Made by a program: the position numbers and the translations under genes
In this document: piece by piece, positions 1 to 64,000 of the stretch
Position numbering within the stretch: the first letter of the stretch is position 1
Layout: the number at the start of each line of letters is the position of its first letter
From: Bacteroidales bacterium
GTDB taxonomy: Bacteria > Bacteroidota > Bacteroidia > Bacteroidales > M50B96
NCBI GenBank assembly: GCA_021740905.1
Contig: JAIOYV010000029.1
Location: 1 to 64,000, forward strand
Direction: 5' to 3'
Length of the DNA stretch: 64,000 nt
The notes under the pieces: model-generated
What the model was told of the DNA's origin: nothing
What the model saw: the letters and a program-made list of their open reading frames with translations, nothing else
Database searches by the model: none

Positions 1-493
1 CAATTTGTATCAAAAAACCTGAGATGCCGCCTCAAATCCCTTAAAAATAGCGCGAAGATTGTTTTTTAGGGTGCTCACTATAAGGCTTTGCTGTCAGGCT
101 GTTAGGGCAAAAGTTAAATTCATAAGGAATAGCTGCTAATGATACTGTTTTAGGATGGAAAAATTTGACAGGCGTTTTTTCATGACAAGAAGTACGGCAT
201 ATATTTTTTCTATTCAAATGAATGAAATCCTTGCTACCTTTCAAATTGTTAATAAATCAAATTTGAAAGGTCTTTAAAATCGATAGCAAAGTAGCAAATA
301 ATCTGGCATTGAACAAATGTGAAAAGTCAGGGAAGAATGAATAATTTTGGAATATGGTCTGGTTTCATGACTAAAACTATCCAATAATGGACTAACAGAT
401 GAAAGATCCTTTTAATAAATCAGTAAATTTGAAAATAGTGTTTTCATTCCCATTTTTCAAACTCACAACTCCACCAGCTTTAAGGCCGGAATA
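1..493. other. No convincing gene; left-edge intergenic or remnant sequence
   Basis: About 490 bases with no reading frame I can support. A 67-codon minus-strand frame (41-244) has no recognisable domain and could be the tail of a decayed gene running in from the left. The stretch lies downstream of the PIN toxin gene and is AT-rich, like the rest of the toxin-antitoxin neighbourhood. Confidence 0.4.
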
Positions 494-907
494 TCAGTGT
501 TCAAAAAAGTTATCAAATCCTTTCGATTTCAGGCCCTCTTTTAACTTTTTGTCGCCTGTCCAAAGTGGAATGCCTAATTCAATTGCCAAAGCTACAAAAG
601 GAGTGTCTTTTAGATCAACATCCTTGCATAAATCATAAGCCTTTTGCCTACTTTCTACTCCAATAAAATCGACAGGAATGAATCTTATCCGTTCAATAAT
701 CCCATTAAAATATAGGTAGAACTCATCATCGGTAAGTTTGGAGTTTTTAAGTAGTTTGGCCTTATGCTTGTAAATCTCAGAAATCAGGAAATTTGGAGAA
801 TAAAATTTATAGCCATTATCAAAAAGTAAATCCCTGATTTTAGAAGCTTTTGGAATCAGCGCAGAAAAAATCTGGTTTGTATCAACTACGTTTGCTTTTG
901 ATATCAT
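494..907 (-). CDS. PIN-domain ribonuclease, toxin of a type II toxin-antitoxin pair
   Basis: A 137-residue protein of usual PIN toxin length. The spaced acidic residues of a PIN nuclease are visible: VVDTN near the N-terminus, an SEIYKHK helix, KDTPFVALA, and TGDKKL near the C-terminus. PIN proteins are Mg2+-dependent ribonucleases, and in VapBC-like pairs they cleave RNA when the antitoxin is lost. The start codon overlaps the stop of the upstream partner gene (ATGA, 904-907), so the two are translationally coupled, the usual antitoxin-then-toxin order. The fold call is good; the RNA target cannot be read from the sequence. Confidence 0.8.
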   Translation of the reverse strand: MISKANVVDTNQIFSALIPKASKIRDLLFDNGYKFYSPNFLISEIYKHKAKLLKNSKLTDDEFYLYFNGIIERIRFIPVDFIGVESRQKAYDLCKDVDLKDTPFVALAIELGIPLWTGDKKLKEGLKSKGFDNFFEH

Positions 908-1128
908 TTGTTGACACCCGATAAAAAACCATTTGCATTATTATCCCACCATTCCTGGTTTATCTGTTCTGCAATATTTAATATATCAGTAGTGAAACCG
1001 GACTTTTGTGCCAATTCTTCAATTTCGATACGCTTGACCAGAGAAATCAAGTAGTCGTTATCGAAACCCTTCTTGTTGAATTTCAATACCATCTGATTCC
1101 TTTTATTCTCGATTATCAGGTTTTTCAT
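904..1128 (-). CDS. Small antitoxin-like partner of the PIN toxin
   Basis: A 74-residue protein starting MKNLIIENKRNQMVLKF. The longer open frame from 1173 adds 15 residues with no conserved look, so I chose the ATG at 1128. The early beta-strand-like part followed by helices (LISLVKRIEIEELAQKSGF) fits a small antitoxin that neutralises its neighbour and binds its own promoter. I assign no family; the role rests on size, operon order and the 4-base overlap with the PIN gene. Confidence 0.6.
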   Translation of the reverse strand: MKNLIIENKRNQMVLKFNKKGFDNDYLISLVKRIEIEELAQKSGFTTDILNIAEQINQEWWDNNANGFLSGVNK

Positions 1129-1175
1129 AAAATTAATTTTCAACAAATTTAATGAAATAATTGACCATTGCAATC

Positions 1176-1312
1176 CTATCCATTTTTCATTTTCTCAAGG
1201 TCTTCAACACTTTCCCCAAAAAATAGAAACACCGTATTTTTCAACAGTTTCAATAAATTGGCGTTTGGATATCCCGGCCAATTCAGCGGCTTGCCCGGAA
1301 GACAAAATTCCT
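1176..1312 (-). pseudogene. Decayed UPF0175-type antitoxin gene
   Basis: The reverse strand translates to ILSSGQAAELAGISKRQF followed by IETVEKYGVSIF. It then needs a one-base shift in a run of T to continue as GESVEDLEKMKNG and stop at 1176. This is the C-terminal helix-turn-helix-like half of UPF0175 antitoxins (GQAAELAGIS core), which normally pair with DUF3368/PIN toxins. The upstream part also changes frame near 1307-1312 and no start codon can be placed. The remnant lies just upstream of the live PIN pair, so it is probably a dead antitoxin copy or a leftover from replacement. Confidence 0.6.
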
Positions 1313-1433
1313 TACCCTCAATTCAAATTGTATATCTTTCAAAATAGAACTATTTTTGGCTTTTGTGAAAACAGGCTGATGTTCGGTCAATGAAAGGCCA
1401 CGGGACATGGGCTTCAAGCTAAAATAAGGAATT

Positions 1434-4400
1434 ATGGATACGATAAAAATCTACAAGCCGAAAAATCATTTGAGGATCGTTACGGCTGCTTCTCTTTTCG
1501 ATGGGCACGATGCCGCCATCAACATTATGCGCCGGATTATCCAGGCCAGTGGTGCCGAAGTAATTCATCTGGGCCACAACCGCTCGGTGATGGAAATTGT
1601 GAATTGTGCCATCCAGGAAGATGCCCAGGCTATTGCTATCACGTCGTATCAGGGCGGGCATACCGAGTTTTTCAAATACATGTTCGATCTGTTGAAAGAA
1701 CGGGGTGCCGGCAGGATCAAGCTTTTTGGTGGTGGGGGCGGAGTGATCCTTCCCGAAGAAATCGAGGATTTGCACAACTATGGGATCACCCGGATTTATT
1801 CGCCCGACGATGGCCGCACCATGGGTTTGCAGGGAATGATAAACGATTTGCTGGAAAAATCCGATTTTGAAACAGGCACCGAGTTTCATGGTCATATTTC
1901 TGATATTGAAGGTCAAAATCACTTATTGTTAGGCCGGTTGATTTCGACCGTCGAAAATAATCCGGATTCGGTGAGTGAACTTTTTGATGAACTGAATGCA
2001 GTTGCCGACCAAAAAAGCACCCCTGTTGTTGGAATTACCGGAACAGGTGGGGCTGGAAAATCATCCATGATTGATGAACTGGTGCGCCGTTTTTTAATCG
2101 ACTTTCAGGATAAAACCATGGCCATTGTATCTGTCGATCCAAGTAAAAGAAAAACTGGTGGGGCCTTGCTGGGCGACCGCATCAGGATGAATTCCATCAA
2201 CAGCGACAGGGTGTTTATGCGTTCGCTGGCCACCCGTCAGGCAAACCTTGCTTTGTCGAAGCACGTGAAATCTGCCCTTCAAATATTGAAAGCGGCCAAT
2301 TTCGATTTGATTATCCTCGAAACTTCGGGCATTGGTCAAAGTGACACCGAAATTGTCGACCACAGCGATGTGGCCATGTACATTATGACCCCCGAATTTG
2401 GCGCTGCAACTCAATTGGAAAAAATTGATATGCTGGACTTTGCCGACATCATCGCCCTGAATAAATTCGATAAGCGGGGTGGACTCGATGCTTTGCGTGA
2501 TGTGCGCAAACAATATTCGCGCAACCACCAGCTTTGGCACGAAGACCTTGACACGATGCCAGTGTATCCTACCATTGCCTCGCAATACAACGATCCGGGT
2601 GTAAATAAATTCTACAAGGCCTTGATGAGCAAGGTAACAAAAAAGACAGGTATTTCATTCGATTCACAAATTGTTATTAGCGATGAATTATCCGAAAAGG
2701 TTTTTATCATTCCACCCAACCGCACACGCTATCTATCCGAGATTTCGGATACGGTTCGTGGTTACAACAAATGGGCTGAGAAACAAGCCGAAACGGCCCA
2801 GAAAATGTATGCCCTGCACGAATCGTTTCAAATTATCAAGGCTGATCCGCTTCTTGAAAACGGGACCATTGACGAACTTGAAAAAGCCTACAAACAACTT
2901 GAACTGGATTTGGACGGACGCAATAAAAACATTATCGAAACCTGGGAGGCCAAGAAAAAGACCTACAAAGACCCGGAATTTGTGTTCCAGGTGCGCGATA
3001 AAGTTTTCAAGATGGAAACCCACACCGAATCCTTGTCGCATCAGCAAATCCCAAAGATTTCGATGCCGAGGTACAAAGGCTGGGGTGATATTTTGCTTTG
3101 GAACCTGAAAGAAAATGTGCCGGGCGAATTTCCTTTTGCTGCCGGTGTATTCCCTTTTAAGCGCGAAGGTGAAGACCCCACGCGAATGTTTGCCGGCGAG
3201 GGCGGCCCCGAACGAACCAACCGCCGCTTCCATTATGTGTCGCTGGGGATGCCCGCCAAACGCTTGTCAACCGCTTTCGATTCTGTTACTTTGTATGGCG
3301 AAGACCCCGGCCTCCGCCCCGACATATACGGCAAAGTGGGAAACTCCGGTGTTTCCATCGCCTGTCTCGACGATGCGAAAAAACTCTACTCCGGTTTCAA
3401 CCTGGTCGACCCGAAGACTTCTGTTTCGATGACCATCAACGGGCCGGCTCCCACACTGGTTGGCTTTTTCATGAACGCAGCCATCGACCAGCAATGCGAA
3501 ATATACATCAAACAAAACGGACTCGAAGAACAGGTAAAACAAGAGATTGCCGACATCTTTAAAAAGAAAGGGACCACCGCTCCAAGTTATCAGGGCAAAT
3601 TGCCCGAAGGAAACGATGGCCTTGGATTGTTCCTTCTTGGCCTAACCGGCGACCAGGTTTTGCCTGCCGACGTGTACAATAAAATCAAAGCAGACACACT
3701 GTGTACCGTTCGTGGCACCGTGCAGGCAGATATTTTGAAGGAAGACCAGGCTCAGAATACCTGCATTTACTCCACCGATTTCAGCCTGAAACTGATGGGC
3801 GATGTGCAGGAATTTTTCATTACAAACCGGGTGCAGAATTTCTATTCCGTTTCCATATCGGGCTATCACATAGCCGAAGCGGGTGCCAACCCGATTACCC
3901 AGTTGGCCCTTACCCTGTCGAACGGTTTCACGTATGTGGAATATTACCTGTCGCGGGGCATGAACATCGACCATTTTGCACCCAACTTCTCCTTCTTCTT
4001 CTCCAACGGCATCGACCCGGAATATTCGGTGATGGGCCGCGTAGCCCGGTTGATCTGGGCCAAGGCCATGAAAATAAAGTACAATGCCAACGACCGTTCG
4101 CAGAAACTAAAATACCATATCCAGACTTCGGGCCGTTCGCTGCATGCCCAGGAAATCGACTTCAACGACATCCGCACAACCCTGCAAGCCTTGTATGCTA
4201 TTTACGATAATTGCAACTCGCTCCACACCAACGCCTACGACGAAGCCATCACTACACCCACAGAAGAATCGGTGCGCCGTGCCATGGCCATCCAGATGAT
4301 CATCAACCACGAACTGGGGCTGGCCAAAAACCAGAACCCGTTGCAAGGTTCTTTCATCATCGAAGAACTGACCGACCTGGTAGAAGAAGCCGTGATGATG

Positions 4401-4811
4401 GAATTCGACCGCATAACCGAACGAGGCGGAGTACTTGGGGCCATGGAAACCATGTACCAGCGCAACAAGATTCAGGAAGAGTCGCTCTATTACGAAACCA
4501 TGAAACACAGTGGCAAACTGCCCATCATGGGGGTAAATACTTTCCTCTCATCGAAAGGTTCGCCCACAATTATCCCCGACGAGGTGATCCGTGCCACACC
4601 CGAAGAAAAAGAGTACCAGATTGAGATGCTGAAAAACCTCCATGCCACCCACGCCGACAAACAAGCCGACCTGAAAAAGCAATTGGTACACGCCGCCACC
4701 CACAACGAAAATGTGTTTGAAATCCTGATGGAAGCCACGAAATACCTGTCGCTTGGGCAGATTACTCATATTTTGTTTGAGGTTGGGGGTCAGTATCGGA
4801 GGAATATGTAA
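1434..4811 (+). CDS. icmF: Fused isobutyryl-CoA mutase (B12-dependent acyl-CoA mutase with built-in G-protein chaperone)
   Basis: A 1125-residue protein with the three-part IcmF layout. The N-terminal cobalamin domain has the base-off histidine motif DGHDAA and later GGGGGVI (about residues 15-130). A MeaB-like GTPase follows: P-loop GTGGAGKSS near 205, ETSGIGQSD, and NKFD. The C-terminal half is the mutase TIM barrel (about 560-1090), with [18 protein letters not shown] and a tail ending QYRRNM. IcmF rearranges isobutyryl-CoA and n-butyryl-CoA (some relatives isovaleryl/pivalyl-CoA) using adenosylcobalamin, and the G domain helps load cofactor. The start at 1434 has AAGGA a few bases upstream. 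It stands alone with no mutase partner genes nearby, as expected for a fused enzyme. Exact substrate preference is inferred only. Confidence 0.95.
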
Positions 4812-4833
4812 GGAATTGATCATTGATTATTTG

Positions 4834-4841
4834 TATCTTTG
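4834..4841 (+). promoter_or_regulatory. Candidate -7 box for the PIN toxin-antitoxin pair
   Basis: TATCTTTG matches the Bacteroidota -7 consensus TAnnTTTG, about 35 bases before the antitoxin start at 4876. I see no well-spaced -33 TTG, so support is the box and its position only. Confidence 0.35.
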
Positions 4842-4875
4842 AAGAGAATATAGATTTTAAATTAACTATTGAATC

Positions 4876-5085
4876 ATGCAAACATATACTGTTGATATTT
4901 TAAATCAAGATGCCATTCGCTTACTAAAGGATTTAGAAATAATGAAACTCATTCGTTTACATAAGAGTGCTTCCGATGCAAAAATAGAGATTGCATGGTC
5001 ACGGAAGTATAAAGGGGCGATGGAAAAGCAAGATCTTTTGGATGTTGAAAATCAACTAAATGAATTGAGAAACTCATGGGAATAA
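4876..5085 (+). CDS. Small antitoxin of a VapBC-like pair
   Basis: A 69-residue protein, MQTYTVDILNQDAIRLLKDL at the N-terminus, charged and predicted mostly helical after a short strand. This is the common Bacteroidota antitoxin type (strand, LLKDLE.M..I helix) preceding a PIN toxin. It overlaps the toxin start by 10 bases (5076-5085). It lies downstream of icmF on the same strand but has its own candidate promoter. The antitoxin role is inferred from this pairing. Confidence 0.7.
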   Translation: MQTYTVDILNQDAIRLLKDLEIMKLIRLHKSASDAKIEIAWSRKYKGAMEKQDLLDVENQLNELRNSWE

Positions 5086-5474
5086 AATACCTTTGGGACA
5101 CAAATATTGCTATCTACTATCTGCAAGATCTTATCCCTCCGTCTGTAGCTCTTTACATAGACGGTCTCATACTCAATTCTCCTCCGGCAATATCAGTGAT
5201 ATCAGAAATTGAACTGTTGTGCTGGAAAACTACCAACCCCGATGATATTGAAATATTAAAATCATTCATCAATGATTGTTACGTTTATGAGTTAAACAAC
5301 CAAATTAAGATGAAAACTGCGGAAATCCGCAAACAGCACAGAGTGAAGTTACCCGATGCAATAATAGCAGCTACTGCTATTGTTTTCAATTTAACCCTTT
5401 TAAGCATAAATAGTAAGGATTTCAAAAACATCGAAGAACTAAAAATTGTCGATCCATTTGAATTTGAGAAATAA
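5076..5474 (+). CDS. vapC: PIN-domain toxin, VapC type
   Basis: A 132-residue protein with the VapC pattern: YLWDTNIAIYYL at the N-terminus (first aspartate), SVISEIELL (glutamate), LPDAIIAATAI (third acidic residue) and NSKDFKNI at the C-terminus (fourth). VapC toxins are ribonucleases, many of which cut tRNA or rRNA. It overlaps the antitoxin gene and starts out of frame with it, giving translational coupling. All four acidic positions are present, so it looks active. Confidence 0.88.
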   Translation: MGIKYLWDTNIAIYYLQDLIPPSVALYIDGLILNSPPAISVISEIELLCWKTTNPDDIEILKSFINDCYVYELNNQIKMKTAEIRKQHRVKLPDAIIAATAIVFNLTLLSINSKDFKNIEELKIVDPFEFEK

Positions 5475-5498
5475 AACAAATAATGTTCGGGTTGGGCG

Positions 5499-5618
5499 GC
5501 ATTATAGGAGGGATATGTATGGTTAGTGGAGACACGGATTGCAAATCCGCGCCAGCGCAGGGGCAGTATAGGAGGAATATGTAGGATTTGTGGAGGCACG
5601 GATTGTAAATCCACTCCA
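5499..5618 (+). repeat. Two 56-bp direct repeats with a palindromic core
   Basis: Copies at 5499-5554 and 5563-5618 (64-bp period) share TATAGGAGG-ATATGTA, then GTGGAG-CACGGATTG, and end in AAATCC. CGGATT-GCA-AATCCG in the first copy can form a hairpin; the second copy carries changes. The first half resembles the last codons of icmF at 4788-4818. They lie between the VapC gene and the next gene and leave a misleading open frame upstream of 5649. Confidence 0.75.
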
Positions 5619-5648
5619 TTTTATGGAATAAGTAAACATAAATATAAT

Positions 5649-7361
5649 ATGGAAATGCAGGATGCGAGAAACTTCGCTTTTAGTTTTCGAACATATAATT
5701 CTGATAAAATAATAAGAGACACCACAGTCACTGGTAATGTAAATATTAATCATGCTTTACTGACAAATGTACTAACTCTTAATAATATACATTTTAAGGA
5801 TTCTTTTACAATAAAAAGATCATCATTTAAGGGTAAACTTGTTTTCAATAATTGTCAAATTGATTCGGAATTGCATTTAATTTCGATTGCTACAAATAGT
5901 GAAGAAAATCAAAAAGATTCCTATCCTGATATTATTTTTCAGAATTGTACAATAAATAAAATAGTTATAATAAATAATTGCAAAATAATAAATGGTATTT
6001 CGATAAAAGACAATTGTAGAATAGCTCAACTATGTATCAACGATTTATTAATTGAAAAAGGAAGCTTACAAATATCCAAATCAAACATAAAACAATTAAC
6101 AGGCAATAGATTAGAGGTTTATGACAAAATCAAGCTTTTTGAAAATTGTTTTTTTGAAAAAGAATTCAAATTACTTAACATCTCATGTAATGAATTTGAA
6201 ATTGAAAATTGTAAATTCAAAGAGTCAACTCATATAAATACAATAAAATCAATTAAATACATCATTTATAAATGTGAGTTTCATAAGGATTTCACTGGAA
6301 GTTGTCGCGGTGGAATGTCAGAACTCAAATTATTAGAAACTAAATTTCGCAAGGATGCATATTTCCATTTGACACCTAAAAAAGAAACTGAAATAACTAA
6401 TGAATTAAATTTCTATTTATCTTCAGTTATTTGCGAATCTTCTTTTTCATTAAATGGTACTAATAGAGTTTTCAACGAATTTCAAGTGCATTTTACAAAG
6501 GATATTAAAGGACTTTTCGTTTTAAGATCACTGAACATTAAAAAATGTAGATTGACAGGCTACAATTTTCATAGTCAATTTGAATTTAATAATTCTAAAA
6601 TCTATTTCTTACAAATAACCGATTTCTTCAATTATGATCGTCTATCATTTTTTAATTTAAAATACTTCGGAGATGAATCAGAAATATCAATATCAAAATC
6701 AGATTTAGGTAAGACATCAATATATAACACTAATCTTGATAACTTTAAAGAAATAAATATCATTGAAAGCATTTTATTAGAAGTTATATATTCTAATGTA
6801 ATTTGGTTTTCAGAAAAGAAATTAAACCTTAATAAAGATTTGGGAGGTATTCTTTGTGATGAAACAAAAGAAGTATATAGACAATTAAAATTAGTTGCAG
6901 AAAAACAAGGTGACAAAACCCAAGCATTGGACTTTAGAGCAAAAGAAATTAATGCATATCGGAACACAATTCGAAAAAGATTTCCGAAAAGGATGATAAA
7001 TGATAAAACTATTTTATTCTTAGGACTTACAAATAATTTTGGATTGTCGTGGTTGAGAGCCATGATATTAACAATATGTTTTGTTGTTATTTTGCATTTC
7101 GCAATTATTATCTCAATGTCAAGTGAATTATCATTTATTCCTGCTACATCAAAATCTGATATTATATTAACATGGGATATTTATAAATCAAATCTATCGA
7201 CACTACCTACTTTTGTAGATCCTACACACGATCTTTCCAAAATATATCCTTACCACACATTTTCATTTTGGACAAATTTCTATGATTTATTATTGAAAAT
7301 TGGTTTAGCTTTCTTTATTTATCAAATAGTAATTTCTTTTCGAAAATTTTCAAAGAATTAG
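5649..7361 (+). CDS. Membrane protein with beta-helix-like repeats, function unknown
   Basis: A 570-residue protein from the ATG at 5649 (MEMQDARN). An in-frame extension back to 5526 is read through the intergenic repeats and is rejected. Residues about 20-440 consist of loosely repeated units with F, C, N and I at intervals (such as ENCKFKES, YKCEFHKD, LNNIHFKD), the look of a right-handed beta-helix or degenerate pentapeptide protein. Two hydrophobic helices sit at the C-terminus (MILTICFVVILHFAIII and LLLKIGLAFFIYQIVIS) behind a basic, charged stretch. The repeats would probably be cytoplasmic or periplasmic with a C-terminal membrane anchor or pore. The gene is strongly AT-rich relative to icmF, suggesting transfer. 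No enzymatic motif is seen. Confidence 0.7.
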   Translation: MEMQDARNFAFSFRTYNSDKIIRDTTVTGNVNINHALLTNVLTLNNIHFKDSFTIKRSSFKGKLVFNNCQIDSELHLISIATNSEENQKDSYPDIIFQNCTINKIVIINNCKIINGISIKDNCRIAQLCINDLLIEKGSLQISKSNIKQLTGNRLEVYDKIKLFENCFFEKEFKLLNISCNEFEIENCKFKESTHINTIKSIKYIIYKCEFHKDFTGSCRGGMSELKLLETKFRKDAYFHLTPKKETEITNELNFYLSSVICESSFSLNGTNRVFNEFQVHFTKDIKGLFVLRSLNIKKCRLTGYNFHSQFEFNNSKIYFLQITDFFNYDRLSFFNLKYFGDESEISISKSDLGKTSIYNTNLDNFKEINIIESILLEVIYSNVIWFSEKKLNLNKDLGGILCDETKEVYRQLKLVAEKQGDKTQALDFRAKEINAYRNTIRKRFPKRMINDKTILFLGLTNNFGLSWLRAMILTICFVVILHFAIIISMSSELSFIPATSKSDIILTWDIYKSNLSTLPTFVDPTHDLSKIYPYHTFSFWTNFYDLLLKIGLAFFIYQIVISFRKFSKN

Positions 7362-7771
7362 ATTATGTTACAAAATTAATCTTGCTGGCCCCAGCTACCG
7401 CGCCCACGCTGGTGCCGATTTGCAATCCCTGGCTACCGCGCGATTGCATCCCTGCTATCTCAAGTGTCCTCCCCCCGCTGCCGCGCGATTGCATCGCGTG
7501 GTTTAGGAATTATTCCAAATAAGCTTATAGCCACGGGGGGCTATATAGAACGACTAAGTAGGAAACTTCGCCGAGCTGGGAGATTGAAGAATAGGGAGGA
7601 CTAAACGATGTAAGGTTATTCGACTAGGCAAAGAAGGAAGATGACGGAACAAGGATTACTTTATCTGAGTACATTATTAAGCGGTCAGAGACCACTATTT
7701 CAAACGACTAAATTTGGTAACTTCGCCGAGTGAGGAGATTTTACTTTTTGAAGAACTAATATTTAATTTAA
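7362..7771. repeat. Intergenic block of short dispersed repeats, no gene
   Basis: Holds several related short elements. GCTACCGCGC or GCTGCCGCGC occurs near 7395, 7430 and 7477, the last two followed by GATTGCATC. GCCGATTTGCAATCC lies near 7413. Two copies of CGACTAA...AACTTCGCCGAG...GAGATT lie near 7551 and 7709. The base composition shifts sharply from the AT-rich gene before it. A relative of the GATTGCATC unit recurs at 16051. I see no coding frame. Confidence 0.6.
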
Positions 7772-8104
7772 ATGAATTGGCTCGAATTAACTTTAACCAG
7801 CTTAATCTCTATAGGAGGATTCACAGCTTCAGCTTATGTTGTCATTGCTCGAAGAATGTCTCTTCCTGTTGCTAAACATTTTAGGCAGAATGGAATAATG
7901 ACGATTATTGGCGGAATGAGCGTCTTAGCTTCTATTATTTTAACAATAATTACCAATCCTTGGTGGTCATTTTTTATTATTCTGTTGGCTGGGTGGTTTT
8001 TTAGTCAATTGATTGTAAAAATTATAAAAATTTATGCTCAACCATTATCTGCTGTTCTAATAATAATCAGTACAACCATTTTAATAGTTAAACTGATTTG
8101 TTAA
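7772..8104 (+). CDS. Small multi-helix membrane protein, unknown function
   Basis: A 110-residue hydrophobic protein with about three membrane helices: LTLTSLISIGGFTASAYVVI, then IIGGMSVLASIILTII, then an aromatic segment WWSFFIILLAGWFF leading into a final helix LSAVLIIISTTILIV. No charged active-site motif is present. It is flanked by repeat-rich DNA and has no clear operon partner. I do not recognise the family. Confidence 0.6.
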   Translation: MNWLELTLTSLISIGGFTASAYVVIARRMSLPVAKHFRQNGIMTIIGGMSVLASIILTIITNPWWSFFIILLAGWFFSQLIVKIIKIYAQPLSAVLIIISTTILIVKLIC

Positions 8105-8245
8105 TTTATTTTTCCCCGCTCGCGAAATTACATTTACTAAACTTCGCAAACAAAGAAGAAGAGGAAACGAATGGACATGATAAAATTGTTAATATCATTT
8201 TGATAATTAAATGGATATATTCATATTAAATTATTGAAGTTTCCC

Positions 8246-8253
8246 TACTTTTG
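8246..8253 (+). promoter_or_regulatory. Candidate -7 box upstream of the 8269 gene
   Basis: TACTTTTG fits TAnnTTTG and lies 16 bases before the ATG at 8269, which would leave a very short leader. Confidence 0.4.
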
Positions 8254-8268
8254 CTTAAAATTTCAATT

Positions 8269-8526
8269 ATGAGTTTTCAAGGAACATGGAAAAATATTAA
8301 TACAGGCGATTTGATAAGATTACTAGAGTTGCCTAAAGGGGACGTTTATCTTTTGGAATATGATTATGATGGACAAACATTCCAAACTGAAGAAGAAGTA
8401 AGTATATATATATCTAATCCTATTCGTGCACATATTCCGGATTCAATCAGATTTGGCAGAAGCGAAATTCATGTTGAATCAGAGAAAAGGATAATCATTA
8501 ATAATGAGATATATGAACTTCAATAG
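8269..8526 (+). CDS. Hypothetical 85-residue protein
   Basis: Starts at MSFQGTWKNI (8269). The open frame extends six codons further up but would cover the candidate promoter box. The protein is acidic with alternating strand-like segments (GDVYLLEYDYDG, SEIHVESEKRIIINNEIYEL), suggesting a small all-beta fold. There is no signal peptide or membrane helix. It precedes a HEPN-like gene on the same strand by about 95 bases. I do not recognise it. Confidence 0.55.
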   Translation: MSFQGTWKNINTGDLIRLLELPKGDVYLLEYDYDGQTFQTEEEVSIYISNPIRAHIPDSIRFGRSEIHVESEKRIIINNEIYELQ

Positions 8527-8621
8527 ACCAGCCGCCTCTCAAAGTCTGAGGCATTATTTATCATTTGTTAGGGGCTAATCCAAAAAATAGGACGATCTAG
8601 CATTTAAGAAAATTGTATTCA

Positions 8622-9218
8622 ATGGGAAAGAAAATATTTTATAATGACTATGAAGGAAAATCGATTCTCAAAGGGTATAAAAGAGAATACCAAGGAGAAA
8701 TTTTAGGAATTTGGAATAGGGAAGTTCCACAACACGTCAAAAATTTTAACCATTATCAAGAAGATCGTAATGCGGTAATCTATTTCGCACTTTTTGTTGA
8801 GTATCATATAAATCAGACAATAGAAACACTATATCCAGACTTTGATTATTACCTTGATTTATCAAAAACAGCCACTGGTTTCAAGATTAACTTGCTTGCA
8901 TCTTTTAGACTTTTCCCATGTCAAATATTCGAAGCATGCAGGTGTATTAACAACATTAGAAATGAGTTTGCCCATGAGTTTAAAGTTGTTAATCTGGAAC
9001 AACTTAATCAGTTACCTGATTCTCGGAAAAAGAAAACCATTGACAAATTAATTAGATTAACCTCTGATTATAAAGGTGATTACACTTATGAAGAGCATGG
9101 AGACGATCAAGACACAATAAGAAATCGCTTCAAATCACTTTGCATGAATACAGTAACTGCATTAAGAATATTCGAGCCACAAGTAAAGAGATTACGAACT
9201 GAAAAAATTGAAAAATAA
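8622..9218 (+). CDS. HEPN/DUF4145-like helical protein
   Basis: A 198-residue protein from the ATG at 8622 (MGKKIFYNDY). Residues 50-120 read as paired helices ending CINNIRNEFAHEF. The R113-N...H118 signature fits the R-X4-6-H motif of HEPN ribonucleases, and the surrounding IRNEFAH is typical of the DUF4145/MltR-like branch. HEPN proteins often act as RNA-cutting toxins or defence effectors. MltR-like members are regulators instead, so activity is uncertain. No nucleotidyltransferase (MNT) partner is adjacent. It sits in the AT-rich island between other toxin-antitoxin modules. Confidence 0.6.
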   Translation: MGKKIFYNDYEGKSILKGYKREYQGEILGIWNREVPQHVKNFNHYQEDRNAVIYFALFVEYHINQTIETLYPDFDYYLDLSKTATGFKINLLASFRLFPCQIFEACRCINNIRNEFAHEFKVVNLEQLNQLPDSRKKKTIDKLIRLTSDYKGDYTYEEHGDDQDTIRNRFKSLCMNTVTALRIFEPQVKRLRTEKIEK

Positions 9219-9302
9219 TGACACCAGTAATGGAAAAGAGGAATGATTTTGCAATTCGTTTGGAATGGAACACTATGATGCATTGAATTATATTCCTCAT
9301 AA

Positions 9303-9833
9303 TTAAAATATTAGTTTGCATTTCTTTTTGATCACATTATTTGAATCTATAACATGTTCAAGACTTCTTGTGAAAAATCTAAAGAAAACAAAAAACGATG
9401 GAACTTCTAATATGCCACCTCCATAAAGATTAAAGGTATTAACATCTGAATTTTTATCCTGCAATACAAAAAGGTCATATAAAAAGTTGCCGACCTTTTG
9501 GTCTTTACTTTCATCTCTTTTACATAAATTATATGCCTCAGTTAATTTAGGATAGTAGATGTGTGACTTTGAATAAAATGAATCAATAACCTCTTGTTCG
9601 CAATACTTTTTTAACACAAAACTATGCAAATCATCTCTTTGTTGATTTGTATCAAGAGCCATTGAAAATATCCATAAAGCATAAATTACTGAATCCTCTT
9701 TAAGACGCTTTAAATCAACATTAGGGTTTAATTCAAATACTTCTTTTTCAAATTTTCCTCTTATAAAGTTCACTCGATCTGCATAAAATTCAATATATTT
9801 TTGATAATCCAATTTTATTTTAAATAGTCTCAT
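9303..9833 (-). CDS. Hypothetical protein
   Basis: A 176-residue, AT-rich, probably cytoplasmic helical protein beginning MRLFKIKLDYQKYIEFYADR. It is rich in aromatic and charged residues (YFEKEVF-like pattern, LYDLFVLQDKNSD, FFVFFRFFTRSLEHV) and has no signal peptide. It is convergent with the HEPN-like gene and followed by dispersed repeats. No family is recognised. Confidence 0.55.
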   Translation of the reverse strand: MRLFKIKLDYQKYIEFYADRVNFIRGKFEKEVFELNPNVDLKRLKEDSVIYALWIFSMALDTNQQRDDLHSFVLKKYCEQEVIDSFYSKSHIYYPKLTEAYNLCKRDESKDQKVGNFLYDLFVLQDKNSDVNTFNLYGGGILEVPSFFVFFRFFTRSLEHVIDSNNVIKKKCKLIF

Positions 9834-9891
9834 TTTTCAATTTTTTACTTTAGAGTTTCTTTTCTTACCCGCTTGTCAATCTCGTTGTTCG

Positions 9892-9932
9892 GTCGAGCCT
9901 GTCGAAGCCCCCGTTGCCTGAACTTGTCGAAG
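9892..9932. repeat. Short dispersed repeat of the TGTCGAAG type
   Basis: GGTCGAGCCTGTCGAAG is followed by CCTGAACTTGTCGAAGG within 41 bases. Paired units of this kind are scattered between genes in many Bacteroidota genomes. It sits between the end of the ParE-like gene and the hypothetical gene above. Confidence 0.45.
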
Positions 9933-9940
9933 GTAAACTT

Positions 9941-10246
9941 CTAATCGATCGTCTTAATTCTACGGGCTAAATCCCTTGCACCATGATGAACCATTAATAT
10001 ATCAATCCTATTTAAGTTTACAACCCGGTATATTATTCGGTAATTCCCTTCAATAAGTTCACGGATATCGGGCTTGTCAATTTCTTCAACTATTTTTCCG
10101 ATTTCTATGAAGGACTTTAAAATTTGGGTTCTTTCTTTTATCCTGTCAACTTGAAGCCTGGCATACCTTTTTGAATCCGAAGAAATATAATCGTAGATTT
10201 CCTTCAAATCAGTTTTCGCTTCTATCAACCACTTTATTTGAACCAT
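9941..10246 (-). CDS. parE: ParE/RelE-family toxin
   Basis: A 101-residue protein with the ParE plasmid-stabilisation pattern: MVQIKWLIEAKTDLKEIYDYI (strand, then helix), the charged helix through RIKERTQILKSF, then IRELIEGNYRIIYRV and the C-terminal strand IDILMVHHGARDL. ParE toxins poison DNA gyrase and RelE relatives cut mRNA; this fold alone does not settle which. It overlaps its antitoxin gene by 13 bases (10234-10246). Length and motifs are complete. Confidence 0.88.
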   Translation of the reverse strand: MVQIKWLIEAKTDLKEIYDYISSDSKRYARLQVDRIKERTQILKSFIEIGKIVEEIDKPDIRELIEGNYRIIYRVVNLNRIDILMVHHGARDLARRIKTID

Positions 10247-10416
10247 TCCTGCATTTCTTTTTCTAAGTCTTGTTCGCTTATGGTTTCATTATTATTGGAT
10301 TGCTCAATCCTTTTTTCGAGTTTATCCACAAAAACCAATCGATCGATTAACTCATCTATTGAAAGAACATCAGGAAATTTGCTAATGTGTGATTTCAGTT
10401 TTTCTTTTGTTATCAT
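10234..10416 (-). CDS. Antitoxin partner of the ParE-like toxin
   Basis: A 60-residue acidic protein, MITKEKLKSHISKFPDVLSI at the N-terminus, with a helical middle (IDELIDRLVFVDKLEKRIEQ) and a C-terminal EMQEWFK tail of the kind that wraps a ParE toxin. It lies first in the operon and overlaps the toxin gene. The role is inferred from size, order and overlap. Confidence 0.75.
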   Translation of the reverse strand: MITKEKLKSHISKFPDVLSIDELIDRLVFVDKLEKRIEQSNNNETISEQDLEKEMQEWFK

Positions 10417-10481
10417 TTTTATCTATTTTATTTCCAAAGCTACCATTTATTTTCTAATTGCCCAACTACTATATACGCCCA

Positions 10482-10682
10482 CAACGCTAGTGCGAATTTG
10501 CAATTCGTGCCATACCTGATCTGGTTTAGCTTATAAAAAATCACAGCATTACATACACCAAAGTCAATTGCTTGGTGTCGTTTCTCCAAAAACAGAAATC
10601 CCAGTTACCACATGATAGTATGTTTTGGAAATTATGGGGAAGGGTTGAAGTGGGCACGACTTGTAAATTCACGCCATCGTTG
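10482..10682. mobile_element. MITE-like element, copy A
   Basis: About 200 bases bounded by inverted repeats. The left end at 10492-10511 is GCGAATTTGCAATTCGTGCC; the right end at 10653-10675 reads, on the reverse strand, as nearly the same, and CGTTG extends the match outward. It has no coding capacity. A diverged second copy lies at 11366-11546, sharing the internal stretches CCATACCTGAT and TATGTTTTGGAAATTAT. Size, terminal repeats and two copies fit a non-autonomous transposable element; no matching transposase is in the window. A hairpin (GAAGTT-TTTT-AACTTC) lies just outside at 10695-10710. Confidence 0.6.
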
Positions 10683-10774
10683 GCAACGCTTGGCGAAGTT
10701 TTTTAACTTCGTCGCCCTTGGGGTCTGGAATATTTCGTATTTTTGTGTTACCTAATTGCACAAAATTATTGTCT

Positions 10775-10978
10775 ATGCTTGTAACACTTGATATACAGAA
10801 ACATCAGCTTCGTGCCATCCAGGAATTAGCAAGTTTGCTGGAAATTAAAATTCATATAGAACCTGAGCTAAGTGAAGAGCAAGAAAACCATGCATTGTAT
10901 ATGGCGATGCAGGACGGGGATCAGTCAATTTTGAATGAAAAAGAGCTGCAAGATTTCAATGCCTGGTTAAATGACTAA
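10775..10978 (+). CDS. Antitoxin of a RelE/YafQ-type pair
   Basis: A 67-residue protein from the ATG at 10775 (MLVTLDIQKHQLRAIQELAS); the upstream extension to 10718 is unlikely. A short N-terminal strand is followed by helices and an acidic tail (EPELSEEQENHALYMAMQDG, then FNAWLND). This is the shape of the small antitoxins that precede RelE-type toxins in Bacteroidota. The toxin gene follows after 76 bases, a slightly wide gap. The module lies between two MITE-like copies. Confidence 0.65.
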   Translation: MLVTLDIQKHQLRAIQELASLLEIKIHIEPELSEEQENHALYMAMQDGDQSILNEKELQDFNAWLND

Positions 10979-11054
10979 GCAATCAGCCAACCTCAGATCA
11001 GGTCTCATTCCGTATCAAAATTGATAATCTCTTATCAAGTAAAGGAAAAGCTGT

Positions 11055-11324
11055 ATGAAATATCAGGTCTCAAAACAGTTTGCAAAGGATGCTTACAAAA
11101 GTACTGCCTATAAAGTAAAATTGAAGGAAACAATAGCGAATATTGAATTTGCCGATTCCATTGCCGAAATAATAAACTGTTCTAAAATGACCGGGCACAA
11201 AGAATTTTTTAAAATAAGAGTAGGAAGCTTTCGATTGGGATTTGAATTAGCGGGCGTTACGATTATTCTCAGAAGATTCCTTCATAGAAAAGATATTTAT
11301 AAGTATTTTCCACCAAAGAAATGA
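11055..11324 (+). CDS. RelE-superfamily mRNA interferase-type toxin
   Basis: An 89-residue protein with clear RelE-like C-terminal motifs: FFKIRVGSFRLGFELAG, then LRRFLHRKDIYKYFP. The N-terminal MKYQVSKQFAKDAYKS is the usual basic strand-helix start. Related toxins cut mRNA in the ribosome. The arginine and histidine positions of the C-terminal HRKDIYK motif are intact, so it could be active. Confidence 0.85.
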   Translation: MKYQVSKQFAKDAYKSTAYKVKLKETIANIEFADSIAEIINCSKMTGHKEFFKIRVGSFRLGFELAGVTIILRRFLHRKDIYKYFPPKK

Positions 11325-11365
11325 AAATTAAAACCATTACTATGACTGACAGCATCCCCATGCTT

Positions 11366-11546
11366 GCGCCAATTTGCAATCGGTGCCATACCTGATTCTA
11401 ATTTTACTTGTAAGAAATAACTGCATTGCGCCAAAGATTAATTGGCTTTTAGTCGATTCTACAAAAACGGAAATCACAGTTACCGCATGATTGTATGTTT
11501 TGGAAATTATCGGGAAGGGTTGAAATAGGCACGAATTGCAAATTTA
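11366..11546. mobile_element. MITE-like element, copy B
   Basis: About 180 bases with ends GCGCCAATTTGCAATCGGTG (left, 11366) and GGCACGAATTGCAAATTTA (right, 11528-11546), inverted relative to each other. Internal matches to copy A include CCATACCTGAT near 11386 and a long shared block from about 11474 to 11526. No coding frame. It closes the interval holding the RelE-type module. Confidence 0.58.
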
Positions 11547-11562
11547 GAATACCAAAAAACTT

Positions 11563-11570
11563 TATCTTTG
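11563..11570 (+). promoter_or_regulatory. Candidate -7 box
   Basis: TATCTTTG matches TAnnTTTG. It is 23 bases before a 19-codon frame at 11594-11653 and about 125 bases before the lipoprotein start at 11695. Confidence 0.3.
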
Positions 11571-11593
11571 AGAATTGTCTTAAAACTTGAATT

Positions 11594-11653
11594 ATGAGTG
11601 ATGCTGATTTGAAATTAGAACTACTCCGCCTTATTATTATGATTATGCACTGA
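11594..11653 (+). pseudogene. Possible truncated antitoxin start (19 codons)
   Basis: MSDADLKLELLRLIIMIMH then stop. The opening resembles the start of small Bacteroidota antitoxins (xxLKLELxRLI), but the frame ends at once and no toxin follows. Together with the promoter-like box it may be the stub of a lost module. Support is weak. Confidence 0.25.
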
Positions 11654-11694
11654 AAATAATTGACACACTTTAAAATTTAAAATAATGAATAATT

Positions 11695-13140
11695 ATGAAA
11701 GATCTTCATGTAGTCTGGATTCTATTAATAATGAGTATTATCGTTTCATGTTCAAAAGAGGATGATTCGCAAAATAATCTAACCAATGGATTTGAATTTG
11801 ATGGAAAGAATTATGTGATTAAAGATGGAATCTTTGTTGATTTAGGATCAGAGGTGAGTTACAATCACTGTGAAATAGTATTAACGGATTCTGCGATCAC
11901 GGAAGGGGTCGATAGATTTAAAAACTCTTCCTATATTATTGTATTTGAAATATATGCACCAGGAAATAGCTTTTCAGCCGGAATATTTCAGTTAAACGGA
12001 ATTGAAGAAAATGAAGTCACTTTAATCTTTGATACAAACAATAATGATGAATTTGATAATGATGATTTGTTTTATAATTCAGTTTCAGGCACAGTTAAAG
12101 TAACTGGAACCGTTGGCAATTTATCAATATCTTTTAATGCTGATTTAGAAAAAAACTCATTTGAGGATTTACCCGGGGATGATTTTAAAATTAGTGGTTC
12201 ATTTTCAAGTATTATAAAATCAGAAATTAGAATTCCTGGGGTCGAAATATCCTGTAATTTGGAAAGCTCAATCTATGATAATCAAGTTTTTGTTGACCTT
12301 CAGCCCGACACTTGTGAAGTTGTTCACACAAACAGTAATGATGAATGGCATCTTGGATTTGAAACTGACCCTAGTGGAACTCATGTTATTCTTAATTCCT
12401 CAAATCTTATGCGAATTGGCAGGACAGGACAATCCTCTTTTGATGATGTAATTGGGATTGACAATGATATAGTCTGGCGTTATGATCTTTCTGATGGGAA
12501 CTTGGACTCAACAGCTATTGGAAATTGGTTTACCATCTTAGGAAATGATACAATCTATTCCAATCAAGTTTTTTTACTCGCTTCAAACGATGGTTTAAAT
12601 TACAGCGTGTTCAAAAAATTTAAGCTAACAAGTGTCAACTCAACAAAATTTCATTTACAGTTCGCAAATATTGATGGCACTAACTTTCAGGAAATGACTA
12701 TTGAAAAGGACTTATCTGTTAAATTTGTTCGAATTAGTTTTAATAATGATGGCTATGTTGTTTATCAACCAAAAGCTGATGAATGGGATATTTTATTCTC
12801 ACAATATGCCACAACATTATTTGATATCGATGGAACTGCGGCTCCTTACAATGTGCGAGGAGTATTAATAAATGAAAGTGGTGTTCGTGTCGCTGTTGAT
12901 TCTATAATGACATTTGATTCCATTACAATTGATCAAATTAATAATATGGAGTTTAGTGATAGCCGTGATGCAATTGGCTATGAATGGAAGTACTACGATG
13001 AGGGCGAATACAAAATGAATACAAAACTTACCTATGTCATTCGTGATATGGAAGGTCTTTATTACAAACTCAAGTTCATCGATTATTACAACGAACAGGG
13101 CCAGAAAGGTTACCCAAGATTTGTTTTTCAGAAACTATAA
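11695..13140 (+). CDS. Surface or periplasmic lipoprotein, unknown function
   Basis: A 481-residue protein with a lipoprotein signal: hydrophobic WILLIMSIIVSC with the lipobox cysteine at residue 19, followed by SKEDDSQ. The acidic residues after the cysteine fit Bacteroidota surface lipoprotein export, though this is inference. The mature part is beta-rich, with many short D/N-rich strands and a repeated aspartate stretch (DTNNNDEFDNDD) that could bind calcium. No enzyme motif is seen. It stands alone between repeats and secreted-protein genes. Confidence 0.7.
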   Translation: MKDLHVVWILLIMSIIVSCSKEDDSQNNLTNGFEFDGKNYVIKDGIFVDLGSEVSYNHCEIVLTDSAITEGVDRFKNSSYIIVFEIYAPGNSFSAGIFQLNGIEENEVTLIFDTNNNDEFDNDDLFYNSVSGTVKVTGTVGNLSISFNADLEKNSFEDLPGDDFKISGSFSSIIKSEIRIPGVEISCNLESSIYDNQVFVDLQPDTCEVVHTNSNDEWHLGFETDPSGTHVILNSSNLMRIGRTGQSSFDDVIGIDNDIVWRYDLSDGNLDSTAIGNWFTILGNDTIYSNQVFLLASNDGLNYSVFKKFKLTSVNSTKFHLQFANIDGTNFQEMTIEKDLSVKFVRISFNNDGYVVYQPKADEWDILFSQYATTLFDIDGTAAPYNVRGVLINESGVRVAVDSIMTFDSITIDQINNMEFSDSRDAIGYEWKYYDEGEYKMNTKLTYVIRDMEGLYYKLKFIDYYNEQGQKGYPRFVFQKL

Positions 13141-13368
13141 ATTAGTTTCATATTTAGCATTATTACAAATCCTCGAAGTCCACTATGGAAAGAAATCGAC
13201 CAATTGGTATGAGTACACTGGTGAGTCAATTATCTCCGATGCAAGCATGGACAGATTGTTTGCCAGTGCACATCAATTTAACCATGAAAATCAATCAAAT
13301 ATATCTTTCTTGCTTTAGTGTTCATAAAATAAACTCATTAATTCCTATTTACAGATTTCCTTATTTCC

Positions 13369-14096
13369 CTAATTAAAAACTCTCAGATAGGTTCCATCAA
13401 AGCTAGTCCTATAACTTTTTAGCGGATAAGTAGCAGGGCCTCTAACTACCGAACCATCAAGGAGCAGGTATTTGGATTTACAACACAGCGTATCGACTGC
13501 AAAAACCCCGGAGTTGTCTACTTTTACCTGGCAATTTTCTTCAACCGGGTAAGTGCATGTTCGATCGTAAGCTGCAAAATCGGTGTCGGATATCCGATAA
13601 ATCAAAATCCCATTAGCACCTCCTATTACGGTAATCGAATTTCCAGGAACGAGTAATGCGGCATATTCCGGGTCGAAAACCGCGATTGTAAAATTGACAT
13701 AAACAGAATCGACATAATCAGATGTAGTAAATACTTCTTGGTTTCCATAACCAGGACCATCACTATTTATGGCAAATGCCCTTACATAATATTCGGTATT
13801 TATATCGAGCCCGGTAATTATACTTTCGAAACTTTCCGAGCCCATGCCATCCGTTGTTCTACTGTTTGTTATAGTTGGATTAGGAGTTGTGCTCCAGCAT
13901 ACACCCTTTTCAACAATACTATGGCCTCCATCATTAGTTATAGTACCACCAGTGATTGCCGAGTGGCGTGTGATAGCAGCAACATTTTCAGTTATTACTT
14001 CGGGGAGTTGTTTCCGAGGGTTGTTGTTTTCTGATTCACAATGAACAGGATGCTGAGAACAAGAACAATCAAATAGATGGATACTATTTTTTTCAT
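13369..14096 (-). pseudogene. Rieske-like lipoprotein with a fibronectin-type module, frameshifted at the signal peptide
   Basis: The signal sequence MKKIVSIYLIVLVLSILF starts at 14096 in one frame, while the mature part (CESENNNPRKQLPEV onwards) runs in another. The frames cross just before the presumed lipobox cysteine (about 14040-14046). Residues about 35-125 form a fibronectin-III-like module (GVCWSTTPNPTI, GLDINTEYYVRAFA). The C-terminal 100 residues align with Rieske domains: CTYP where CxH is expected, LCCKSKYLLLDGS where CxxH(G)S is expected, then GPATYPLKSY. Both cluster-binding histidines are absent, so a [2Fe-2S] cluster is unlikely. A sequencing error could explain the frameshift but not the missing ligands. 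Confidence 0.65.
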
Positions 14097-14138
14097 ACCG
14101 AGACACATTTAAGTTAGTATTTATTTATTGTAATGGTT

Positions 14139-15992
14139 TTACCGATTGAGGATCACTTTTTTTGTAATAACTTGCATGTTGTTGGTTAAAGTGATAAAGT
14201 ATATTCCATTCGAATTCCCTTCAAAATCAATCAAGTTCGTTTTATTATCTTTTTTGGTTTGAGAAATTCCAACTTCCATCCCCATTGAATTGTATACCTT
14301 AATTTGATAGTCCTCACTTTTATTTGAACCATACAAGATGCTTATTTCACCCTTTGTTGGATTGGGGAACAAGGATACGTTTTCGTGTTCGGAACTAATA
14401 TCCTGATTGTTAGTATATGCAAGGATTATAAGTTCAACTCCCAGACTTGTATGGAACCCTCCTGCAACGGCCAAATCCTCCGATTTTATCCAATTGTTAT
14501 TGTGGTACATGTGCATTGTTGATGGGCCTGTTGGGCCACGATCGGCAGCCATGCTACAAGCAAATTGGTCGTTGCCAATGGGCAGAATTTCATATCCAAC
14601 AAAAACTTTGTTTAATCCGGTAATGTCAATAATGGAATCAAAGAGAACTGTATAAATAGTGCCGAATGCACCGGCAGGTAGATTTTCAATAGCAATTTCT
14701 TTTGTGCTTAATAATAAGTCGGGAGAATTTAATCCGGTCCAAACTTTAAAGGACACGATCGAACTCGGAGAACTAGCCTGTGAAATGCGAACATAAGCAT
14801 TGAGTCCAAAAAGCTGATTATAGTTTGATCTGTTTAGTGTGAATTCATCGGCATATTGGCTTATATTCAAATTGTTTACACCAGGAATAATACCTCCCCC
14901 AGGTAAATTTTCAACCACCAGGGTATCATAAGCATTTAAATTTGAAATTGTATCACACCCTTCTGCTATAGATCCTCCTTCCAACACTGTAATGTAACTG
15001 AACTTAGTCAGATAGGTAGTTCCCCAATTATTTGATGTTGAAAGGTACACATTAAATATTCCCGGAAAGTTGTATTTTATGAATGTAGGACTTTGATCAA
15101 CCGATTGAACAGGATTACCTCCTACAAATGTCCATTGCCAAGTGTCTGGATTATAGGTTGAGATGTCGATGAAATTTATTGAATCGCCCGCATAAATTAT
15201 GGTTTGCGATGCATAAAAATAGGGAACCGGAGGGCCGGGAGCAACAACAGTAATTGAATCAAATATTGAATGAGTTTCCGTGCCATTGGTTACTGTTAAA
15301 GTAACACCATAAGTACCTACCGTGGAGAATAGAACATCCACCGTTGAATCGTTTGAGGTATTTGGAATCCCTCCATCAAAAGCCCATTGCCGTGATGTTA
15401 TGTTGCCTACTGTATGGTCTGTAAAGGTGGTTGTGAAATTAACAAACGCGGTTACAGGCTCGATACCATAGGTGGGGTTTAGCATACCCATGCAAGGCTG
15501 TAGAATTCCTCCATGGTTCTCAATAATTGAATCCATAGTACTAATGTCCATTCCTTGTTCAAGAATAGTTTTATCTGGTGCTATGAGTACGGCTGTAGGA
15601 TACATTGTAACGTTGTAATCAAAACAAACCATGTTTGCACCTCCATCTATACCGCTTATTGATGGCATCCACATATTGTAGGTAAACCTAAAAGCATCCA
15701 CTTCGGCATTTGTGTCTCCATTATTGATGCCCAGGAAAACAACGTTTCCAGTATTGCAACCAAAATTGATGTACGCCTGGTTGATAGTAGGGGCAACATT
15801 TTGGCAAGCACCACAAGTTGTAAAGAAAAAATTGAGTACAACGTAATTGCCATTATTCAGGTAATCAAATAAATTATGTTGCGCTCCATCAGTATCTGTA
15901 TGTGTAAAGTCGACAGCTGTTGTAAGCACTGTTTGGGCATAGAGGGAGACACATATTGCAAAACCAATAATCGAGAGGGCTATTTTTTTCAT
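14139..15992 (-). CDS. Type IX-secreted protein with thioredoxin-like and PKD domains
   Basis: A 617-residue protein with a Sec signal peptide (ALSIIGFAICVSLYAQ). Residues about 25-165 form an AhpC/TSA thioredoxin-like domain with the redox pair in TTCGACQN and a cis-proline-like MYPTAV. Two PKD domains follow (about 180-345: RQWAFDGGIPNTS and WQWTFVGGNPVQS). A beta-rich region comes next, then a Por sorting tail of about 80 residues (LFPNPTKGEIS to ITKKVILNR). The sorting tail directs export by the type IX system and attachment to or release from the surface. A thiol-disulphide role at the cell surface is inferred. Confidence 0.85.
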   Translation of the reverse strand: MKKIALSIIGFAICVSLYAQTVLTTAVDFTHTDTDGAQHNLFDYLNNGNYVVLNFFFTTCGACQNVAPTINQAYINFGCNTGNVVFLGINNGDTNAEVDAFRFTYNMWMPSISGIDGGANMVCFDYNVTMYPTAVLIAPDKTILEQGMDISTMDSIIENHGGILQPCMGMLNPTYGIEPVTAFVNFTTTFTDHTVGNITSRQWAFDGGIPNTSNDSTVDVLFSTVGTYGVTLTVTNGTETHSIFDSITVVAPGPPVPYFYASQTIIYAGDSINFIDISTYNPDTWQWTFVGGNPVQSVDQSPTFIKYNFPGIFNVYLSTSNNWGTTYLTKFSYITVLEGGSIAEGCDTISNLNAYDTLVVENLPGGGIIPGVNNLNISQYADEFTLNRSNYNQLFGLNAYVRISQASSPSSIVSFKVWTGLNSPDLLLSTKEIAIENLPAGAFGTIYTVLFDSIIDITGLNKVFVGYEILPIGNDQFACSMAADRGPTGPSTMHMYHNNNWIKSEDLAVAGGFHTSLGVELIILAYTNNQDISSEHENVSLFPNPTKGEISILYGSNKSEDYQIKVYNSMGMEVGISQTKKDNKTNLIDFEGNSNGIYFITLTNNMQVITKKVILNR

Positions 15993-16050
15993 TACTACAA
16001 TGTTTAATGTTCGTTAAAATATTCACAAATGTAGAATAATTTTCCTTTTG

Positions 16051-16090
16051 CTCCCTCAGCTACCGAATGATTGCATCGGGTGGTTTAGTT
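16051..16090. repeat. Dispersed repeat copy (GATTGCATC type)
   Basis: CAGCTACCGAATGATTGCATC followed by GGGTGGTTTAG matches the unit near 7477-7506 with a few changes. It lies in the 258-base gap between divergent genes. Confidence 0.5.
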
Positions 16091-16250
16091 GAAAACCAAA
16101 CTCTTTCATCACATATCAGAAAAGTGGTAAATTTAGGCTATGGAAATGGAACCTAAAAGCTCGCGACAAGGAAAGTAATTTAATTTTTCCAACTTTGTAC
16201 GACCAATCATCGTAGTAGATCGCGATATTGATCATAGAAGAAAACAGAGT

Positions 16251-17813
16251 ATGAAATTGAATATGCGCCTAAAAAATATTGACACAGGACTAGCCCTTAG
16301 CCTGATTATCTACGTTGTTTTGGCTATCATCCTGTTGCCCCGCTATCAATATCAAATAAACCCCGATGGGGTTTCGTATATCGGGATTGCCCAGAAATAT
16401 ATGCATCTCGATTTTGCCAATGCCGTGAATGGTTTTTGGGGACCCATGCTTTCCTGGTTGTTGGTGCCTTTTTTGAAATTGGGCACTGCCCCTTTGCTCT
16501 CGGCCAAATTTTTATCCTTGTCTGTTGGCCTACTCGTTTTGTGGCAATCGAATGTCTTTTTTAAGATATTGAATATCGAAGATCATTCCCGAAAGGTATT
16601 GATGGTGTTGATGGCCGTGGTGGCATTGTATTTTGCTTTGTCCGTGATTACGCCTGATATTTTGATCGTATATTTCATTTTGGCCTACTTCAACATTATT
16701 TTCCGACAAGGCTATTCGAGCAGCAAACTCGCTGGGGTTTGGAGTGGAATATTTGGTGCTCTGTTGTATTTGACCAAATCGTATGGATTGCCATTTTTTG
16801 TGGTTCACTTCCTGGTTTTTAACCTTATTTTCTTTTTCTCCACAAAAGAAAAAACAGAAAAAATGAGAATTGGCACCCACTATATCTCTGGAATGGTGGT
16901 GTTTGTATTTATCAGTATTTTTTGGATATCCGCCATAAGCCAAAAATACGATCACTTTACCCTTGGCACTGCCGGGAGATATAATCACACCCTGATTGGC
17001 CCGCAATCGCTTGGGCATCCTCTCGGCCACCCCATGCACATTATGGGCTTTCTGCCTCCACCCAACAATACCGCCATCAGTGTTTGGGAAGATATCAGCA
17101 ATGTTGAGTTTCCGGGTTGGGAGCTGTTTGAGTCGTTCGATAATGTGATGTTTCAGGTAAAAACAATCCTGGCCAATTGGGTCGAGATTTTTACAATCCT
17201 TGAGAAGTTTTCATTTTTAGCGGTGGTGATTTTGATTTCCGCCTGGTTTTATCTGCGAAAGAACCGCAAGCTCTTTGTCAGCAACCCTATATTCCTGTTG
17301 ATAGTAAGCTTATTTATCCTGGTTGCAGGCTATTCTACCCTGTTGATCGTGAACAGGTATGTTTGGATGGGGATTATTATCCTTTTGGCAATGGGGGCAA
17401 AGCTTTTGGACGAATTTGAGGCACAGCGAAAAATCAAGCACAAATCGAAATTGATAATGACTTATATCCTGGCTGCCAGTTTTTTGATATTACCTGTTAG
17501 GAACCTTAAGATGAATCTTGATTATGGTATCCAGTTTTATAATTTCAGCAAGGCAATCTCAAAGTTTGGCATTGAAGGCCGGGTTGCTTCCAATATCTAT
17601 TGGCACGAGACCTTGTATGTGTCGTTTTATATGAATTGGAAATATTATGGCGAAATTGGGAGAGAGGCCAAAATTAAAGAAAGTCTTGAGAAAAATGAGA
17701 TTGATTACTTTCTAGTTTGGGGACAGGACAATAAACGATTGAAGTTTATTTCGAACTATGAGGAAATAACCAAAGGGGCGATTAAAGGTTTAAGAGTCTA
17801 CAAGTTGAAATAA
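16251..17813 (+). CDS. Polytopic membrane glycosyltransferase-like protein (GT-C type)
   Basis: A 520-residue protein with about ten membrane helices, beginning with LALSLIIYVVLAIILL. The first external loop contains NPDGVSYIGIAQKYM; an acidic residue in this place is the hallmark of GT-C glycosyltransferases such as ArnT and PMT relatives. The C-terminal 120 residues are soluble (ISKFGIEGRVASNIYWHE). Such enzymes move a sugar from a lipid carrier to proteins or lipids on the outer side of the inner membrane. The start may be 16251 or 16263. It stands alone; the substrate cannot be inferred. Confidence 0.65.
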   Translation: MKLNMRLKNIDTGLALSLIIYVVLAIILLPRYQYQINPDGVSYIGIAQKYMHLDFANAVNGFWGPMLSWLLVPFLKLGTAPLLSAKFLSLSVGLLVLWQSNVFFKILNIEDHSRKVLMVLMAVVALYFALSVITPDILIVYFILAYFNIIFRQGYSSSKLAGVWSGIFGALLYLTKSYGLPFFVVHFLVFNLIFFFSTKEKTEKMRIGTHYISGMVVFVFISIFWISAISQKYDHFTLGTAGRYNHTLIGPQSLGHPLGHPMHIMGFLPPPNNTAISVWEDISNVEFPGWELFESFDNVMFQVKTILANWVEIFTILEKFSFLAVVILISAWFYLRKNRKLFVSNPIFLLIVSLFILVAGYSTLLIVNRYVWMGIIILLAMGAKLLDEFEAQRKIKHKSKLIMTYILAASFLILPVRNLKMNLDYGIQFYNFSKAISKFGIEGRVASNIYWHETLYVSFYMNWKYYGEIGREAKIKESLEKNEIDYFLVWGQDNKRLKFISNYEEITKGAIKGLRVYKLK

Positions 17814-17835
17814 AAGTTGTCCGTTTGGAATAATT

Positions 17836-19551
17836 TCAACGTGAAATAATAATCTTCGTCCTAACAACAATCCTATCCGAAACCACCTCAATAATATACA
17901 GTCCAGCCTCCAACATCGAAACATCAATAAAACTTTGCACTTCTTTTTTGTGCATCACTTTTTGCCCAAGATAGTTGTAGATGTTTACTTCTGAAATTGA
18001 TGGGCCATCCTTGACCGTGAAATAAATCTCATTCTGTGCTGGGTTAGGGTAGAGGCTGATTTCTTTTTCCGGGTCGAATTCGTGAATCCCAATTTCGGCA
18101 CAGGCACTGTCTACTTCGGCGGGTGTGTTGCAGCCGGGGGCATTGTTGTAAATAGAGACACTTCCATTTGGGCTGGCGAGGTAGTCGCAAATACTTTGGA
18201 CATGGCAGGTTGATAAGGATTGGTTTTCCGAAATGCTAATATTTTCAATAGAAGCCGCCTCAACATTGCCTAATCCAACAAGAGTTTTTAGCGAATCGTT
18301 TCCAATGATATGCAAATCTCCACCAATTTGGCTTATGTTACCTAAACCGGAAATATCCTTCAATTTCTCATTGTTCAATATATAAAGAAACTGTCCAACT
18401 TCTGTAAGATTATTTAATGCATCGAGGTCTCGTAGTTTTGGGTTGTCCTTCATATATAATCCTTCACCTATATAGGAAAGACTGTCCATTCCATCTAAAT
18501 TTAAAAGGGATTGATTTGATCGTATCCATGCAAGTCCATGTATTGAAGTAAGCCCTTTAAAAAATTTAATATTCGTGCAAATTGGGCAAGAAAAATACAA
18601 GTCACCTCCAATAGTATTTAATTTATTAAAGCTGTTTGAAATTGTCATGGCTTGATTTCCACTTATGAATAATTCACCATTAATACGGACAACATTATTG
18701 AATCCTGAAAGGCTCAAGAGTTGATGATTATCCGCCACACCAATACAGCAAGTTACCGTGTCAAGGTTATTGAAACCCAAAATAGCCATTAAGTTGTCGT
18801 TCTCTTGAATATTGATTGCCTTTACCTTTCTCAAATTCGTAAAGCCATCTATGGTTTGCAGCTTGGGGTTTTTATATACAAAAAACTCCCCTTTTAATAG
18901 CCTAAGGGAATTCCAATTAGGGAGAGACAAAAGCTTGGGGTTATCATATATTTCAATGCCCCCCATAATGGTATCGATATTGGTGGGTTGGATGATTTCC
19001 TCCAATTGAGGCTGCTCCTGTATAAAAAAGGTCCCTCCAAGGTACTTTAGGTTTTCAAGAAAATTGATTGAAGAAAGACTGTAATTATAGTAAATTGTAA
19101 TATTACCACCAATTGTGGTCACTTTATTGAGACCGGTACAGTTTATGATCAAATTTTGATACATTAGAGATAAATTGCCCCCAATCGTTTCAAGGTTATC
19201 AAGACCTTCGAGGGAATTCAAAGTGTCGTTATTCTCAATACCGAGATCACCTTCAATAGTTTTTAAGCTGTCCAGACCCGAAAGATTAGTAAACCAATTT
19301 CCATTCGGGAAACAATTAAGTTCAAGGTTTCCTTCAATGTCAGTAATACCAAGTAGCCCAAAGAGATTAGTAATATTTGATCCGTTTACAATCACATCCC
19401 CCTCAATCACCGTACACCCCGGATAATTTAACTGGAAACTGTCGATCTGACCCTGCGTGGTAAATGTAATCCCATTGGGCAGGCAAGATTGGGAAAAGGC
19501 TGACATAAGTAATAAAAAAGCAAAAGAAATTAACAGGGTCAATTTTTTCAT
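17836..19551 (-). CDS. Type IX-secreted leucine-rich repeat protein, shorter paralogue
   Basis: A 571-residue protein: signal peptide (LTLLISFAFLLLMSAFSQ), a conserved start CLPNGITFTTQGQIDSF, then about fifteen repeats of the form LxGLxNLxxIGGxLxIxxN. These resemble receptor-L-domain or leucine-rich solenoids. A Cys-bounded cap follows (CHVQSICDYL to CNTPAEVDSAC), then a Por sorting tail from LYPNPAQNEIYF. The solenoid would give a binding surface outside the cell. Its last 100 codons are almost identical to those of the adjacent 848-residue paralogue. The ligand is unknown. Confidence 0.85.
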   Translation of the reverse strand: MKKLTLLISFAFLLLMSAFSQSCLPNGITFTTQGQIDSFQLNYPGCTVIEGDVIVNGSNITNLFGLLGITDIEGNLELNCFPNGNWFTNLSGLDSLKTIEGDLGIENNDTLNSLEGLDNLETIGGNLSLMYQNLIINCTGLNKVTTIGGNITIYYNYSLSSINFLENLKYLGGTFFIQEQPQLEEIIQPTNIDTIMGGIEIYDNPKLLSLPNWNSLRLLKGEFFVYKNPKLQTIDGFTNLRKVKAINIQENDNLMAILGFNNLDTVTCCIGVADNHQLLSLSGFNNVVRINGELFISGNQAMTISNSFNKLNTIGGDLYFSCPICTNIKFFKGLTSIHGLAWIRSNQSLLNLDGMDSLSYIGEGLYMKDNPKLRDLDALNNLTEVGQFLYILNNEKLKDISGLGNISQIGGDLHIIGNDSLKTLVGLGNVEAASIENISISENQSLSTCHVQSICDYLASPNGSVSIYNNAPGCNTPAEVDSACAEIGIHEFDPEKEISLYPNPAQNEIYFTVKDGPSISEVNIYNYLGQKVMHKKEVQSFIDVSMLEAGLYIIEVVSDRIVVRTKIIISR

Positions 19552-19562
19552 GGTAGTATATT

Positions 19563-22109
19563 TTACATTATCACTATTTTCATTTTGATAATCCCCTTAT
19601 CCGAAACCACCTCAATAATATACAGTCCAGCCTCCAACATCGAAACATCAATAAAACTTTGCACTTCTTTTTTGTGCATCACTTTTTGCCCAAGATAGCT
19701 GTAGATGTTTACTTCAGAGATAGACATGCCCTTGCTGACAGCGAAATAAATCTCCTTTTGGGCCGGGTTTGGGTATAGGATGATTTCTTGTTCCTGGTCG
19801 AATTCGTGAATCCCAATTTCGGCACAGGCACTGTCTACTTCGGCGGGTGTGTTGCAGCCGGGGGCATTATCTTCAATCTTAACAATACCATTGGGGCTGG
19901 TGAGATAATCGCATACACTTTGGACATGGCAGGTGGAGAGTTTATGATTATACCAGATTGTTAGGTCATCAATCGAGGCTTGGTCAATATTTTCGAGGCC
20001 ATGGAGGCTCATTAATGAATCGTTATCATAAATGTAGACATGGCCATTCAAAGAAGTAATATTGCTTAAGCCCGACATATTTAGCAACGATGAATTGAGG
20101 GCAATGGATAGCGATCCTCCAATGGCGGTTAAATTCGAAAGGCTATCAATATTCGAAAGGCTTATATTTTTATGGATAACCAAACTGCTGTCGAGTGCGA
20201 TTAGATTGGCTAGACCATCGAGATTGGTAAGTTGGTCATTGAACATAATCATCAAAGAACCACCGATATTTGATAGATTGTCCAATCCATTTAGTGAAGA
20301 AATAGAATAATTATCCACAATGTTAAAATTGCCCCCAACAGTTGTTAATCCTTCTAATCCAATAAGATCAGTCATGTGATTTTGATAAATACTTACCCAT
20401 TGCGCAACAGAACTGAGATTATGTAATCCATTAAAATTCTGGAGCATCGGATTATCTACAATGTACATGCTTCCTGCGATTGAGGATAATTTATTCAGCC
20501 CATTAAGATTTATCAACTGCGGATTTTCCTTAATCCACAAGTCGCGTTGCAAAGTTGAAATGCTATCGAGGCCCGATAAACTGGTCAATGAATCATTACT
20601 ACTGATAGATAAATCATAAGGAGATGATATTCCAATTAATCCGCTTAGATCTTTTAAGCTTTTATTATTGCTTATGGTAATCGATTTGTCGAACGACGAT
20701 AAATTGCCCAGACCTTGCAAGGAAACTAAAGCTTCATTCGTAAGCAAGGATAAATCACCCCCCAAATAACTTAAACTATCGAGTCCCGATAAATTGGTGA
20801 TTTTTGGATTGAACCTTATCTCCAGGCTGCCTGTTATTGTTTGAAGCTTACTTAAACCACCCAAGCTCAAAAGCTCATAGTTTCCAAAAGGAGAACCTCC
20901 AATCAGTATATTTCCATTGATAGTAGATACCTGATCCAGACCGTTTAGGTTGGTAATATCGGGACCTGAAATAGTAATATTTCCTTCAAGTGTGCTACAA
21001 CTCGAATAATAGCTTGGAAAGCTATCAATATCACTTTGTGATAAAAAATGGTAATTTCCGTGTGGCAAACAGGGCATTGAAGCGCCACAATGGATGGCTA
21101 TTTCCGGTGGGTTATTGCAACCCGGTGCGTTGCTGTAAATATCCACACTGCCATTGGGGGCAAGCAAATAATCGCAAATAGGTTGAATAGCGCAATCGGT
21201 CAATAACAGATTATCGTGTATTTCTACATTCTGAATTGATGCAGGGTCAATGTTTTCCAAACCATCTAAATTGACAAGATTGGTGCCGCTAACAATTAGC
21301 GAACCCTCCACCGTTGATAAATTACTAAGTGCCAGCAAATTTTCTAATTGGATGTTACCGACTACCCGCAAATCACCACCAATATATGCCAGGCTATCAA
21401 GCCCGGTCAAACTGGTTAGGCTATACACTCCGATTTCAAGCATACTACCCACATATCGTAAGTTATTCAGCCCATTCAGGTTGGATATAAAATAAGAACC
21501 TTCTATCGATACGTATTCATTAATTGTGTCAATATGATGTAAGCCGGTCAGCGAACTTAGCGAATAGTTATCAATGATTTGAAGAAAAGTGCCTATATTT
21601 TCAAGGCTGTCCAAACCACTAAAATCTTCAAGGAAATGGTTGTTGTGAATATAAAGGGCGCCACCAATAGCTTTCAAGCTTTCTAATCCATAAAAATTGG
21701 TCATCTGCCATTGAGTACTGATAATAAAATTGTTTCCTACCGTTTCCAGGTTATTCAGTCCATCCATGTTGAGTAACGAATCGCTGCGAATAAAGGAGAG
21801 GCTTCCACCTACCGAATTTAGATTATGAAGCCCGAATAGGTTTTTGAGTTTTATATTGTCTCCACTATTATTGCCAATAGTAAGGTCGCCTTCAACTTTA
21901 GTAAGGGTTCCGAGACCATTCAAATTGAATACATCACTGCTATAAATTGCTAAGTCCCCCTCAATCACCGTACAACCCGGATAGTTGATCTGGAAACTGT
22001 CGATCTGACCCTGCGTGGTAAATGTAATCCCATTGGGCAGGCAGGATTGGGCAACGGTAAAGGCTTGGAGGAAGATGCAAGCAGCGATTAATATAAATAC
22101 ATTTTTCAT
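19563..22109 (-). CDS. Type IX-secreted leucine-rich repeat protein, longer paralogue with two solenoid modules
   Basis: An 848-residue protein transcribed ahead of its 571-residue paralogue with an 11-base gap, so probably co-transcribed. It has a signal peptide, the CLPNGITFTTQGQIDSF start, a first solenoid (about 55-300) closed by a Cys cap (CAIQPICDYL to CNNPPEI), and a second start-like segment (CLPHGNYHFLSQSDIDSF). A second solenoid (about 370-730), another Cys cap and the Por sorting tail follow. The internal duplication of start, repeats and cap shows the gene grew by module duplication. Likely a surface adhesin or binding protein; this is inference. Confidence 0.85.
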   Translation of the reverse strand: MKNVFILIAACIFLQAFTVAQSCLPNGITFTTQGQIDSFQINYPGCTVIEGDLAIYSSDVFNLNGLGTLTKVEGDLTIGNNSGDNIKLKNLFGLHNLNSVGGSLSFIRSDSLLNMDGLNNLETVGNNFIISTQWQMTNFYGLESLKAIGGALYIHNNHFLEDFSGLDSLENIGTFLQIIDNYSLSSLTGLHHIDTINEYVSIEGSYFISNLNGLNNLRYVGSMLEIGVYSLTSLTGLDSLAYIGGDLRVVGNIQLENLLALSNLSTVEGSLIVSGTNLVNLDGLENIDPASIQNVEIHDNLLLTDCAIQPICDYLLAPNGSVDIYSNAPGCNNPPEIAIHCGASMPCLPHGNYHFLSQSDIDSFPSYYSSCSTLEGNITISGPDITNLNGLDQVSTINGNILIGGSPFGNYELLSLGGLSKLQTITGSLEIRFNPKITNLSGLDSLSYLGGDLSLLTNEALVSLQGLGNLSSFDKSITISNNKSLKDLSGLIGISSPYDLSISSNDSLTSLSGLDSISTLQRDLWIKENPQLINLNGLNKLSSIAGSMYIVDNPMLQNFNGLHNLSSVAQWVSIYQNHMTDLIGLEGLTTVGGNFNIVDNYSISSLNGLDNLSNIGGSLMIMFNDQLTNLDGLANLIALDSSLVIHKNISLSNIDSLSNLTAIGGSLSIALNSSLLNMSGLSNITSLNGHVYIYDNDSLMSLHGLENIDQASIDDLTIWYNHKLSTCHVQSVCDYLTSPNGIVKIEDNAPGCNTPAEVDSACAEIGIHEFDQEQEIILYPNPAQKEIYFAVSKGMSISEVNIYSYLGQKVMHKKEVQSFIDVSMLEAGLYIIEVVSDKGIIKMKIVIM

Positions 22110-22290
22110 GGTCGATTATTTTAAGTTCAAACTTCAAACATGGGTTAATATTTTGTGGATATTCCTTTGATGTAATGATGCCATAAAGACGGAGAAATGG
22201 TCGGATAGTTGCCCTGTGTGGAGTAAAGGTCAGAACAAATAAAAGTAAAGATTACTCTGTTAACCTAATTGAGAAGCAAGACCAAGAGGA

Positions 22291-22593
22291 CTACCTCCAC
22301 CAAAAAATCACAATCAGGACACAAATTATGCAGATGATTCCTATAAGTGCTGCAAAAAATATGTAGTCGGCAATTTTTTCATACAACAACCCAACCTTCG
22401 TATTCTCTTTTCGGATTGAAATAAATGAAAAAATGGATGAGAATGCCAATAATAAAGCAATAAGCGATGTGAATTCATCAATCAAATTATTTTCCGATTT
22501 ATTGGTGATGTGCAAAGAAGTGATGATAAACAGGCAAAAGCCCAGCAGGTTTGCCGATGTCCCTAAAATATGCTGAGAAGTTTTTGTTGCCAT
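22291..22593 (-). CDS. Small three-helix membrane protein, unknown function
   Basis: A 100-residue protein with helices at about 10-28 (LGTSANLLGFCLFIITSLHI), 40-60 (FTSLIALLLAFSSIFSFISI) and 75-98 (FFAALIGIICIICVLIVIFW), and short charged loops (RKENTKVGLLYEKIADY). The pattern looks like a conserved small membrane family rather than chance coding, but I cannot name a function. It is on the same strand as the permease gene, in the 47 bases downstream of that gene's end. Confidence 0.6.
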   Translation of the reverse strand: MATKTSQHILGTSANLLGFCLFIITSLHITNKSENNLIDEFTSLIALLLAFSSIFSFISIRKENTKVGLLYEKIADYIFFAALIGIICIICVLIVIFWWR

Positions 22594-22640
22594 ATCTAAA
22601 GTATTTATTTGGACGGATTTATATTGTTATCTATTTAATT

Positions 22641-23408
22641 TTAATTGAAAATATAGGCGAACACCCCAAACAAATGTAGGCTTGCCGCCACAAGGGTAAC
22701 CAGTAAAAGGTAGCGGACGAATTTAGGTCCCCAACTTACCGCAAAACGGGAAGCCACAAAAGCCCCCGACATACTACCAATGGCCAGGATAAAACCCCAC
22801 AGGAAATTCACCTGATCGTTGAAGATAAACACGGCCAGGGCAAACACAGTAAAGCAAAGCACTATCAATACCTTTACGGCATTGGCTTTCACCAGGTCGA
22901 AACCAGCGCCAAGCACCAAACCGGCCAACAGAAAGAAACCCACTCCGGCCTGGATAAACCCACCATACACGCCAATAAAGAAAAAGATAATAAATCGCCA
23001 TGCCCTGTGTAGTTCGCTAACTTGCCCGGCTTTTCCTTTTATCCAGGTGTCTGGTTTGTAGAGAACAATGAAAAACATAAAAACCAACAGGCCTCCAATT
23101 GTGTTCTTCATAATTTCTTCATTGATATCGACAGCCAGGAGGGAACCCACAAGTGCACCCATAATGGCAGGGATAGCCAGCCAGCTATCTTTTTTAAGGT
23201 CGAGGATTTTTTGTTGTTTGAAGCTGGAAACAGCCACCACATTTTGTAGAAGGATCGCAATGCGGTTGGTCCCATTGGCAACATTAGCGGGTAGCCCCAG
23301 AAATATCAGTAAAGGCAGAGTAATGAGCGACCCACTCCCCGCCAGGGTATTTATGAAACCTGCAAAAAATCCGGCAGCAATTAGTCCCGCTATTTGAATC
23401 CAGTCCAT
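22641..23408 (-). CDS. TSUP-family (TauE/SafE) anion permease
   Basis: A 255-residue protein with about eight membrane helices in two halves. The first half carries GFFAGFINTLAGSGSLITLPLLIFLGLP, the typical TSUP opening with glycine-rich turns. The second half repeats the pattern (GVYGGFIQAGVGFFLLAGLVLG). TSUP proteins move sulfite, sulfoacetate, taurine-derived or other small anions across the inner membrane. No sulfur genes are adjacent, so the substrate is open. Confidence 0.88.
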   Translation of the reverse strand: MDWIQIAGLIAAGFFAGFINTLAGSGSLITLPLLIFLGLPANVANGTNRIAILLQNVVAVSSFKQQKILDLKKDSWLAIPAIMGALVGSLLAVDINEEIMKNTIGGLLVFMFFIVLYKPDTWIKGKAGQVSELHRAWRFIIFFFIGVYGGFIQAGVGFFLLAGLVLGAGFDLVKANAVKVLIVLCFTVFALAVFIFNDQVNFLWGFILAIGSMSGAFVASRFAVSWGPKFVRYLLLVTLVAASLHLFGVFAYIFN

Positions 23409-23528
23409 TGTTTGGTCATCTATTAATTGTGTGAAATTGATTCTATCTGGTTCTTTGTGCCCAGTCTTCAGTCATCAGTCTCCAGGATGCAACTTGCCGA
23501 CTGCCTACTGAGGTCTGCCTACTGAAGA

Positions 23529-25721
23529 CTACTTCAAAAGTACCGCCTTTTTTATCCCTTCAATTTTAAGCAATCGTTGAAGCAAATGTCCCAGGTGTTT
23601 TTTGTCTTCAACAAAAACTTTCAGGTAGCCTTCGAATTCCTTACCTTCAGTCTTATTTAAATTAATCGACTGGATCTTTAGTTTTAAGTCCTTTTTAACG
23701 ACACCCGAAATTTCGGCAATTAACCCAAGCCTGTCGGTACCGCTTATTTTGATGTTTGTGTGAAACGATTCGGCGGGCATGTTCCAATCAACATCAACTT
23801 GTCGATAACCAATACTTTCGGACATTTTAAGTGCATTGGGGCAATTCGATTTATGGATTGATATTCCCTGGCCTATGGTCACAAAACCAATTACACTATC
23901 GCCTTGCGTGGGGTTGCAACACTTGGCAAGTTTGTAATCCACCCCCTGAAGGTCTTTGTTTGAAAGCAAGTAGCCATTTTTTTCGGCAGATTTTCCATTT
24001 TCAGGCTTTGGTCCGTGTTGTTCTGCAATTGGCGTGCTTTCTGTTTTTGTACCGTTTAGCAAAATGGCCTTAAGCTGAAGGCTGTCGATTTTTTCGCGGG
24101 CTATCTGGTAGTATAAATCCTGTGATGTTTTAATTTTCAGATGTTTAAGTACTTTGTTTATGCTTTCGTCATCGTAGGTTATTTTCCAGTTTTTGAATTT
24201 GCGTTTTACGATTTCTTTTCCGTCTTCCGCAATTTTAAATTTCTCCTCATCAATGGCCTTTTTAATTTTCGATTTGGCTCGCGAGGTGACCACAAAATTC
24301 AACCAGTCGGGTTTTGGCTTTTGGTTGTTGGAAGTGATGATTTCGATCTGGTCTCCATTTTTAAGTACATACTTCAATGGGACTACCTTGTGGTTTATTT
24401 TCGCGCTCACACATTTAGCCCCCACATCAGTATGTATGTCGAAGGCAAAATCGAGTACTGTTGCCCCGGCCGGCAGTCTTTTCAAATCTCCCTTCGGTGT
24501 AAATACAAAGACTTCATCGGCATAGACATTCATTTTATAGCTGTCGTACATATCGGCAGTATCGACACCAGATTGCTCAAAAACATCGCGGAAATTGGTC
24601 AGCAATTTGTCGAGTTCGGCCTCGCCATTCCCGCCTTTGTACCGCCAGTGCGCAGCCAGGCCTTTCTCGGCTATTTCATCCATGCGCTTGGTGCGGATCT
24701 GAATTTCCACCCATTTCCCTCCCGGGCCCATCACGGTGGTATGCAGCGATTCGTAGCCCGTCGATTTGGGTATTGATATCCAGTCGCGCAAACGTTTTGG
24801 GTTGGGTTGGTAGGTATCGGTCACGATGGAATAAGCCTGCCAGCAATCCGACTTTTCATTTTTAAGTTTTGAATCAAGGATGATACGAATCGCAAATTTG
24901 TCGTAGACCTCGTCGAATTCGACATTTTGCTTTTTCATTTTCCGGTAAATAGAATGAACCCGTTTGGTCCTCCACTTTATTGTGGCTTTTATCTTTTTCT
25001 TTTGAAGGGCGGTTTGCAATGGATTGATCACTTTGCTAATAAATTCATCCCTTTCAATTTGAGTCTCCTGCATCCGCTTATCGATGTTGCGGTAAATGTC
25101 GGGTTGGTTCACACGCATGGCCAGGTCGTCCATTTCACCTTTTATATTGTACAACCCCATACGGTGGGCAAGGGGCGAATACAAGTGGGAAGTTTCGAGG
25201 GCTATCAGCACATGATCAGCGGCAGGATACTGGTCGATTTTACGCATTTTGTACAAACGGATGGCCAGTTGAAGCAACAAAACACGGACATCTTTTGCCA
25301 GGGTCAACAGGAATTTTTTTAGGTTGTCCGACTGCATCGAAGTTTTACTGGCGGCTATGGCTGCAATTGCATTGACACCTTCGATGATGTGTGCCACATG
25401 CTCACCAAATTGTTTTTTTACTTCGACGAGGGTTATAGCACCATCGTCCACTGCCTTGTACAAGAGCGAGCTAAGAATGCTGGTGCGGCCCAAGCCGAAT
25501 TCCTCGATCACAATACGGGCAATTTCGAAGGACTTGAAAATATAGGGGGAACCGTTTTTAAGGCGTTTGGTTTTAAACGCTTCGAGGGCAACATCGAGTG
25601 CCTTCCTGATAAGGGCCATGTCCTGCCTGCTCATAAAAGGCTTGCAAAGGTTCAGAAGGTTTTTGTACTTCAGAATTATCTCTTTCCTTTCAAATTCTAA
25701 TTGCTCCTTATCAATCATCAA
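23529..25721 (-). CDS. relA: RelA/SpoT homologue with an apparently inactive hydrolase domain: (p)ppGpp synthetase
   Basis: A 730-residue protein with the long RSH layout: HD hydrolase-like domain (about 45-190), synthetase (about 230-370), TGS (about 400-460: VFVFTPKGDLKRLPAGATVLDF), helical region with a zinc-finger-like part (KLAKCCNPTQGD), and a C-terminal ACT domain. The hydrolase signature is lost: the expected YIxHP reads YIFKS, HDxxED reads YKAVDD, and the downstream LADR-type aspartate is isoleucine (LAIRLYKMR). The synthetase core RDWISIPKSTGYESLHT and VEIQIRT is intact. It should make (p)ppGpp from GTP/GDP and ATP, but not degrade it. A second bifunctional copy is expected elsewhere in the genome. 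Confidence 0.92.
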   Translation of the reverse strand: MMIDKEQLEFERKEIILKYKNLLNLCKPFMSRQDMALIRKALDVALEAFKTKRLKNGSPYIFKSFEIARIVIEEFGLGRTSILSSLLYKAVDDGAITLVEVKKQFGEHVAHIIEGVNAIAAIAASKTSMQSDNLKKFLLTLAKDVRVLLLQLAIRLYKMRKIDQYPAADHVLIALETSHLYSPLAHRMGLYNIKGEMDDLAMRVNQPDIYRNIDKRMQETQIERDEFISKVINPLQTALQKKKIKATIKWRTKRVHSIYRKMKKQNVEFDEVYDKFAIRIILDSKLKNEKSDCWQAYSIVTDTYQPNPKRLRDWISIPKSTGYESLHTTVMGPGGKWVEIQIRTKRMDEIAEKGLAAHWRYKGGNGEAELDKLLTNFRDVFEQSGVDTADMYDSYKMNVYADEVFVFTPKGDLKRLPAGATVLDFAFDIHTDVGAKCVSAKINHKVVPLKYVLKNGDQIEIITSNNQKPKPDWLNFVVTSRAKSKIKKAIDEEKFKIAEDGKEIVKRKFKNWKITYDDESINKVLKHLKIKTSQDLYYQIAREKIDSLQLKAILLNGTKTESTPIAEQHGPKPENGKSAEKNGYLLSNKDLQGVDYKLAKCCNPTQGDSVIGFVTIGQGISIHKSNCPNALKMSESIGYRQVDVDWNMPAESFHTNIKISGTDRLGLIAEISGVVKKDLKLKIQSINLNKTEGKEFEGYLKVFVEDKKHLGHLLQRLLKIEGIKKAVLLK

Positions 25722-25815
25722 AATAAATTTGTCACTTTAACTAAATATGCGCCGCGAAGGTAATGTTTTGTAGAGAATATTTTGTCGTGGGTTTATTTCG
25801 ATAGGATTTTAACAA

Positions 25816-27252
25816 CTAAAATTCTTCTTCTTTATCATCAAAAAATTGCTTTCCAAAATTGACCAGGTACAATTTTTCAGAGGCACGGGTAATTCCGGTG
25901 TATAGCCATCGCAGGTAATCAATCGAAAGCATATCTTCAGTCACATAGCCCTGGTCCAAGAAAACGTGTTTCCACTGTCCGCCCTGGGCTTTGTGACAGG
26001 TTACGGCATAAGCGAACTTTACCTGTAGGGCGTTGAAATAGGGATCTTCGCGCACTTTTTGGTAGCGTTTGGCTTTGGTGCTTTCATCGGCGTAATCTTC
26101 TAGCACAGCAAAAAACAGTTCCTTGTTTGCCCCGGCAGGCAGCGAGGGGCCATCTATGGTGAGGGTATCCATAAATATTTTTGCTTCGATTTCATCTTCG
26201 TTGTGTTCGTGCAGTTTTAGCCTTACGTTGGCAAAGCGATGGCCGTACCGTTCTTCGTAATTAAAAATGCGGGTTAGTTCGCAACTGTCGCCATTGGCTA
26301 TGAAGTTGAGGTTCTTCTCGTCCTGCTTCAACCAAAAATAATTGTTTTTGACTACCATTAAATAATCGCCAGACGTAAGTTCCTCTTCCCGCCATAGAAT
26401 CTTGTTCCGGATTCCCAGGTTGAAATTGTTGGCCCGTTTGTTCGATCGGCACACAATCATGGTTTCCTCCATGCCCACACTATCGTAGCTTCCCGAAATG
26501 GTATCGATCAGGTCTTCACCCGATAGCCTTACTATGTCGTCGAAATTTTCTAATTCGAAACGGGGAAAAGCAATATTGTTCTCTTCGATCATCCTTCGCA
26601 CAATAAAGGAATTCTTGAGGATGCCTGAATCGAGGGCTTGCCTCACCACTTCGGTGAGAGAACTTTCGGCGGTTTCAAAGCCAAAAGCCTGAAGTTCGGA
26701 CAGATCGAGGGCCGGGCTTAGCACCAGGCCTACGGGTGGGAGCTGGGCTTCGTCGCCAATCAATATAAGTTTGCAATTTTTGCCTTTGAAAACGTAGGTG
26801 TACACATCGTCCAGCAAGCGGCCCGACCCAAAGACACTGGAATCTGCCGAGCTATTCGAAATCATCGAAGCCTCATCGACCATAAAAAAGGTATCGGCAT
26901 GGGGGTTGAAATTGAGGCTGAATTTCCCAAACCCATCTTTCGACGATTGCTGCCTGTAAATTTTGCGGTGGATAGTTGATGCCGGTTGGCCTGTGTAGGC
27001 ACTCATCACTTTGGCTGCCCGTCCGGTTGGGGCCATTAAAACCGAATTCAACTTAAATTCGGCCAGGGTGTCGACAAGGGCTTTTATCATGGTAGTTTTG
27101 CCCGTGCCCGCGAAGCCCTTCAACAGGAATACCTGATATTTATCATGGAACTGAATGAAATTGCCAAGTACCGAAATGGCCTGCTCTTGCGTTGAGGTAG
27201 GATAAAAGCCTAATTTATCTGTTAATACGGACTTGATATGTTTTTTTAGCAT
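25816..27252 (-). CDS. RecD-like AAA ATP-dependent DNA helicase
   Basis: A 478-residue superfamily 1 helicase. Walker A is GFAGTGKTTMIK (about residues 45-56), Walker B is FMVDEASMIS, motif III is LILIGDEAQLPPVG, and the C-terminal UvrD-C2 segment is YAVTCHKAQGGQWKHV. These are the motifs of the RecD/Dda type, which unwind DNA 5' to 3'. It is shorter than RecD of RecBCD and RecD2 and has no RecBC genes beside it, fitting the stand-alone Bacteroidota form. All key motifs are intact. Confidence 0.9.
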   Translation of the reverse strand: MLKKHIKSVLTDKLGFYPTSTQEQAISVLGNFIQFHDKYQVFLLKGFAGTGKTTMIKALVDTLAEFKLNSVLMAPTGRAAKVMSAYTGQPASTIHRKIYRQQSSKDGFGKFSLNFNPHADTFFMVDEASMISNSSADSSVFGSGRLLDDVYTYVFKGKNCKLILIGDEAQLPPVGLVLSPALDLSELQAFGFETAESSLTEVVRQALDSGILKNSFIVRRMIEENNIAFPRFELENFDDIVRLSGEDLIDTISGSYDSVGMEETMIVCRSNKRANNFNLGIRNKILWREEELTSGDYLMVVKNNYFWLKQDEKNLNFIANGDSCELTRIFNYEERYGHRFANVRLKLHEHNEDEIEAKIFMDTLTIDGPSLPAGANKELFFAVLEDYADESTKAKRYQKVREDPYFNALQVKFAYAVTCHKAQGGQWKHVFLDQGYVTEDMLSIDYLRWLYTGITRASEKLYLVNFGKQFFDDKEEEF

Positions 27253-27300
27253 TTATGTCTGATAAATAAGTTTTAAAGAAAGAGAATATAAAAAAAAGTA

Positions 27301-27308
27301 TAATTTTG
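27301..27308 (+). promoter_or_regulatory. Candidate -7 box for the 27336-29464 gene group
   Basis: TAATTTTG fits TAnnTTTG, 27 bases before the ATG at 27336. It lies in the 83-base gap between divergent genes. Confidence 0.4.
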
Positions 27309-27335
27309 CACACAAACTAAATAAACTTTGTTAAA

Positions 27336-28046
27336 ATGTGGAATCTAATAATCATCGCCGCTGCTGCAATCATTTTAGGGATTTTTATCAATTACCTTTT
27401 GAACAAGGTGACTAAGCTAAAAATTGTTTTCCAAATATTGTTGCCAGTAGTCATTTTCGTGCTTGCTTACTTCATTTACAAGGGAATTGAAACCCCTATC
27501 GAATTTGAAAAACAGAAAGCGGTCCGCTACGAACAAGTTAAATTGAAACTGATGGACATTCGGAATGCACAGGTAGCTTACAAACAGGTAAAAGGAAAAT
27601 ACACCGATAATTTCGACTCTTTGATCAATTTTGTTAAGACCGATTCATTATCCATAATCAGGGCTATCGGAAGTTTGTCGGACAGTTTGATCGAAGCCGG
27701 TTGGAACGAAGAAAGAGGGATCAAGGAAGGTGTCATAATCCGTGAAACCTCAAAAGTTGCCGTATTGGATTCACTTTTTAAAAAAGATTACCCAATAGAC
27801 TCACTTAGGTATATTCCTTATTCCGGTGGTGTTGAATTTGAAATGGCCGAAGGAGAAATCGAAACTGGTTCGAAAGTTAAAGTACGAGTATTTGAAGCAA
27901 AAGCCCCATTCAAGATTTGGCTAAAAGGCCTCAATCATCAGCTTATTGTCAACTTGATTGACGAGCGGAAAGTAAACGATTTATACGAAGGCCTAAAAGT
28001 AGGTAGTATCGAAGAAGCCAATAATAATGCAGGAAACTGGGAGTAA
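27336..28046 (+). CDS. Membrane-anchored protein of unknown function
   Basis: A 236-residue protein with two N-terminal membrane helices (LIIIAAAAIILGIFINYLL and IVFQILLPVVIFVLAYFI). A soluble domain follows, starting with a helix containing RNAQVAYKQVKGKYTDNFDSL. That segment resembles the pilin-like phrase seen in secreted helical proteins, where processing of a mature helix is common. It is first in a run of three genes with DUF3822 and rsmD (33-base gap, then a 10-base overlap). Function unknown. Confidence 0.65.
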   Translation: MWNLIIIAAAAIILGIFINYLLNKVTKLKIVFQILLPVVIFVLAYFIYKGIETPIEFEKQKAVRYEQVKLKLMDIRNAQVAYKQVKGKYTDNFDSLINFVKTDSLSIIRAIGSLSDSLIEAGWNEERGIKEGVIIRETSKVAVLDSLFKKDYPIDSLRYIPYSGGVEFEMAEGEIETGSKVKVRVFEAKAPFKIWLKGLNHQLIVNLIDERKVNDLYEGLKVGSIEEANNNAGNWE

Positions 28047-28079
28047 TATTTCATTCCTGTTTCATTACAAAATCCGTGT

Positions 28080-28943
28080 ATGAAGGATTTTGGATTTATC
28101 GACCCGGGGTTTGATGTAAAACATTCATCAACATATTATTTATCCATCCAGCTTGCGTTGGATGGATTTTCGTTTTCGGTGCTCGATGTATTGAGCAATA
28201 CATTCATCTTGTTTAAGCACAAATCGATCCCCACTGATGAGGGTGGTCTCGCTGCTGATTATTATTGCCAATATGTGTACGATTTTTTGATTTCAGAAAA
28301 GGCATTCAAATTCCCTTACAAAGGCATTGGCATTATTTATATCTCGCCTTATTCCACAATGGTTCCGCTTGCCATTTTTGATAAAGCAAAAGCCGAAAAG
28401 CTTTTCGAGGCGAACCATGGAAAAATGAGTAACATCGATATCCTGTCGAATAAGCTCAAAAACCTTGATATGGTAAATGTTTTTGCCATCCCCGATTGCC
28501 TGCTTAGGATTTTAAGCCGCCAGTTTATCAATTTTAAACTCTATCATCAGGCTACACCTCTTATCATTAATGCAATTACTGACAATTCGAACTATAAAAG
28601 GGGATTACGAATTTATATCAACCAAAACAAGAAGATTGTCGATATGCTTGTGGTAAACTCCGGGCGATTGATGCTTTTCAATAGCTTTGGCTATAATTCG
28701 GAAAGCGATATTCTTTATTACCTGGTGAATATTGCCGAACAGTTGCAGAATATTGGGCCTGTCGAGGAAGTGGTCTTAAGCGGCAAAATCCAATTGAATG
28801 AAATCCTACAAGCACAAATAGGGAAGTATTTTAAGCCAGTCAGCCTGTTCAATCCATCCGAGAAATTCAAATTCAGCGATTCGTTTGAAGAATTCACAGG
28901 CAGCGGTTTTTCACTTTTATTCAACATGCACTCATGCGAATAG
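28080..28943 (+). CDS. DUF3822 family protein
   Basis: A 287-residue protein with the pattern of DUF3822, a Bacteroidota family of unknown function normally encoded just before rsmD. The sequence suggests a duplicated actin/ASKHA-like fold: strands such as YYLSIQLALDGFSFSVLD at the N-terminus, and LRIYINQNKKIVDMLVVNSG followed by VEEVVLSGKI in the second half. Its end overlaps the rsmD start by 10 bases, so the two are translationally coupled. The family call rests mainly on this context plus sequence feel. Confidence 0.75.
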   Translation: MKDFGFIDPGFDVKHSSTYYLSIQLALDGFSFSVLDVLSNTFILFKHKSIPTDEGGLAADYYCQYVYDFLISEKAFKFPYKGIGIIYISPYSTMVPLAIFDKAKAEKLFEANHGKMSNIDILSNKLKNLDMVNVFAIPDCLLRILSRQFINFKLYHQATPLIINAITDNSNYKRGLRIYINQNKKIVDMLVVNSGRLMLFNSFGYNSESDILYYLVNIAEQLQNIGPVEEVVLSGKIQLNEILQAQIGKYFKPVSLFNPSEKFKFSDSFEEFTGSGFSLLFNMHSCE

Positions 28944-29464
28944 TTAGCGGGACTCACAAGGGGCGTGTCATTCGTCCACCATCATTTTTTAAAGCAAGGC
29001 CAACCACCGATATGGCCAAAGAAAGCCTCTTTAATATTTTGCAAAACCGGGTCGATTTTGAAGACATAGAGGTTTTGGATTTGTTTTCGGGCACCGGAAG
29101 TATTAGTTACGAGTTTGCATCGCGCGAAACAAAACAGGTAGTTGCCGTTGAGAAGGATTTCCGTTACGCCCGTTTCATTCAGGACACGGCAAAACAATTT
29201 GGTTTCGACCGCTTGAATGTTGTAAAATCAGATTGTTTTAGATTCATTTCAGGAACCCGCTCGAAATACGATTTGATATTTGCCGACCCACCCTACGAAC
29301 TGGAGACCTTAAAAACAATCCCCGATCTAATATTCCAACATGAACTCTTAAAGGAAAACGGGATTTTTATTTTAGAGCACCCCGCAGCTTATTCTTTTTC
29401 GGGGCATCCCCATTTTAAAGAAATGCGAAATTATAGCCGGGTGCATTTTAGTTTTTTTGGGTAG
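28934..29464 (+). CDS. rsmD: 16S rRNA (guanine-966-N2)-methyltransferase RsmD
   Basis: A 176-residue protein opening MRIVSGTHKGRVIRPP, the RsmD signature start. SAM-binding motif I follows (VLDLFSGTGSISYEFASR, about residues 46-63) and the catalytic IFADPPYE (about 114-121) that places the target guanine amino group. It methylates G966 of 16S rRNA in the small subunit. Length is standard. It is coupled to DUF3822 upstream. Confidence 0.95.
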   Translation: MRIVSGTHKGRVIRPPSFFKARPTTDMAKESLFNILQNRVDFEDIEVLDLFSGTGSISYEFASRETKQVVAVEKDFRYARFIQDTAKQFGFDRLNVVKSDCFRFISGTRSKYDLIFADPPYELETLKTIPDLIFQHELLKENGIFILEHPAAYSFSGHPHFKEMRNYSRVHFSFFG

Positions 29465-29734
29465 GGGTGCCTGAACTATTACGTTGAAAAAAAACTTATT
29501 TCGACTTTGCTCAACATAAATATTTCTTATTTTTCTTAAACCTTAATAGCCAATAATTTACAGATGATACCCAACCTTATTACCTTATTCCAAACAAAAT
29601 TATTGAGAGTCGCTGTATTTGCTGGTTCTACTAAGGTTAATCGTATAAATATAAGGTTTTTATCCCATTAAACTACATGAAATGCGTATTAATCCCACAC
29701 GGTTTTTCATTTGATCCCTCATTTCCCCAATTCC

Positions 29735-30886
29735 TCACTCTGCATTACGCAGCAACCCATGCTCCTTCTGCAGCACATTCCGAAGGGGTTTGAAATTTTC
29801 GAGTGTAAGGGGCCAGCTATTTTTATATTTCTTCACAAGGTAGGAAATTTTATGTTCATTTTTTTGTAACTGCTGCGTAATGGCGGATTGTGTTATGGCT
29901 TTGGGTTCGAGAAATTGGCATACGTTTTTGGCAGTGATATCCAGTTTCTCATCCATCGCACGTTTTATCGCTTTTTCCAAACTGTTCAGCAAATTGAACA
30001 TATTGTGGTATCTCACTTCAAGGGTGTCGGTATCTTCAATTATTATAGGGTCGAACTGGATATGGTCGGCCTCGATCAATAAATTCGATTTGTTGTACAA
30101 TTGATTCGATACATAATGAACAGCATCTTCGATGATCCCATTCAGGTTGATCAGTTTGCCTGTGTATTGGCCAACTTTTATAAGTGCCTCTTGGGTAAAA
30201 CTATAATGCTTTTTACTGCAAGTATTAATTTCGTTTAATAGATCGATAGCAAACTCGGTGATTTGTTTGGTTTTTATTTTTGAATTGTTCATGCCATTCT
30301 GTGTAATCCTTTGATTCATTTGCAGGGTATGCTTGTGCACATCAACATTGTTGTCCCATTTCTTGATTTCAGCAAAAAGAAAATCTTTTATAAGGTTGCC
30401 AATATATTGTTTGTTCGATTGACTCAACTTCTCATTGTTTCCTGCAACACTAAAAGTCAATATGTCTTTCGGAAAGTAGATCAGCAAAACGTCGGGGAGG
30501 CCATTTTTATCTAATCCCGGAACCCTAATGCACAGGATGTTTTGCAAAAATGAAGAAAACAAACCACCTTTAATTTCATCCTCATCAGTTGTACTTTGTT
30601 TTTTGCCGATAATTTTATTTTGACTCTCAATGTGCAAAGGTATTTCTTCAGGTAGAAGCCATTCCGAATCATTTTTTTTTCTTCTGAAATCGCTTACAAC
30701 TTGCTTGTCTTTAAAAGCAATTTTGTTTTCTCCTTCCACCTCTTTAGGGTGTACCAATAATTCGAGCGACGTGCTGTCCTCCGAATAGTACATAGCAATC
30801 ACCCGAGAAATTCCTTTAAGTGCCTCTTTTACGGTTTCAAATAATTCTTCCGTACGGTTCCCGATAAAATTATAGTTCTGTTTCAT
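29735..30886 (-). CDS. Hypothetical 383-residue regulatory-like protein
   Basis: The first 180 residues alternate strands and helices in a GAF- or PAS-like manner (ALKGISRVIAMYYSEDSTSLEL, LLIYFPKDILTFSV). A charged helical linker follows (about 190-260). The C-terminal 100 residues contain AITQSAITQQLQKNEHKISY, which reads like a helix-turn-helix, and LVKKYKNSWPLTLENFKPLRN. There is no signal peptide or membrane helix. A sensor plus DNA- or protein-binding tail is possible but unproven. It stands alone with 357 AT-rich bases upstream. Confidence 0.5.
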   Translation of the reverse strand: MKQNYNFIGNRTEELFETVKEALKGISRVIAMYYSEDSTSLELLVHPKEVEGENKIAFKDKQVVSDFRRKKNDSEWLLPEEIPLHIESQNKIIGKKQSTTDEDEIKGGLFSSFLQNILCIRVPGLDKNGLPDVLLIYFPKDILTFSVAGNNEKLSQSNKQYIGNLIKDFLFAEIKKWDNNVDVHKHTLQMNQRITQNGMNNSKIKTKQITEFAIDLLNEINTCSKKHYSFTQEALIKVGQYTGKLINLNGIIEDAVHYVSNQLYNKSNLLIEADHIQFDPIIIEDTDTLEVRYHNMFNLLNSLEKAIKRAMDEKLDITAKNVCQFLEPKAITQSAITQQLQKNEHKISYLVKKYKNSWPLTLENFKPLRNVLQKEHGLLRNAE

Positions 30887-31243
30887 GACAGGATTCGGAT
30901 GTCGAAAGTGACCAGGAAATTATGAGTCAATGTCGTAAGTTTGCCCAAATCTGTCGAGTTGAAAAACCGGCTGTTTCCTTATCCTTTTTGCCCATTCCGA
31001 AATCTTTTCAAATGTAGTAATTTTAGTTTGAATTAAGTCAATATTTTATATACTATTTTATTGGTTTAGCTATTTCAGTTTGTTAAGTTCAATTTAGTAA
31101 AGCTTATATATAACTTAAGAACTAGATATAGAGTAAAATATGTGTCATTTATAGGATTTGTTCAAGGAATCCACAAAAACTATATTTGTTTTATTGCTTA
31201 AGTTTGCAATTGATGTTTTAGTTGTAACTTAATATTTATTGTC
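30887..31243. other. AT-rich divergent intergenic region, no gene
   Basis: 357 bases between divergent genes. No open frame, hairpin or repeat that I can support. It must hold promoters for both sides, but I see no confident -7 box. Confidence 0.5.
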
Positions 31244-31531
31244 ATGGAAAAAATTGCATTTTTATTTTCGCCCGATCCGGAAAACATTTTTAGCATCCTG
31301 CAAAAAGTATTGTATGACCTCAGTTTTTTGGTCATCCTATACGAATGGATCACAGGTAGGATAAAGCTAGCTATCGAAAATCTATTTGTCGATCACCATT
31401 ATTGGAGTAATGAACAGCTGTCTAAAATACTGGTAAATGCCGTTCATATCCTTGTGCAGAAAGAAAAACGAAATGTAGCACAGCGACACCTACAGCAAAG
31501 AATGATCTCGGCTGTCGATAATTTCTTTTAG
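31244..31531 (+). CDS. Small hypothetical protein
   Basis: A 95-residue protein, MEKIAFLFSPDPENIFSILQ at the start, mostly helical, with one moderately hydrophobic stretch (YDLSFLVILYEWITG) and a basic C-terminal part (VQKEKRNVAQRHLQQRM). It is followed closely by another small gene. No family is recognised. Confidence 0.5.
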   Translation: MEKIAFLFSPDPENIFSILQKVLYDLSFLVILYEWITGRIKLAIENLFVDHHYWSNEQLSKILVNAVHILVQKEKRNVAQRHLQQRMISAVDNFF

Positions 31532-31540
31532 ATCGTGGAT

Positions 31541-31792
31541 ATGGAAAATGAAAACCGAAAACCGTCCCGCAAGATTATTATAGCGATCCTTTTTCCGGTT
31601 GTACTCTTTATTGTTGTTTGTACCATTGCCGAAAAACTGAGTTACCGGGGCAATAACCCTTTTGATTTGGACAGGACATGGTATCTGTGGGTTTTATACG
31701 CTTTCATTGTTGCCTATTGGGAAGACCTGATCTTTTTTCGCTCACAAAAGAGGAAATCAGATGTCAAGTCGGATCAAACGCAAGATCTTTAG
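31541..31792 (+). CDS. Small membrane protein, unknown function
   Basis: An 83-residue protein from the ATG at 31541; a GTG six bases upstream is possible. It has two membrane helices: IIIAILFPVVLFIVVCTIAE and WYLWVLYAFIVAYWEDLIFF, with a charged C-terminal tail. It lies nine bases after the preceding small gene, so the two are probably one transcript. Confidence 0.55.
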   Translation: MENENRKPSRKIIIAILFPVVLFIVVCTIAEKLSYRGNNPFDLDRTWYLWVLYAFIVAYWEDLIFFRSQKRKSDVKSDQTQDL

Positions 31793-31889
31793 ATGCATAA
31801 AAGTAATCCTAAACCAAAAGAAAGAATTTTGTATTTATTTCACGATTATACCGAATAATGTTGTATTTTTAACATGCTGTTTGATTATG

Positions 31890-31897
31890 TAAATTTG
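31890..31897 (+). promoter_or_regulatory. Candidate -7 box very close to the 31902 start
   Basis: TAAATTTG fits TAnnTTTG and ends only four bases before the ATG at 31902, which would make the transcript nearly leaderless if that start is right. No good -33 element is visible. Confidence 0.3.
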
Positions 31898-31901
31898 CTA
31901 T

Positions 31902-32558
31902 ATGGTAACAATTCCTCAAGCGATTGATAAGATACTGAAGCAAAGGCCTATGTTGCTTGAAGGCCTGGCTCAGGAGATTATTAATTTGTCGTCACTTGCC
32001 CGAAAGATTCAACCCGAAGTGGAAGAAATTCTGCACAAACAAATTAAAACTGGAGCGGTGGTAATGGCCTTAAAACGCTTTAATCCGCAACCAAAAATTG
32101 CTTTGACCCGCCGGATAGCAAGTATGGTAAAGAATATTGGGGATATTACCGTGCGCTCGAACCTGGCGTCCTACACCTTTTTAAATTCCACTGCAATTAC
32201 CGAAGCACAGGCAAGGTTAATCAGGCAAATTATGACGAATAATTCCATCTTCTATACTATTTCGCAAGGCGTATTCGAGACAACACTTATCATAAGTACA
32301 AGCTTTGCTCCGCAAGTTGAGGAAATTTTCAAGAAGGAAACTATTATTTCACATGCCCACGATCTTTCCTCAATTACCCTACGATTGCCACCCGAGAATA
32401 AAAAAGTACCTGGCTTGTACCATTATATATTCAGCCGGATAACCTGGGAAGGCATCAACGTGTATGAAGTTATTTCTACCACCCACGAATTTTCGATAAT
32501 CGTAAACAACACCGATGTTGAAGAAGCTTTCTCTGTTTTAAAAAATCTTAAAAATTAG
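31902..32558 (+). CDS. Hypothetical protein with an ACT-like C-terminal half
   Basis: A 218-residue cytoplasmic protein. The N-terminal half is helical and includes a winged-helix-like part (LEGLAQEIINLSSLARKIQ, KQIKTGAVVMALKR). The C-terminal half (about 130-215) alternates strands and helices as in ACT domains (SSITLRLPPE; ITWEGINVYEVISTTHEFSI, then VEEAFSVLKNL). ACT domains bind amino acids. It is 11 bases upstream of a threonine aldolase gene and probably co-transcribed, which suits an amino-acid-sensing regulator, but that is inference. Confidence 0.6.
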   Translation: MVTIPQAIDKILKQRPMLLEGLAQEIINLSSLARKIQPEVEEILHKQIKTGAVVMALKRFNPQPKIALTRRIASMVKNIGDITVRSNLASYTFLNSTAITEAQARLIRQIMTNNSIFYTISQGVFETTLIISTSFAPQVEEIFKKETIISHAHDLSSITLRLPPENKKVPGLYHYIFSRITWEGINVYEVISTTHEFSIIVNNTDVEEAFSVLKNLKN

Positions 32559-32569
32559 CCATTTACACA

Positions 32570-33592
32570 ATGAAGATCAACCTAATTAGCGATACTGTTA
32601 CGAAACCATCGCCTGAAATGTTATCCGCAATGATGCAGGCAGAGGTGGGTGATGATGTGTTTAAAAGCGATCCAACAGTGAATGCCCTGGAAGAAAAAGC
32701 CGCTCGCATGTTCGGAAAAGAGGCAGCTATTTTTTGCCCATCGGGGACAATGACCAATCAAATAGCCGTGAAAGTCCACACCCAGCCAGGGGATGTGGTA
32801 ATAGCCGATAAGTTTTCGCATGTTTACAATTACGAAGGTGGGGGAATAGCTTTCAATTCGGGGGCAACCTGCAAATTGATTGACGGGGAACATGGGAGGT
32901 TTACGGCCAAACAAGCAGCTTTGGCCATCCCACCAAACGACGTGCACTGGCCACAACCCAGTCTTGTGGTTGTTGAAAATACTACCAATAAAGGGGGAGG
33001 GGCATGTTGGGATTTTGATGAGTTGGTGAAAATTAAACAGCTTTGCGAAAATCATAAAATGGCTTATCATTTAGACGGGGCCCGCCTTTTCAATGCAATT
33101 GTTGTAAAGAAGGAAACCCCCGAGCAATATGGAAAGCTGTTCGATACACTTTCAATTTGCCTGTCGAAAGGTTTGGGTGCTCCTGTTGGTTCGTTGCTAT
33201 TAGGCTCACAGGAACACATTCAAAAGGCTTTTAAATACAGGAAAATATTTGGTGGGGCAATGAGACAATCCGGGTATCTGGCCGCAGCTGGGATTTATGC
33301 CCTGGACAATAATATTGAACGATTGGCTTACGATCATTCCAGGGCACAAGAGATTGTCGAAATCCTTAAAGCCTTGCCCTATGTGAGTATCATTGAACCG
33401 GTCGAGACCAATATTATCATTTTTTATATTCCCGATGATGTTGACGAGGACCAATTCATCAATAAGATGGAAGAACTTGATATCCTACTGGTGGGGATGG
33501 GAGATCGGAAACTCAGGATGGTGACTCATCTCGATTTTACCGACGACATGCTGACAGAATTAAGAAAGAGGTTGATGAGTGTCAAATTTTAG
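32570..33592 (+). CDS. ltaE: Low-specificity L-threonine aldolase
   Basis: A 340-residue PLP enzyme of the beta-eliminating lyase family. It starts with the typical [15 protein letters not shown] and [15 protein letters not shown], contains the active-site aspartate segment [11 protein letters not shown], and carries the PLP lysine in [15 protein letters not shown]. It cleaves L-threonine/L-allo-threonine to glycine and acetaldehyde. Length is standard. It follows the ACT-like gene closely. Confidence 0.93.
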
Positions 33593-33640
33593 CACTTACT
33601 TATTTTCACCAGTTGGCACATATTTAAAAACAGACCGAAT

Positions 33641-34960
33641 ATGAAGTTCAAATTTTTATTATTAGTTCTTTGGATTCCATTCATTTCTATGGGACAGATA
33701 AGCATTAGAGAAGATGTTAAAAACCTACCTGTGATTAAACCAACTCCTTATGATAGTTTGAGTAGGTTTTATTATAATGGTGAATATTACAATCAAAAAG
33801 GACTTACATCAACTCAATCATATGTTAAAAGCGACCAAGAATTATTAAAATATATCGGGCAGAAAATTTATTTCATTCCATTTTCAAAACAAGCAAAAGA
33901 CAAAGAAATTTATGGAATTAGTTCTTTAAAAATATCTCAAGCGGTTTCATTAGAGAAAGACTTACCTGAAAAAGACATTAAGCCTTTTAAATACATATTA
34001 GAACCTTTGCGAAAATCTGAACCAAAAAGATATGAAGCAGATTATCAAAAAAGAAAAGAAGCATACATTAATAAACTAAATGAAACTATCAAAACAGATT
34101 TGTATAGACCTAAATACTTTATACGTTCCTATGATGATGACAATTCTCCAATAGGTGAATTTCGAACTCCTCCTGAGTCATTTCAAGGAAAGTATTTCAA
34201 AATCATCGATTTTAAATTTGATAGCACATATGAATATTCATCCAAAATTAGAATGTATCTTACTGATGAGCAAAATGATACTCTTTTTATGGAATATACA
34301 CGACAAAACTGGGAATGGAATAGAGTAGAACCATTTATTCTATTGTCTTATTATGAAAAACAGAAAATTAAGTATATCGGAAATTCTTTCATCGCAAACT
34401 TTGAAAAAGACCAGGCTATACCTCCAATTTTAGATATAAATACAGGAGAAGAAATAAAATTTGGAAATCTATCAGAGTGGAAATGTACAGGATTAGAATT
34501 CTTGAATACGAGTATTAGGTATTTACAATTTTACTTAATTTTTCAAAATGAAAACATGAATACTATAAAAGTAAGGATTCGCAAAGAAGAAAAACATGAA
34601 AAAAACTTGGAAGTAAAATCATTCATTGAAAAAAATGAATATCTGACACAAATTGAATTGGCAAAATTAGCTGAAACTGAAAGGCAAAGGCTTGAAGAAC
34701 TTGAAAAGGAGAAAAGAAAGAAAAATGAAGAAGAAAGACACAAGAACATTCGATCAAAATATGGAACTTTTTATGGAAATTTGATTTTAGAAAACAAAGT
34801 ACAACTTGGCATGACTAAGGAAATGTGTGAACTTTCATGGGGCTATCCGGTTGACATTAATAGAACAACCGTATCGGGCTTAGTGCATGAACAATGGGTT
34901 TATTCATACAAAAATTATCTTTATTTTGAGAACGGGAAACTAACTGCAATCCAAAATTAA
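33641..34960 (+). CDS. Secreted protein with a SmpA/OmlA-like C-terminus
   Basis: A 439-residue, AT-rich protein with a Sec signal peptide (FLLLVLWIPFISMGQ). The middle is beta-rich, followed by a charged coiled coil (about 335-370: LAKLAETERQRLEELEKEKR). The last 55 residues contain VQLGMTKEMCELSWGYP and EQWVYSYKNYLYFENGKLTAI, the pattern of the SmpA/OmlA (BamE-like) fold. It is coupled to the next gene (3-base gap). Composition is unlike the surrounding core genes, suggesting an inserted pair. Function unknown. Confidence 0.65.
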   Translation: MKFKFLLLVLWIPFISMGQISIREDVKNLPVIKPTPYDSLSRFYYNGEYYNQKGLTSTQSYVKSDQELLKYIGQKIYFIPFSKQAKDKEIYGISSLKISQAVSLEKDLPEKDIKPFKYILEPLRKSEPKRYEADYQKRKEAYINKLNETIKTDLYRPKYFIRSYDDDNSPIGEFRTPPESFQGKYFKIIDFKFDSTYEYSSKIRMYLTDEQNDTLFMEYTRQNWEWNRVEPFILLSYYEKQKIKYIGNSFIANFEKDQAIPPILDINTGEEIKFGNLSEWKCTGLEFLNTSIRYLQFYLIFQNENMNTIKVRIRKEEKHEKNLEVKSFIEKNEYLTQIELAKLAETERQRLEELEKEKRKKNEEERHKNIRSKYGTFYGNLILENKVQLGMTKEMCELSWGYPVDINRTTVSGLVHEQWVYSYKNYLYFENGKLTAIQN

Positions 34961-34963
34961 TTA

Positions 34964-35593
34964 ATGAAACTGCCTAAAGCTAAAATAACCAGATTTGATG
35001 AAGGCGGCGAAACGGAAATACTTCGCTCTGAATTATCTATTGGTTTTATTGAGTATAAAATCCGAAGCAATGTAAAAAATCTGAAAAATTTTGTCAGAGC
35101 AACCCAAAAAGGAGAGCGGTTAGTTCATATACAAACTCAAAAGTTTATTAATCGTTACTCTGGTGAACAAAAGTCAAATAGCAAAATCACTTATCATCTA
35201 TATTTAAAAGCTGTTGAATATACGATTCTTGAATTGTATAGGATGGTGGAAATTTACCATCATGAATTTATTGCTCATGTTATTGATGATTACGAGATTG
35301 ATTTGTCTCGAAGTCCCAAGTTTGATGAATGCAAAAAATTATTAAAAGAAGCTGGAATTTATATATCCAAAATTAATGGATTTGAGAGCGTACTTGAATT
35401 AAGAAATATAACAAATGATTTGAAACACGCATTCATCCAAGAATATAGTTTAAGTAAAACTATCAATTTAAAATCCTTTCGTCAGTTTGACAGAAAAATG
35501 CTTGTTGAAATGACAAACAAATACCTTTCAGAAGTACCTGCATATATACTTAATTTGGCTGAGGAAATAAATATGAAATATCCGAAAATTTAG
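34964..35593 (+). CDS. Hypothetical helical protein, possibly HEPN-like
   Basis: A 209-residue soluble protein directly behind the secreted protein gene. It is strongly helical, with SKITYHLYLKAVEYTILELY followed later by VLELRNITNDLKHAFIQEY. The R-N...LKH phrase resembles the HEPN R-X4-6-H motif but the spacing is one residue long, so the match is doubtful. AT-rich like its partner. Confidence 0.45.
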   Translation: MKLPKAKITRFDEGGETEILRSELSIGFIEYKIRSNVKNLKNFVRATQKGERLVHIQTQKFINRYSGEQKSNSKITYHLYLKAVEYTILELYRMVEIYHHEFIAHVIDDYEIDLSRSPKFDECKKLLKEAGIYISKINGFESVLELRNITNDLKHAFIQEYSLSKTINLKSFRQFDRKMLVEMTNKYLSEVPAYILNLAEEINMKYPKI

Positions 35594-35747
35594 AAAAACG
35601 TGTGCTAGCAAAAAATATAGTGCATTTGGCAGATATTGCTAAAAATGAAGATGAAAGCAAATAATAAAAATAGTAGTAAAATGAAAATTTGGTGTTTCAA
35701 AATACTAAACGAACAATATTCAAACCGATAAAGATCACACATAAAAT

Positions 35748-36245
35748 ATGAAACAAATTCTAATCATGCGCCATGCAAAATCAGATTGGTATTCCGATGC
35801 CAATTCTGATTCAAAACGCCCCCTAAACGAGCGGGGAGAACGGGATGCCCCACGCATGGGCAAAGAAATACGGAAGAGGGAAATTGTCCCAGACCATATC
35901 CTTTCCAGTCCTGCCAAACGAGCATTTGATACAGCAAAGGCAGTTGCTGATCAATCAGGATTTACCGGAAAAATAGAAAAGATACATGATTTTTATTTTG
36001 GTAGTATAGGGGAAGTCCTTACTCACTTGAAAAACCTTGACAATTCGATCAATCGGATACTCATCGTAGGTCACAACCCCACCTGGGGGCAATTGGCCGA
36101 AAAGTTGGTTGATGGCAATATCGAAATAGAGATGTCGACAGCCAGCCTGGTTTCAGTGGATGCCCAAATCGAAAATTGGAATGACCTTGAATTCGGAAGG
36201 TGCCAGTTTAACTGGTTGTTGAAACCAAAAATGCTGGAAGATTGA
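35748..36245 (+). CDS. sixA: SixA-type phosphohistidine phosphatase
   Basis: A 165-residue histidine-phosphatase-superfamily protein. The catalytic RHG-type motif is LIMRHAKSDW near the N-terminus, followed by RPLNERGERDAPRMG, LSSPAKRAFDTA, and the second histidine in ILIVGHNPTW. SixA removes phosphate from histidine on phosphotransfer proteins. Length and motifs match the SixA branch. It stands alone. Confidence 0.9.
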   Translation: MKQILIMRHAKSDWYSDANSDSKRPLNERGERDAPRMGKEIRKREIVPDHILSSPAKRAFDTAKAVADQSGFTGKIEKIHDFYFGSIGEVLTHLKNLDNSINRILIVGHNPTWGQLAEKLVDGNIEIEMSTASLVSVDAQIENWNDLEFGRCQFNWLLKPKMLED

Positions 36246-36378
36246 CAATCTGTAAAGAATGTGGGACTTTTAATACAAGTTCTTATAAGTTATGAGTCTC
36301 TTAAATGAAAGGGAAAAATATCTAAAAATACTCAATTCCCTAATTACTCAATTGCTTAATTCCTCAATTACTTTTTCC

Positions 36379-37644
36379 TCAATCCTTCACCCCATTCGTA
36401 TAGGGCAGATAATGCCCCAGCTTCATCTTTTTTGTTTCAAGATAAAATTCATTGTATTTATTGGGGACAATAACAATAGGTATGTTTTCGATAATCTCAA
36501 TATCATAGCCTTCAAGACCGGCACGTTTTTTTGGGTTGTTGGTCAGAAGGCGGATGCGATGTACACCTAAATCACGCAAAATCTGGGCACCCACACCATA
36601 ATCACGCTCATCGTCGCGAAATCCCAGGTGATGGTTTGCCTCGACAGTATCAAGCCCGCCTTCCTGAAGCTTGTAGGCTTTTATTTTGTTAAACAGGCCA
36701 ATGCCGCGTCCTTCCTGGTTCATGTAAACGATTACACCCTGTCCTGCATCTTCGACCATTTGCATAGCTTTGTGAAGCTGCTCGCCACAATCACATTTTC
36801 GTGAGGCAAAAATATCGCCCGTAACACAAGAGGAGTGAACCCTTACGAGGATAGGATCGTCTTTTTCCCAGGTCCCTTTTATAATGGCAACATGCTCCAG
36901 CCCATTCGACTTTTGCCTAAAAGGGATCACCTTGAACATACCATATTCGGTGGGCAAATTAACTTCTTCCCCCTTTTCAACAAGGCTTTCTTCGTTGAGC
37001 CGGTATTTTATTAGGTCTTCAATAGAAATAATTTTCAGGTCGAAAGTTTTGGCTATTTCGAGTAATTCGGGCAAGCGGGCCATAGTGCCATCTTCATTCA
37101 TGATTTCGACCAGGGCACCCCCAGGTTGCAATCCGGCCATTCTACTAAGGTCTACTGCTGCTTCGGTATGACCAGCCCTACGCAATACCCCACGGCTTTT
37201 GGCCTTTAAGGGAAAAATATGCCCGGGACGTCCCAGGTCTTCAGGTATGGTTGCAGGATCGACAAGGGCTTTGATCGTTTTTGCCCTATCGTGAACAGAA
37301 ATCCCGGTGGTACAATCATGGCCTATCAAATCAACAGAAACAGTAAAAGGGGTTTCATACATGGCGGTATTTTTCCCAACCATCAACTCCAGTTCTAGTT
37401 GCTCGCATTTTTCTTCAGGAATCGGGGCACATATTAATCCGCGCCCATGAGTGGCCATGAAGTTTACAATTTCAGGGGTTATCATTTCTGCCGCAGCAAT
37501 AAAGTCACCTTCATTTTCACGGTTTTCATCATCAACCACAATGATAACTTTTCCGTTCCGGATATCTTCAATTGCTTCTTCAACAGTATTTAACTTAATC
37601 TCTTGTGTACTGGAAGTTGTTTCAACCATCGCTAATTTTTTCAA
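36379..37644 (-). CDS. ribBA: Bifunctional 3,4-dihydroxy-2-butanone-4-phosphate synthase / GTP cyclohydrolase II
   Basis: A 421-residue fusion. The N-terminal half is RibB, with [16 protein letters not shown] and later [14 protein letters not shown]. The C-terminal half is RibA, with the zinc cysteines in [17 protein letters not shown], then [10 protein letters not shown] and [14 protein letters not shown]. RibB makes the four-carbon unit of riboflavin from ribulose-5-phosphate; RibA opens GTP. Together they supply both branches of riboflavin synthesis in the cytoplasm. Start is 37644 or 37629. I see no FMN riboswitch in the upstream gap. Confidence 0.95.
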
Positions 37645-38122
37645 TATTTCCGGTAATTTCAGTAAGCTCGACCGGTTTCAGTTTTACGGCTGCAAAAGTA
37701 GTTATTTTAAAACTATCAGGGTTGAAATCACACCTTAAATTCAAATAAAAGCAGTCTTTGAAAACAAGGGTAGGGGAATTTTAAGTAAAGTCATTTATTG
37801 TCATTCGCTTCGCGTCATTAAATTGTCATTCGCATTGCGTCATTCGGTGGTCAAATGTGGTCAAACATAGTCAACCATTATCAAAAATTGCCACTAGCTA
37901 ATGACGCGAAGCAATTGACGAACGAAGTGCAATTGACAATAAATTACGGCGAAGCCAAATGACAATGAATGACGCGAAGCGAATGACACGAAGTAAATGA
38001 CGCGCGAAGCGCAAATGACACGAAGTAAATGACGCGCGAAGCGCAAATGACACCAAGTAAATGACTAAAAATTATTATCTTCGACCAGCTAAATTGGGGA
38101 TGTTTACAAGTACTTAACTCAC
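37645..38122. repeat. Inverted and tandem repeat block, no gene
   Basis: GTCATTCGCTTCGCGTCATT at 37800-37819 has a perfect 20-base inverted partner at 37968-37987. Directly beyond it, a 32-base unit (CACGAAGTAAATGACGCG core) occurs twice identically, at 37985-38016 and 38017-38048, with a third partial copy after. Related shorter units (AATGACGCGAAGC, AATTGACGAACGAAG) fill the middle. The block separates divergent ribBA and the beta-mannosidase gene, so both promoters lie in or beside it. Confidence 0.8.
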
Positions 38123-40681
38123 ATGGTATCGACAAGAACAAAGTTGCTTTTCGTTGCGCTTGCATTGCTGTTTCTTTCCTCATGCAGAGAAGAGACAAGG
38201 CAGAAATCGTGGCAGGTAAAGGTGTTGGATAGAAATTGGGAATTTTCAAAAGCTGGCACTGAGGATTGGATGCCTGCCAGTGTGCCTGGTTGTATCCATA
38301 CCGATTTGATGGCCCACCAGATGATCCCCGACCCGTTTTTTGGAGATAACGAACAACAAGTTCAATGGGTCGAAAAAGAAGATTGGGAATATCAATGCAA
38401 CTTTTCTGTCGATTCTGCACTTTATAACCGGAAGTGCATCAACTTAAAGTTTGCCGGGCTTGATACCTATTGCGATGTTTATCTGAACAACTTTTTGCTA
38501 GGTAGCACAAACAATATGTTCATGGAATGGAAATACGACATCAAAAAATACATTAGCCCTGGCAAGAATACCTTGCATATATATTTTCATTCGCCTGTTA
38601 CAATTGATAGTATAGAGGCCAAAAAGCTCCGATACGAATTGCCCGACAACCGTGTGTTTACACGAAAAGCTCCCTATCAGTCGGGGTGGGATTGGGGGCC
38701 ACGGCTTGTTACTTCCGGGATTTGGAAAGGTGTGAGCATAGAAAGTTGCAACTATTATAAATTCGATGATGTCCGCATCAATGTAATCTCAATAGATGAA
38801 GACCTAGTTGAATTATTTGCCGAAGTGGAGGTGCATGCTACACAGCCGGAAAATCTTGTTGTCGAAATTTTCGATCGGGATAAAAACAAAAAACTGACTA
38901 CCTATACCACCGAGGTTATTGAAGGCACAAATCGCTTTGCCTGGAATTTTTCCATAAAAAATCCTAAGCTCTGGTGGCCCAACTGGATGGGTGATCCACA
39001 TATTTATTCACTTCAGGTAAAGGCAAGCACCGAAGAGGTTTTTACTGATACTCTTCTAAAAATTGGTTTGCGAAATATTGAACTAATCCGCAACAAAGAC
39101 ACAGTCGGTGAGGGTTTTCTGTTTCGTGTAAACGGCAAAGATGTATTTATTAAAGGGGCCAACTATGTTCCCCAGGATAATTTCCCGGCCAGGGTAAGTC
39201 CTGAGAAATATGAAAAATTGATCGAAAACACCAAAGCAGCGAATATGAACATGCTTCGTGTTTGGGGCGGTGGTTATTACGAAAACGATCTTTTTTACGA
39301 CCTCTGCGATAAAAACGGCATCCTCGTGTGGCAGGATTTTATGTTTGCCTGTGCCATGTATCCCGGCGATTTGGATTTCATCAACAGTGTTACCGAAGAG
39401 GCCACCCAGGCGATAAAACGGTTGCGCAACCACGCCTGTCTCGCCTTGTGGTGTGGCAATAACGAGGTCGACAATGGCTGGAAAGATTGGGGATGGCAGA
39501 AACAATACAAGTATTCCAAAGCCGATTCGTCGACTATTTACTCCCATTACAAAAAACTCTTCAACCAGGTTTTACCTGCATTGGTTGCCGACCTCGATGG
39601 CAATACGGACTATTGGCCCAGCTCTCCTCAGTTTGGCTGGGGACACAAGGAATGTAACACCCACGGCGATTCCCATTACTGGGGTGTTTGGTGGGGCAAA
39701 GAGCCGTTCGAAATGTACGAGCAGAAGGTAGGACGATTTATGAGCGAGTATGGTTTTCAGGCATACCCCAATTATAAAACCGTGGAGAGTTTCTGTGCTG
39801 CCAACGATTTGTACCTATTTTCTGATGCCCTGAAAAACCATCAGAAACATCCTGTGGGCAACGAAACTATTTTGGAATATATGGAGCGGGAATATCCTGT
39901 TTCCGACTCTCTGCGTGAGTTTATTTATCTCAGCCAGTTGGTGCAGGCAGGTGGGATGCAAACCGCCATTGAAGCCCACCGGCGGGCAAAGCCACATTGC
40001 ATGGGAACCCTTTATTGGCAATTGAACGATTGCTGGCCGGTGGTATCATGGAGCAGCATCGATTATTATGGCCGATGGAAAGCCATGCATTACAAAGTCC
40101 GCGACCTGTATAAAAACTATATGATTTCAGTCGACCAACAAGACAGCCTAATTCATATTTATGTGGTTTCCGATTCCCTAGAAAATATAAAAGTCGAACT
40201 AATGATTGAGGTGCAGGATTTCAATGGGAAAACGATCTTCACCAAAGATGAGAAACTCGAAATGCCAGCCAACAGTAGCCAGGTCGTTTCTACTTTAAAT
40301 TTGAAAGCATTCCTTTCTGATAGCCTGACAAATGCCAGCTTTTTAAAAATTGGTTTAAGAAAAGGCAGACAAGAATTGGCCGAAAGATTGCATTATTTTG
40401 ATCTTCCTAAAAACTTGAAACTACCCGAGGCTACTATTAACATAAAAGTGAATAAATCGAAGCATGGCTATGAAATTGTGATCAACTCATCATCCCTGGT
40501 GAAAAACCTTTTCCTTTATTCCGAAGAAGCAGAGGGTCACTTTTCTGATAATTATTTTGACCTGTTGCCGGGCGAGGAAGAGATAGTATTGTTTAAAACG
40601 GAAGAAGAGATTGCCTCGCCTATAGATGAATTTAGGTTTATACATTTGGGGAAGATACATAGGAAGGACAAGTCTAACTAA
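38123..40681 (+). CDS. Beta-mannosidase, glycoside hydrolase family 2, lipoprotein
   Basis: An 852-residue protein with a lipoprotein signal (LLFVALALLFLSSC, cysteine about residue 21). The GH2 order is visible: sugar-binding jelly roll (KAPYQSGWDWGPRLVTSGIW), beta-sandwich, then the TIM barrel. The acid/base motif is LALWCGNNEVDNG and the nucleophile region MSEYGFQAYPN. MLRVWGGGYYENDLFYDLCD is typical of beta-mannosidases. It removes terminal beta-1,4-mannose from manno-oligosaccharides or glycoprotein N-glycan cores, outside the cytoplasm. It may act with the GH92 gene at 46.2 kb. Confidence 0.92.
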   Translation: MVSTRTKLLFVALALLFLSSCREETRQKSWQVKVLDRNWEFSKAGTEDWMPASVPGCIHTDLMAHQMIPDPFFGDNEQQVQWVEKEDWEYQCNFSVDSALYNRKCINLKFAGLDTYCDVYLNNFLLGSTNNMFMEWKYDIKKYISPGKNTLHIYFHSPVTIDSIEAKKLRYELPDNRVFTRKAPYQSGWDWGPRLVTSGIWKGVSIESCNYYKFDDVRINVISIDEDLVELFAEVEVHATQPENLVVEIFDRDKNKKLTTYTTEVIEGTNRFAWNFSIKNPKLWWPNWMGDPHIYSLQVKASTEEVFTDTLLKIGLRNIELIRNKDTVGEGFLFRVNGKDVFIKGANYVPQDNFPARVSPEKYEKLIENTKAANMNMLRVWGGGYYENDLFYDLCDKNGILVWQDFMFACAMYPGDLDFINSVTEEATQAIKRLRNHACLALWCGNNEVDNGWKDWGWQKQYKYSKADSSTIYSHYKKLFNQVLPALVADLDGNTDYWPSSPQFGWGHKECNTHGDSHYWGVWWGKEPFEMYEQKVGRFMSEYGFQAYPNYKTVESFCAANDLYLFSDALKNHQKHPVGNETILEYMEREYPVSDSLREFIYLSQLVQAGGMQTAIEAHRRAKPHCMGTLYWQLNDCWPVVSWSSIDYYGRWKAMHYKVRDLYKNYMISVDQQDSLIHIYVVSDSLENIKVELMIEVQDFNGKTIFTKDEKLEMPANSSQVVSTLNLKAFLSDSLTNASFLKIGLRKGRQELAERLHYFDLPKNLKLPEATINIKVNKSKHGYEIVINSSSLVKNLFLYSEEAEGHFSDNYFDLLPGEEEIVLFKTEEEIASPIDEFRFIHLGKIHRKDKSN

Positions 40682-40723
40682 TTTCGTTGATTTATAAAAT
40701 GTGAAATCAATTGATATTTAGAA

Positions 40724-40942
40724 ATGAAAATGACCTACGATAAACAAGCAGATGTTTTATACATCAAGTTCTCAGATAATAAAATTGTTGAAAGCGAAGA
40801 GAAAGAAAAAAATGTGATTGTTGATTTTGACAACGAAAACAATATTGTTGGAATAGAGATACTTTATTTTGTAAAAAAGTATAAAAATGATGTTTTTCCC
40901 GTATTTAAGGAAGTTGAAAAAGCTGTCTGGGAAATGATATAG
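40724..40942 (+). CDS. DUF2283 small protein
   Basis: A 72-residue protein with the DUF2283 pattern: MTYDKQADVLYIKFSD, then NVIVDFDNENNIVGIEIL. The family is widespread and sometimes sits beside small toxin-like genes, but its role is not known. No partner is next to it here. Confidence 0.8.
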   Translation: MKMTYDKQADVLYIKFSDNKIVESEEKEKNVIVDFDNENNIVGIEILYFVKKYKNDVFPVFKEVEKAVWEMI

Positions 40943-41050
40943 TGACAGTTTAAACAATTATTCAACAGCAAAAAACAGCCTACAAATATCAGCTTCTATA
41001 ATCTACGTGCTATCCTCAAACATAAGATTGGTGTTTCTGTCAAGCACTAT

Positions 41051-41452
41051 TTAGAAAAGTATATTGTCCAATATCAAATCTTCAATCGAAACCATTCCAA
41101 TATACTCCCCATTTTCCTCAACAGGGGCCATCCTAAACCCGACTTTGGTCAGCAAGCTGGCAACATAGTGGACGTCCATGTTGGCTGGTACGCATATCGC
41201 GGGTTTGGTCATAATCTCATAAACATTCACCTCCTCCGAGGTTTTGTCGGCAATTATCACCCCCTTGATGAAATCGTGTATGACCACAATCCCATAAACG
41301 TCTTGTGGATGCCTCTTTTCAACAATCAAAGCTTCAACCTTTTCTTTGCGCATAAGTTCTACCGCCTCTTTGGCAGTGGCCATCCCATCGACAAAAACTA
41401 TCTTTTTGGTCATTACGTCTTTGGCACTCTGGAAACTTCTTTTTGAATTCAT
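41051..41452 (-). CDS. CBS-domain protein of the DUF1538 cluster
   Basis: A 133-residue protein from the ATG at 41452 (MNSKRSFQSAKDVMT); an upstream ATG at 41476 is less likely. It is a tandem CBS pair: AKDVMTKKIVFVDGMATAKE, VYGIVVIHDFIKG, then IMTKPAICVPANMDVHYVAS and GMVSIEDLIL. CBS pairs bind adenine nucleotides and gate the activity of partner transporters or enzymes. It is the last gene of a four-gene run, 43 bases after the PII-like gene. A nucleotide-sensing role for the transporter is inferred. Confidence 0.85.
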   Translation of the reverse strand: MNSKRSFQSAKDVMTKKIVFVDGMATAKEAVELMRKEKVEALIVEKRHPQDVYGIVVIHDFIKGVIIADKTSEEVNVYEIMTKPAICVPANMDVHYVASLLTKVGFRMAPVEENGEYIGMVSIEDLILDNILF

Positions 41453-41495
41453 ATTTTCTTTTTTAGTTATTGGCAATACTGAATTTTATTTAGGA

Positions 41496-41843
41496 CTAAA
41501 AATACCAATCCCGGGCCTGGTCCTTGAATTTTTTCATTTGGGTTTCGAGGCCGGCAACATGTTCTACCGGCAAAACAAAAGCAATACCAGTTCCCGGTTT
41601 ATGAAACTTACCTGCCGTTTCGATTACGTGTAGAAGGTTTTCTACAACGTGCTCTTCCACCAGGAACAAAAGAATATCTGTCTGGTCCTCAATGCTAAGT
41701 CCAAGAAAGGTCTTTGCTTCGTTCATACCTGTCCCCCTGGCCGGGATAATGGTAGCCCCGGTCGCACCCGCTTCTTTCATAGCATCAATAACACGATCTG
41801 TGACACTGGGTTTGACAAAGCTAATGATTAGTTTAAACTGCAT
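41496..41843 (-). CDS. Divergent PII (GlnB-like) signal protein
   Basis: A 115-residue protein with the PII ferredoxin-like pattern: MQFKLIISFVKPSVTDRVID, GATGATIIPARGTG, the DILLFLVEEHVVENLL helix, and GTGIAFVLPVEHVAGL at the C-terminus. The T-loop region (MNEAKTFLGLSIEDQ) lacks the usual uridylylated tyrosine, so it is not a classic nitrogen PII. It overlaps the upstream DUF1538 gene by 11 bases. PII relatives in transporter operons usually bind the transporter and report nucleotide state; that is the likely role here. Confidence 0.85.
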   Translation of the reverse strand: MQFKLIISFVKPSVTDRVIDAMKEAGATGATIIPARGTGMNEAKTFLGLSIEDQTDILLFLVEEHVVENLLHVIETAGKFHKPGTGIAFVLPVEHVAGLETQMKKFKDQARDWYF

Positions 41844-42621
41844 TTTTTTCGTTTTTTATTTTTAATAATCGAGTTTTTAAATCCATAAATTGAGCGTATC
41901 CCAACACTGTAATTATAGGGAATAAGCTAGCGAAAGCGATCAGCCCAAACCCGTCGATGGCAGGGTTCCGGCCCGGTACTGCACTGGATAGCCCCAGGCC
42001 GAGGGCGGCAACGATCGGTACGGTAACGGTGGAAGTGGTTACCCCACCTGAGTCGTAGGCTAAAGCAATGAGTTTTTTGGGTGCAAAAATGGTCTGTATG
42101 ATTACAATTACATAACTAACTATAATGTACATAAACAAAGGTGTCCCAGTTACAATCCTGAATGTACCCAAGGCCAAGGCAATAGCAACCCCCAAGGCCA
42201 CAGTAAATCGAAGCCCGTTTTGGCTAATGGTACCCGCAGAAACCTCATCAGCTTTTATGGCAACCGCAATAAGCGAGGGCTCGGCTATGGTGGTGGCAAA
42301 TCCTATCAGTGCAGCAAAAATGTAAATCCAATAGTACGACCACCAAAAAGTCTCTCCTGTTTCTGTTGTTAAAATAAAGGCCGGATCGGATAGTTGGGAG
42401 GCCATGATTTTGCCTACCGGGAAAAGGGCTTTCTCTAATCCCATTATGAATATGGCAAGCCCCAACACGACATAGACCCCTCCGAGGATAACTTTTTTCA
42501 AATGGGGTATGGGTTGTTTCAAAACTACCACTTGAAAAAAAATGATCAACAAAAGGATTGGTGCTACGTCCCTCAGGGTATATAACAATATCAAAAGGAA
42601 ATCCATTATAAAATCTACCAT
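41833..42621 (-). CDS. DUF1538 membrane protein, second of a pair
   Basis: A 262-residue protein with about seven membrane helices. Typical DUF1538 phrases are IGFATTIAEPSLIAVA, ALAYDSGGVTTSTVTVPIVAALG and [20 protein letters not shown]. It is a homologue of the gene just upstream. Paired DUF1538 proteins (UmpA/UmpB) from a halophile have been reported to form a two-subunit sodium or potassium/proton antiporter; I rely on memory for that. It overlaps the PII-like gene by 11 bases. Confidence 0.85.
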   Translation of the reverse strand: MVDFIMDFLLILLYTLRDVAPILLLIIFFQVVVLKQPIPHLKKVILGGVYVVLGLAIFIMGLEKALFPVGKIMASQLSDPAFILTTETGETFWWSYYWIYIFAALIGFATTIAEPSLIAVAIKADEVSAGTISQNGLRFTVALGVAIALALGTFRIVTGTPLFMYIIVSYVIVIIQTIFAPKKLIALAYDSGGVTTSTVTVPIVAALGLGLSSAVPGRNPAIDGFGLIAFASLFPIITVLGYAQFMDLKTRLLKIKNEKNAV

Positions 42622-42636
42622 AATCCTCTCTCTATA

Positions 42637-43380
42637 TTAAAACCAAAACAAGCCATACGCCATCACAAATATCATCGGCAAGAGCGATGCAAAGGCAATC
42701 AGGCCAAAACCATCCACAAGCGGGCTTCTCCCTTTTATCACATTAGCAAGCCCAACCCCTAAGGCAGTAACAAGCGGGACTGTGATAGTAGAGGTTGTGA
42801 CCCCTCCTGCATCGTAAGCCAAACCAATAATCTCTTCAGGGGCAATAATAGTCATCAACATGACCAAAATATATCCACCGACAATTAGATAGTATATTGG
42901 CCAGCCTTTAAGGATCCGCAATACTCCGATAACAATGGCCAGGCCAACAGAAAAAGCCACTGTCAAGCGCAACCCCATGGCATAAATGTCCATCACTTTT
43001 TTATTGTCTTCAATCAATCCTGCCCCTGAGGATATTACCGAAGCCTCCTTTGCCACAGCAATCAAGGCGGGTTCGGCAATTGTGGTTGAAAAGCCAAGCG
43101 CAAAAGAAAAAATCATTAACCACAAAAGACTCCCCTTCTTTGCCAGGGCATAAGCCATTGTTTCACCAATAGGAAACAAGCCAATCTCCAAGCCTTCAAT
43201 AAAAAGCATCAATCCCATAATTACGAACAAGAAACCGAAAATAACTTCTCCAATTTCAGGAAACGGCTGCCTTATAACTACAGTCTGAAAAAAAACGACA
43301 ACCACAATTATGGGAAACAAATCCATGACTGCAAGTTTCAATTTTCGGAATATACCAAGGAAGTACTGTTTATATTTCAT
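42637..43380 (-). CDS. DUF1538 membrane protein, first of a pair
   Basis: A 247-residue protein from the ATG at 43380 ([11 protein letters not shown]), chosen because a purine-rich GAAGGA lies just ahead; an ATG at 43419 would add 13 charged residues. It has about seven membrane helices with [35 protein letters not shown] and [17 protein letters not shown]. It is clearly homologous to the next gene, from which 15 bases separate it. The two likely form a heteromeric transporter controlled by the PII-like and CBS proteins behind them. Confidence 0.85.
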
Positions 43381-43650
43381 TCCTTCTTGATGCTTTCGTT
43401 CTCGTTGCCATGCAGGCAAAACTAAGTATTTTTTTGTGATAATTTCATTGGGAGATGATTGTCGGGATAATGGAGAAAGGTTGATTTCGAAGTTGATAAT
43501 CCTATGAAGTGTAACTTTATTAACCCGCTATCCGCAAGGTAAACCAGATGAATTTCAAATTTCATCGTGTATTTACTGTTTGGATTAAAGATATTAATAA
43601 GTGTTAGTTTTGTAGGGATGTTGATTTTATATTTGAAGAACTAAACAAGA

Positions 43651-45894
43651 TTGAAACGTAAAATAGAACTACTTGCCCCCGGCGGTGATATTGATTCCAT
43701 AAAGGCGGCCATTGTTGCCGGAGCCGATGCCGTTTATTGCGGCCTGGATAAATTCAATGCCAGGAATCGGGCTGCCAATATCACCTTCGATAATTTACAG
43801 GGCATCATCCGGTTGGCACATAAACATAAGTGCCAGGTTTTTCTTACACTAAACATCCTTGTTGTGGATAGCGAAGTACCGGAGATTATTGGCCTGTTGA
43901 ACAGATTGGTGAATACCCGCATCGATGGGGTGATAGTGCAGGATTTGGGGATGCTTTATCTTTTGTCGGCCTATTTTAAAAGCTTTAAAATACATGCCTC
44001 GACCCAACTTACTACTCACAATGAAGGTCAGATGAAGTTTTTAAGTGAAATGAATGTGGAACGGGCCAACCTGTCACGCGAGTTGAATATACATGAGATC
44101 AAGGCATTGACCACAACTGCCCACGAAAATAACATATTGACCGAAGTTTTCGTGCATGGTTCGTACTGCATTTCCTTTTCGGGCCTCTGTTATATAAGCT
44201 CTGTGCAAGGAGGAAAATCGGGAAACAGGGGCCGGTGCAGTCAACCTTGCAGGGACAGATACATTGAAACCGCTGCAGGCAAGAACTACCCACTAAACCT
44301 GAAAGATAATTCAGCCTTTTTCGACTTACCTGAACTCCATGATGCTTGTGTCGATTCACTAAAGATTGAGGGAAGGATAAAGGATTTTGAATATGTGTAC
44401 ACGGTGGTCGATACATGGAGAAAACATCTCAGTAATTTTTATGAAGGAAGAGGGTCAACAGGTGACAACAGCAGTCTGTACAAGGTATTTAACCGCGACT
44501 TTTCAAATTCGTTTCTAAAAGGCGATCTTCATAAAGAAATGTTTATCGACAATCCACGGAACCATGCCACTTTGTATTACGCCAAAATCAATTCATGCCC
44601 GGTAGATGGGGATTTGACCGAAGCTCAGTTGGCTCTGGATGCAGAAAAAGAAGAAGTCAAAGAAGAAATAAGAAGACAGATCGATTCTTTAAATATTGAC
44701 AAAATCCCTTTGCAACTTATTATTTCGGGAAAATCGGGCACACCTTTAAAAGTATTGGTAAAAACACCGGAGAGTACTTTTGAGATACTTTCAAAGATCA
44801 AACTAAAGGATACCGGTGCTGAGAGCTTAGACAGTCCGATGATAATGAAAAGGTTGAAAGCCATAAATGACACCGAATATTTTCTCGAGAATATCGATTT
44901 AGATGGTTTACAGGCAGGTGCTTTTATTCCCTTTAACGAACTTACTTCAATCAAAAAAAGGATTTTATTCACTCTGAACGGTTCAAGGGAACCAATTGAT
45001 CCAATCAAGCTACCCGTTCTAAAAAGGCAAAACAAGGAAAGAAGAAAGCCTGGCCTTTCGGTATTGATTTCTTCTGCCAAAGATGTTTCGCTTTGCAATG
45101 AGACCAATGCAAGGATTTATTTTCAACTTCCCAATTCTTTAAAAAACGAATTGGCTGAGTTTATCGATCTTTTCAGGAAAAACGAAAAGCTAATTCCTTG
45201 GTTTCCTTCGATCTTAATTGGGGCGGATTTTGAGGCTGCCGTAGAATTTCTTCAAAAGTTACAGCCAAAATGCATTGTATCGAACAACATTGGAATTGGT
45301 TTTGAAGCCCATAAAAGTGGGATTCCCTGGATTGCCGGGCCTTCGCTTAACATAGTTAATTCGTATAGCCTGATCGCCCTAAAAGAAAACTTCAATTGTT
45401 CCGGTGCATTTATTTCAAACGAAATTGGCAAACATCAAATGTACTCCATTAAAATACCTGACGATTTCGAACTATACTACAGCATCTATCACCCCATCGA
45501 ACTAATGACCAGCAGGCAATGCCTGTTCCATCAGGTTACGGGATGCGTGAAGAATAAAATCGATGCTACTTGCATTTCTCATTGTGAGAAATCGGCCTCA
45601 ATTACCAATCTGAAAAATGAAAAATTGTATATTGAAAAATCGAAGGGAAACTACCATCGCATTTATCACGAATCAAATTTTCTGAATATGGATATTGTCA
45701 CAGATTTCCCTTTTCTCTTCTCAGGTTTTCTTATTGATTTGAGGGACATAAAAACCGAAACCAAGATGGGGATTGATAAACTGGAAACTATCAATCTTTT
45801 TGAAAACCATCTCGATGGGGTTCTCAAATTGGCTGAGGCACTCAATCAAAACATTCATCCGGTTACAGATAGTCAATATCGAAAAGGGATATAA
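43651..45894 (+). CDS. Peptidase U32 family protein
   Basis: A 747-residue protein that appears to start at TTG (43651); the sequence from KRKIELLAPGGDIDSIKA is the standard family N-terminus, leaving no room for a later ATG. The U32 signature EVFVHGSYCISFSGLCYISS (about residues 170-190) and the cysteines in GRCSQPCRDRY are present. Members include collagenase-like proteases and RlhA, which hydroxylates 23S rRNA; the Cys cluster supports an iron-sulphur enzyme of the RlhA type. Which activity applies here is not decided by sequence. Confidence 0.88.
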   Translation: MKRKIELLAPGGDIDSIKAAIVAGADAVYCGLDKFNARNRAANITFDNLQGIIRLAHKHKCQVFLTLNILVVDSEVPEIIGLLNRLVNTRIDGVIVQDLGMLYLLSAYFKSFKIHASTQLTTHNEGQMKFLSEMNVERANLSRELNIHEIKALTTTAHENNILTEVFVHGSYCISFSGLCYISSVQGGKSGNRGRCSQPCRDRYIETAAGKNYPLNLKDNSAFFDLPELHDACVDSLKIEGRIKDFEYVYTVVDTWRKHLSNFYEGRGSTGDNSSLYKVFNRDFSNSFLKGDLHKEMFIDNPRNHATLYYAKINSCPVDGDLTEAQLALDAEKEEVKEEIRRQIDSLNIDKIPLQLIISGKSGTPLKVLVKTPESTFEILSKIKLKDTGAESLDSPMIMKRLKAINDTEYFLENIDLDGLQAGAFIPFNELTSIKKRILFTLNGSREPIDPIKLPVLKRQNKERRKPGLSVLISSAKDVSLCNETNARIYFQLPNSLKNELAEFIDLFRKNEKLIPWFPSILIGADFEAAVEFLQKLQPKCIVSNNIGIGFEAHKSGIPWIAGPSLNIVNSYSLIALKENFNCSGAFISNEIGKHQMYSIKIPDDFELYYSIYHPIELMTSRQCLFHQVTGCVKNKIDATCISHCEKSASITNLKNEKLYIEKSKGNYHRIYHESNFLNMDIVTDFPFLFSGFLIDLRDIKTETKMGIDKLETINLFENHLDGVLKLAEALNQNIHPVTDSQYRKGI

Positions 45895-46193
45895 ATTACA
45901 TCAATCCGAAGTAGAATTAAATTATGCATTATTAATACCTTCCAAACTGTGATGTGCAAAGAAGGTAATAGATTTTATTTTTTGCGAAAGGTTGCAACGG
46001 AGACCTGTCTCCCTTCGGGGGGAGAATAAGAGGGGGGAATTCCTGCAATTAATTTCAACCACGCCCCCTTGTTAGTTCAACTAAACTAAAATTTCGTTGG
46101 ACAGAAGGGAGGACAAGAAAGGAAACATCCACTATTTTGCTTTACCATATCAAATAGAATATTTCCTTTGTACGTAATTTAAAAATGTAAACG
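45895..46193. other. Intergenic region with a short hairpin, no gene
   Basis: About 300 bases between U32 and the GH92 locus. It contains GGAGACCTGTCTCC (an inverted repeat near 45999) next to a G-rich run (CCCTTCGGGGGGAG). No open frame is seen. The GH92 promoter should be near 46160, where ATTTCCTTTG only partly fits the -7 consensus. Confidence 0.5.
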
Positions 46194-48536
46194 GTGAAAA
46201 TAAAGATCAATAACTTAAATGCCACCTACATCTTGCTTATAAGCAGCCTTATTTCATGCAGCGATCACTATGATTCTACCCAAAATATGGAAGATAATTT
46301 TGGCTCAAATCAAAACCTCACCCAATTCGTTAACCCCTTCATCGGTACAAAAAACATGGGCCATACTTTTCCGGGGGCAGCAGCTCCCTTTGGAATGGTG
46401 CAGCTTAGCTCCGAGACCAACAAGCAGGATATGTATATCGATGGCGAATATAACCGTGATGCTTACAGATATTGCTCGGGTTACCAATATGACGATAGCA
46501 CCATTTTTGGGTTCAGCCATACGCATTTCAGTGGTACGGGCCATTCCGATTGAGGCGATTTTCTGATTATGCCTACCACGGGAAAATTGAACCTGGACCC
46601 TGGAAACGCAGATCAGCCTGGTTCTGGTTATCATTCAGGGTTCTCACACCAAAATGAATCTGCCGAACCTGGCTATTACAAAGTGCTTTTGGATTATCAC
46701 CAAATCACAGCAGAACTTACGGCCAGCGAAAGGGTAGGGGTGCACCGCTATACTTTTGCGAAAGATGATACGGCACATATCATCCTCGATTTGATGTCGA
46801 ACATTTACAATTACAAAGACAAGAATGTGTGGGTTTTTGTGCGGGTTGAAAACGATTCCCTGGTGACTGGGTATCGACAAACCAATGGATGGGCACGAAC
46901 CCGGCTGGTGTATTTTGCCATGCAGTTTTCCGAAGCCTTTCAGCATTATGGCCATAAAAAGTACGACAAAAGTTTGTACAAAGGATTCTATCGGCGGTTT
47001 AATGAAACGGAAAACTTCCCGGAGATGGCAGGAAAAAACATCAGGGCCTATTTCGATTTTGATGTGAAAGGGGGCGACCAACTGCAAGTGAAATTTGCCC
47101 TTTCTTCGGTCAGCACTGCCGGGGCTTTGAAGAACCTGGAGACTGAAACACCCGGCTGGGATTTCGATGAAATCAAGACCCAGACACAGAAAAAGTGGAA
47201 CAGGGAACTCTCGAAAATCATTGTTGAAAGTCAATCGCCCGAAGACCAAGAGACTTTTTATACGGCCCTTTACCACACTATGTTAAGCCCTGTGGTGTTT
47301 GAAGATGTGGAAGGCGAATACAGGGGATTAGATCAAAACATCCACCAATCGGAGGGGTTTGTGAACTACAGTATTTTTTCCTTATGGGATACTTTCCGGG
47401 CTTTGCATCCTTTGTTCAACTTAATTCAACCTACAAGAAACGCAGACATGATAAAATCCATGTTAGCTCACCACGACCAGAGTGTTCATAAAATGTTGCC
47501 TATCTGGAGCCACTATGCCAACGAAAACTGGTGCATGATCGGTTACCATTCGGTGTCTGTGATTGCCGATGCCATTGCCAAGGGAAATACAGGTTTCGAT
47601 GTAAACCATGCACTTGAAGCTTGTATAAACACATCCAACTGTAAGTATTTCGATGGCCTTGATAAATACATGGAGATGGGCTTTGTACCAGAGGATGTAA
47701 GTACCAACTCGGTTTCTAAGACTCTCGAATTTGCTTATGATGATTGGTGTATTGCTCAAATTACAAAGGATGGAGGGATGGATGAAATTACCGAACAATA
47801 CCTGCTGCGATCCATTAATTATCAGAATCTTTTCAATATTGAATCAGGGTATATGCAACCCAAACTGCAGGACAAAAGCTGGAAAACAGATTTCGATCCG
47901 ATGGACACTCACGGGCAGGGCTTCATCGAGGGCAATGCCTGGACATACAGCCTTTTCGTGCCACACGATATCGAGCGAATGATTGATCTGATGGGCGGAA
48001 AAGAATCGTTCGCCAATCGCTTGGACGATCTCTTTACCATGAAACTGGACGATCAATACATCGAGAAAAACGAGGACATTACCCGCGATGGGATTATCGG
48101 GAATTATGTGCAGGGCAATGAGCCGGGCCACCATATTCCCTATTTGTACAACTGGACAGACCAACCTTGGAAAACCCAGGAACGGGTCCGGATGATCATG
48201 GAAACCATGTACGGAAACCGAGAAGATGGCCTCTGTGGAAACGATGATGCAGGACAAATGTCGGCTTGGTATGTTTTTTCAGCGCTTGGTTTTTATCCGG
48301 TTTGCCCGGGTTCAGATCAATACGCAATTGGCAGCCCGATTGTAAAAAATGCTACCATCCATCTCGAAAACGGAAAATCATTCAGCATAAAAACCATCGA
48401 CCAAAGTAGGGAGAATGTGTATATCGAAAAGATCCTTCTCAATGGAGAAGAATTGAACCGAACCTTCCTTCTTCACAACGAAATCAACCAAGGTGGCGAA
48501 ATCGTTTTTTATATGACAGATAAACCAAATGGATAG
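46194..48536 (+). pseudogene. GH92 alpha-mannosidase interrupted by an in-frame TGA
   Basis: Two blocks in one frame, 46194-46550 and 46554-48536, are separated only by TGA at 46551-46553. The first block starts at GTG, has a lipobox (LLISSLISC) and GH92 opening motifs (FVNPFIGTKNMGHTFPGA, SHTHFSGTGHSD). The second continues GDFLIMPTTGKL without loss and carries the calcium-site and catalytic region (GNEPGHHIPYLYNW, GLCGNDDAGQMSAWYVFSALG). In the family a leucine follows GHSD, so TTA to TGA is the simplest cause. Intact, it would be a 780-residue calcium-dependent alpha-mannosidase. UGA is a normal stop in neighbouring genes (for example sixA), so recoding is unlikely; this is a dead gene or an error in the sequence. 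Confidence 0.88.
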
Positions 48537-48584
48537 CTATACTAAAACGGGGTAAATTTCCGCATTTTGTCAAATCCATCTAAT

Positions 48585-48707
48585 CATACTGTCGCCTCTA
48601 CGAGGCTTGGTAAACTTGCTCCTTTTTATTGCTACCATACTGCCGTTCCTAGCGGAACTCTACTCAATCAATAAATATTCGATAAGCCTCGGAGAGGCGA
48701 CAGTATG
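48585..48707. mobile_element. Short MITE-like element with 24-base inverted ends
   Basis: CATACTGTCGCCTCTACGAG... at 48585-48608 and its inverted copy at 48684-48707 match at 23 of 24 positions. The interior (about 75 bases) has no coding frame and contains a second partial match (CTACCATACTG near 48632, inverted at 48701-48711). Size and ends fit a non-autonomous element or a large hairpin terminator-like structure after the GH92 gene. Confidence 0.6.
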
Positions 48708-48852
48708 GTAGAAAGGTAGCAAGAATTTTCATACACCTAAAACTCCCTAATGTTTGGAATTATTACCACCTTTTTATCAATCGATAGAATTTTGTCCTAA
48801 AGCATAAATTTATCCCTTTTTCGGTATGATGATATACTTTACAGCCTGCCTT

Positions 48853-49677
48853 CTAATCCTCAAAACTCAAGACCTTGCGATCGTTCAAAGGCATAACAGG
48901 CCGGTAATTATCGTGCAGGATTTTAGAAAATTGGGCAATCTGTTCTTTCGATGCCTTGACTGGCGATCTTAGCACATACCAGCTAACAACTTCGGAACAG
49001 GGTGGGGTAGTCAACGAGCCCTTGTAATGATAATAATCCAAGTCGGCGGGGAAAAGTTTTCTTAACTCAATCATCTCTTTGGATTCAAATCTTCCCTTTT
49101 CAACAGGAAGTTTCGCCAAATATTCCGTAAACAATTCATTGGCTTCCCCTTCCTCGAACAAGATTCCAAGCACAGCAAGATCGGAATCAGAATATGTATG
49201 GACCAGGTGAAGTTCGAGTGGATAATGATTTCCATTTACGGTGTGTTCGCTCAGCGCATGATAATGGAATTGCATCAGTTTATACTCCTTCTTGCCAATC
49301 ATCAGAATGTTGTTGCCAAAGGTATTGAACTGAACCGTGTGGCCGTTGTTGATAATTTCAACGGGTGTTGTGGAATACTTTAACTCAAAAGCGGAGAGGC
49401 TGGTGTCAGCTTTTGTTTCAGTGGTAATAATATCGATAGGCGACTGGGCTTGTCCTCCGCAGGCATTGAACCCGCTGCACAAATCTTTCCAATGTTCGGG
49501 GCCTTCTTCACCTGAATGGTGCGACCAGTGAACGTGATCGCAATCATTTTTACCATCGGCAAGTTGTTCGTGGTTTTCCTTTTTTGTGGTTTTATCACTT
49601 TGCGCAGATGGATTGCAAGAAACCATTGCTGCCGCAAAAACAATCACTAAAAAGCTGTTTAAAAGTATCTTTTTCAT
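48853..49677 (-). CDS. Alpha-type carbonic anhydrase, lipoprotein
   Basis: A 274-residue protein with a lipoprotein signal (FLVIVFAAAMVSC). The alpha-carbonic-anhydrase motifs are complete: GGQAQSPIDI, the zinc histidines in MQFHYHALSEHTVNG and LELHLVHTY, and the C-terminal LTTPPCSEVVSWYVL. The enzyme interconverts CO2 and bicarbonate, here outside the cytoplasm. Length and active site are normal. No linked transport genes. Confidence 0.93.
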   Translation of the reverse strand: MKKILLNSFLVIVFAAAMVSCNPSAQSDKTTKKENHEQLADGKNDCDHVHWSHHSGEEGPEHWKDLCSGFNACGGQAQSPIDIITTETKADTSLSAFELKYSTTPVEIINNGHTVQFNTFGNNILMIGKKEYKLMQFHYHALSEHTVNGNHYPLELHLVHTYSDSDLAVLGILFEEGEANELFTEYLAKLPVEKGRFESKEMIELRKLFPADLDYYHYKGSLTTPPCSEVVSWYVLRSPVKASKEQIAQFSKILHDNYRPVMPLNDRKVLSFED

Positions 49678-49897
49678 TTTTTGGGTTTTAAATTTTAATA
49701 AATCTCTCTGATATTTTGATATTTAAAAATCTAAAAATACAATAAACCTTCGTAAAAGAGCAAACCCTCGCTAGCAAAAACTATGTATACCCCCACCAAA
49801 TATAACAAAACAAAGGTAAAGCTGGTGTAAAGAGTGGTTTTACTGAAAAACTGCGAACTGCCTTTTCCCACCCAGTCGGGACTATGGTAGTCACAAC

Positions 49898-49964
49898 TTT
49901 TTTGTACGGAATAAATGGTGAGAGGTGCATTCTGATTATTTTAGCCGGGGCCGTCTACTCGATT
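49898..49964. repeat. Direct repeat, left copy beside the HigBA module
   Basis: About 67 bases including GTACGGAATAAATGGTGAGA and ending TTTAGCCGGGGCCGTCTACTC plus GATT. A diverged copy in the same orientation is at 50988-51054. Together they bracket the toxin-antitoxin module. Confidence 0.65.
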
Positions 49965-49984
49965 ACCGCCAGGTTTTCTTTCCG

Positions 49985-50311
49985 TCAGGCGAGTTTAACT
50001 GTCTGATTGAGCAATTCAACGTTAAAATTAACTTTAGCATTCAAAGCTTTAAAAACTTTTAAAATAGTCTCGAATCGTGCATCTGTCAGGCTGTTCTCCA
50101 ACTTTGAAATTTGCGCTTTTTTAACTCCGACTAATTGCCCTAATTCTTCTTGTGTCAAATGACGGTCCTTTCGTGCTTGTCTGATTGCTTCACCAAGTAA
50201 GTCAAGCCTTAATTCGTTTTCGAAGGCATCACGCTTTGGAGTTCCCAGTTTGCCGATATATTTATCAGTTACTTCGTCCAAACTAATTGTTTTTAATGGT
50301 TCATCTTTCAT
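49985..50311 (-). CDS. higA: HigA-type antitoxin with XRE helix-turn-helix
   Basis: A 108-residue protein. Residues about 35-90 are an XRE/Cro helix-turn-helix (IRQARKDRHLTQEELGQLVG, VKKAQISKLENSL). It neutralises the toxin encoded just ahead and represses the operon. It overlaps the toxin gene by 4 bases (50308-50311). The toxin-first order is typical of hig modules. Confidence 0.9.
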   Translation of the reverse strand: MKDEPLKTISLDEVTDKYIGKLGTPKRDAFENELRLDLLGEAIRQARKDRHLTQEELGQLVGVKKAQISKLENSLTDARFETILKVFKALNAKVNFNVELLNQTVKLA

Positions 50312-50649
50312 AGTTTCTTCCTTTCAAAATAAAGTTTTCTGATTCTCTCTGCTTTCTCTAACTCTCCGCTAGGAGTTTTGTCTGTCTTTTTGATTAGTCC
50401 GTGTGTTGAGATTATGACAGTTTCCGTTTGACCAGTCTTGTCCCAAAAGGCAAAAAGCCGATAATGGGTTCTGTTAAACAATGTCCTGAATTCCCAGATT
50501 TCATTTTTTAGTTTTTTGAAGAGTTCCTTGTCATTGGAAAGTCTTGCTTTTTGAATGTTGTAGATGACTTTATCTCTCGCCTTTTCTTCTAGGCTGTCTA
50601 AAAACTCAGCTGCTTCTTCTAAAAACTGAACTTGAAATTTCTCAGTCAT
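50308..50649 (-). CDS. higB: HigB-type (RelE superfamily, phage Gp49-like) toxin
   Basis: A 113-residue protein with the HigB2/Gp49 pattern: QVQFLEEAAEFLDSLEEKAR, LKNEIWEFRTLFNRTHYRLF, FWDKTG and TVIISTHGLIKKTDKTP. Members cut mRNA at the ribosome. It is the first gene of the pair. The arginine and lysine positions of the core are intact. Confidence 0.9.
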   Translation of the reverse strand: MTEKFQVQFLEEAAEFLDSLEEKARDKVIYNIQKARLSNDKELFKKLKNEIWEFRTLFNRTHYRLFAFWDKTGQTETVIISTHGLIKKTDKTPSGELEKAERIRKLYFERKKL

Positions 50650-50987
50650 ATTGTAAAAGTTTATACAAAGATAGATGTTTCTTTATTAGGAAACAACTAT
50701 TGTTTGTATTGCGGTCCAAACCTTAAAGTATAAGAAACTTAAGTGATTTCGAAGCTCTTACTTGTCAATTTAAACTGATTAATTGTGCATAAGTACCGTA
50801 AACCACTGAGCCACTTATGATTTTTATACATTGTGTGCCCTGCACGGGCTTGCAGCGCCCACACCCGGAAGCCGTGAATAAATTATTCATTTTAGTCAAG
50901 AGAGAAGTTCGAACTGTCTCGTACCGAAAGGTCGGGAAGACCCGTACAGCCTGTCCCGAACTTGATTCAAGATACGTGTCGTCCCGA
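50650..50987. other. Intergenic region upstream of higBA, no gene
   Basis: About 340 bases. AT-rich near the toxin start, where the promoter should lie. Further up is a GC-richer stretch with short inverted pieces (GTGTGCCCTGCACGGGC near 50832; GTCGGGAAGACCCG near 50931). I see no coding frame and no tRNA fold. Confidence 0.45.
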
Positions 50988-51054
50988 CTTTTAGTACGGG
51001 TTAAATGGCGAGTGGCACCTTCCGGTTATTTTAGCCGGGGGCGTCTACTCGATT
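50988..51054. repeat. Direct repeat, right copy beside the HigBA module
   Basis: Same orientation as the copy at 49898-49964: GTACGGGTTAAATGGCGAGT, ending TTTAGCCGGGGGCGTCTACTC plus GATT. It abuts the end of the nuclease-like gene at 51073. Confidence 0.65.
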
Positions 51055-51072
51055 GGCATTTCGTTGTTTTTT

Positions 51073-52950
51073 TTACAGAGTTCTTAAAATATATTCCGCT
51101 TTATCTCTTTGGTAAGGCACTTCAACCTTGTAATATCTATCATAGTCAGGATAAAGTACAACCAAATTCATTATTGTCACAGTAAGTCCATAGTTTTTCT
51201 CCAAGATGTATCTGTACAAACTTTGCTGTAAACAATATCGATTGTAGCTAGTATCATCAATTTCGCTCAATTGCCCGACTCCACACTGCCAAGAGTTATC
51301 ACAAATTGGTTCTCCCGTTATTGGATTGACCACTTTTTTGCTTCTTTTCCAATCATAAATTTCATAACCGCTGCCGTTCTTAGAAATTAAATCAATAGTC
51401 CCTGCGATGTGGTGGTCTTCGTCAAACACTCTCCATTCGCTTCTGTATGGTTTAATGTCTTCATGGTCGGAAACAAATTGTTCGAAGAGGCTGAATTCAT
51501 CAGTTCTTTGGTAATCTTGGTTTAAATAAAACTTTTCAATCTGCTCGTGAAGGTATGTCCCTTCCTGAGCCGCTTTTTCACCTTTATCTTTCCAACCTTT
51601 AGCAATTTGATTGGCTACTCTTTGAATATTCGATTCAGTTAATTCTAAGCCTTCAATTGTAAGTCGCTCTATTGCCTTTTTCCTTGACCAATATGGAGAA
51701 TCAAACTCTGGGAAGAATTTTGAGATAACCGTACTTGCAGACGGTGCTGGTGTCTTATCAATAGTATAAATATGTGGTTCCGGATAAAACTCAATTCTTT
51801 TGTCCCGTGGATGTGCGTTTATTAAATTAAACCCGATTGAAGGTCTCTTGTCTGCAATACCTATCAAGGTTGGTTGCACTAAGTTTTCTTCATTTATCTC
51901 CTGCTCATTAAATTCTCTATCTATAGTTTCAATTCTGTCTGCTACATACATGAATTCGTGTTCTAGGTATTTTTCTCTGTATTTGTCTTTTTCCCACTTC
52001 TGTGCCTGAACAATATCCCAAAGCATTTCGTTCTCAACAGTCTGTGTATTGGCTAATTTTTCTGGAACACAGAAGGTTGGTGAAACTGAATTTATTACAT
52101 CCGAAATAAATTTTAAGCACTGTTTTTCAAACTTATGTACTTGGTATTCGGAAAACCTTATTACTATCCAACCTCTATCAATAAAATATATGTCTCTCAT
52201 TGTATTATCACCTTTACAGTGGGTTGGTTGTCTTGTAATTCCTGCATAGGGTTCGTCAATTTCAATATCAATTCGCAGACTATTATTTTTCCTGTCAACA
52301 AGTGCAATATCAGGCTCAAAGGGTCTTGTATCTTTTCCTGTATTAATTCTAATTTCACCTGAAACAATAAAATGACTACCAAAAGCAGTTTCAATAGCTT
52401 TCTGAAATACTTCTTCTTTATATCCCCTGCGTTTTGTAGTTCCTATGCGATAAGACCTAACCACCGTATTTTTTTTTGGATATCTGAATATTGGATAAGC
52501 GTTTGTTTGCTTTGCTCTTGAAGAAGTATAGTTTACTTTCTGTATATTATTTATAACCTTTTCTGTTTCTTCTTTCGCTTGAGGTAAATCTTCTTTTTGT
52601 TTAGACTTTGGTGCAAGAACTTCAATTTCAGGTTTCAGCTTTGGTTCTTTTTCTATGTGAGACAGATATTCGCTTATTGGTTCTTGAACTTTATTTTCGG
52701 TTGTTTTTCTTGTAGTGTTGTATTTCTTAATTGGAACTTTGTCGGTTGTGTTTACTGGCTCATGACTTTTTACTTCATGTCTCCCCTTGCTTTCATCTTC
52801 TTTAGTTCCTTGATTGGCTATCCAAAGCCCAATAAAAAAGACTATCCACATTGTAGTCCCTTCAACAGGCCCTACGTCATTAAATTTTACCATAAAAAAG
52901 GCAAATGCCAGTACCGGTAAAATCATTAATGCACAACCAAATTTTCTCAT
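51073..52950 (-). CDS. Membrane-anchored protein with two nuclease-fold (PD-(D/E)XK-like) domains
   Basis: A 625-residue protein; AAGGA precedes the start. Two N-terminal membrane helices lie at residues 5-22 and 33-47. A charged linker follows (50-160). The first nuclease-like domain (about 170-290) has FEPDIALV and RIDIEIDEPYAG, the DUF559/Vsr-like form of the D...E-x-D/K site. A helical spacer (300-385) leads to the second domain (about 386-625): PSASTVISKFFPEFD, GTYLHEQIEKFY (464-475), SEWRVFD, AGTIDLIS (D520), YDWKRSKK (D533, K535) and YCLQQSLYRYILEK, a full RecB/Cas4-like motif set. It sits beside a repeat-flanked HigBA module, so a defence role is plausible but unproven. I do not know this architecture by name. 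Confidence 0.75.
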   Translation of the reverse strand: MRKFGCALMILPVLAFAFFMVKFNDVGPVEGTTMWIVFFIGLWIANQGTKEDESKGRHEVKSHEPVNTTDKVPIKKYNTTRKTTENKVQEPISEYLSHIEKEPKLKPEIEVLAPKSKQKEDLPQAKEETEKVINNIQKVNYTSSRAKQTNAYPIFRYPKKNTVVRSYRIGTTKRRGYKEEVFQKAIETAFGSHFIVSGEIRINTGKDTRPFEPDIALVDRKNNSLRIDIEIDEPYAGITRQPTHCKGDNTMRDIYFIDRGWIVIRFSEYQVHKFEKQCLKFISDVINSVSPTFCVPEKLANTQTVENEMLWDIVQAQKWEKDKYREKYLEHEFMYVADRIETIDREFNEQEINEENLVQPTLIGIADKRPSIGFNLINAHPRDKRIEFYPEPHIYTIDKTPAPSASTVISKFFPEFDSPYWSRKKAIERLTIEGLELTESNIQRVANQIAKGWKDKGEKAAQEGTYLHEQIEKFYLNQDYQRTDEFSLFEQFVSDHEDIKPYRSEWRVFDEDHHIAGTIDLISKNGSGYEIYDWKRSKKVVNPITGEPICDNSWQCGVGQLSEIDDTSYNRYCLQQSLYRYILEKNYGLTVTIMNLVVLYPDYDRYYKVEVPYQRDKAEYILRTL

Positions 52951-53161
52951 ATTGTTTTAGTTCCTTACAATGAATGCCGACTTAAAAATATTTACTCCTA
53001 CTGCGTATATCCTCCCAAGGTTGGGGATTTATCCACAATACACTTTTGTTTATTTCTCCTATCTGAAATATTTGGTTTTGATTGATCTTCAAAAATTTGT
53101 CTGTTCATAGCGTTGATAGGGTCATTGTAATTGTTTTATTTCCATCAAAAATAAACAATGT

Positions 53162-53179
53162 TTTGTTACCTGTAACAAA
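53162..53179 (-). terminator. Possible terminator hairpin after glpD
   Basis: TTTGTTACAGGTAACAAA is an 18-base inverted repeat. Read on the minus strand it lies 27 bases past the GlpD stop and is followed, after ACATTG, by a T-rich run. The stem is AT-rich, so support is moderate. Confidence 0.4.
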
Positions 53180-53205
53180 TCCGATGAAAAAGCCACAGCA
53201 AACTT

Positions 53206-54768
53206 TTAATCCAGCAAATAGTTTGTGGCAACTTGTGTGTATTCCCGAATCTGATTTTTTTCCCATTCCTCATCCCGGCCCAATTCCTTAGCCATTATCT
53301 TTGCAACAACAGGTGCCGCTTCCATACTTGCCCTGGCATCGAGGAGCAAGAGCCGGGTGCGGCGAGCCAGGAAATCCTCTACGGTTCTGCCCATTTCATT
53401 TCTCACGGCCCAGATAATTTCCCCTTGCCGGATAGAATGATCGGCGTGAAGGAGCTTTTTATTCTCCTCGTTTTCATTGATCAGGTCTTCCAAAGCATTG
53501 GCATCGGAGCCATACCAGCTTAAAGGGCCGTAGTTTTTAGAATTGTTGTGATAGCCGTGTATTTGCAGGGTTTTGCTTACTGAATCGCTTTCGGGTAAAT
53601 CGCCCAATAGGATGGCTTGTTCAATGACATCTTCAGCCATTTTACGGTAGGTGGTCCATTTTCCTCCTGAGATGGAGATTAAACCAGTCCTGGAAATGGT
53701 GATGGTGTGGTCGCGTGAAATCGAGGCTGTGTCTGTTTCATTCGTGGCATTTTTCACTAGGGGGCGCAAACCCACAAAAACACTCTTCACATCGCTTCGC
53801 TGTGGATCTTTGGTGAGGTATATTGCCGCGTGTTTTAACAGGAATGCGATTTCATCCTCATGGGCAGTCGGTTCCAAAGGATACTCTTTCACAAAGGTGT
53901 CGGTGGTTCCAACAAGGGTTCTATCGTGCCAGGGAACCGCAAACAGCACCCTTCCGTCGTCGGTGTGGGGCACCATGATGGCAGTGCTCCCTGGAAGGAA
54001 GGATTTATCCAAAACCAAGTGAACGCCCTGACTGCTGGTCATAATTTCCGGCGCACCGGCATCATCCATTTTCCGGATGGAATCGGCGAACACACCGGTG
54101 GCATTGATAATTACTTTGGCCCTGATGGAATGCTTTTCTCCTGTTTCCTGATCCTCAGCCAAAATCCCGGTCAGTATATTATTTTCATGTATAAGCGAGA
54201 GGGCTTTTACATAGTTGAGCATGGTGGCTCCCTGTTCTGTGGCGGTTTGCATCAGGTTGATCAGCAAGCGGGCATCGTCGAATTGCCCGTCGTGGTAGAT
54301 CACGCCCCCTTTTAATCCTTCCGTTTCGATAGTTGGGATAAGCTCCAGGGTTTCTTCTTTCGACAGGATTTTCGAAGGACCGAAGCCTTCTTTCCCGGCC
54401 ATCATATCATAAATTTTCAGGCCGATGCCATAAAATGGCCCTTCCCACCAATCGTAAACCGGAACAATAAAGGGCAGATCGTGCACCAGGTGCGGGGCAT
54501 TACGCCGCATGATGCCACGCTCTTTCAATGCTTCGAGCACCAGGGTAATGTTTCCCTGCTGCAAGTACCGAACCCCACCATGGACCAGTTTGGTGCTCCG
54601 GCTCGAAGTGGCCTTCCCGAAATCGGATTGTTCGATCAATATTATTTTATATCCCCGCGATGCGGCTTCCACAGCCGTTCCTACACCTGTTGCCCCACCA
54701 CCAATAATAGCAATGTCCCAATGGGTGGTGGTGTTTTTCAAGTCGGCAATCATGTTCTTTCTGTCCAT
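53206..54768 (-). CDS. glpD: FAD-dependent glycerol-3-phosphate dehydrogenase
   Basis: A 520-residue flavoprotein. The FAD-binding start is WDIAIIGGGATGVGTAVEAASRGY, followed by the family motif SSRSTKLVHGGVRYL and QLIYHDGQFDDARL-type sequence (GGVIYHDGQFDDARL). The C-terminal domain includes VRNEMGRTVEDFLARRTR. It oxidises glycerol-3-phosphate to dihydroxyacetone phosphate at the inner membrane, passing electrons to quinone. It is the last gene of a three-gene run, 11 bases after the hydrolase. Start could be 54768 or 54753. Confidence 0.94.
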   Translation of the reverse strand: MDRKNMIADLKNTTTHWDIAIIGGGATGVGTAVEAASRGYKIILIEQSDFGKATSSRSTKLVHGGVRYLQQGNITLVLEALKERGIMRRNAPHLVHDLPFIVPVYDWWEGPFYGIGLKIYDMMAGKEGFGPSKILSKEETLELIPTIETEGLKGGVIYHDGQFDDARLLINLMQTATEQGATMLNYVKALSLIHENNILTGILAEDQETGEKHSIRAKVIINATGVFADSIRKMDDAGAPEIMTSSQGVHLVLDKSFLPGSTAIMVPHTDDGRVLFAVPWHDRTLVGTTDTFVKEYPLEPTAHEDEIAFLLKHAAIYLTKDPQRSDVKSVFVGLRPLVKNATNETDTASISRDHTITISRTGLISISGGKWTTYRKMAEDVIEQAILLGDLPESDSVSKTLQIHGYHNNSKNYGPLSWYGSDANALEDLINENEENKKLLHADHSIRQGEIIWAVRNEMGRTVEDFLARRTRLLLLDARASMEAAPVVAKIMAKELGRDEEWEKNQIREYTQVATNYLLD

Positions 54769-54779
54769 AATATTCTGGT

Positions 54780-55793
54780 TTAGGCTGCTGAAGTTTCTTT
54801 CTTTTCAGGAGAAAATTGCTCCTTAATGACATTGACAATTTGAAGGGTTTTTCGGACGACTTTTTCTTTCAACGATAATTTTTCAGCCAGGATGAATTCG
54901 TTCATGACTTTTGAAAATTCCGGTGTCCGTAAATACCCGTAGGATTTATGCGGGTTTCGCTCCCCATCTATTACATAATTGTTCACCACCAGATAGTCGA
55001 TGGGTTTCACTCCAAAGCTATTCTCTGAAAAATCGCCGGAGAGCTTGTATTCAAAAGCCACTTTGTCCATGATGTCTGAGAAATTATACCAGTTCTTGAC
55101 TACACCTGGTGGTGTCTGCATGTGGTTTACATGGTTCATGCGCTGCTTCTGTTCGGCTGCAATTTTACTGATCACCACCGGAAGCCCGAGCGGGGATCCC
55201 ATGGTTACAAATGTGTTTACTTTTAACTGGGGAGCAAGGAAGGTTAAAACATCGTATGCCACAATGGAACCCATCGAGTGGCTGAGGAGCATGATGTTTT
55301 CATCTTTGTATTTTTCGAGGGTTTTCAGCAATCGCTCCCTTATCAGAACTTTGGCTTCGCATACATGCTTGTTTTCAAAAGTGCAATTTTCGGTATAATA
55401 AATTTCGAGGTCTTTGAAATACTTGCTGATCAGGGTATCGGTAATAAACGAATAATTCAGGCTGAAATCTTCGTTCAGGAACAGTTTGTTCATTTGCCGG
55501 GCTAAAAACTCGACTACTTTTTTTCGGGTTGAATGATCTTCAACAGCGAAATCGGCAGTCGCTTTTACATATTTCTCTTTTAAAAAATAAGGGCTTTCAG
55601 GATTTGTCTCCAATTCATCTAATGGCTTGCCATACAAAATATCGGCCCAGTAGACCATCTCAAATTTCGGAAGTACAGCCTTGTAGCTATTGTGTGTCAA
55701 TCCTTCCATTATGGCCTGTTTCCACCAATTTTCGAGGACCGGTTTTGGGGCTTTGTTGCCAAGCCCATGAATCGCAATTATTACATTTTCCAT
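54780..55793 (-). CDS. Alpha/beta-hydrolase (lipase-like) protein
   Basis: A 337-residue cytoplasmic protein. NVIIAIHGLGNK at the start is an oxyanion-hole segment, and the nucleophile elbow is LLSHSMGSIVAYD (serine about residue 170), followed by VTMGSPLGLPV. The length and wide spacing fit lipase/esterase-like hydrolases that act on phospholipid or acyl substrates. It lies between a glycerophosphodiesterase and GlpD (25- and 11-base gaps), so it may cleave acyl chains from glycerolipids. Substrate is inference. Confidence 0.75.
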   Translation of the reverse strand: MENVIIAIHGLGNKAPKPVLENWWKQAIMEGLTHNSYKAVLPKFEMVYWADILYGKPLDELETNPESPYFLKEKYVKATADFAVEDHSTRKKVVEFLARQMNKLFLNEDFSLNYSFITDTLISKYFKDLEIYYTENCTFENKHVCEAKVLIRERLLKTLEKYKDENIMLLSHSMGSIVAYDVLTFLAPQLKVNTFVTMGSPLGLPVVISKIAAEQKQRMNHVNHMQTPPGVVKNWYNFSDIMDKVAFEYKLSGDFSENSFGVKPIDYLVVNNYVIDGERNPHKSYGYLRTPEFSKVMNEFILAEKLSLKEKVVRKTLQIVNVIKEQFSPEKKETSAA

Positions 55794-55818
55794 TGTCGTA
55801 GTTGTTTGATTGGCCTGC

Positions 55819-56577
55819 TTATTTTTCCAGTTGTTCTTTCATCCAAGCTGCCCGGTTTGTGGTAATGCCATCAATTCCATATTCCTTGAGCTGCCTGGCT
55901 TTTTGGGGATCATCAATGGTAAAGCAATACACAAGTAAGCCTGCATTTTTCAGGGTAGAGATAAAATCTTTATTGAGGATCTTTCCTGCCCAAACATCCA
56001 CGCCATCCAGGTTTCGATTTTTTACTTTTTGAATGATCTTTTTTTTGTTTACTCTGAGAATCCATGCCGGCCAGAAATAATCCAAATCAAGCAACCAAAG
56101 CATTTTGTATTCTGGCATTATTTGTTTGGCTTTGGCCAGTGTGTTGGAATTGTATGTGATAATCTCGATTTGAGAATTTTTAAGCCCTGAATTTGACAAT
56201 TCAACTTTAAGCTTTGGAAGTATTCGGTCACTACTTTTAATTTCGATGATCAGTTTTCCATCATCAGGAACCGTTTTTAAAACGTCGGGTAGGGTAGGGA
56301 TTCGTTCATTTTCCCACTTTGCATTTTTAAACGAACCAAAATCGAGATTTTTCAATTCTGACAAGGTTGATTCCCTAATCACTTTTTTTACACCACTTAT
56401 CCGCTTTGTATTGTAATCGTGGATTACGACAACCTGATTGTCTTTGGTTAAGTGGATGTCAATTTCCACGGCTCTTACCTTTCGTTCCCATGCCAGATTA
56501 ATGGAGGCAAGGGTATTTTCAGGGGCATCGAACGACTCTCCTCTGTGAGCAATCAATAGCTTTTCGGGATCCTCCAT
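55819..56577 (-). CDS. Glycerophosphodiester phosphodiesterase
   Basis: A 252-residue GDPD TIM barrel. The catalytic start is LIAHRGESFDAPENTLAS, with VEIDIHLTKDNQVVVIHDY next (metal glutamate/aspartate and second histidine) and LIIEIKS further on. No signal peptide, so cytoplasmic. It hydrolyses glycerophosphodiesters such as glycerophosphocholine to glycerol-3-phosphate and an alcohol, feeding GlpD two genes downstream. First gene of the operon. Confidence 0.92.
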   Translation of the reverse strand: MEDPEKLLIAHRGESFDAPENTLASINLAWERKVRAVEIDIHLTKDNQVVVIHDYNTKRISGVKKVIRESTLSELKNLDFGSFKNAKWENERIPTLPDVLKTVPDDGKLIIEIKSSDRILPKLKVELSNSGLKNSQIEIITYNSNTLAKAKQIMPEYKMLWLLDLDYFWPAWILRVNKKKIIQKVKNRNLDGVDVWAGKILNKDFISTLKNAGLLVYCFTIDDPQKARQLKEYGIDGITTNRAAWMKEQLEK

Positions 56578-56721
56578 AGTCAGTAATTTTTACTACGAAG
56601 GTAGATAGAAATTTTATCTGTTCTACAATAAAAAGATCCGTTGATTTTTACCACCTTCTTCTTACTGTGTTGTGATGCGTATTTTAAAAACCAATGAAAA
56701 ATGAAACCGGGAAATAATTGT

Positions 56722-56729
56722 TATTTTTG
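56722..56729 (+). promoter_or_regulatory. Candidate -7 box for the Rpn-type nuclease gene
   Basis: TATTTTTG fits TAnnTTTG, 21 bases before the ATG at 56751, which supports that start over an in-frame one at 56718. Confidence 0.4.
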
Positions 56730-56750
56730 TATGGAAAAAAGAAAATAGCC

Positions 56751-57656
56751 ATGGAAGAGAAAAAAGAAAAATATATTAACCCATTCACTGATTATGGTTT
56801 TAAAAGACTTTTTGGGGAAGAACCCAGCAAAGATTTATTGCTCGATTTTCTGAACGAACTTCTGGGCGATAAAGAAGGAAAGATTAAAGAGCTTTCATAC
56901 CAGTCTACAGAAAATTTACCTATCACCATAGGAAACAGAAAAGCCATTTTCGATATATACTGTACAAACGAAAAGGGTGAAAAATTCATTGTTGAAATGC
57001 AGAAAGTAGAACAACAATATTTTAAGGACAGAATGTTGTTTTATTCAACCTTCCCGATTCAAGTTCAAGCAAAAGACAAAGGTAAAAACTGGGATTTTAA
57101 CTTAAAGCATGTGTACGCCATCGGTATTCTTGATTTTTCATTTAAGGAAGACGAACCCGACCCGGAAAAATACCGATACGATGCCAAAATAACGGAAATC
57201 GAAACAGGGGAAATATTTTATGATAAGCTGACTTTCACATATTTGGCAATGGAAAAGTTCAACAAGGAACTTGATCAGATAAATTCAAAATTTGAAAAAT
57301 GGCTTTATGTAATAAAAAACCTAAGCAAACTGGATAGAGTGCCTGAAAAGTTACGAGAAGAGATATTCATTAAATTTTTCCAGATTGCCGAAATAGCTAA
57401 AATGAAAGAAGAAGAATACAGAGAATACGAGGCAAGTTTAAATGCGTATCGCGACATAAAGAATTCGGTCGATTTTGCAGAAAAAAAAGGGATTGAAAAA
57501 GGGATAGAAAAAGGAGAGGAAAGCAAAACAATGAAGGTTGTTCTTATAATGAACGAGAAAGGTTATTCTAATGAAGAAATAGCTGAGGTTACAGAGCTTT
57601 CGATTGAACGGGTGGTTGAGTTGCTAAAACAAATCAATGAGCAAGACATTCAATAA
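56751..57656 (+). CDS. Rpn/PD-(D/E)XK family nuclease (putative transposase-type)
   Basis: A 301-residue protein from the ATG at 56751 (MEEKKEKYINP). The family opening YINPFTDYGFKRLFGEEPSK is clear, as is the nuclease core FDIYCTNEKGEKFIVEMQ (D...E-x-Q) and the C-terminal KGIEKGIEKGEE helix followed by NEEIAEVTELSIERV. Members are recombination-promoting DNases linked to mobile elements; in Bacteroidota many copies are scattered in genomes. Its last 20 bases overlap the next gene. No inverted ends are seen around it. Confidence 0.85.
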   Translation: MEEKKEKYINPFTDYGFKRLFGEEPSKDLLLDFLNELLGDKEGKIKELSYQSTENLPITIGNRKAIFDIYCTNEKGEKFIVEMQKVEQQYFKDRMLFYSTFPIQVQAKDKGKNWDFNLKHVYAIGILDFSFKEDEPDPEKYRYDAKITEIETGEIFYDKLTFTYLAMEKFNKELDQINSKFEKWLYVIKNLSKLDRVPEKLREEIFIKFFQIAEIAKMKEEEYREYEASLNAYRDIKNSVDFAEKKGIEKGIEKGEESKTMKVVLIMNEKGYSNEEIAEVTELSIERVVELLKQINEQDIQ

Positions 57657-59094
57657 GAAGTTTGTTTTAATTGTAGTCGTATTTGGGATCCTATATTCCT
57701 TGATAGCAATCGTCAACCATTACAATTTCCGGACTTATGCGTTAGATTTAGGGGCCTATACCAATGCACTTTACGACTATATCCATTTTCAGTGGAACGA
57801 CAGTACTGTTTTTAAAGAAGTCAGCGAAAACCTGCTGTCCGATCACTTCGATATGCTGCTGATTATTTTTTCGCCTCTGTCGTTGTTGTTTGGGACATAT
57901 ACTTTACTAATTGTACAACTCCTGTTTATTTTGTGGGGTGGAGTAGGGGTTTACAAGTTTTTTTCTTTGTCTGACAAGCCAGGCAACATTCCATTTTTCG
58001 CTGCCTTGTATTTTTATTTGTTTTTTGGAGTTTTTGCTGCAGTAGCGTTCGATTATCATAGCAATGTAATTGTTGCTGCTTTGGTTCCCTGGTTTTTTTA
58101 TCTTTTGAAGAGAAGAAAGATAATTGCCACATCCTTATTGCTTTTGGTCATGCTGGTATCAAAAGAGAACATGCCCCTTTGGCTTGCCTTTATTTGTCTT
58201 GGCTTAGCGGTTGAATACCGAAAAGACATTTGGTTGCGTAATTATTTAGCCATATCGTTCTTTTTTTGCATGGTTTTTTTCATGCTGATTATTTCTGTGA
58301 TAATGCCGGCCTTCGCCAACAACGACCTATATCCCCATTTTCACTACAGTGTATTAGGAAGTAATTTCAAAGAAGCAATCGTCCATTTAATTCTACACCC
58401 AATCGATTCGATAAAAGTTTTGTTCGTCAATCATACCGGCCATCCTGATGCTGATTATGTAAAAACCGAGTTACATGTTTTGTTGGTTTTGTCGGGCTTG
58501 CCCCTTCTGTTGAAAAAACCTCAATACATCCTGATGCTGTTGCCTATTTACTTCCAAAAGTTATTTCATGATAACTATGGGATGTGGGGCATCGCAGGTC
58601 AATATAATATTGAATTCACCCCCATTTTGGCAATCGGTATTTTTAGGGTCATTGCTGAATTCAAGAGTAATAAATGGATAAGGATTATTTCGATTGGGAT
58701 AGTCGTATTGGTTTTGGCCTCCACATTCCGTACAATGGACAATACTACACTATTCACCGACAAGGCAAGGATCCGCTTTTACCAGGCAAAGCATTATGTA
58801 CGAAATTATGATGTAGGGAAGGTACATACCCATCTTTCGGAAATCCCCAAAGATGCTTGCGTCAGCGCCCAATCGCCTTTTCTGCCGCACTTATCTTTGC
58901 GCGACAAGGTGTATCAATTCCCAATAGTCAAAGATGCTGAGTATGTTGTGTTTTCACGCAAAGAATCAACCTATCCTTTAGGACAGGTTGATTTTGATCT
59001 GTTGATAAACAAACTTGAAAAGTCGATCGATTGGAATATCCTCTTTAAAGATGCAGATTTGACAATTCTGAAAAGAGCTACCGATAATAAATAA
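57637..59094 (+). CDS. DUF2079 polytopic membrane protein
   Basis: A 485-residue protein with about ten membrane helices and the DUF2079 start: FVLIVVVFGILYSLIAIVNH, then FRTYALDLGAYTNALYD (acidic loop residues as in GT-C enzymes). The middle carries HLILHPIDSIKVLFVNH. It resembles a GT-C glycosyltransferase fold, but activity is not shown for this family. Starts inside the end of the Rpn-type gene, on the same strand, so likely co-transcribed by read-through. Confidence 0.82.
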   Translation: MSKTFNKKFVLIVVVFGILYSLIAIVNHYNFRTYALDLGAYTNALYDYIHFQWNDSTVFKEVSENLLSDHFDMLLIIFSPLSLLFGTYTLLIVQLLFILWGGVGVYKFFSLSDKPGNIPFFAALYFYLFFGVFAAVAFDYHSNVIVAALVPWFFYLLKRRKIIATSLLLLVMLVSKENMPLWLAFICLGLAVEYRKDIWLRNYLAISFFFCMVFFMLIISVIMPAFANNDLYPHFHYSVLGSNFKEAIVHLILHPIDSIKVLFVNHTGHPDADYVKTELHVLLVLSGLPLLLKKPQYILMLLPIYFQKLFHDNYGMWGIAGQYNIEFTPILAIGIFRVIAEFKSNKWIRIISIGIVVLVLASTFRTMDNTTLFTDKARIRFYQAKHYVRNYDVGKVHTHLSEIPKDACVSAQSPFLPHLSLRDKVYQFPIVKDAEYVVFSRKESTYPLGQVDFDLLINKLEKSIDWNILFKDADLTILKRATDNK

Positions 59095-59146
59095 CTAAGG
59101 CCTGGTCAATAGTCATCCGATGACTCGCAGTGTGCACTTTCACAAC

Positions 59147-61381
59147 TTATTTTATCCCAAACGGGACCTTCAAGGTCAGTGCAATATTTCTTCCAGGATT
59201 AAAAAGGGATACTTCTTTCAGTGTCGATAAATGGTCGATGTATTTCTTGTCCAGAAGGTTATTGGCACTTAGGCTGAAAGAGATGAGTTGGTTCGACAAC
59301 CTTATTTTCCCACCAATGCTTAAATCTAATAGAGTGTAGCCAGGTGTTTTGGTTTCGTCGGGGGCTGCATTGTTTTGAGCAAAAGCGGTGCTGGTGTTTA
59401 TCGCTGCGAACACATTCTCGATAAAGGCAAAAGCATCCTTTTCGACCCTCAATTCAAAATGCAGTTTATGGGCCGGGATAAAGGGCAGGTAGTCGCCGTT
59501 ATCCTGTTTCCCGGTAACAGTCGAGAAAGTAGTCTCCAAGTGCAGCCACTCGATGGGTTTTGGATGGATGTGCAAACCTGCCTCACCCCCGATAAGACTT
59601 GAGTTTGCCTGTTTGTACCTGTAAACGGCCAAGCCCGTTGCGCTGGTTTCGCCGGTTGGGGCGATATAGATAAAGTGGTCGACAAGGTTGTAGAACCCGG
59701 CCAGGTCGAAAGTGATATTCTCCTGATGGTAATGAATACTAAGATCGCTTTCGTAGGCATTTTCGGGAATCAGGTTAGCGTTACCAATTTCATAGCGAAG
59801 TTCGTGCGGCCCGTTTGATGTAAGTTCGGCCAGGTTTGGCGTACGGTAAGCTGCGGCAAAGTTTGCCCGGAAAAGGAGCTTCTCGGAATAATTATAAGTC
59901 AGGCCCATCGATCCGCTAAAGCTGCCAAAATATTCATCGATGGCAGCCCGGTAGCTTGAACTAATAAGCGGCGACCCGATGGCATCGGTGGTGATCCATT
60001 TCTTATCGTAACGAAGCCCGGCTTGAAACCGTAATTTTTCAAAGAAAGTATAGCGCAACAACCCAAAACCCGAATAATTATTGGTGACTGCATCGGGCAG
60101 GAGTAGGGTTTCCCTATTGTTCAGGTTTTTATTTTTTTGGTTGAACCCCTGAAATCCAACAATGTATTCTGAATTCTCATTGGATGGCAGATGGAGTTTC
60201 GCTTCATACGTAAGCGTGGCAAGTCCCATTTGAATTTCAACCTGATCCACTTCGCCTAGGTGGGTCAATTCGGTATTTTGAAAAGCAGAATTAACTTCAA
60301 GCTTTAATTTTCCGAGATACAGCTTGTTTTGCGAGGATAACAGATGAGTATTGAATTCCTGATACCAAATGCTGTTGTCACGTCCACGTTTGGTAATTTC
60401 CTCTACGGCCTCGTCTTCTACCAGACCCAGTTTCTGGTTGTTGTAATCGTAATACAATTTGAATATCCCAATTTTATCGGTAAAACCCACGTTGGCTTTC
60501 ATCGACTTTTCGGTAAACCGCGAATTAGGTACAAAGTCGCCACCTCCCTGCAAAAAATCGGCATTCGTTTTTTGTCCGACCCGGATCCCACCAAAAAACT
60601 TTTTCGATGTGCCTTTAATACCCAAGTTATTGGTAATGCCGAGCGAATTGGAGAATAGCTGGAGGTTGTAATCGCCCATAATGCTACCCACCGGGGCAGG
60701 TCTTTCTTTGATAAAATTGATGACACCACCGATGGCATCGGAGCCATAAAGCAAAGAGGCAGGCCCTTTGATGATTTCCACATCGTCGATTCCAAATTCG
60801 TCGATGCCCAATGGATGGTGGCTTGAATACTGATAGTTCTCGAACCGGACACCATTATTTAAAACCAGGATGTCGTTCATCGAAAGGCCACGGATAACTG
60901 GTTTTGCAACCCCTCCGCCTTTCGATATCATATCAACCCCGGGCACTCTTGTCAGTACTTCTGTGAGATTTGCCGTGCTTTTTATTTCGAGGGGTTTTAG
61001 TTTCAGTACATCAATCTTCACTGCATTTTCGTGTTGCGAAGTAGCATATCCTCCCGACACCACAATTTCTTCTGCTTCGATGGGAGAGGAGGAAAGTTGA
61101 ATATTTATTTCGACAGGTTGGCCTGAAAGACTGATACTTTCGATATGGTTGGCAAAGCCTAAAAAGGAATATTGAACTTTAATCCTGCCGTTTGGCAAGT
61201 TTAGAAGTTCATAGCTTCCATCACTTCTTGAGACCGTTCCCTTATTAATTTCAGGGATGAAAACCGATGCCCCGGGCAATGGCTGATTTGTCTCATCGCT
61301 TATTTTTCCTGTGATTTTGTTTTGTGCATTCACGCCATGATACAGTAATACCATGGCAAAGGCTATGATTATTTTTTTCAT
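59147..61381 (-). CDS. TonB-dependent outer-membrane receptor
   Basis: A 744-residue receptor from the ATG at 61381 (MKKIIIAFAMVLLYHGVNAQ); the open frame runs back to 61657 but that extension overlaps another gene. A carboxypeptidase-regulatory-like domain follows the signal peptide (ITGKISDETNQPLPGASVFI, about 21-95). A plug comes next (VLTRVPGVDMISKGGGVAKP, IKGPASLLYGSDAIGGVINF), then a barrel ending in LKVPFGIK. Receptors of this type import metal chelates, cofactors or sugars with TonB energy. Upstream on the same strand is a His/Cys-rich small protein (55-base gap), which suggests a metal substrate. Confidence 0.9.
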   Translation of the reverse strand: MKKIIIAFAMVLLYHGVNAQNKITGKISDETNQPLPGASVFIPEINKGTVSRSDGSYELLNLPNGRIKVQYSFLGFANHIESISLSGQPVEINIQLSSSPIEAEEIVVSGGYATSQHENAVKIDVLKLKPLEIKSTANLTEVLTRVPGVDMISKGGGVAKPVIRGLSMNDILVLNNGVRFENYQYSSHHPLGIDEFGIDDVEIIKGPASLLYGSDAIGGVINFIKERPAPVGSIMGDYNLQLFSNSLGITNNLGIKGTSKKFFGGIRVGQKTNADFLQGGGDFVPNSRFTEKSMKANVGFTDKIGIFKLYYDYNNQKLGLVEDEAVEEITKRGRDNSIWYQEFNTHLLSSQNKLYLGKLKLEVNSAFQNTELTHLGEVDQVEIQMGLATLTYEAKLHLPSNENSEYIVGFQGFNQKNKNLNNRETLLLPDAVTNNYSGFGLLRYTFFEKLRFQAGLRYDKKWITTDAIGSPLISSSYRAAIDEYFGSFSGSMGLTYNYSEKLLFRANFAAAYRTPNLAELTSNGPHELRYEIGNANLIPENAYESDLSIHYHQENITFDLAGFYNLVDHFIYIAPTGETSATGLAVYRYKQANSSLIGGEAGLHIHPKPIEWLHLETTFSTVTGKQDNGDYLPFIPAHKLHFELRVEKDAFAFIENVFAAINTSTAFAQNNAAPDETKTPGYTLLDLSIGGKIRLSNQLISFSLSANNLLDKKYIDHLSTLKEVSLFNPGRNIALTLKVPFGIK

Positions 61382-61436
61382 TTTACTTTGATTAATGTTT
61401 AACAAATAGTTGAAATACATCACAATAGATGCTCTT

Positions 61437-61751
61437 TTATATTTGTGAAACAGGGGGTGCACGTAGTTGAAATGAATAATCCGCAAGCCTTGAATAATAG
61501 GCCGATAGGTATGAGATTGAAAATATTGCAAACGGATTGACTTTATATTGCAATTCATGTTTGTCAACCGATGCGTAGAGAGAAAATTCGTACGTGCAGA
61601 TTGTGCATTTTTCATGGGAAACATGAAAATGCTTAACCCCCTTGGCCTGACATACAAAATGATCGTGTTGATGCTCCAGTAAGATTATCATTGGAGCTAA
61701 CAGGGTCAGCAACAGGAAAAAGGAAACGCTATTTTTAAATTTAGGAAGCAT
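61437..61751 (-). CDS. His/Cys-rich small exported protein ahead of the TonB receptor
   Basis: A 104-residue protein with an N-terminal hydrophobic segment (SFFLLLTLLAPMIILL) and then a histidine/cysteine-dense patch, EHQHDHFVCQAKGVKHFHVS, HEKCTICTYEF. Such patches bind zinc, copper or nickel. It is in line with the receptor gene just downstream. A periplasmic metal-binding helper is the natural inference. I do not recognise a named family. Confidence 0.65.
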   Translation of the reverse strand: MLPKFKNSVSFFLLLTLLAPMIILLEHQHDHFVCQAKGVKHFHVSHEKCTICTYEFSLYASVDKHELQYKVNPFAIFSISYLSAYYSRLADYSFQLRAPPVSQI

Positions 61752-61851
61752 CCATTAATGTTTATCCCTCTTGGGTTATAAAGAACATCGAAAGTGGTAG
61801 TTCGGTTCATTAATATATGGGTAAATAAACTAAAAAGTCCTAGTTGTTTCA

Positions 61852-61898
61852 AACAAAAAGTGCAAGGGCAAAAGAGAATTGTTTCTTACGCCCTTGCA
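61852..61898 (-). terminator. Rho-independent terminator after the peroxiredoxin gene
   Basis: TGCAAGGGC (61861-61869) pairs perfectly with GCCCTTGCA (61890-61898) around a 20-base loop that can itself pair in part. On the minus strand the stem is followed by CTTTTTGTTT. It lies 45 bases past the end of the peroxiredoxin gene. Confidence 0.8.
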
Positions 61899-61943
61899 AT
61901 GCTCATCTCATTCTTAGAAAATCGTATTAATGGTTTGGTATAA

Positions 61944-62657
61944 CTACTTTTTTAAAATTTTATCCAACACTTTATTTTTGTCCAATTTCTTGGTGCAGAA
62001 GAACCAGTCTTTGCAATCCAGTTCGCTGTCTTCCATTCGGTCTTTGGCACCACTGCACGAACCGGCAGGCCCGATTATCACATCATCGCCCGGACGCCAG
62101 TCGGCTGGTGTTGCCACGCCAAATTCATCGGCAGTTTTTAAGGCAAGGACAACCCTATACAATTCGTCAAAGTTACGTCCCAGGCTTAATGGATAATAAA
62201 TTATAGCACGTATAATCCCTTTTGGGTCGATAAAAAATACAGCCCTCACTGCTTTGGTCGTGTCTTCGTTGGGCTGGATCATGCCATATTTTTTGGCCAC
62301 ATTCATGGTAATGTCCTCTATTAAAGGAAAATTCACCTCTACATCCTTCATTCCTTTGTATTCTATTTTTTCTTTGATAGTCCGCAGCCAGGCAATGTGG
62401 CTGTAAAGGCCATCGATCGAAAGGCCGACCAATTTGCAATTTGCATTGGCAAACTGGTCTTCCATAGTGGCAAAGGTCATAAACTCTGAGGTACACACCG
62501 GTGTGAAATCTGCCGGGTGGCTAAACAATATCACCCAACTACCCTTGTAATCGGCAGGGAAATTAATGTTTCCCTGGGTAGTAACCGCTTTAAATTCAGG
62601 AGCAGCATCGCCAATCCTTGGCATGCTCACGACTTCATGTTCAACATTTTGGTCCAT
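61944..62657 (-). CDS. 1-Cys peroxiredoxin (Prx6/AhpC-TSA family)
   Basis: A 237-residue peroxiredoxin. The catalytic cysteine lies in HPADFTPVCTSEF (about residue 53), and the C-terminal arm includes GVATPADWRPGDDVI, as in Prx6-type enzymes. The C-terminal region has three more cysteines (GSCSGA, LDCKDWFFC), which could give an alternative resolving thiol. It reduces hydrogen peroxide and alkyl peroxides in the cytoplasm. A PerR-like regulator gene lies upstream on the same strand, 117 bases away, and a terminator closes the gene. Confidence 0.93.
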   Translation of the reverse strand: MDQNVEHEVVSMPRIGDAAPEFKAVTTQGNINFPADYKGSWVILFSHPADFTPVCTSEFMTFATMEDQFANANCKLVGLSIDGLYSHIAWLRTIKEKIEYKGMKDVEVNFPLIEDITMNVAKKYGMIQPNEDTTKAVRAVFFIDPKGIIRAIIYYPLSLGRNFDELYRVVLALKTADEFGVATPADWRPGDDVIIGPAGSCSGAKDRMEDSELDCKDWFFCTKKLDKNKVLDKILKK

Positions 62658-62774
62658 TTTTTTTCTTTTTATTAGTAATTAATTATTCGGTAGGCCTTCC
62701 GGCCGCTACGTTTTACTTCTTTCGATCGATTACTTTGCGAGATATTTATCTCCAAATTTTCGTAGGTATTCAAT

Positions 62775-63200
62775 TTAACATTTATCAAATGTGCCCCTGA
62801 CCTGGACGACAATATCTTCCAGGTAAAATCCTGGCAATTTCTTATCCCTAAAATAGTTTTTTAGGATCAAATCCAATTCTTCATCCACATAATCTTCAAT
62901 CAAATCACATTCGGAACAATACAGGTGATGGTGACTTTCCATCATCCCATCGTAACGCATAATGTCTCGATCTGTCTTTACCCTTTTTATCAAGTTCTTT
63001 TCAACCAGAGTGTCAAGTACTTTATATACAGTTCCTGTAGCAATATTGGGATGTGTTTCTCTAATGTATTCAATGATGTTTTCGGCGGTTGGATGGTTTT
63101 CAAGTTTGTAGATTGCTTCCAGGATAGCCATCCGTTGAGGGGTCACTTTCAATCCACTTGTCGACAATTTGTTTTTTGTGCTATCAATGTTCAATTCCAT
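62775..63200 (-). CDS. perR: Fur-family regulator, PerR-like
   Basis: A 141-residue protein: winged helix (about 15-85: LKVTPQRMAILEAIYKLENH, IATGTVYKVLDTLVEK), metal-binding DIMRYDGMMESHHHLYCSECDLIEDY, then the dimer domain. The first structural zinc pair CSEC is present. At the C-terminus the second pair reads FDKC in place of the usual CxxC, so one zinc ligand is lost. PerR regulators sense peroxide by iron-driven histidine oxidation and derepress peroxidases. The peroxiredoxin gene directly downstream is its likely target. Confidence 0.88.
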   Translation of the reverse strand: MELNIDSTKNKLSTSGLKVTPQRMAILEAIYKLENHPTAENIIEYIRETHPNIATGTVYKVLDTLVEKNLIKRVKTDRDIMRYDGMMESHHHLYCSECDLIEDYVDEELDLILKNYFRDKKLPGFYLEDIVVQVRGTFDKC

Positions 63201-63212
63201 AATAATTATTAT
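63199..63212. promoter_or_regulatory. Candidate PerR operator at its own start
   Basis: ATAATAATTATTAT is a perfect 14-base palindrome at the perR start codon, with a second AT-rich dyad (AGAATTATTCT) just upstream. It resembles, loosely, the PerR-box type ATAATnATTAT. Autoregulation is plausible; AT-rich palindromes are common by chance. Confidence 0.35.
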
Positions 63213-63361
63213 ATGAGAATTATTCTTAATTAGGAATTAACAAAAATAAGGCTTTTTTTCTTATAATGCAATTATTCTATAAAATATTTTCCCTATATCC
63301 CTGTTGTAATAAAATTAGATAGAATGTCTACTTTTACGCTTAAATTCTGAACAAGATAAAT

Positions 63362-64000
63362 ATGGGACAAATAATATCACTGAGCCAAATTACCAAATTC
63401 TATAAGGTTGGTACTGAAATCGTGAAAGCCCTTCGGGGTGTCGATACGGTTATTAATAAAGGCGAATATGTGGCCATTATGGGGCCGTCGGGCAGTGGAA
63501 AATCTACCTTGATGAACATAATCGGTTGCTTGGATACTCCCACTTCCGGCCAATATATCCTGAATGGTACCGATGTGTCGAAACGCACCGACGATGCTTT
63601 GGCCGAAATCAGGAACAAGGAAATCGGCTTTGTATTTCAATCCTTCAATTTGTTGCCCCGCTACACCGCCAAAGAAAATGTAATGTTGCCTCTTATCTAT
63701 TCCGGTTATGGCAAACAAGAGCGCATTAGCAAGGCCGAAGCTACCCTCGAAAGTGTTGGACTCAGTGATCGGATGCTCCATAAACCGAATGAACTTTCGG
63801 GTGGGCAAAAGCAAAGGGTGGCATTGGCCCGTGCCTTGGTCAACAAACCATCCATCATCTTAGCCGATGAACCTACCGGTAACCTCGATTCGAAAACTTC
63901 GGTCGACATCATGAAACTGTTCAATGATATACATCAGCTTGGAAACACAATTATTTTAGTTACTCACGAAGAAGATATTGCACTTCATGCCCATCGGATT
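63362..64000 (+). CDS. MacB/LolD-type ABC transporter ATP-binding protein (cut by window end)
   Basis: The ATG at 63362 opens 213 codons that run off the window. The motifs are complete for an ATPase: Walker [20 protein letters not shown], the Q-loop [18 protein letters not shown], signature [15 protein letters not shown], Walker [14 protein letters not shown], and the H-switch LVTHEED. The MacB/LolD type energises export of lipoproteins, peptides or drugs together with an FtsX-like permease, which should follow just beyond 64000. Confidence 0.93.

Follow-up and report, generated by a model that had tools for sequence, protein, structure and literature searches.

The gene on the reverse strand at positions 51073 to 52950 of the window, as we call the whole stretch of 64,000 nucleotides analysed here, encodes a protein that its sequence and structure model predict to be made of two nuclease folds, a hydrophobic N-terminus and a variable linker, and that probably defends against invading DNA in an undescribed way; a published description of this nuclease family was not found in open-licence PMC papers. 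We consider it somewhat probable, judging from sequence, model and analogy, that this is an accessory defence nuclease tethered at the inner face of the cytoplasmic membrane and acting on entering DNA in the manner of SNIPE, which PMC13190303 describes as a membrane-bound anti-phage nuclease. Membrane topology, nuclease activity, substrate, defence and action at the point of DNA entry are, in this proposal, what we infer.

Gene and protein organization

The open reading frame lies where an earlier note on this DNA had placed it and gives a protein of 625 amino acids from an ATG; the gene is single-copy in the window's genome. Its parts are the following.

51073..52950, reverse strand: double-nuclease gene (ORF, translation, AlphaFold model, fold search)
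52813..52923, reverse strand: residues 10-46, predicted membrane helix or helical hairpin (model helices, hydropathy)
52459..52812, reverse strand: residues 47-164, charged, low-confidence, fast-evolving linker (pLDDT, dN/dS)
52051..52458, reverse strand: residues 165-300, predicted DUF559/Vsr-like nuclease domain, domain 1 (fold, conservation, dN/dS)
51076..51795, reverse strand: residues 386-625, predicted MGME1/RecB-like PD-(D/E)XK exonuclease domain, domain 2 (phrog_298, fold, dN/dS)

A PDB sequence search with the single window protein found nothing beyond chance (best E 0.25), and a profile search of the PDB reached no solved relative by sequence either, the best being 3hrl at E 0.11; the folds were therefore assigned from structure models. 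Against PADLOC-DB 2.0.0 the window protein has no match at E up to 1, and the best match of six full-length relatives is Cas4 at 0.005. AlphaFold, working from a seven-row alignment, modelled two separate domains at a mean pLDDT of 60, with values below 50 across residues 46-174, mostly 70-90 per ten-residue block in domain 1 (34-52 at 231-260 and 42 at 201-210), and mostly 72-92 in domain 2, where dips of 54-69 occur. Both regions have the restriction-endonuclease folds that the earlier note had read into them, as found in AlphaFold models with Foldseek and VIA-align, and the motifs it had named are present, namely PDIALV and DIEIDEPY in domain 1, and GTYLH (464-468), E505, GTID (517-520), DWK (533-535) and QxxxY (575-579) in domain 2. 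In these fold searches, the absence of other families was not counted as evidence.

Fourteen loci carry both domains: the window, L014, L015, L016, L042, L043, L044, L045, L046, L047, L048, L100, L101 and L102. Two of them, L044 (frame-split) and L045 (cut by a contig end), are left out of the 12-row residue table of full-length members, while L017 (cut by a contig start, and without a helicase beside it), L103 and the lone-domain loci are left out of the fourteen.

The two nuclease domains

Domain 2 is, on sequence and model, a predicted MGME1-like exonuclease. The phage exonuclease profile phrog_298 matches residues 378-620 with E = 4.5e-29, so the motifs are not there by chance, and Pfam PDDEXK_1 matches 441-538 at E 0.0046, under the Pfam cut-off. 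The best fold match is human MGME1 (Foldseek E 7.1e-7; Z 13.4, rmsd 4.0 over 184 residues), followed by the nuclease domains of AdnAB, AddAB, Cas4 and DNA2 (Z 9.2 for DNA2). The domain had been called RecB/Cas4-like, with a complete motif set; the set is indeed complete, but the Cas4-like name should be replaced, as MGME1-like fits better. H468, D520, D533, Q575 and Y579 are invariant in all 12 full-length members (window included), and E505 and K535 are kept in 11, both having been lost in L102; overall, the set H, E, D, D-x-K, QxxxY is complete in the window protein and in 11 of the 12. Among nine aligned members the domain has no invariant cysteine, hence no sign of an iron-sulphur cluster.

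The DUF559/Vsr-like nuclease core that had been proposed for domain 1 is borne out by its fold and its motifs. In the full model the closest fold is the DUF559-like protein 3hrl (Z 9.6, rmsd 2.2, 94 of 94 residues), which came first again, with Z 9.1, when residues 160-335 were modelled separately from their own alignment (pLDDT 71). Lower matches of this domain-only model are the Bax1 nuclease (7.5), I-Bth0305I (7.3, and 7.1 in the full model) and Vsr (5.8); since the tool warns that a Z under 8 may reflect a common arrangement, we rely on 3hrl alone. With the domain-only model Foldseek reached no E under 0.001, and the assignment therefore rests on VIA-align and on the motif pattern. Pfam DUF559 (PF04480) matches residues 246-285 at E 0.058, with 13.7 bits vs a cut-off of 20.6; relatives with any DUF559 match score 14.6-19.8 bits, all under that cut-off, and no Pfam model rose above cut-off for domain 1 in the proteins scanned. 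The motif residues (E179, D214, E230, D232, H244 and D253) are complete in 11 of the 12 full-length members, the window included. E212, E230, D232, R252 and D253 are in fact invariant in all 12, and D214 and H244 are kept in all except L048; E179, the helix-1 glutamate, is invariant in six aligned rows and is seen by eye in more, missing only in L048. Because L048 has lost domain 1 residues and L102 domain 2 residues, the two predicted activities are not always both kept. The domain 1 signature, EIDEPY...GWxVIRFxExQV, also turns up in proteins of cyanobacteria and Bacteroidota, combined with a variety of partners, and domain 1 occurs without domain 2 in Bacteroidota genomes, together with membrane segments, WYL or other partners.

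The N-terminal region

The earlier note had spoken of two membrane helices. The hydrophobic N-terminus is there, but the number two is uncertain, in that the hydropathy threshold is passed by one N-terminal segment only (3-21) and the model helices at 10-25 and 28-46 have low pLDDT. L014, L015 and L016 have one hydrophobic region each. From sequence and model, the window protein appears to sit in the cytoplasmic membrane. By Nei-Gojobori counts against L014, the closest relative, dN/dS is 0.089 for domain 1 and 0.108 for domain 2 vs 0.46 for residues 1-150, a stretch with 37% identity to L014; this marks both domains as strongly constrained and the N-terminus as far less so.

Relatives are anchored by a transmembrane segment, by a VWA domain plus a transmembrane segment, or not at all. 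Fourteen N-termini were read, those of 13 two-domain loci (L045 left out) and that of L103, which has domain 1 and WYL without domain 2, and a membrane-type hydrophobic segment is present in ten (the window, L014, L015, L016, L042, L044, L046, L047, L102 and L103) and missing in four (L043, L048, L100 and L101). L047 has two hydrophobic segments, the first of them signal-peptide-like, with a VWA domain between them (Pfam E 6.4e-16).

An adjacent SF1 helicase in part of the family

At five of the 14 loci (L043, L046, L047, L100 and L101) the next same-strand gene, 0-20 nt downstream, encodes an SF1 helicase; a helicase of this type was not found beside the other nine, window included. The two scanned with Pfam, from L043 and L046, match AAA_11 and AAA_12; the one of the five searched against the PDB, from L047, matches DNA2 best (3.5e-36) and then Upf1-type helicases; and the three scanned with PADLOC have MkoA of Mokosh as their best match (5.8e-56 to 9.8e-60), with MkoC also matching. 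The window, L014, L015, L016 and L044 group together in a clade (support 97/98) none of whose members has a helicase gene next to it, and the tree needs three changes to explain the pairing, or at least two if only well-supported branches count. It is plausible that the helicase was lost in the window's lineage, as L046, nearer to the window clade, has one. The window's genome holds, for a DNA2-like helicase, only SF1 helicase pieces at 30-37% identity, and therefore no clear unlinked partner.

The direct pairing of genes at these five loci would also suit a damage sensor of the Hachiman kind, in which a helicase-nuclease pair patrols DNA until phage damage frees the nuclease and all DNA is destroyed in an abortive infection, the membrane segment serving for storage only. 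Three of the five helicase-paired members are in fact without a membrane segment, and Hachiman HamAB, as characterized in PMC12278908, offers the precedent of a nuclease-helicase complex. However, no such helicase was found beside nine of the 14 members, among them the window copy and the four members closest to it in the tree, and HamB of Hachiman belongs to a different helicase superfamily, so that we regard this explanation as unlikely.

Defence genes in the neighbourhood

The neighbour set was made of mechanically called, non-overlapping ORFs that are 120 aa or longer and lie up to 5.5 kb from the 14 genes, minus the nuclease and the helicase, which gave 107 proteins from 124,468 flank bases, and it was searched with PADLOC at E up to 1e-20. 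Eighty families were matched, a count of families and not of proteins, as PADLOC models are redundant. A control of 128 proteins, taken from 13 arbitrary 12-kb regions of eight genomes that were not matched genome by genome and one of which carries a counted full-length locus, yielded only GlgB (2 proteins) and TPR (1 protein). In individual scans, PADLOC named 14 of the 107 neighbours, at seven of the 14 loci, as defence or candidate proteins.

L014: HEC-04-like ATPase, Mrr, D12 methyltransferase
L015: BrxA, BrxB, BrxC, PDC-S02 (PglX just beyond 5.5 kb)
L016: PDC-S11
L046: PDC-M15A
L047: AbiEi, AbiEii
L100: RT_UG19 (DRT reverse transcriptase)
L101: HsdS, part of HsdM (type I RM)

PDC and HEC are candidate families, still unproven, and PDC-S11 and PDC-M15A account for two of the seven positive loci. 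The families inspected were the first 25 of the 80; a second reverse transcriptase (probably at L044), two of Fic type, mad3 and PDC-M15B could be assigned to no protein and were not counted. At the other seven loci, window included, PADLOC identified no neighbour within 5.5 kb.

The linkage of homologues to known defence genes, which the earlier note had wanted surveyed, is thus found at half of the loci, and a consistent housekeeping-operon context is not seen, the neighbours reading as housekeeping genes only at L048, L102 and L017 (from the ORFs). These three loci, and a fold common to the repair nucleases MGME1, DNA2, AddAB and RecB, are what would be expected of a DNA maintenance enzyme, that is, an ordinary repair or recombination exonuclease associated with the membrane by chance. 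We find such a role very improbable, given the patchy distribution and occasional mobile contexts described below, the fast-evolving N-terminus, and defence-type neighbours at half of the loci vs none identified in the controls. The suggestion that the function is accessory, and perhaps anti-phage, is strengthened by the folds and by the defence linkage together; the anti-phage role itself is still something that we infer.

HigBA, flanking repeats and the array at L014

The near flanks of the window gene hold higBA and repeats only, as listed here.

50308..50649, reverse strand: HigB-like toxin, Gp49 family (PF05973, E 8.2e-17), a neighbour outside the proposed system
49985..50311, reverse strand: HigA-like antitoxin, HTH_3 (PF01381, E 2.5e-12), a neighbour
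50945..51054, forward strand: dispersed repeat that adjoins the gene on its 3' side, probably the degenerate 3' end of a group II intron
49899..49964, forward strand: second, shorter repeat copy beyond higBA, with 83% identity across 66 nt

HigA (108 aa) and HigB (113 aa) fall under the 120-aa limit for neighbours, and the PADLOC matches to general HTH and to NsnC (2.6e-9) were not counted. In the window's genome the repeat family gives 12 matches, a count that takes in the query itself and one site split into two pieces. L010, a related copy, scores 37.4 bits against RF00029 (E 4e-4), short of the gathering score of 40; for the window copies nothing matched RF00029 at E up to 1, and of ten loci scanned, nine gave no group II intron match at E up to 0.1. 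By way of a 45-nt similarity to L010, the window repeats are probably group II intron 3' ends. An accessory role had been argued from the repeat-flanked HigBA module; the module exists, but as support for such a role it is weak in itself, because the repeats around it are probably intron ends scattered over the genome. BLAST homology between the window and L014 reaches position 51053, 20 nt past the stop codon and inside the last 2 nt of the repeat.

The L014 relative (74% identical) lies in a gene array in which five complete palindromic sites of about 110 nt follow genes, a sixth being cut by the contig end. All 21 pairs, named from the sequence, form in the five aligned sites, three of them with compensated changes. 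Both the covariation score and the doubly changed cells exceed those of all 500 shuffles, and the score also beats every slid version, while the number of doubly changed pairs was reached by 156 of 500 shuffles. By their R''/L''/L'/R' layout, which is that of attC sites, these palindromes look attC-like. The window repeat was considered as an attC of the L014 type and rejected, since a model derived from L014 gave no hit in either the window or the window's genome (the genome search having had no positive control). For an integron integrase, the best piece in the L014 draft MAG scores 128 bits vs a cut-off of 265, and TIGR02249 gives sub-cut-off matches in all 14 control genomes, so that such matches mean nothing. 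Group IIC introns are presented in PMC7923331 as the only class reported to associate with integrons; we offer the intron-integron association as a lead only.

Distribution and mobile contexts

The four named records with relatives are all, presumably, Bacteroidota. Genome searches, each counting the window's own genome, gave any match at all in 7 of 149, 11 of 395, 16 of 395 and 26 of 393 genomes; the majority of these matches involve one domain only, and the distribution of the nuclease is patchy. In the last two of these sets, many of the weakest matches resemble ordinary DUF559 proteins. Searched with the single window protein, viral contigs gave no match; an alignment-based search of the IMG/VR viral contigs gave two loci, L042, with a Mob_Pre relaxase in its vicinity, and L043, with a YqaJ exonuclease and further ORFs that read as phage-like. 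Phage records gave five weak matches, which lie wholly or almost wholly in domain 2 (residues 372-623). Some copies thus appear, from the viral contigs L042 and L043 and the attC-like array at L014, to be carried on mobile DNA. Relatives with domain 1 only are found on 40 plasmid records, 25 of them typed conjugative; the 30 of these 40 matches that were listed are all cyanobacterial and cover residues 112-335 only, and the five examined are ORFs of 190-340 aa.

These plasmids raise the possibility that the protein is an uptake barrier, a membrane-held exonuclease that would degrade the single-stranded DNA of conjugation or natural transformation and not phage DNA. The nearest fold of domain 2, MGME1, is a single-strand exonuclease, conjugating or transforming DNA enters the cell as a single strand, and the subgroup of the window has no helicase gene beside the nuclease; the plasmid-borne relatives could, in addition, point to competition between plasmids. 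In none of the 30 plasmid matches listed was domain 2 seen, however, the neighbours that were identified are mostly anti-phage or restriction systems, and the viral contig L043 itself carries the nuclease. On balance, we think there is only a small chance that the protein is directed at such DNA in place of phage DNA.

Proposed mode of action and significance

If the protein is a membrane-tethered defence nuclease, as we favour, its anchor would keep it off the chromosome and near the place where phage, conjugative or transforming DNA comes in. Domain 1 would make or enlarge a break, and domain 2 would then degrade from the free end. At about one third of the loci, the exonuclease would receive single strands from a DNA2-like SF1 helicase, the pair amounting to a split DNA2; as the close relatives of the window have no adjacent helicase, the protein would there have to act by itself, on existing single-stranded DNA, or with a helicase encoded elsewhere. 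Self would be told from non-self by place and not by sequence, by analogy with the SNIPE model. A bolder version, which we put forward tentatively and with some doubt, would have the family be a two-part, membrane-tethered machine similar to a split DNA2 or RecBCD, with a DUF559-like endonuclease and an MGME1-like exonuclease behind an exchangeable anchor (transmembrane segment, hairpin, or outward-facing VWA domain with a transmembrane segment), unwinding and digesting entering DNA in those members that have the helicase. In the form with the VWA domain, a single chain could detect injection from outside and relay the signal to the nuclease.

Membrane location as the rule by which a nuclease tells self from non-self has been shown only recently, with SNIPE. 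Should our proposal be true, an unrelated protein would have the same layout, with two PD-(D/E)XK-type domains and in some genomes a DNA2-like helicase, which would suggest that tethered nucleases are a general strategy, reached more than once. The family offers defined residues in two active sites, and natural forms with and without the helicase and with different anchors. Experiments can therefore tell apart what the anchor, the endonuclease, the exonuclease and the helicase each contribute.

Comparison with known systems

Domain 2 shares its fold and the RecB-like motif set with human MGME1, which is a single-domain mitochondrial enzyme; here, by contrast, a membrane segment and a DUF559-like domain precede it in the same chain. 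Like DNA2, the family has a RecB-like nuclease and, at five of 14 loci, an SF1 helicase of the DNA2/Upf1 group (a grouping taken from one helicase), but the helicase is a separate gene and not part of one chain, was not found adjacent at nine of 14 loci, and domain 2 has no invariant cysteine in nine aligned members, whereas the DNA2 nuclease has a four-cysteine iron-sulphur cluster. The helicases resemble that of Mokosh, MkoA being the best PADLOC match of the three scanned and MkoC matching as well; the Mokosh helicase, however, pairs with a phospholipase-D-type nuclease, and the one found here with PD-(D/E)XK nucleases. The fold of domain 1 is common to DUF559/3hrl, I-Bth0305I and Vsr, with 3hrl alone clear of the level of a common arrangement; unlike DUF559 proper, the domain scores under the Pfam cut-off and has a signature of its own. 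With Hachiman, described in PMC12278908 as the two-gene HamAB defence, the family shares the use of a nuclease and a helicase, but PADLOC gave no match for the window nuclease at E up to 1, and therefore none to HamA, provided that HamA is among its models.

Zorya, Kiwa and SNIPE are discussed in PMC12904381 as DNA-targeting systems that use membrane localisation, and the window protein, having no PADLOC, DUF4041 or GIY-YIG match, is filed under none of them. It is to SNIPE that the layout comes closest. SNIPE as presented in PMC13190303 also has, at its N-terminus, a poorly conserved membrane segment that varies in kind, a cytoplasmic DNA-handling domain and a C-terminal nuclease, its homologues are less conserved at the N-terminus than in the nuclease parts, and some of them have no membrane segment, as is the case here for four of the 14 N-termini. 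Where SNIPE has DUF4041 and GIY-YIG, the window protein matches in Pfam, at E up to 1, PDDEXK_1 and DUF559 only, and the family is set apart by its two PD-(D/E)XK-type domains and, at some loci, by its helicase partner.

Other architectures and plasmid relatives of domain 1

Two relatives carry the DUF559/Vsr-like domain (domain 1) in other company:

L047:5844-8447, VWA-bearing relative of the nuclease
L103:8621-10210, domain 1 with a WYL partner

The L047 protein begins with a signal-peptide-like segment, followed by a VWA domain, a transmembrane segment and then both nuclease domains, and it is possible that an outside sensor is here fused to an inside nuclease. WYL is another partner of domain 1, as the L103 protein consists of a membrane segment, domain 1 and a WYL domain; a serine recombinase lies nearby. 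Uncharacterised relatives of domain 1 were also found on 40 plasmid records (L025-L029 and 35 others), 25 of which were typed as conjugative. Among the matches listed, which cover 30 of the 40 records, all are cyanobacterial, and nearly all are annotated as hypothetical or unknown.

Genomic surroundings

Besides the nuclease gene, the window contains:

49899-49964 and 50945-51054, dispersed repeat copies (the family also comprises L002-L012 in this genome)
56718-57656, a nearby transposase-type PD-(D/E)XK gene (PDDEXK_2, Pfam scan)
48585-48707, 24-nt inverted repeat (96% complementary, 75-nt loop), immediately downstream of gene 46569-48536

The repeat family, with 12 matches in this genome (counting the query itself and one place in two pieces), probably represents group II intron 3' ends. 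When read by eye, 9 of 11 copies lay directly beyond the 3' end of an opposite-strand ORF, as if gene ends or terminators were the intron's target. The inverted repeat gave a weak mir-282 match, far under that family's gathering score.

In L100, which encodes both domains, the paired nuclease and helicase genes are immediately preceded, on their own strand, by two genes upstream:

L100:11035-13385, UG19-like reverse transcriptase of the DRT type, and an RTas1465-like protein

A Flavobacteriaceae MAG provides a further setting:

L014:785-8562, array of attC-like palindromes

Five palindromes are complete and one is cut by the contig end; besides the nuclease relative, the genes lying between them include those for an ATPase, Mrr and a pair of methyltransferases. 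This array is one of integron-like cassettes, many with defence-type genes.
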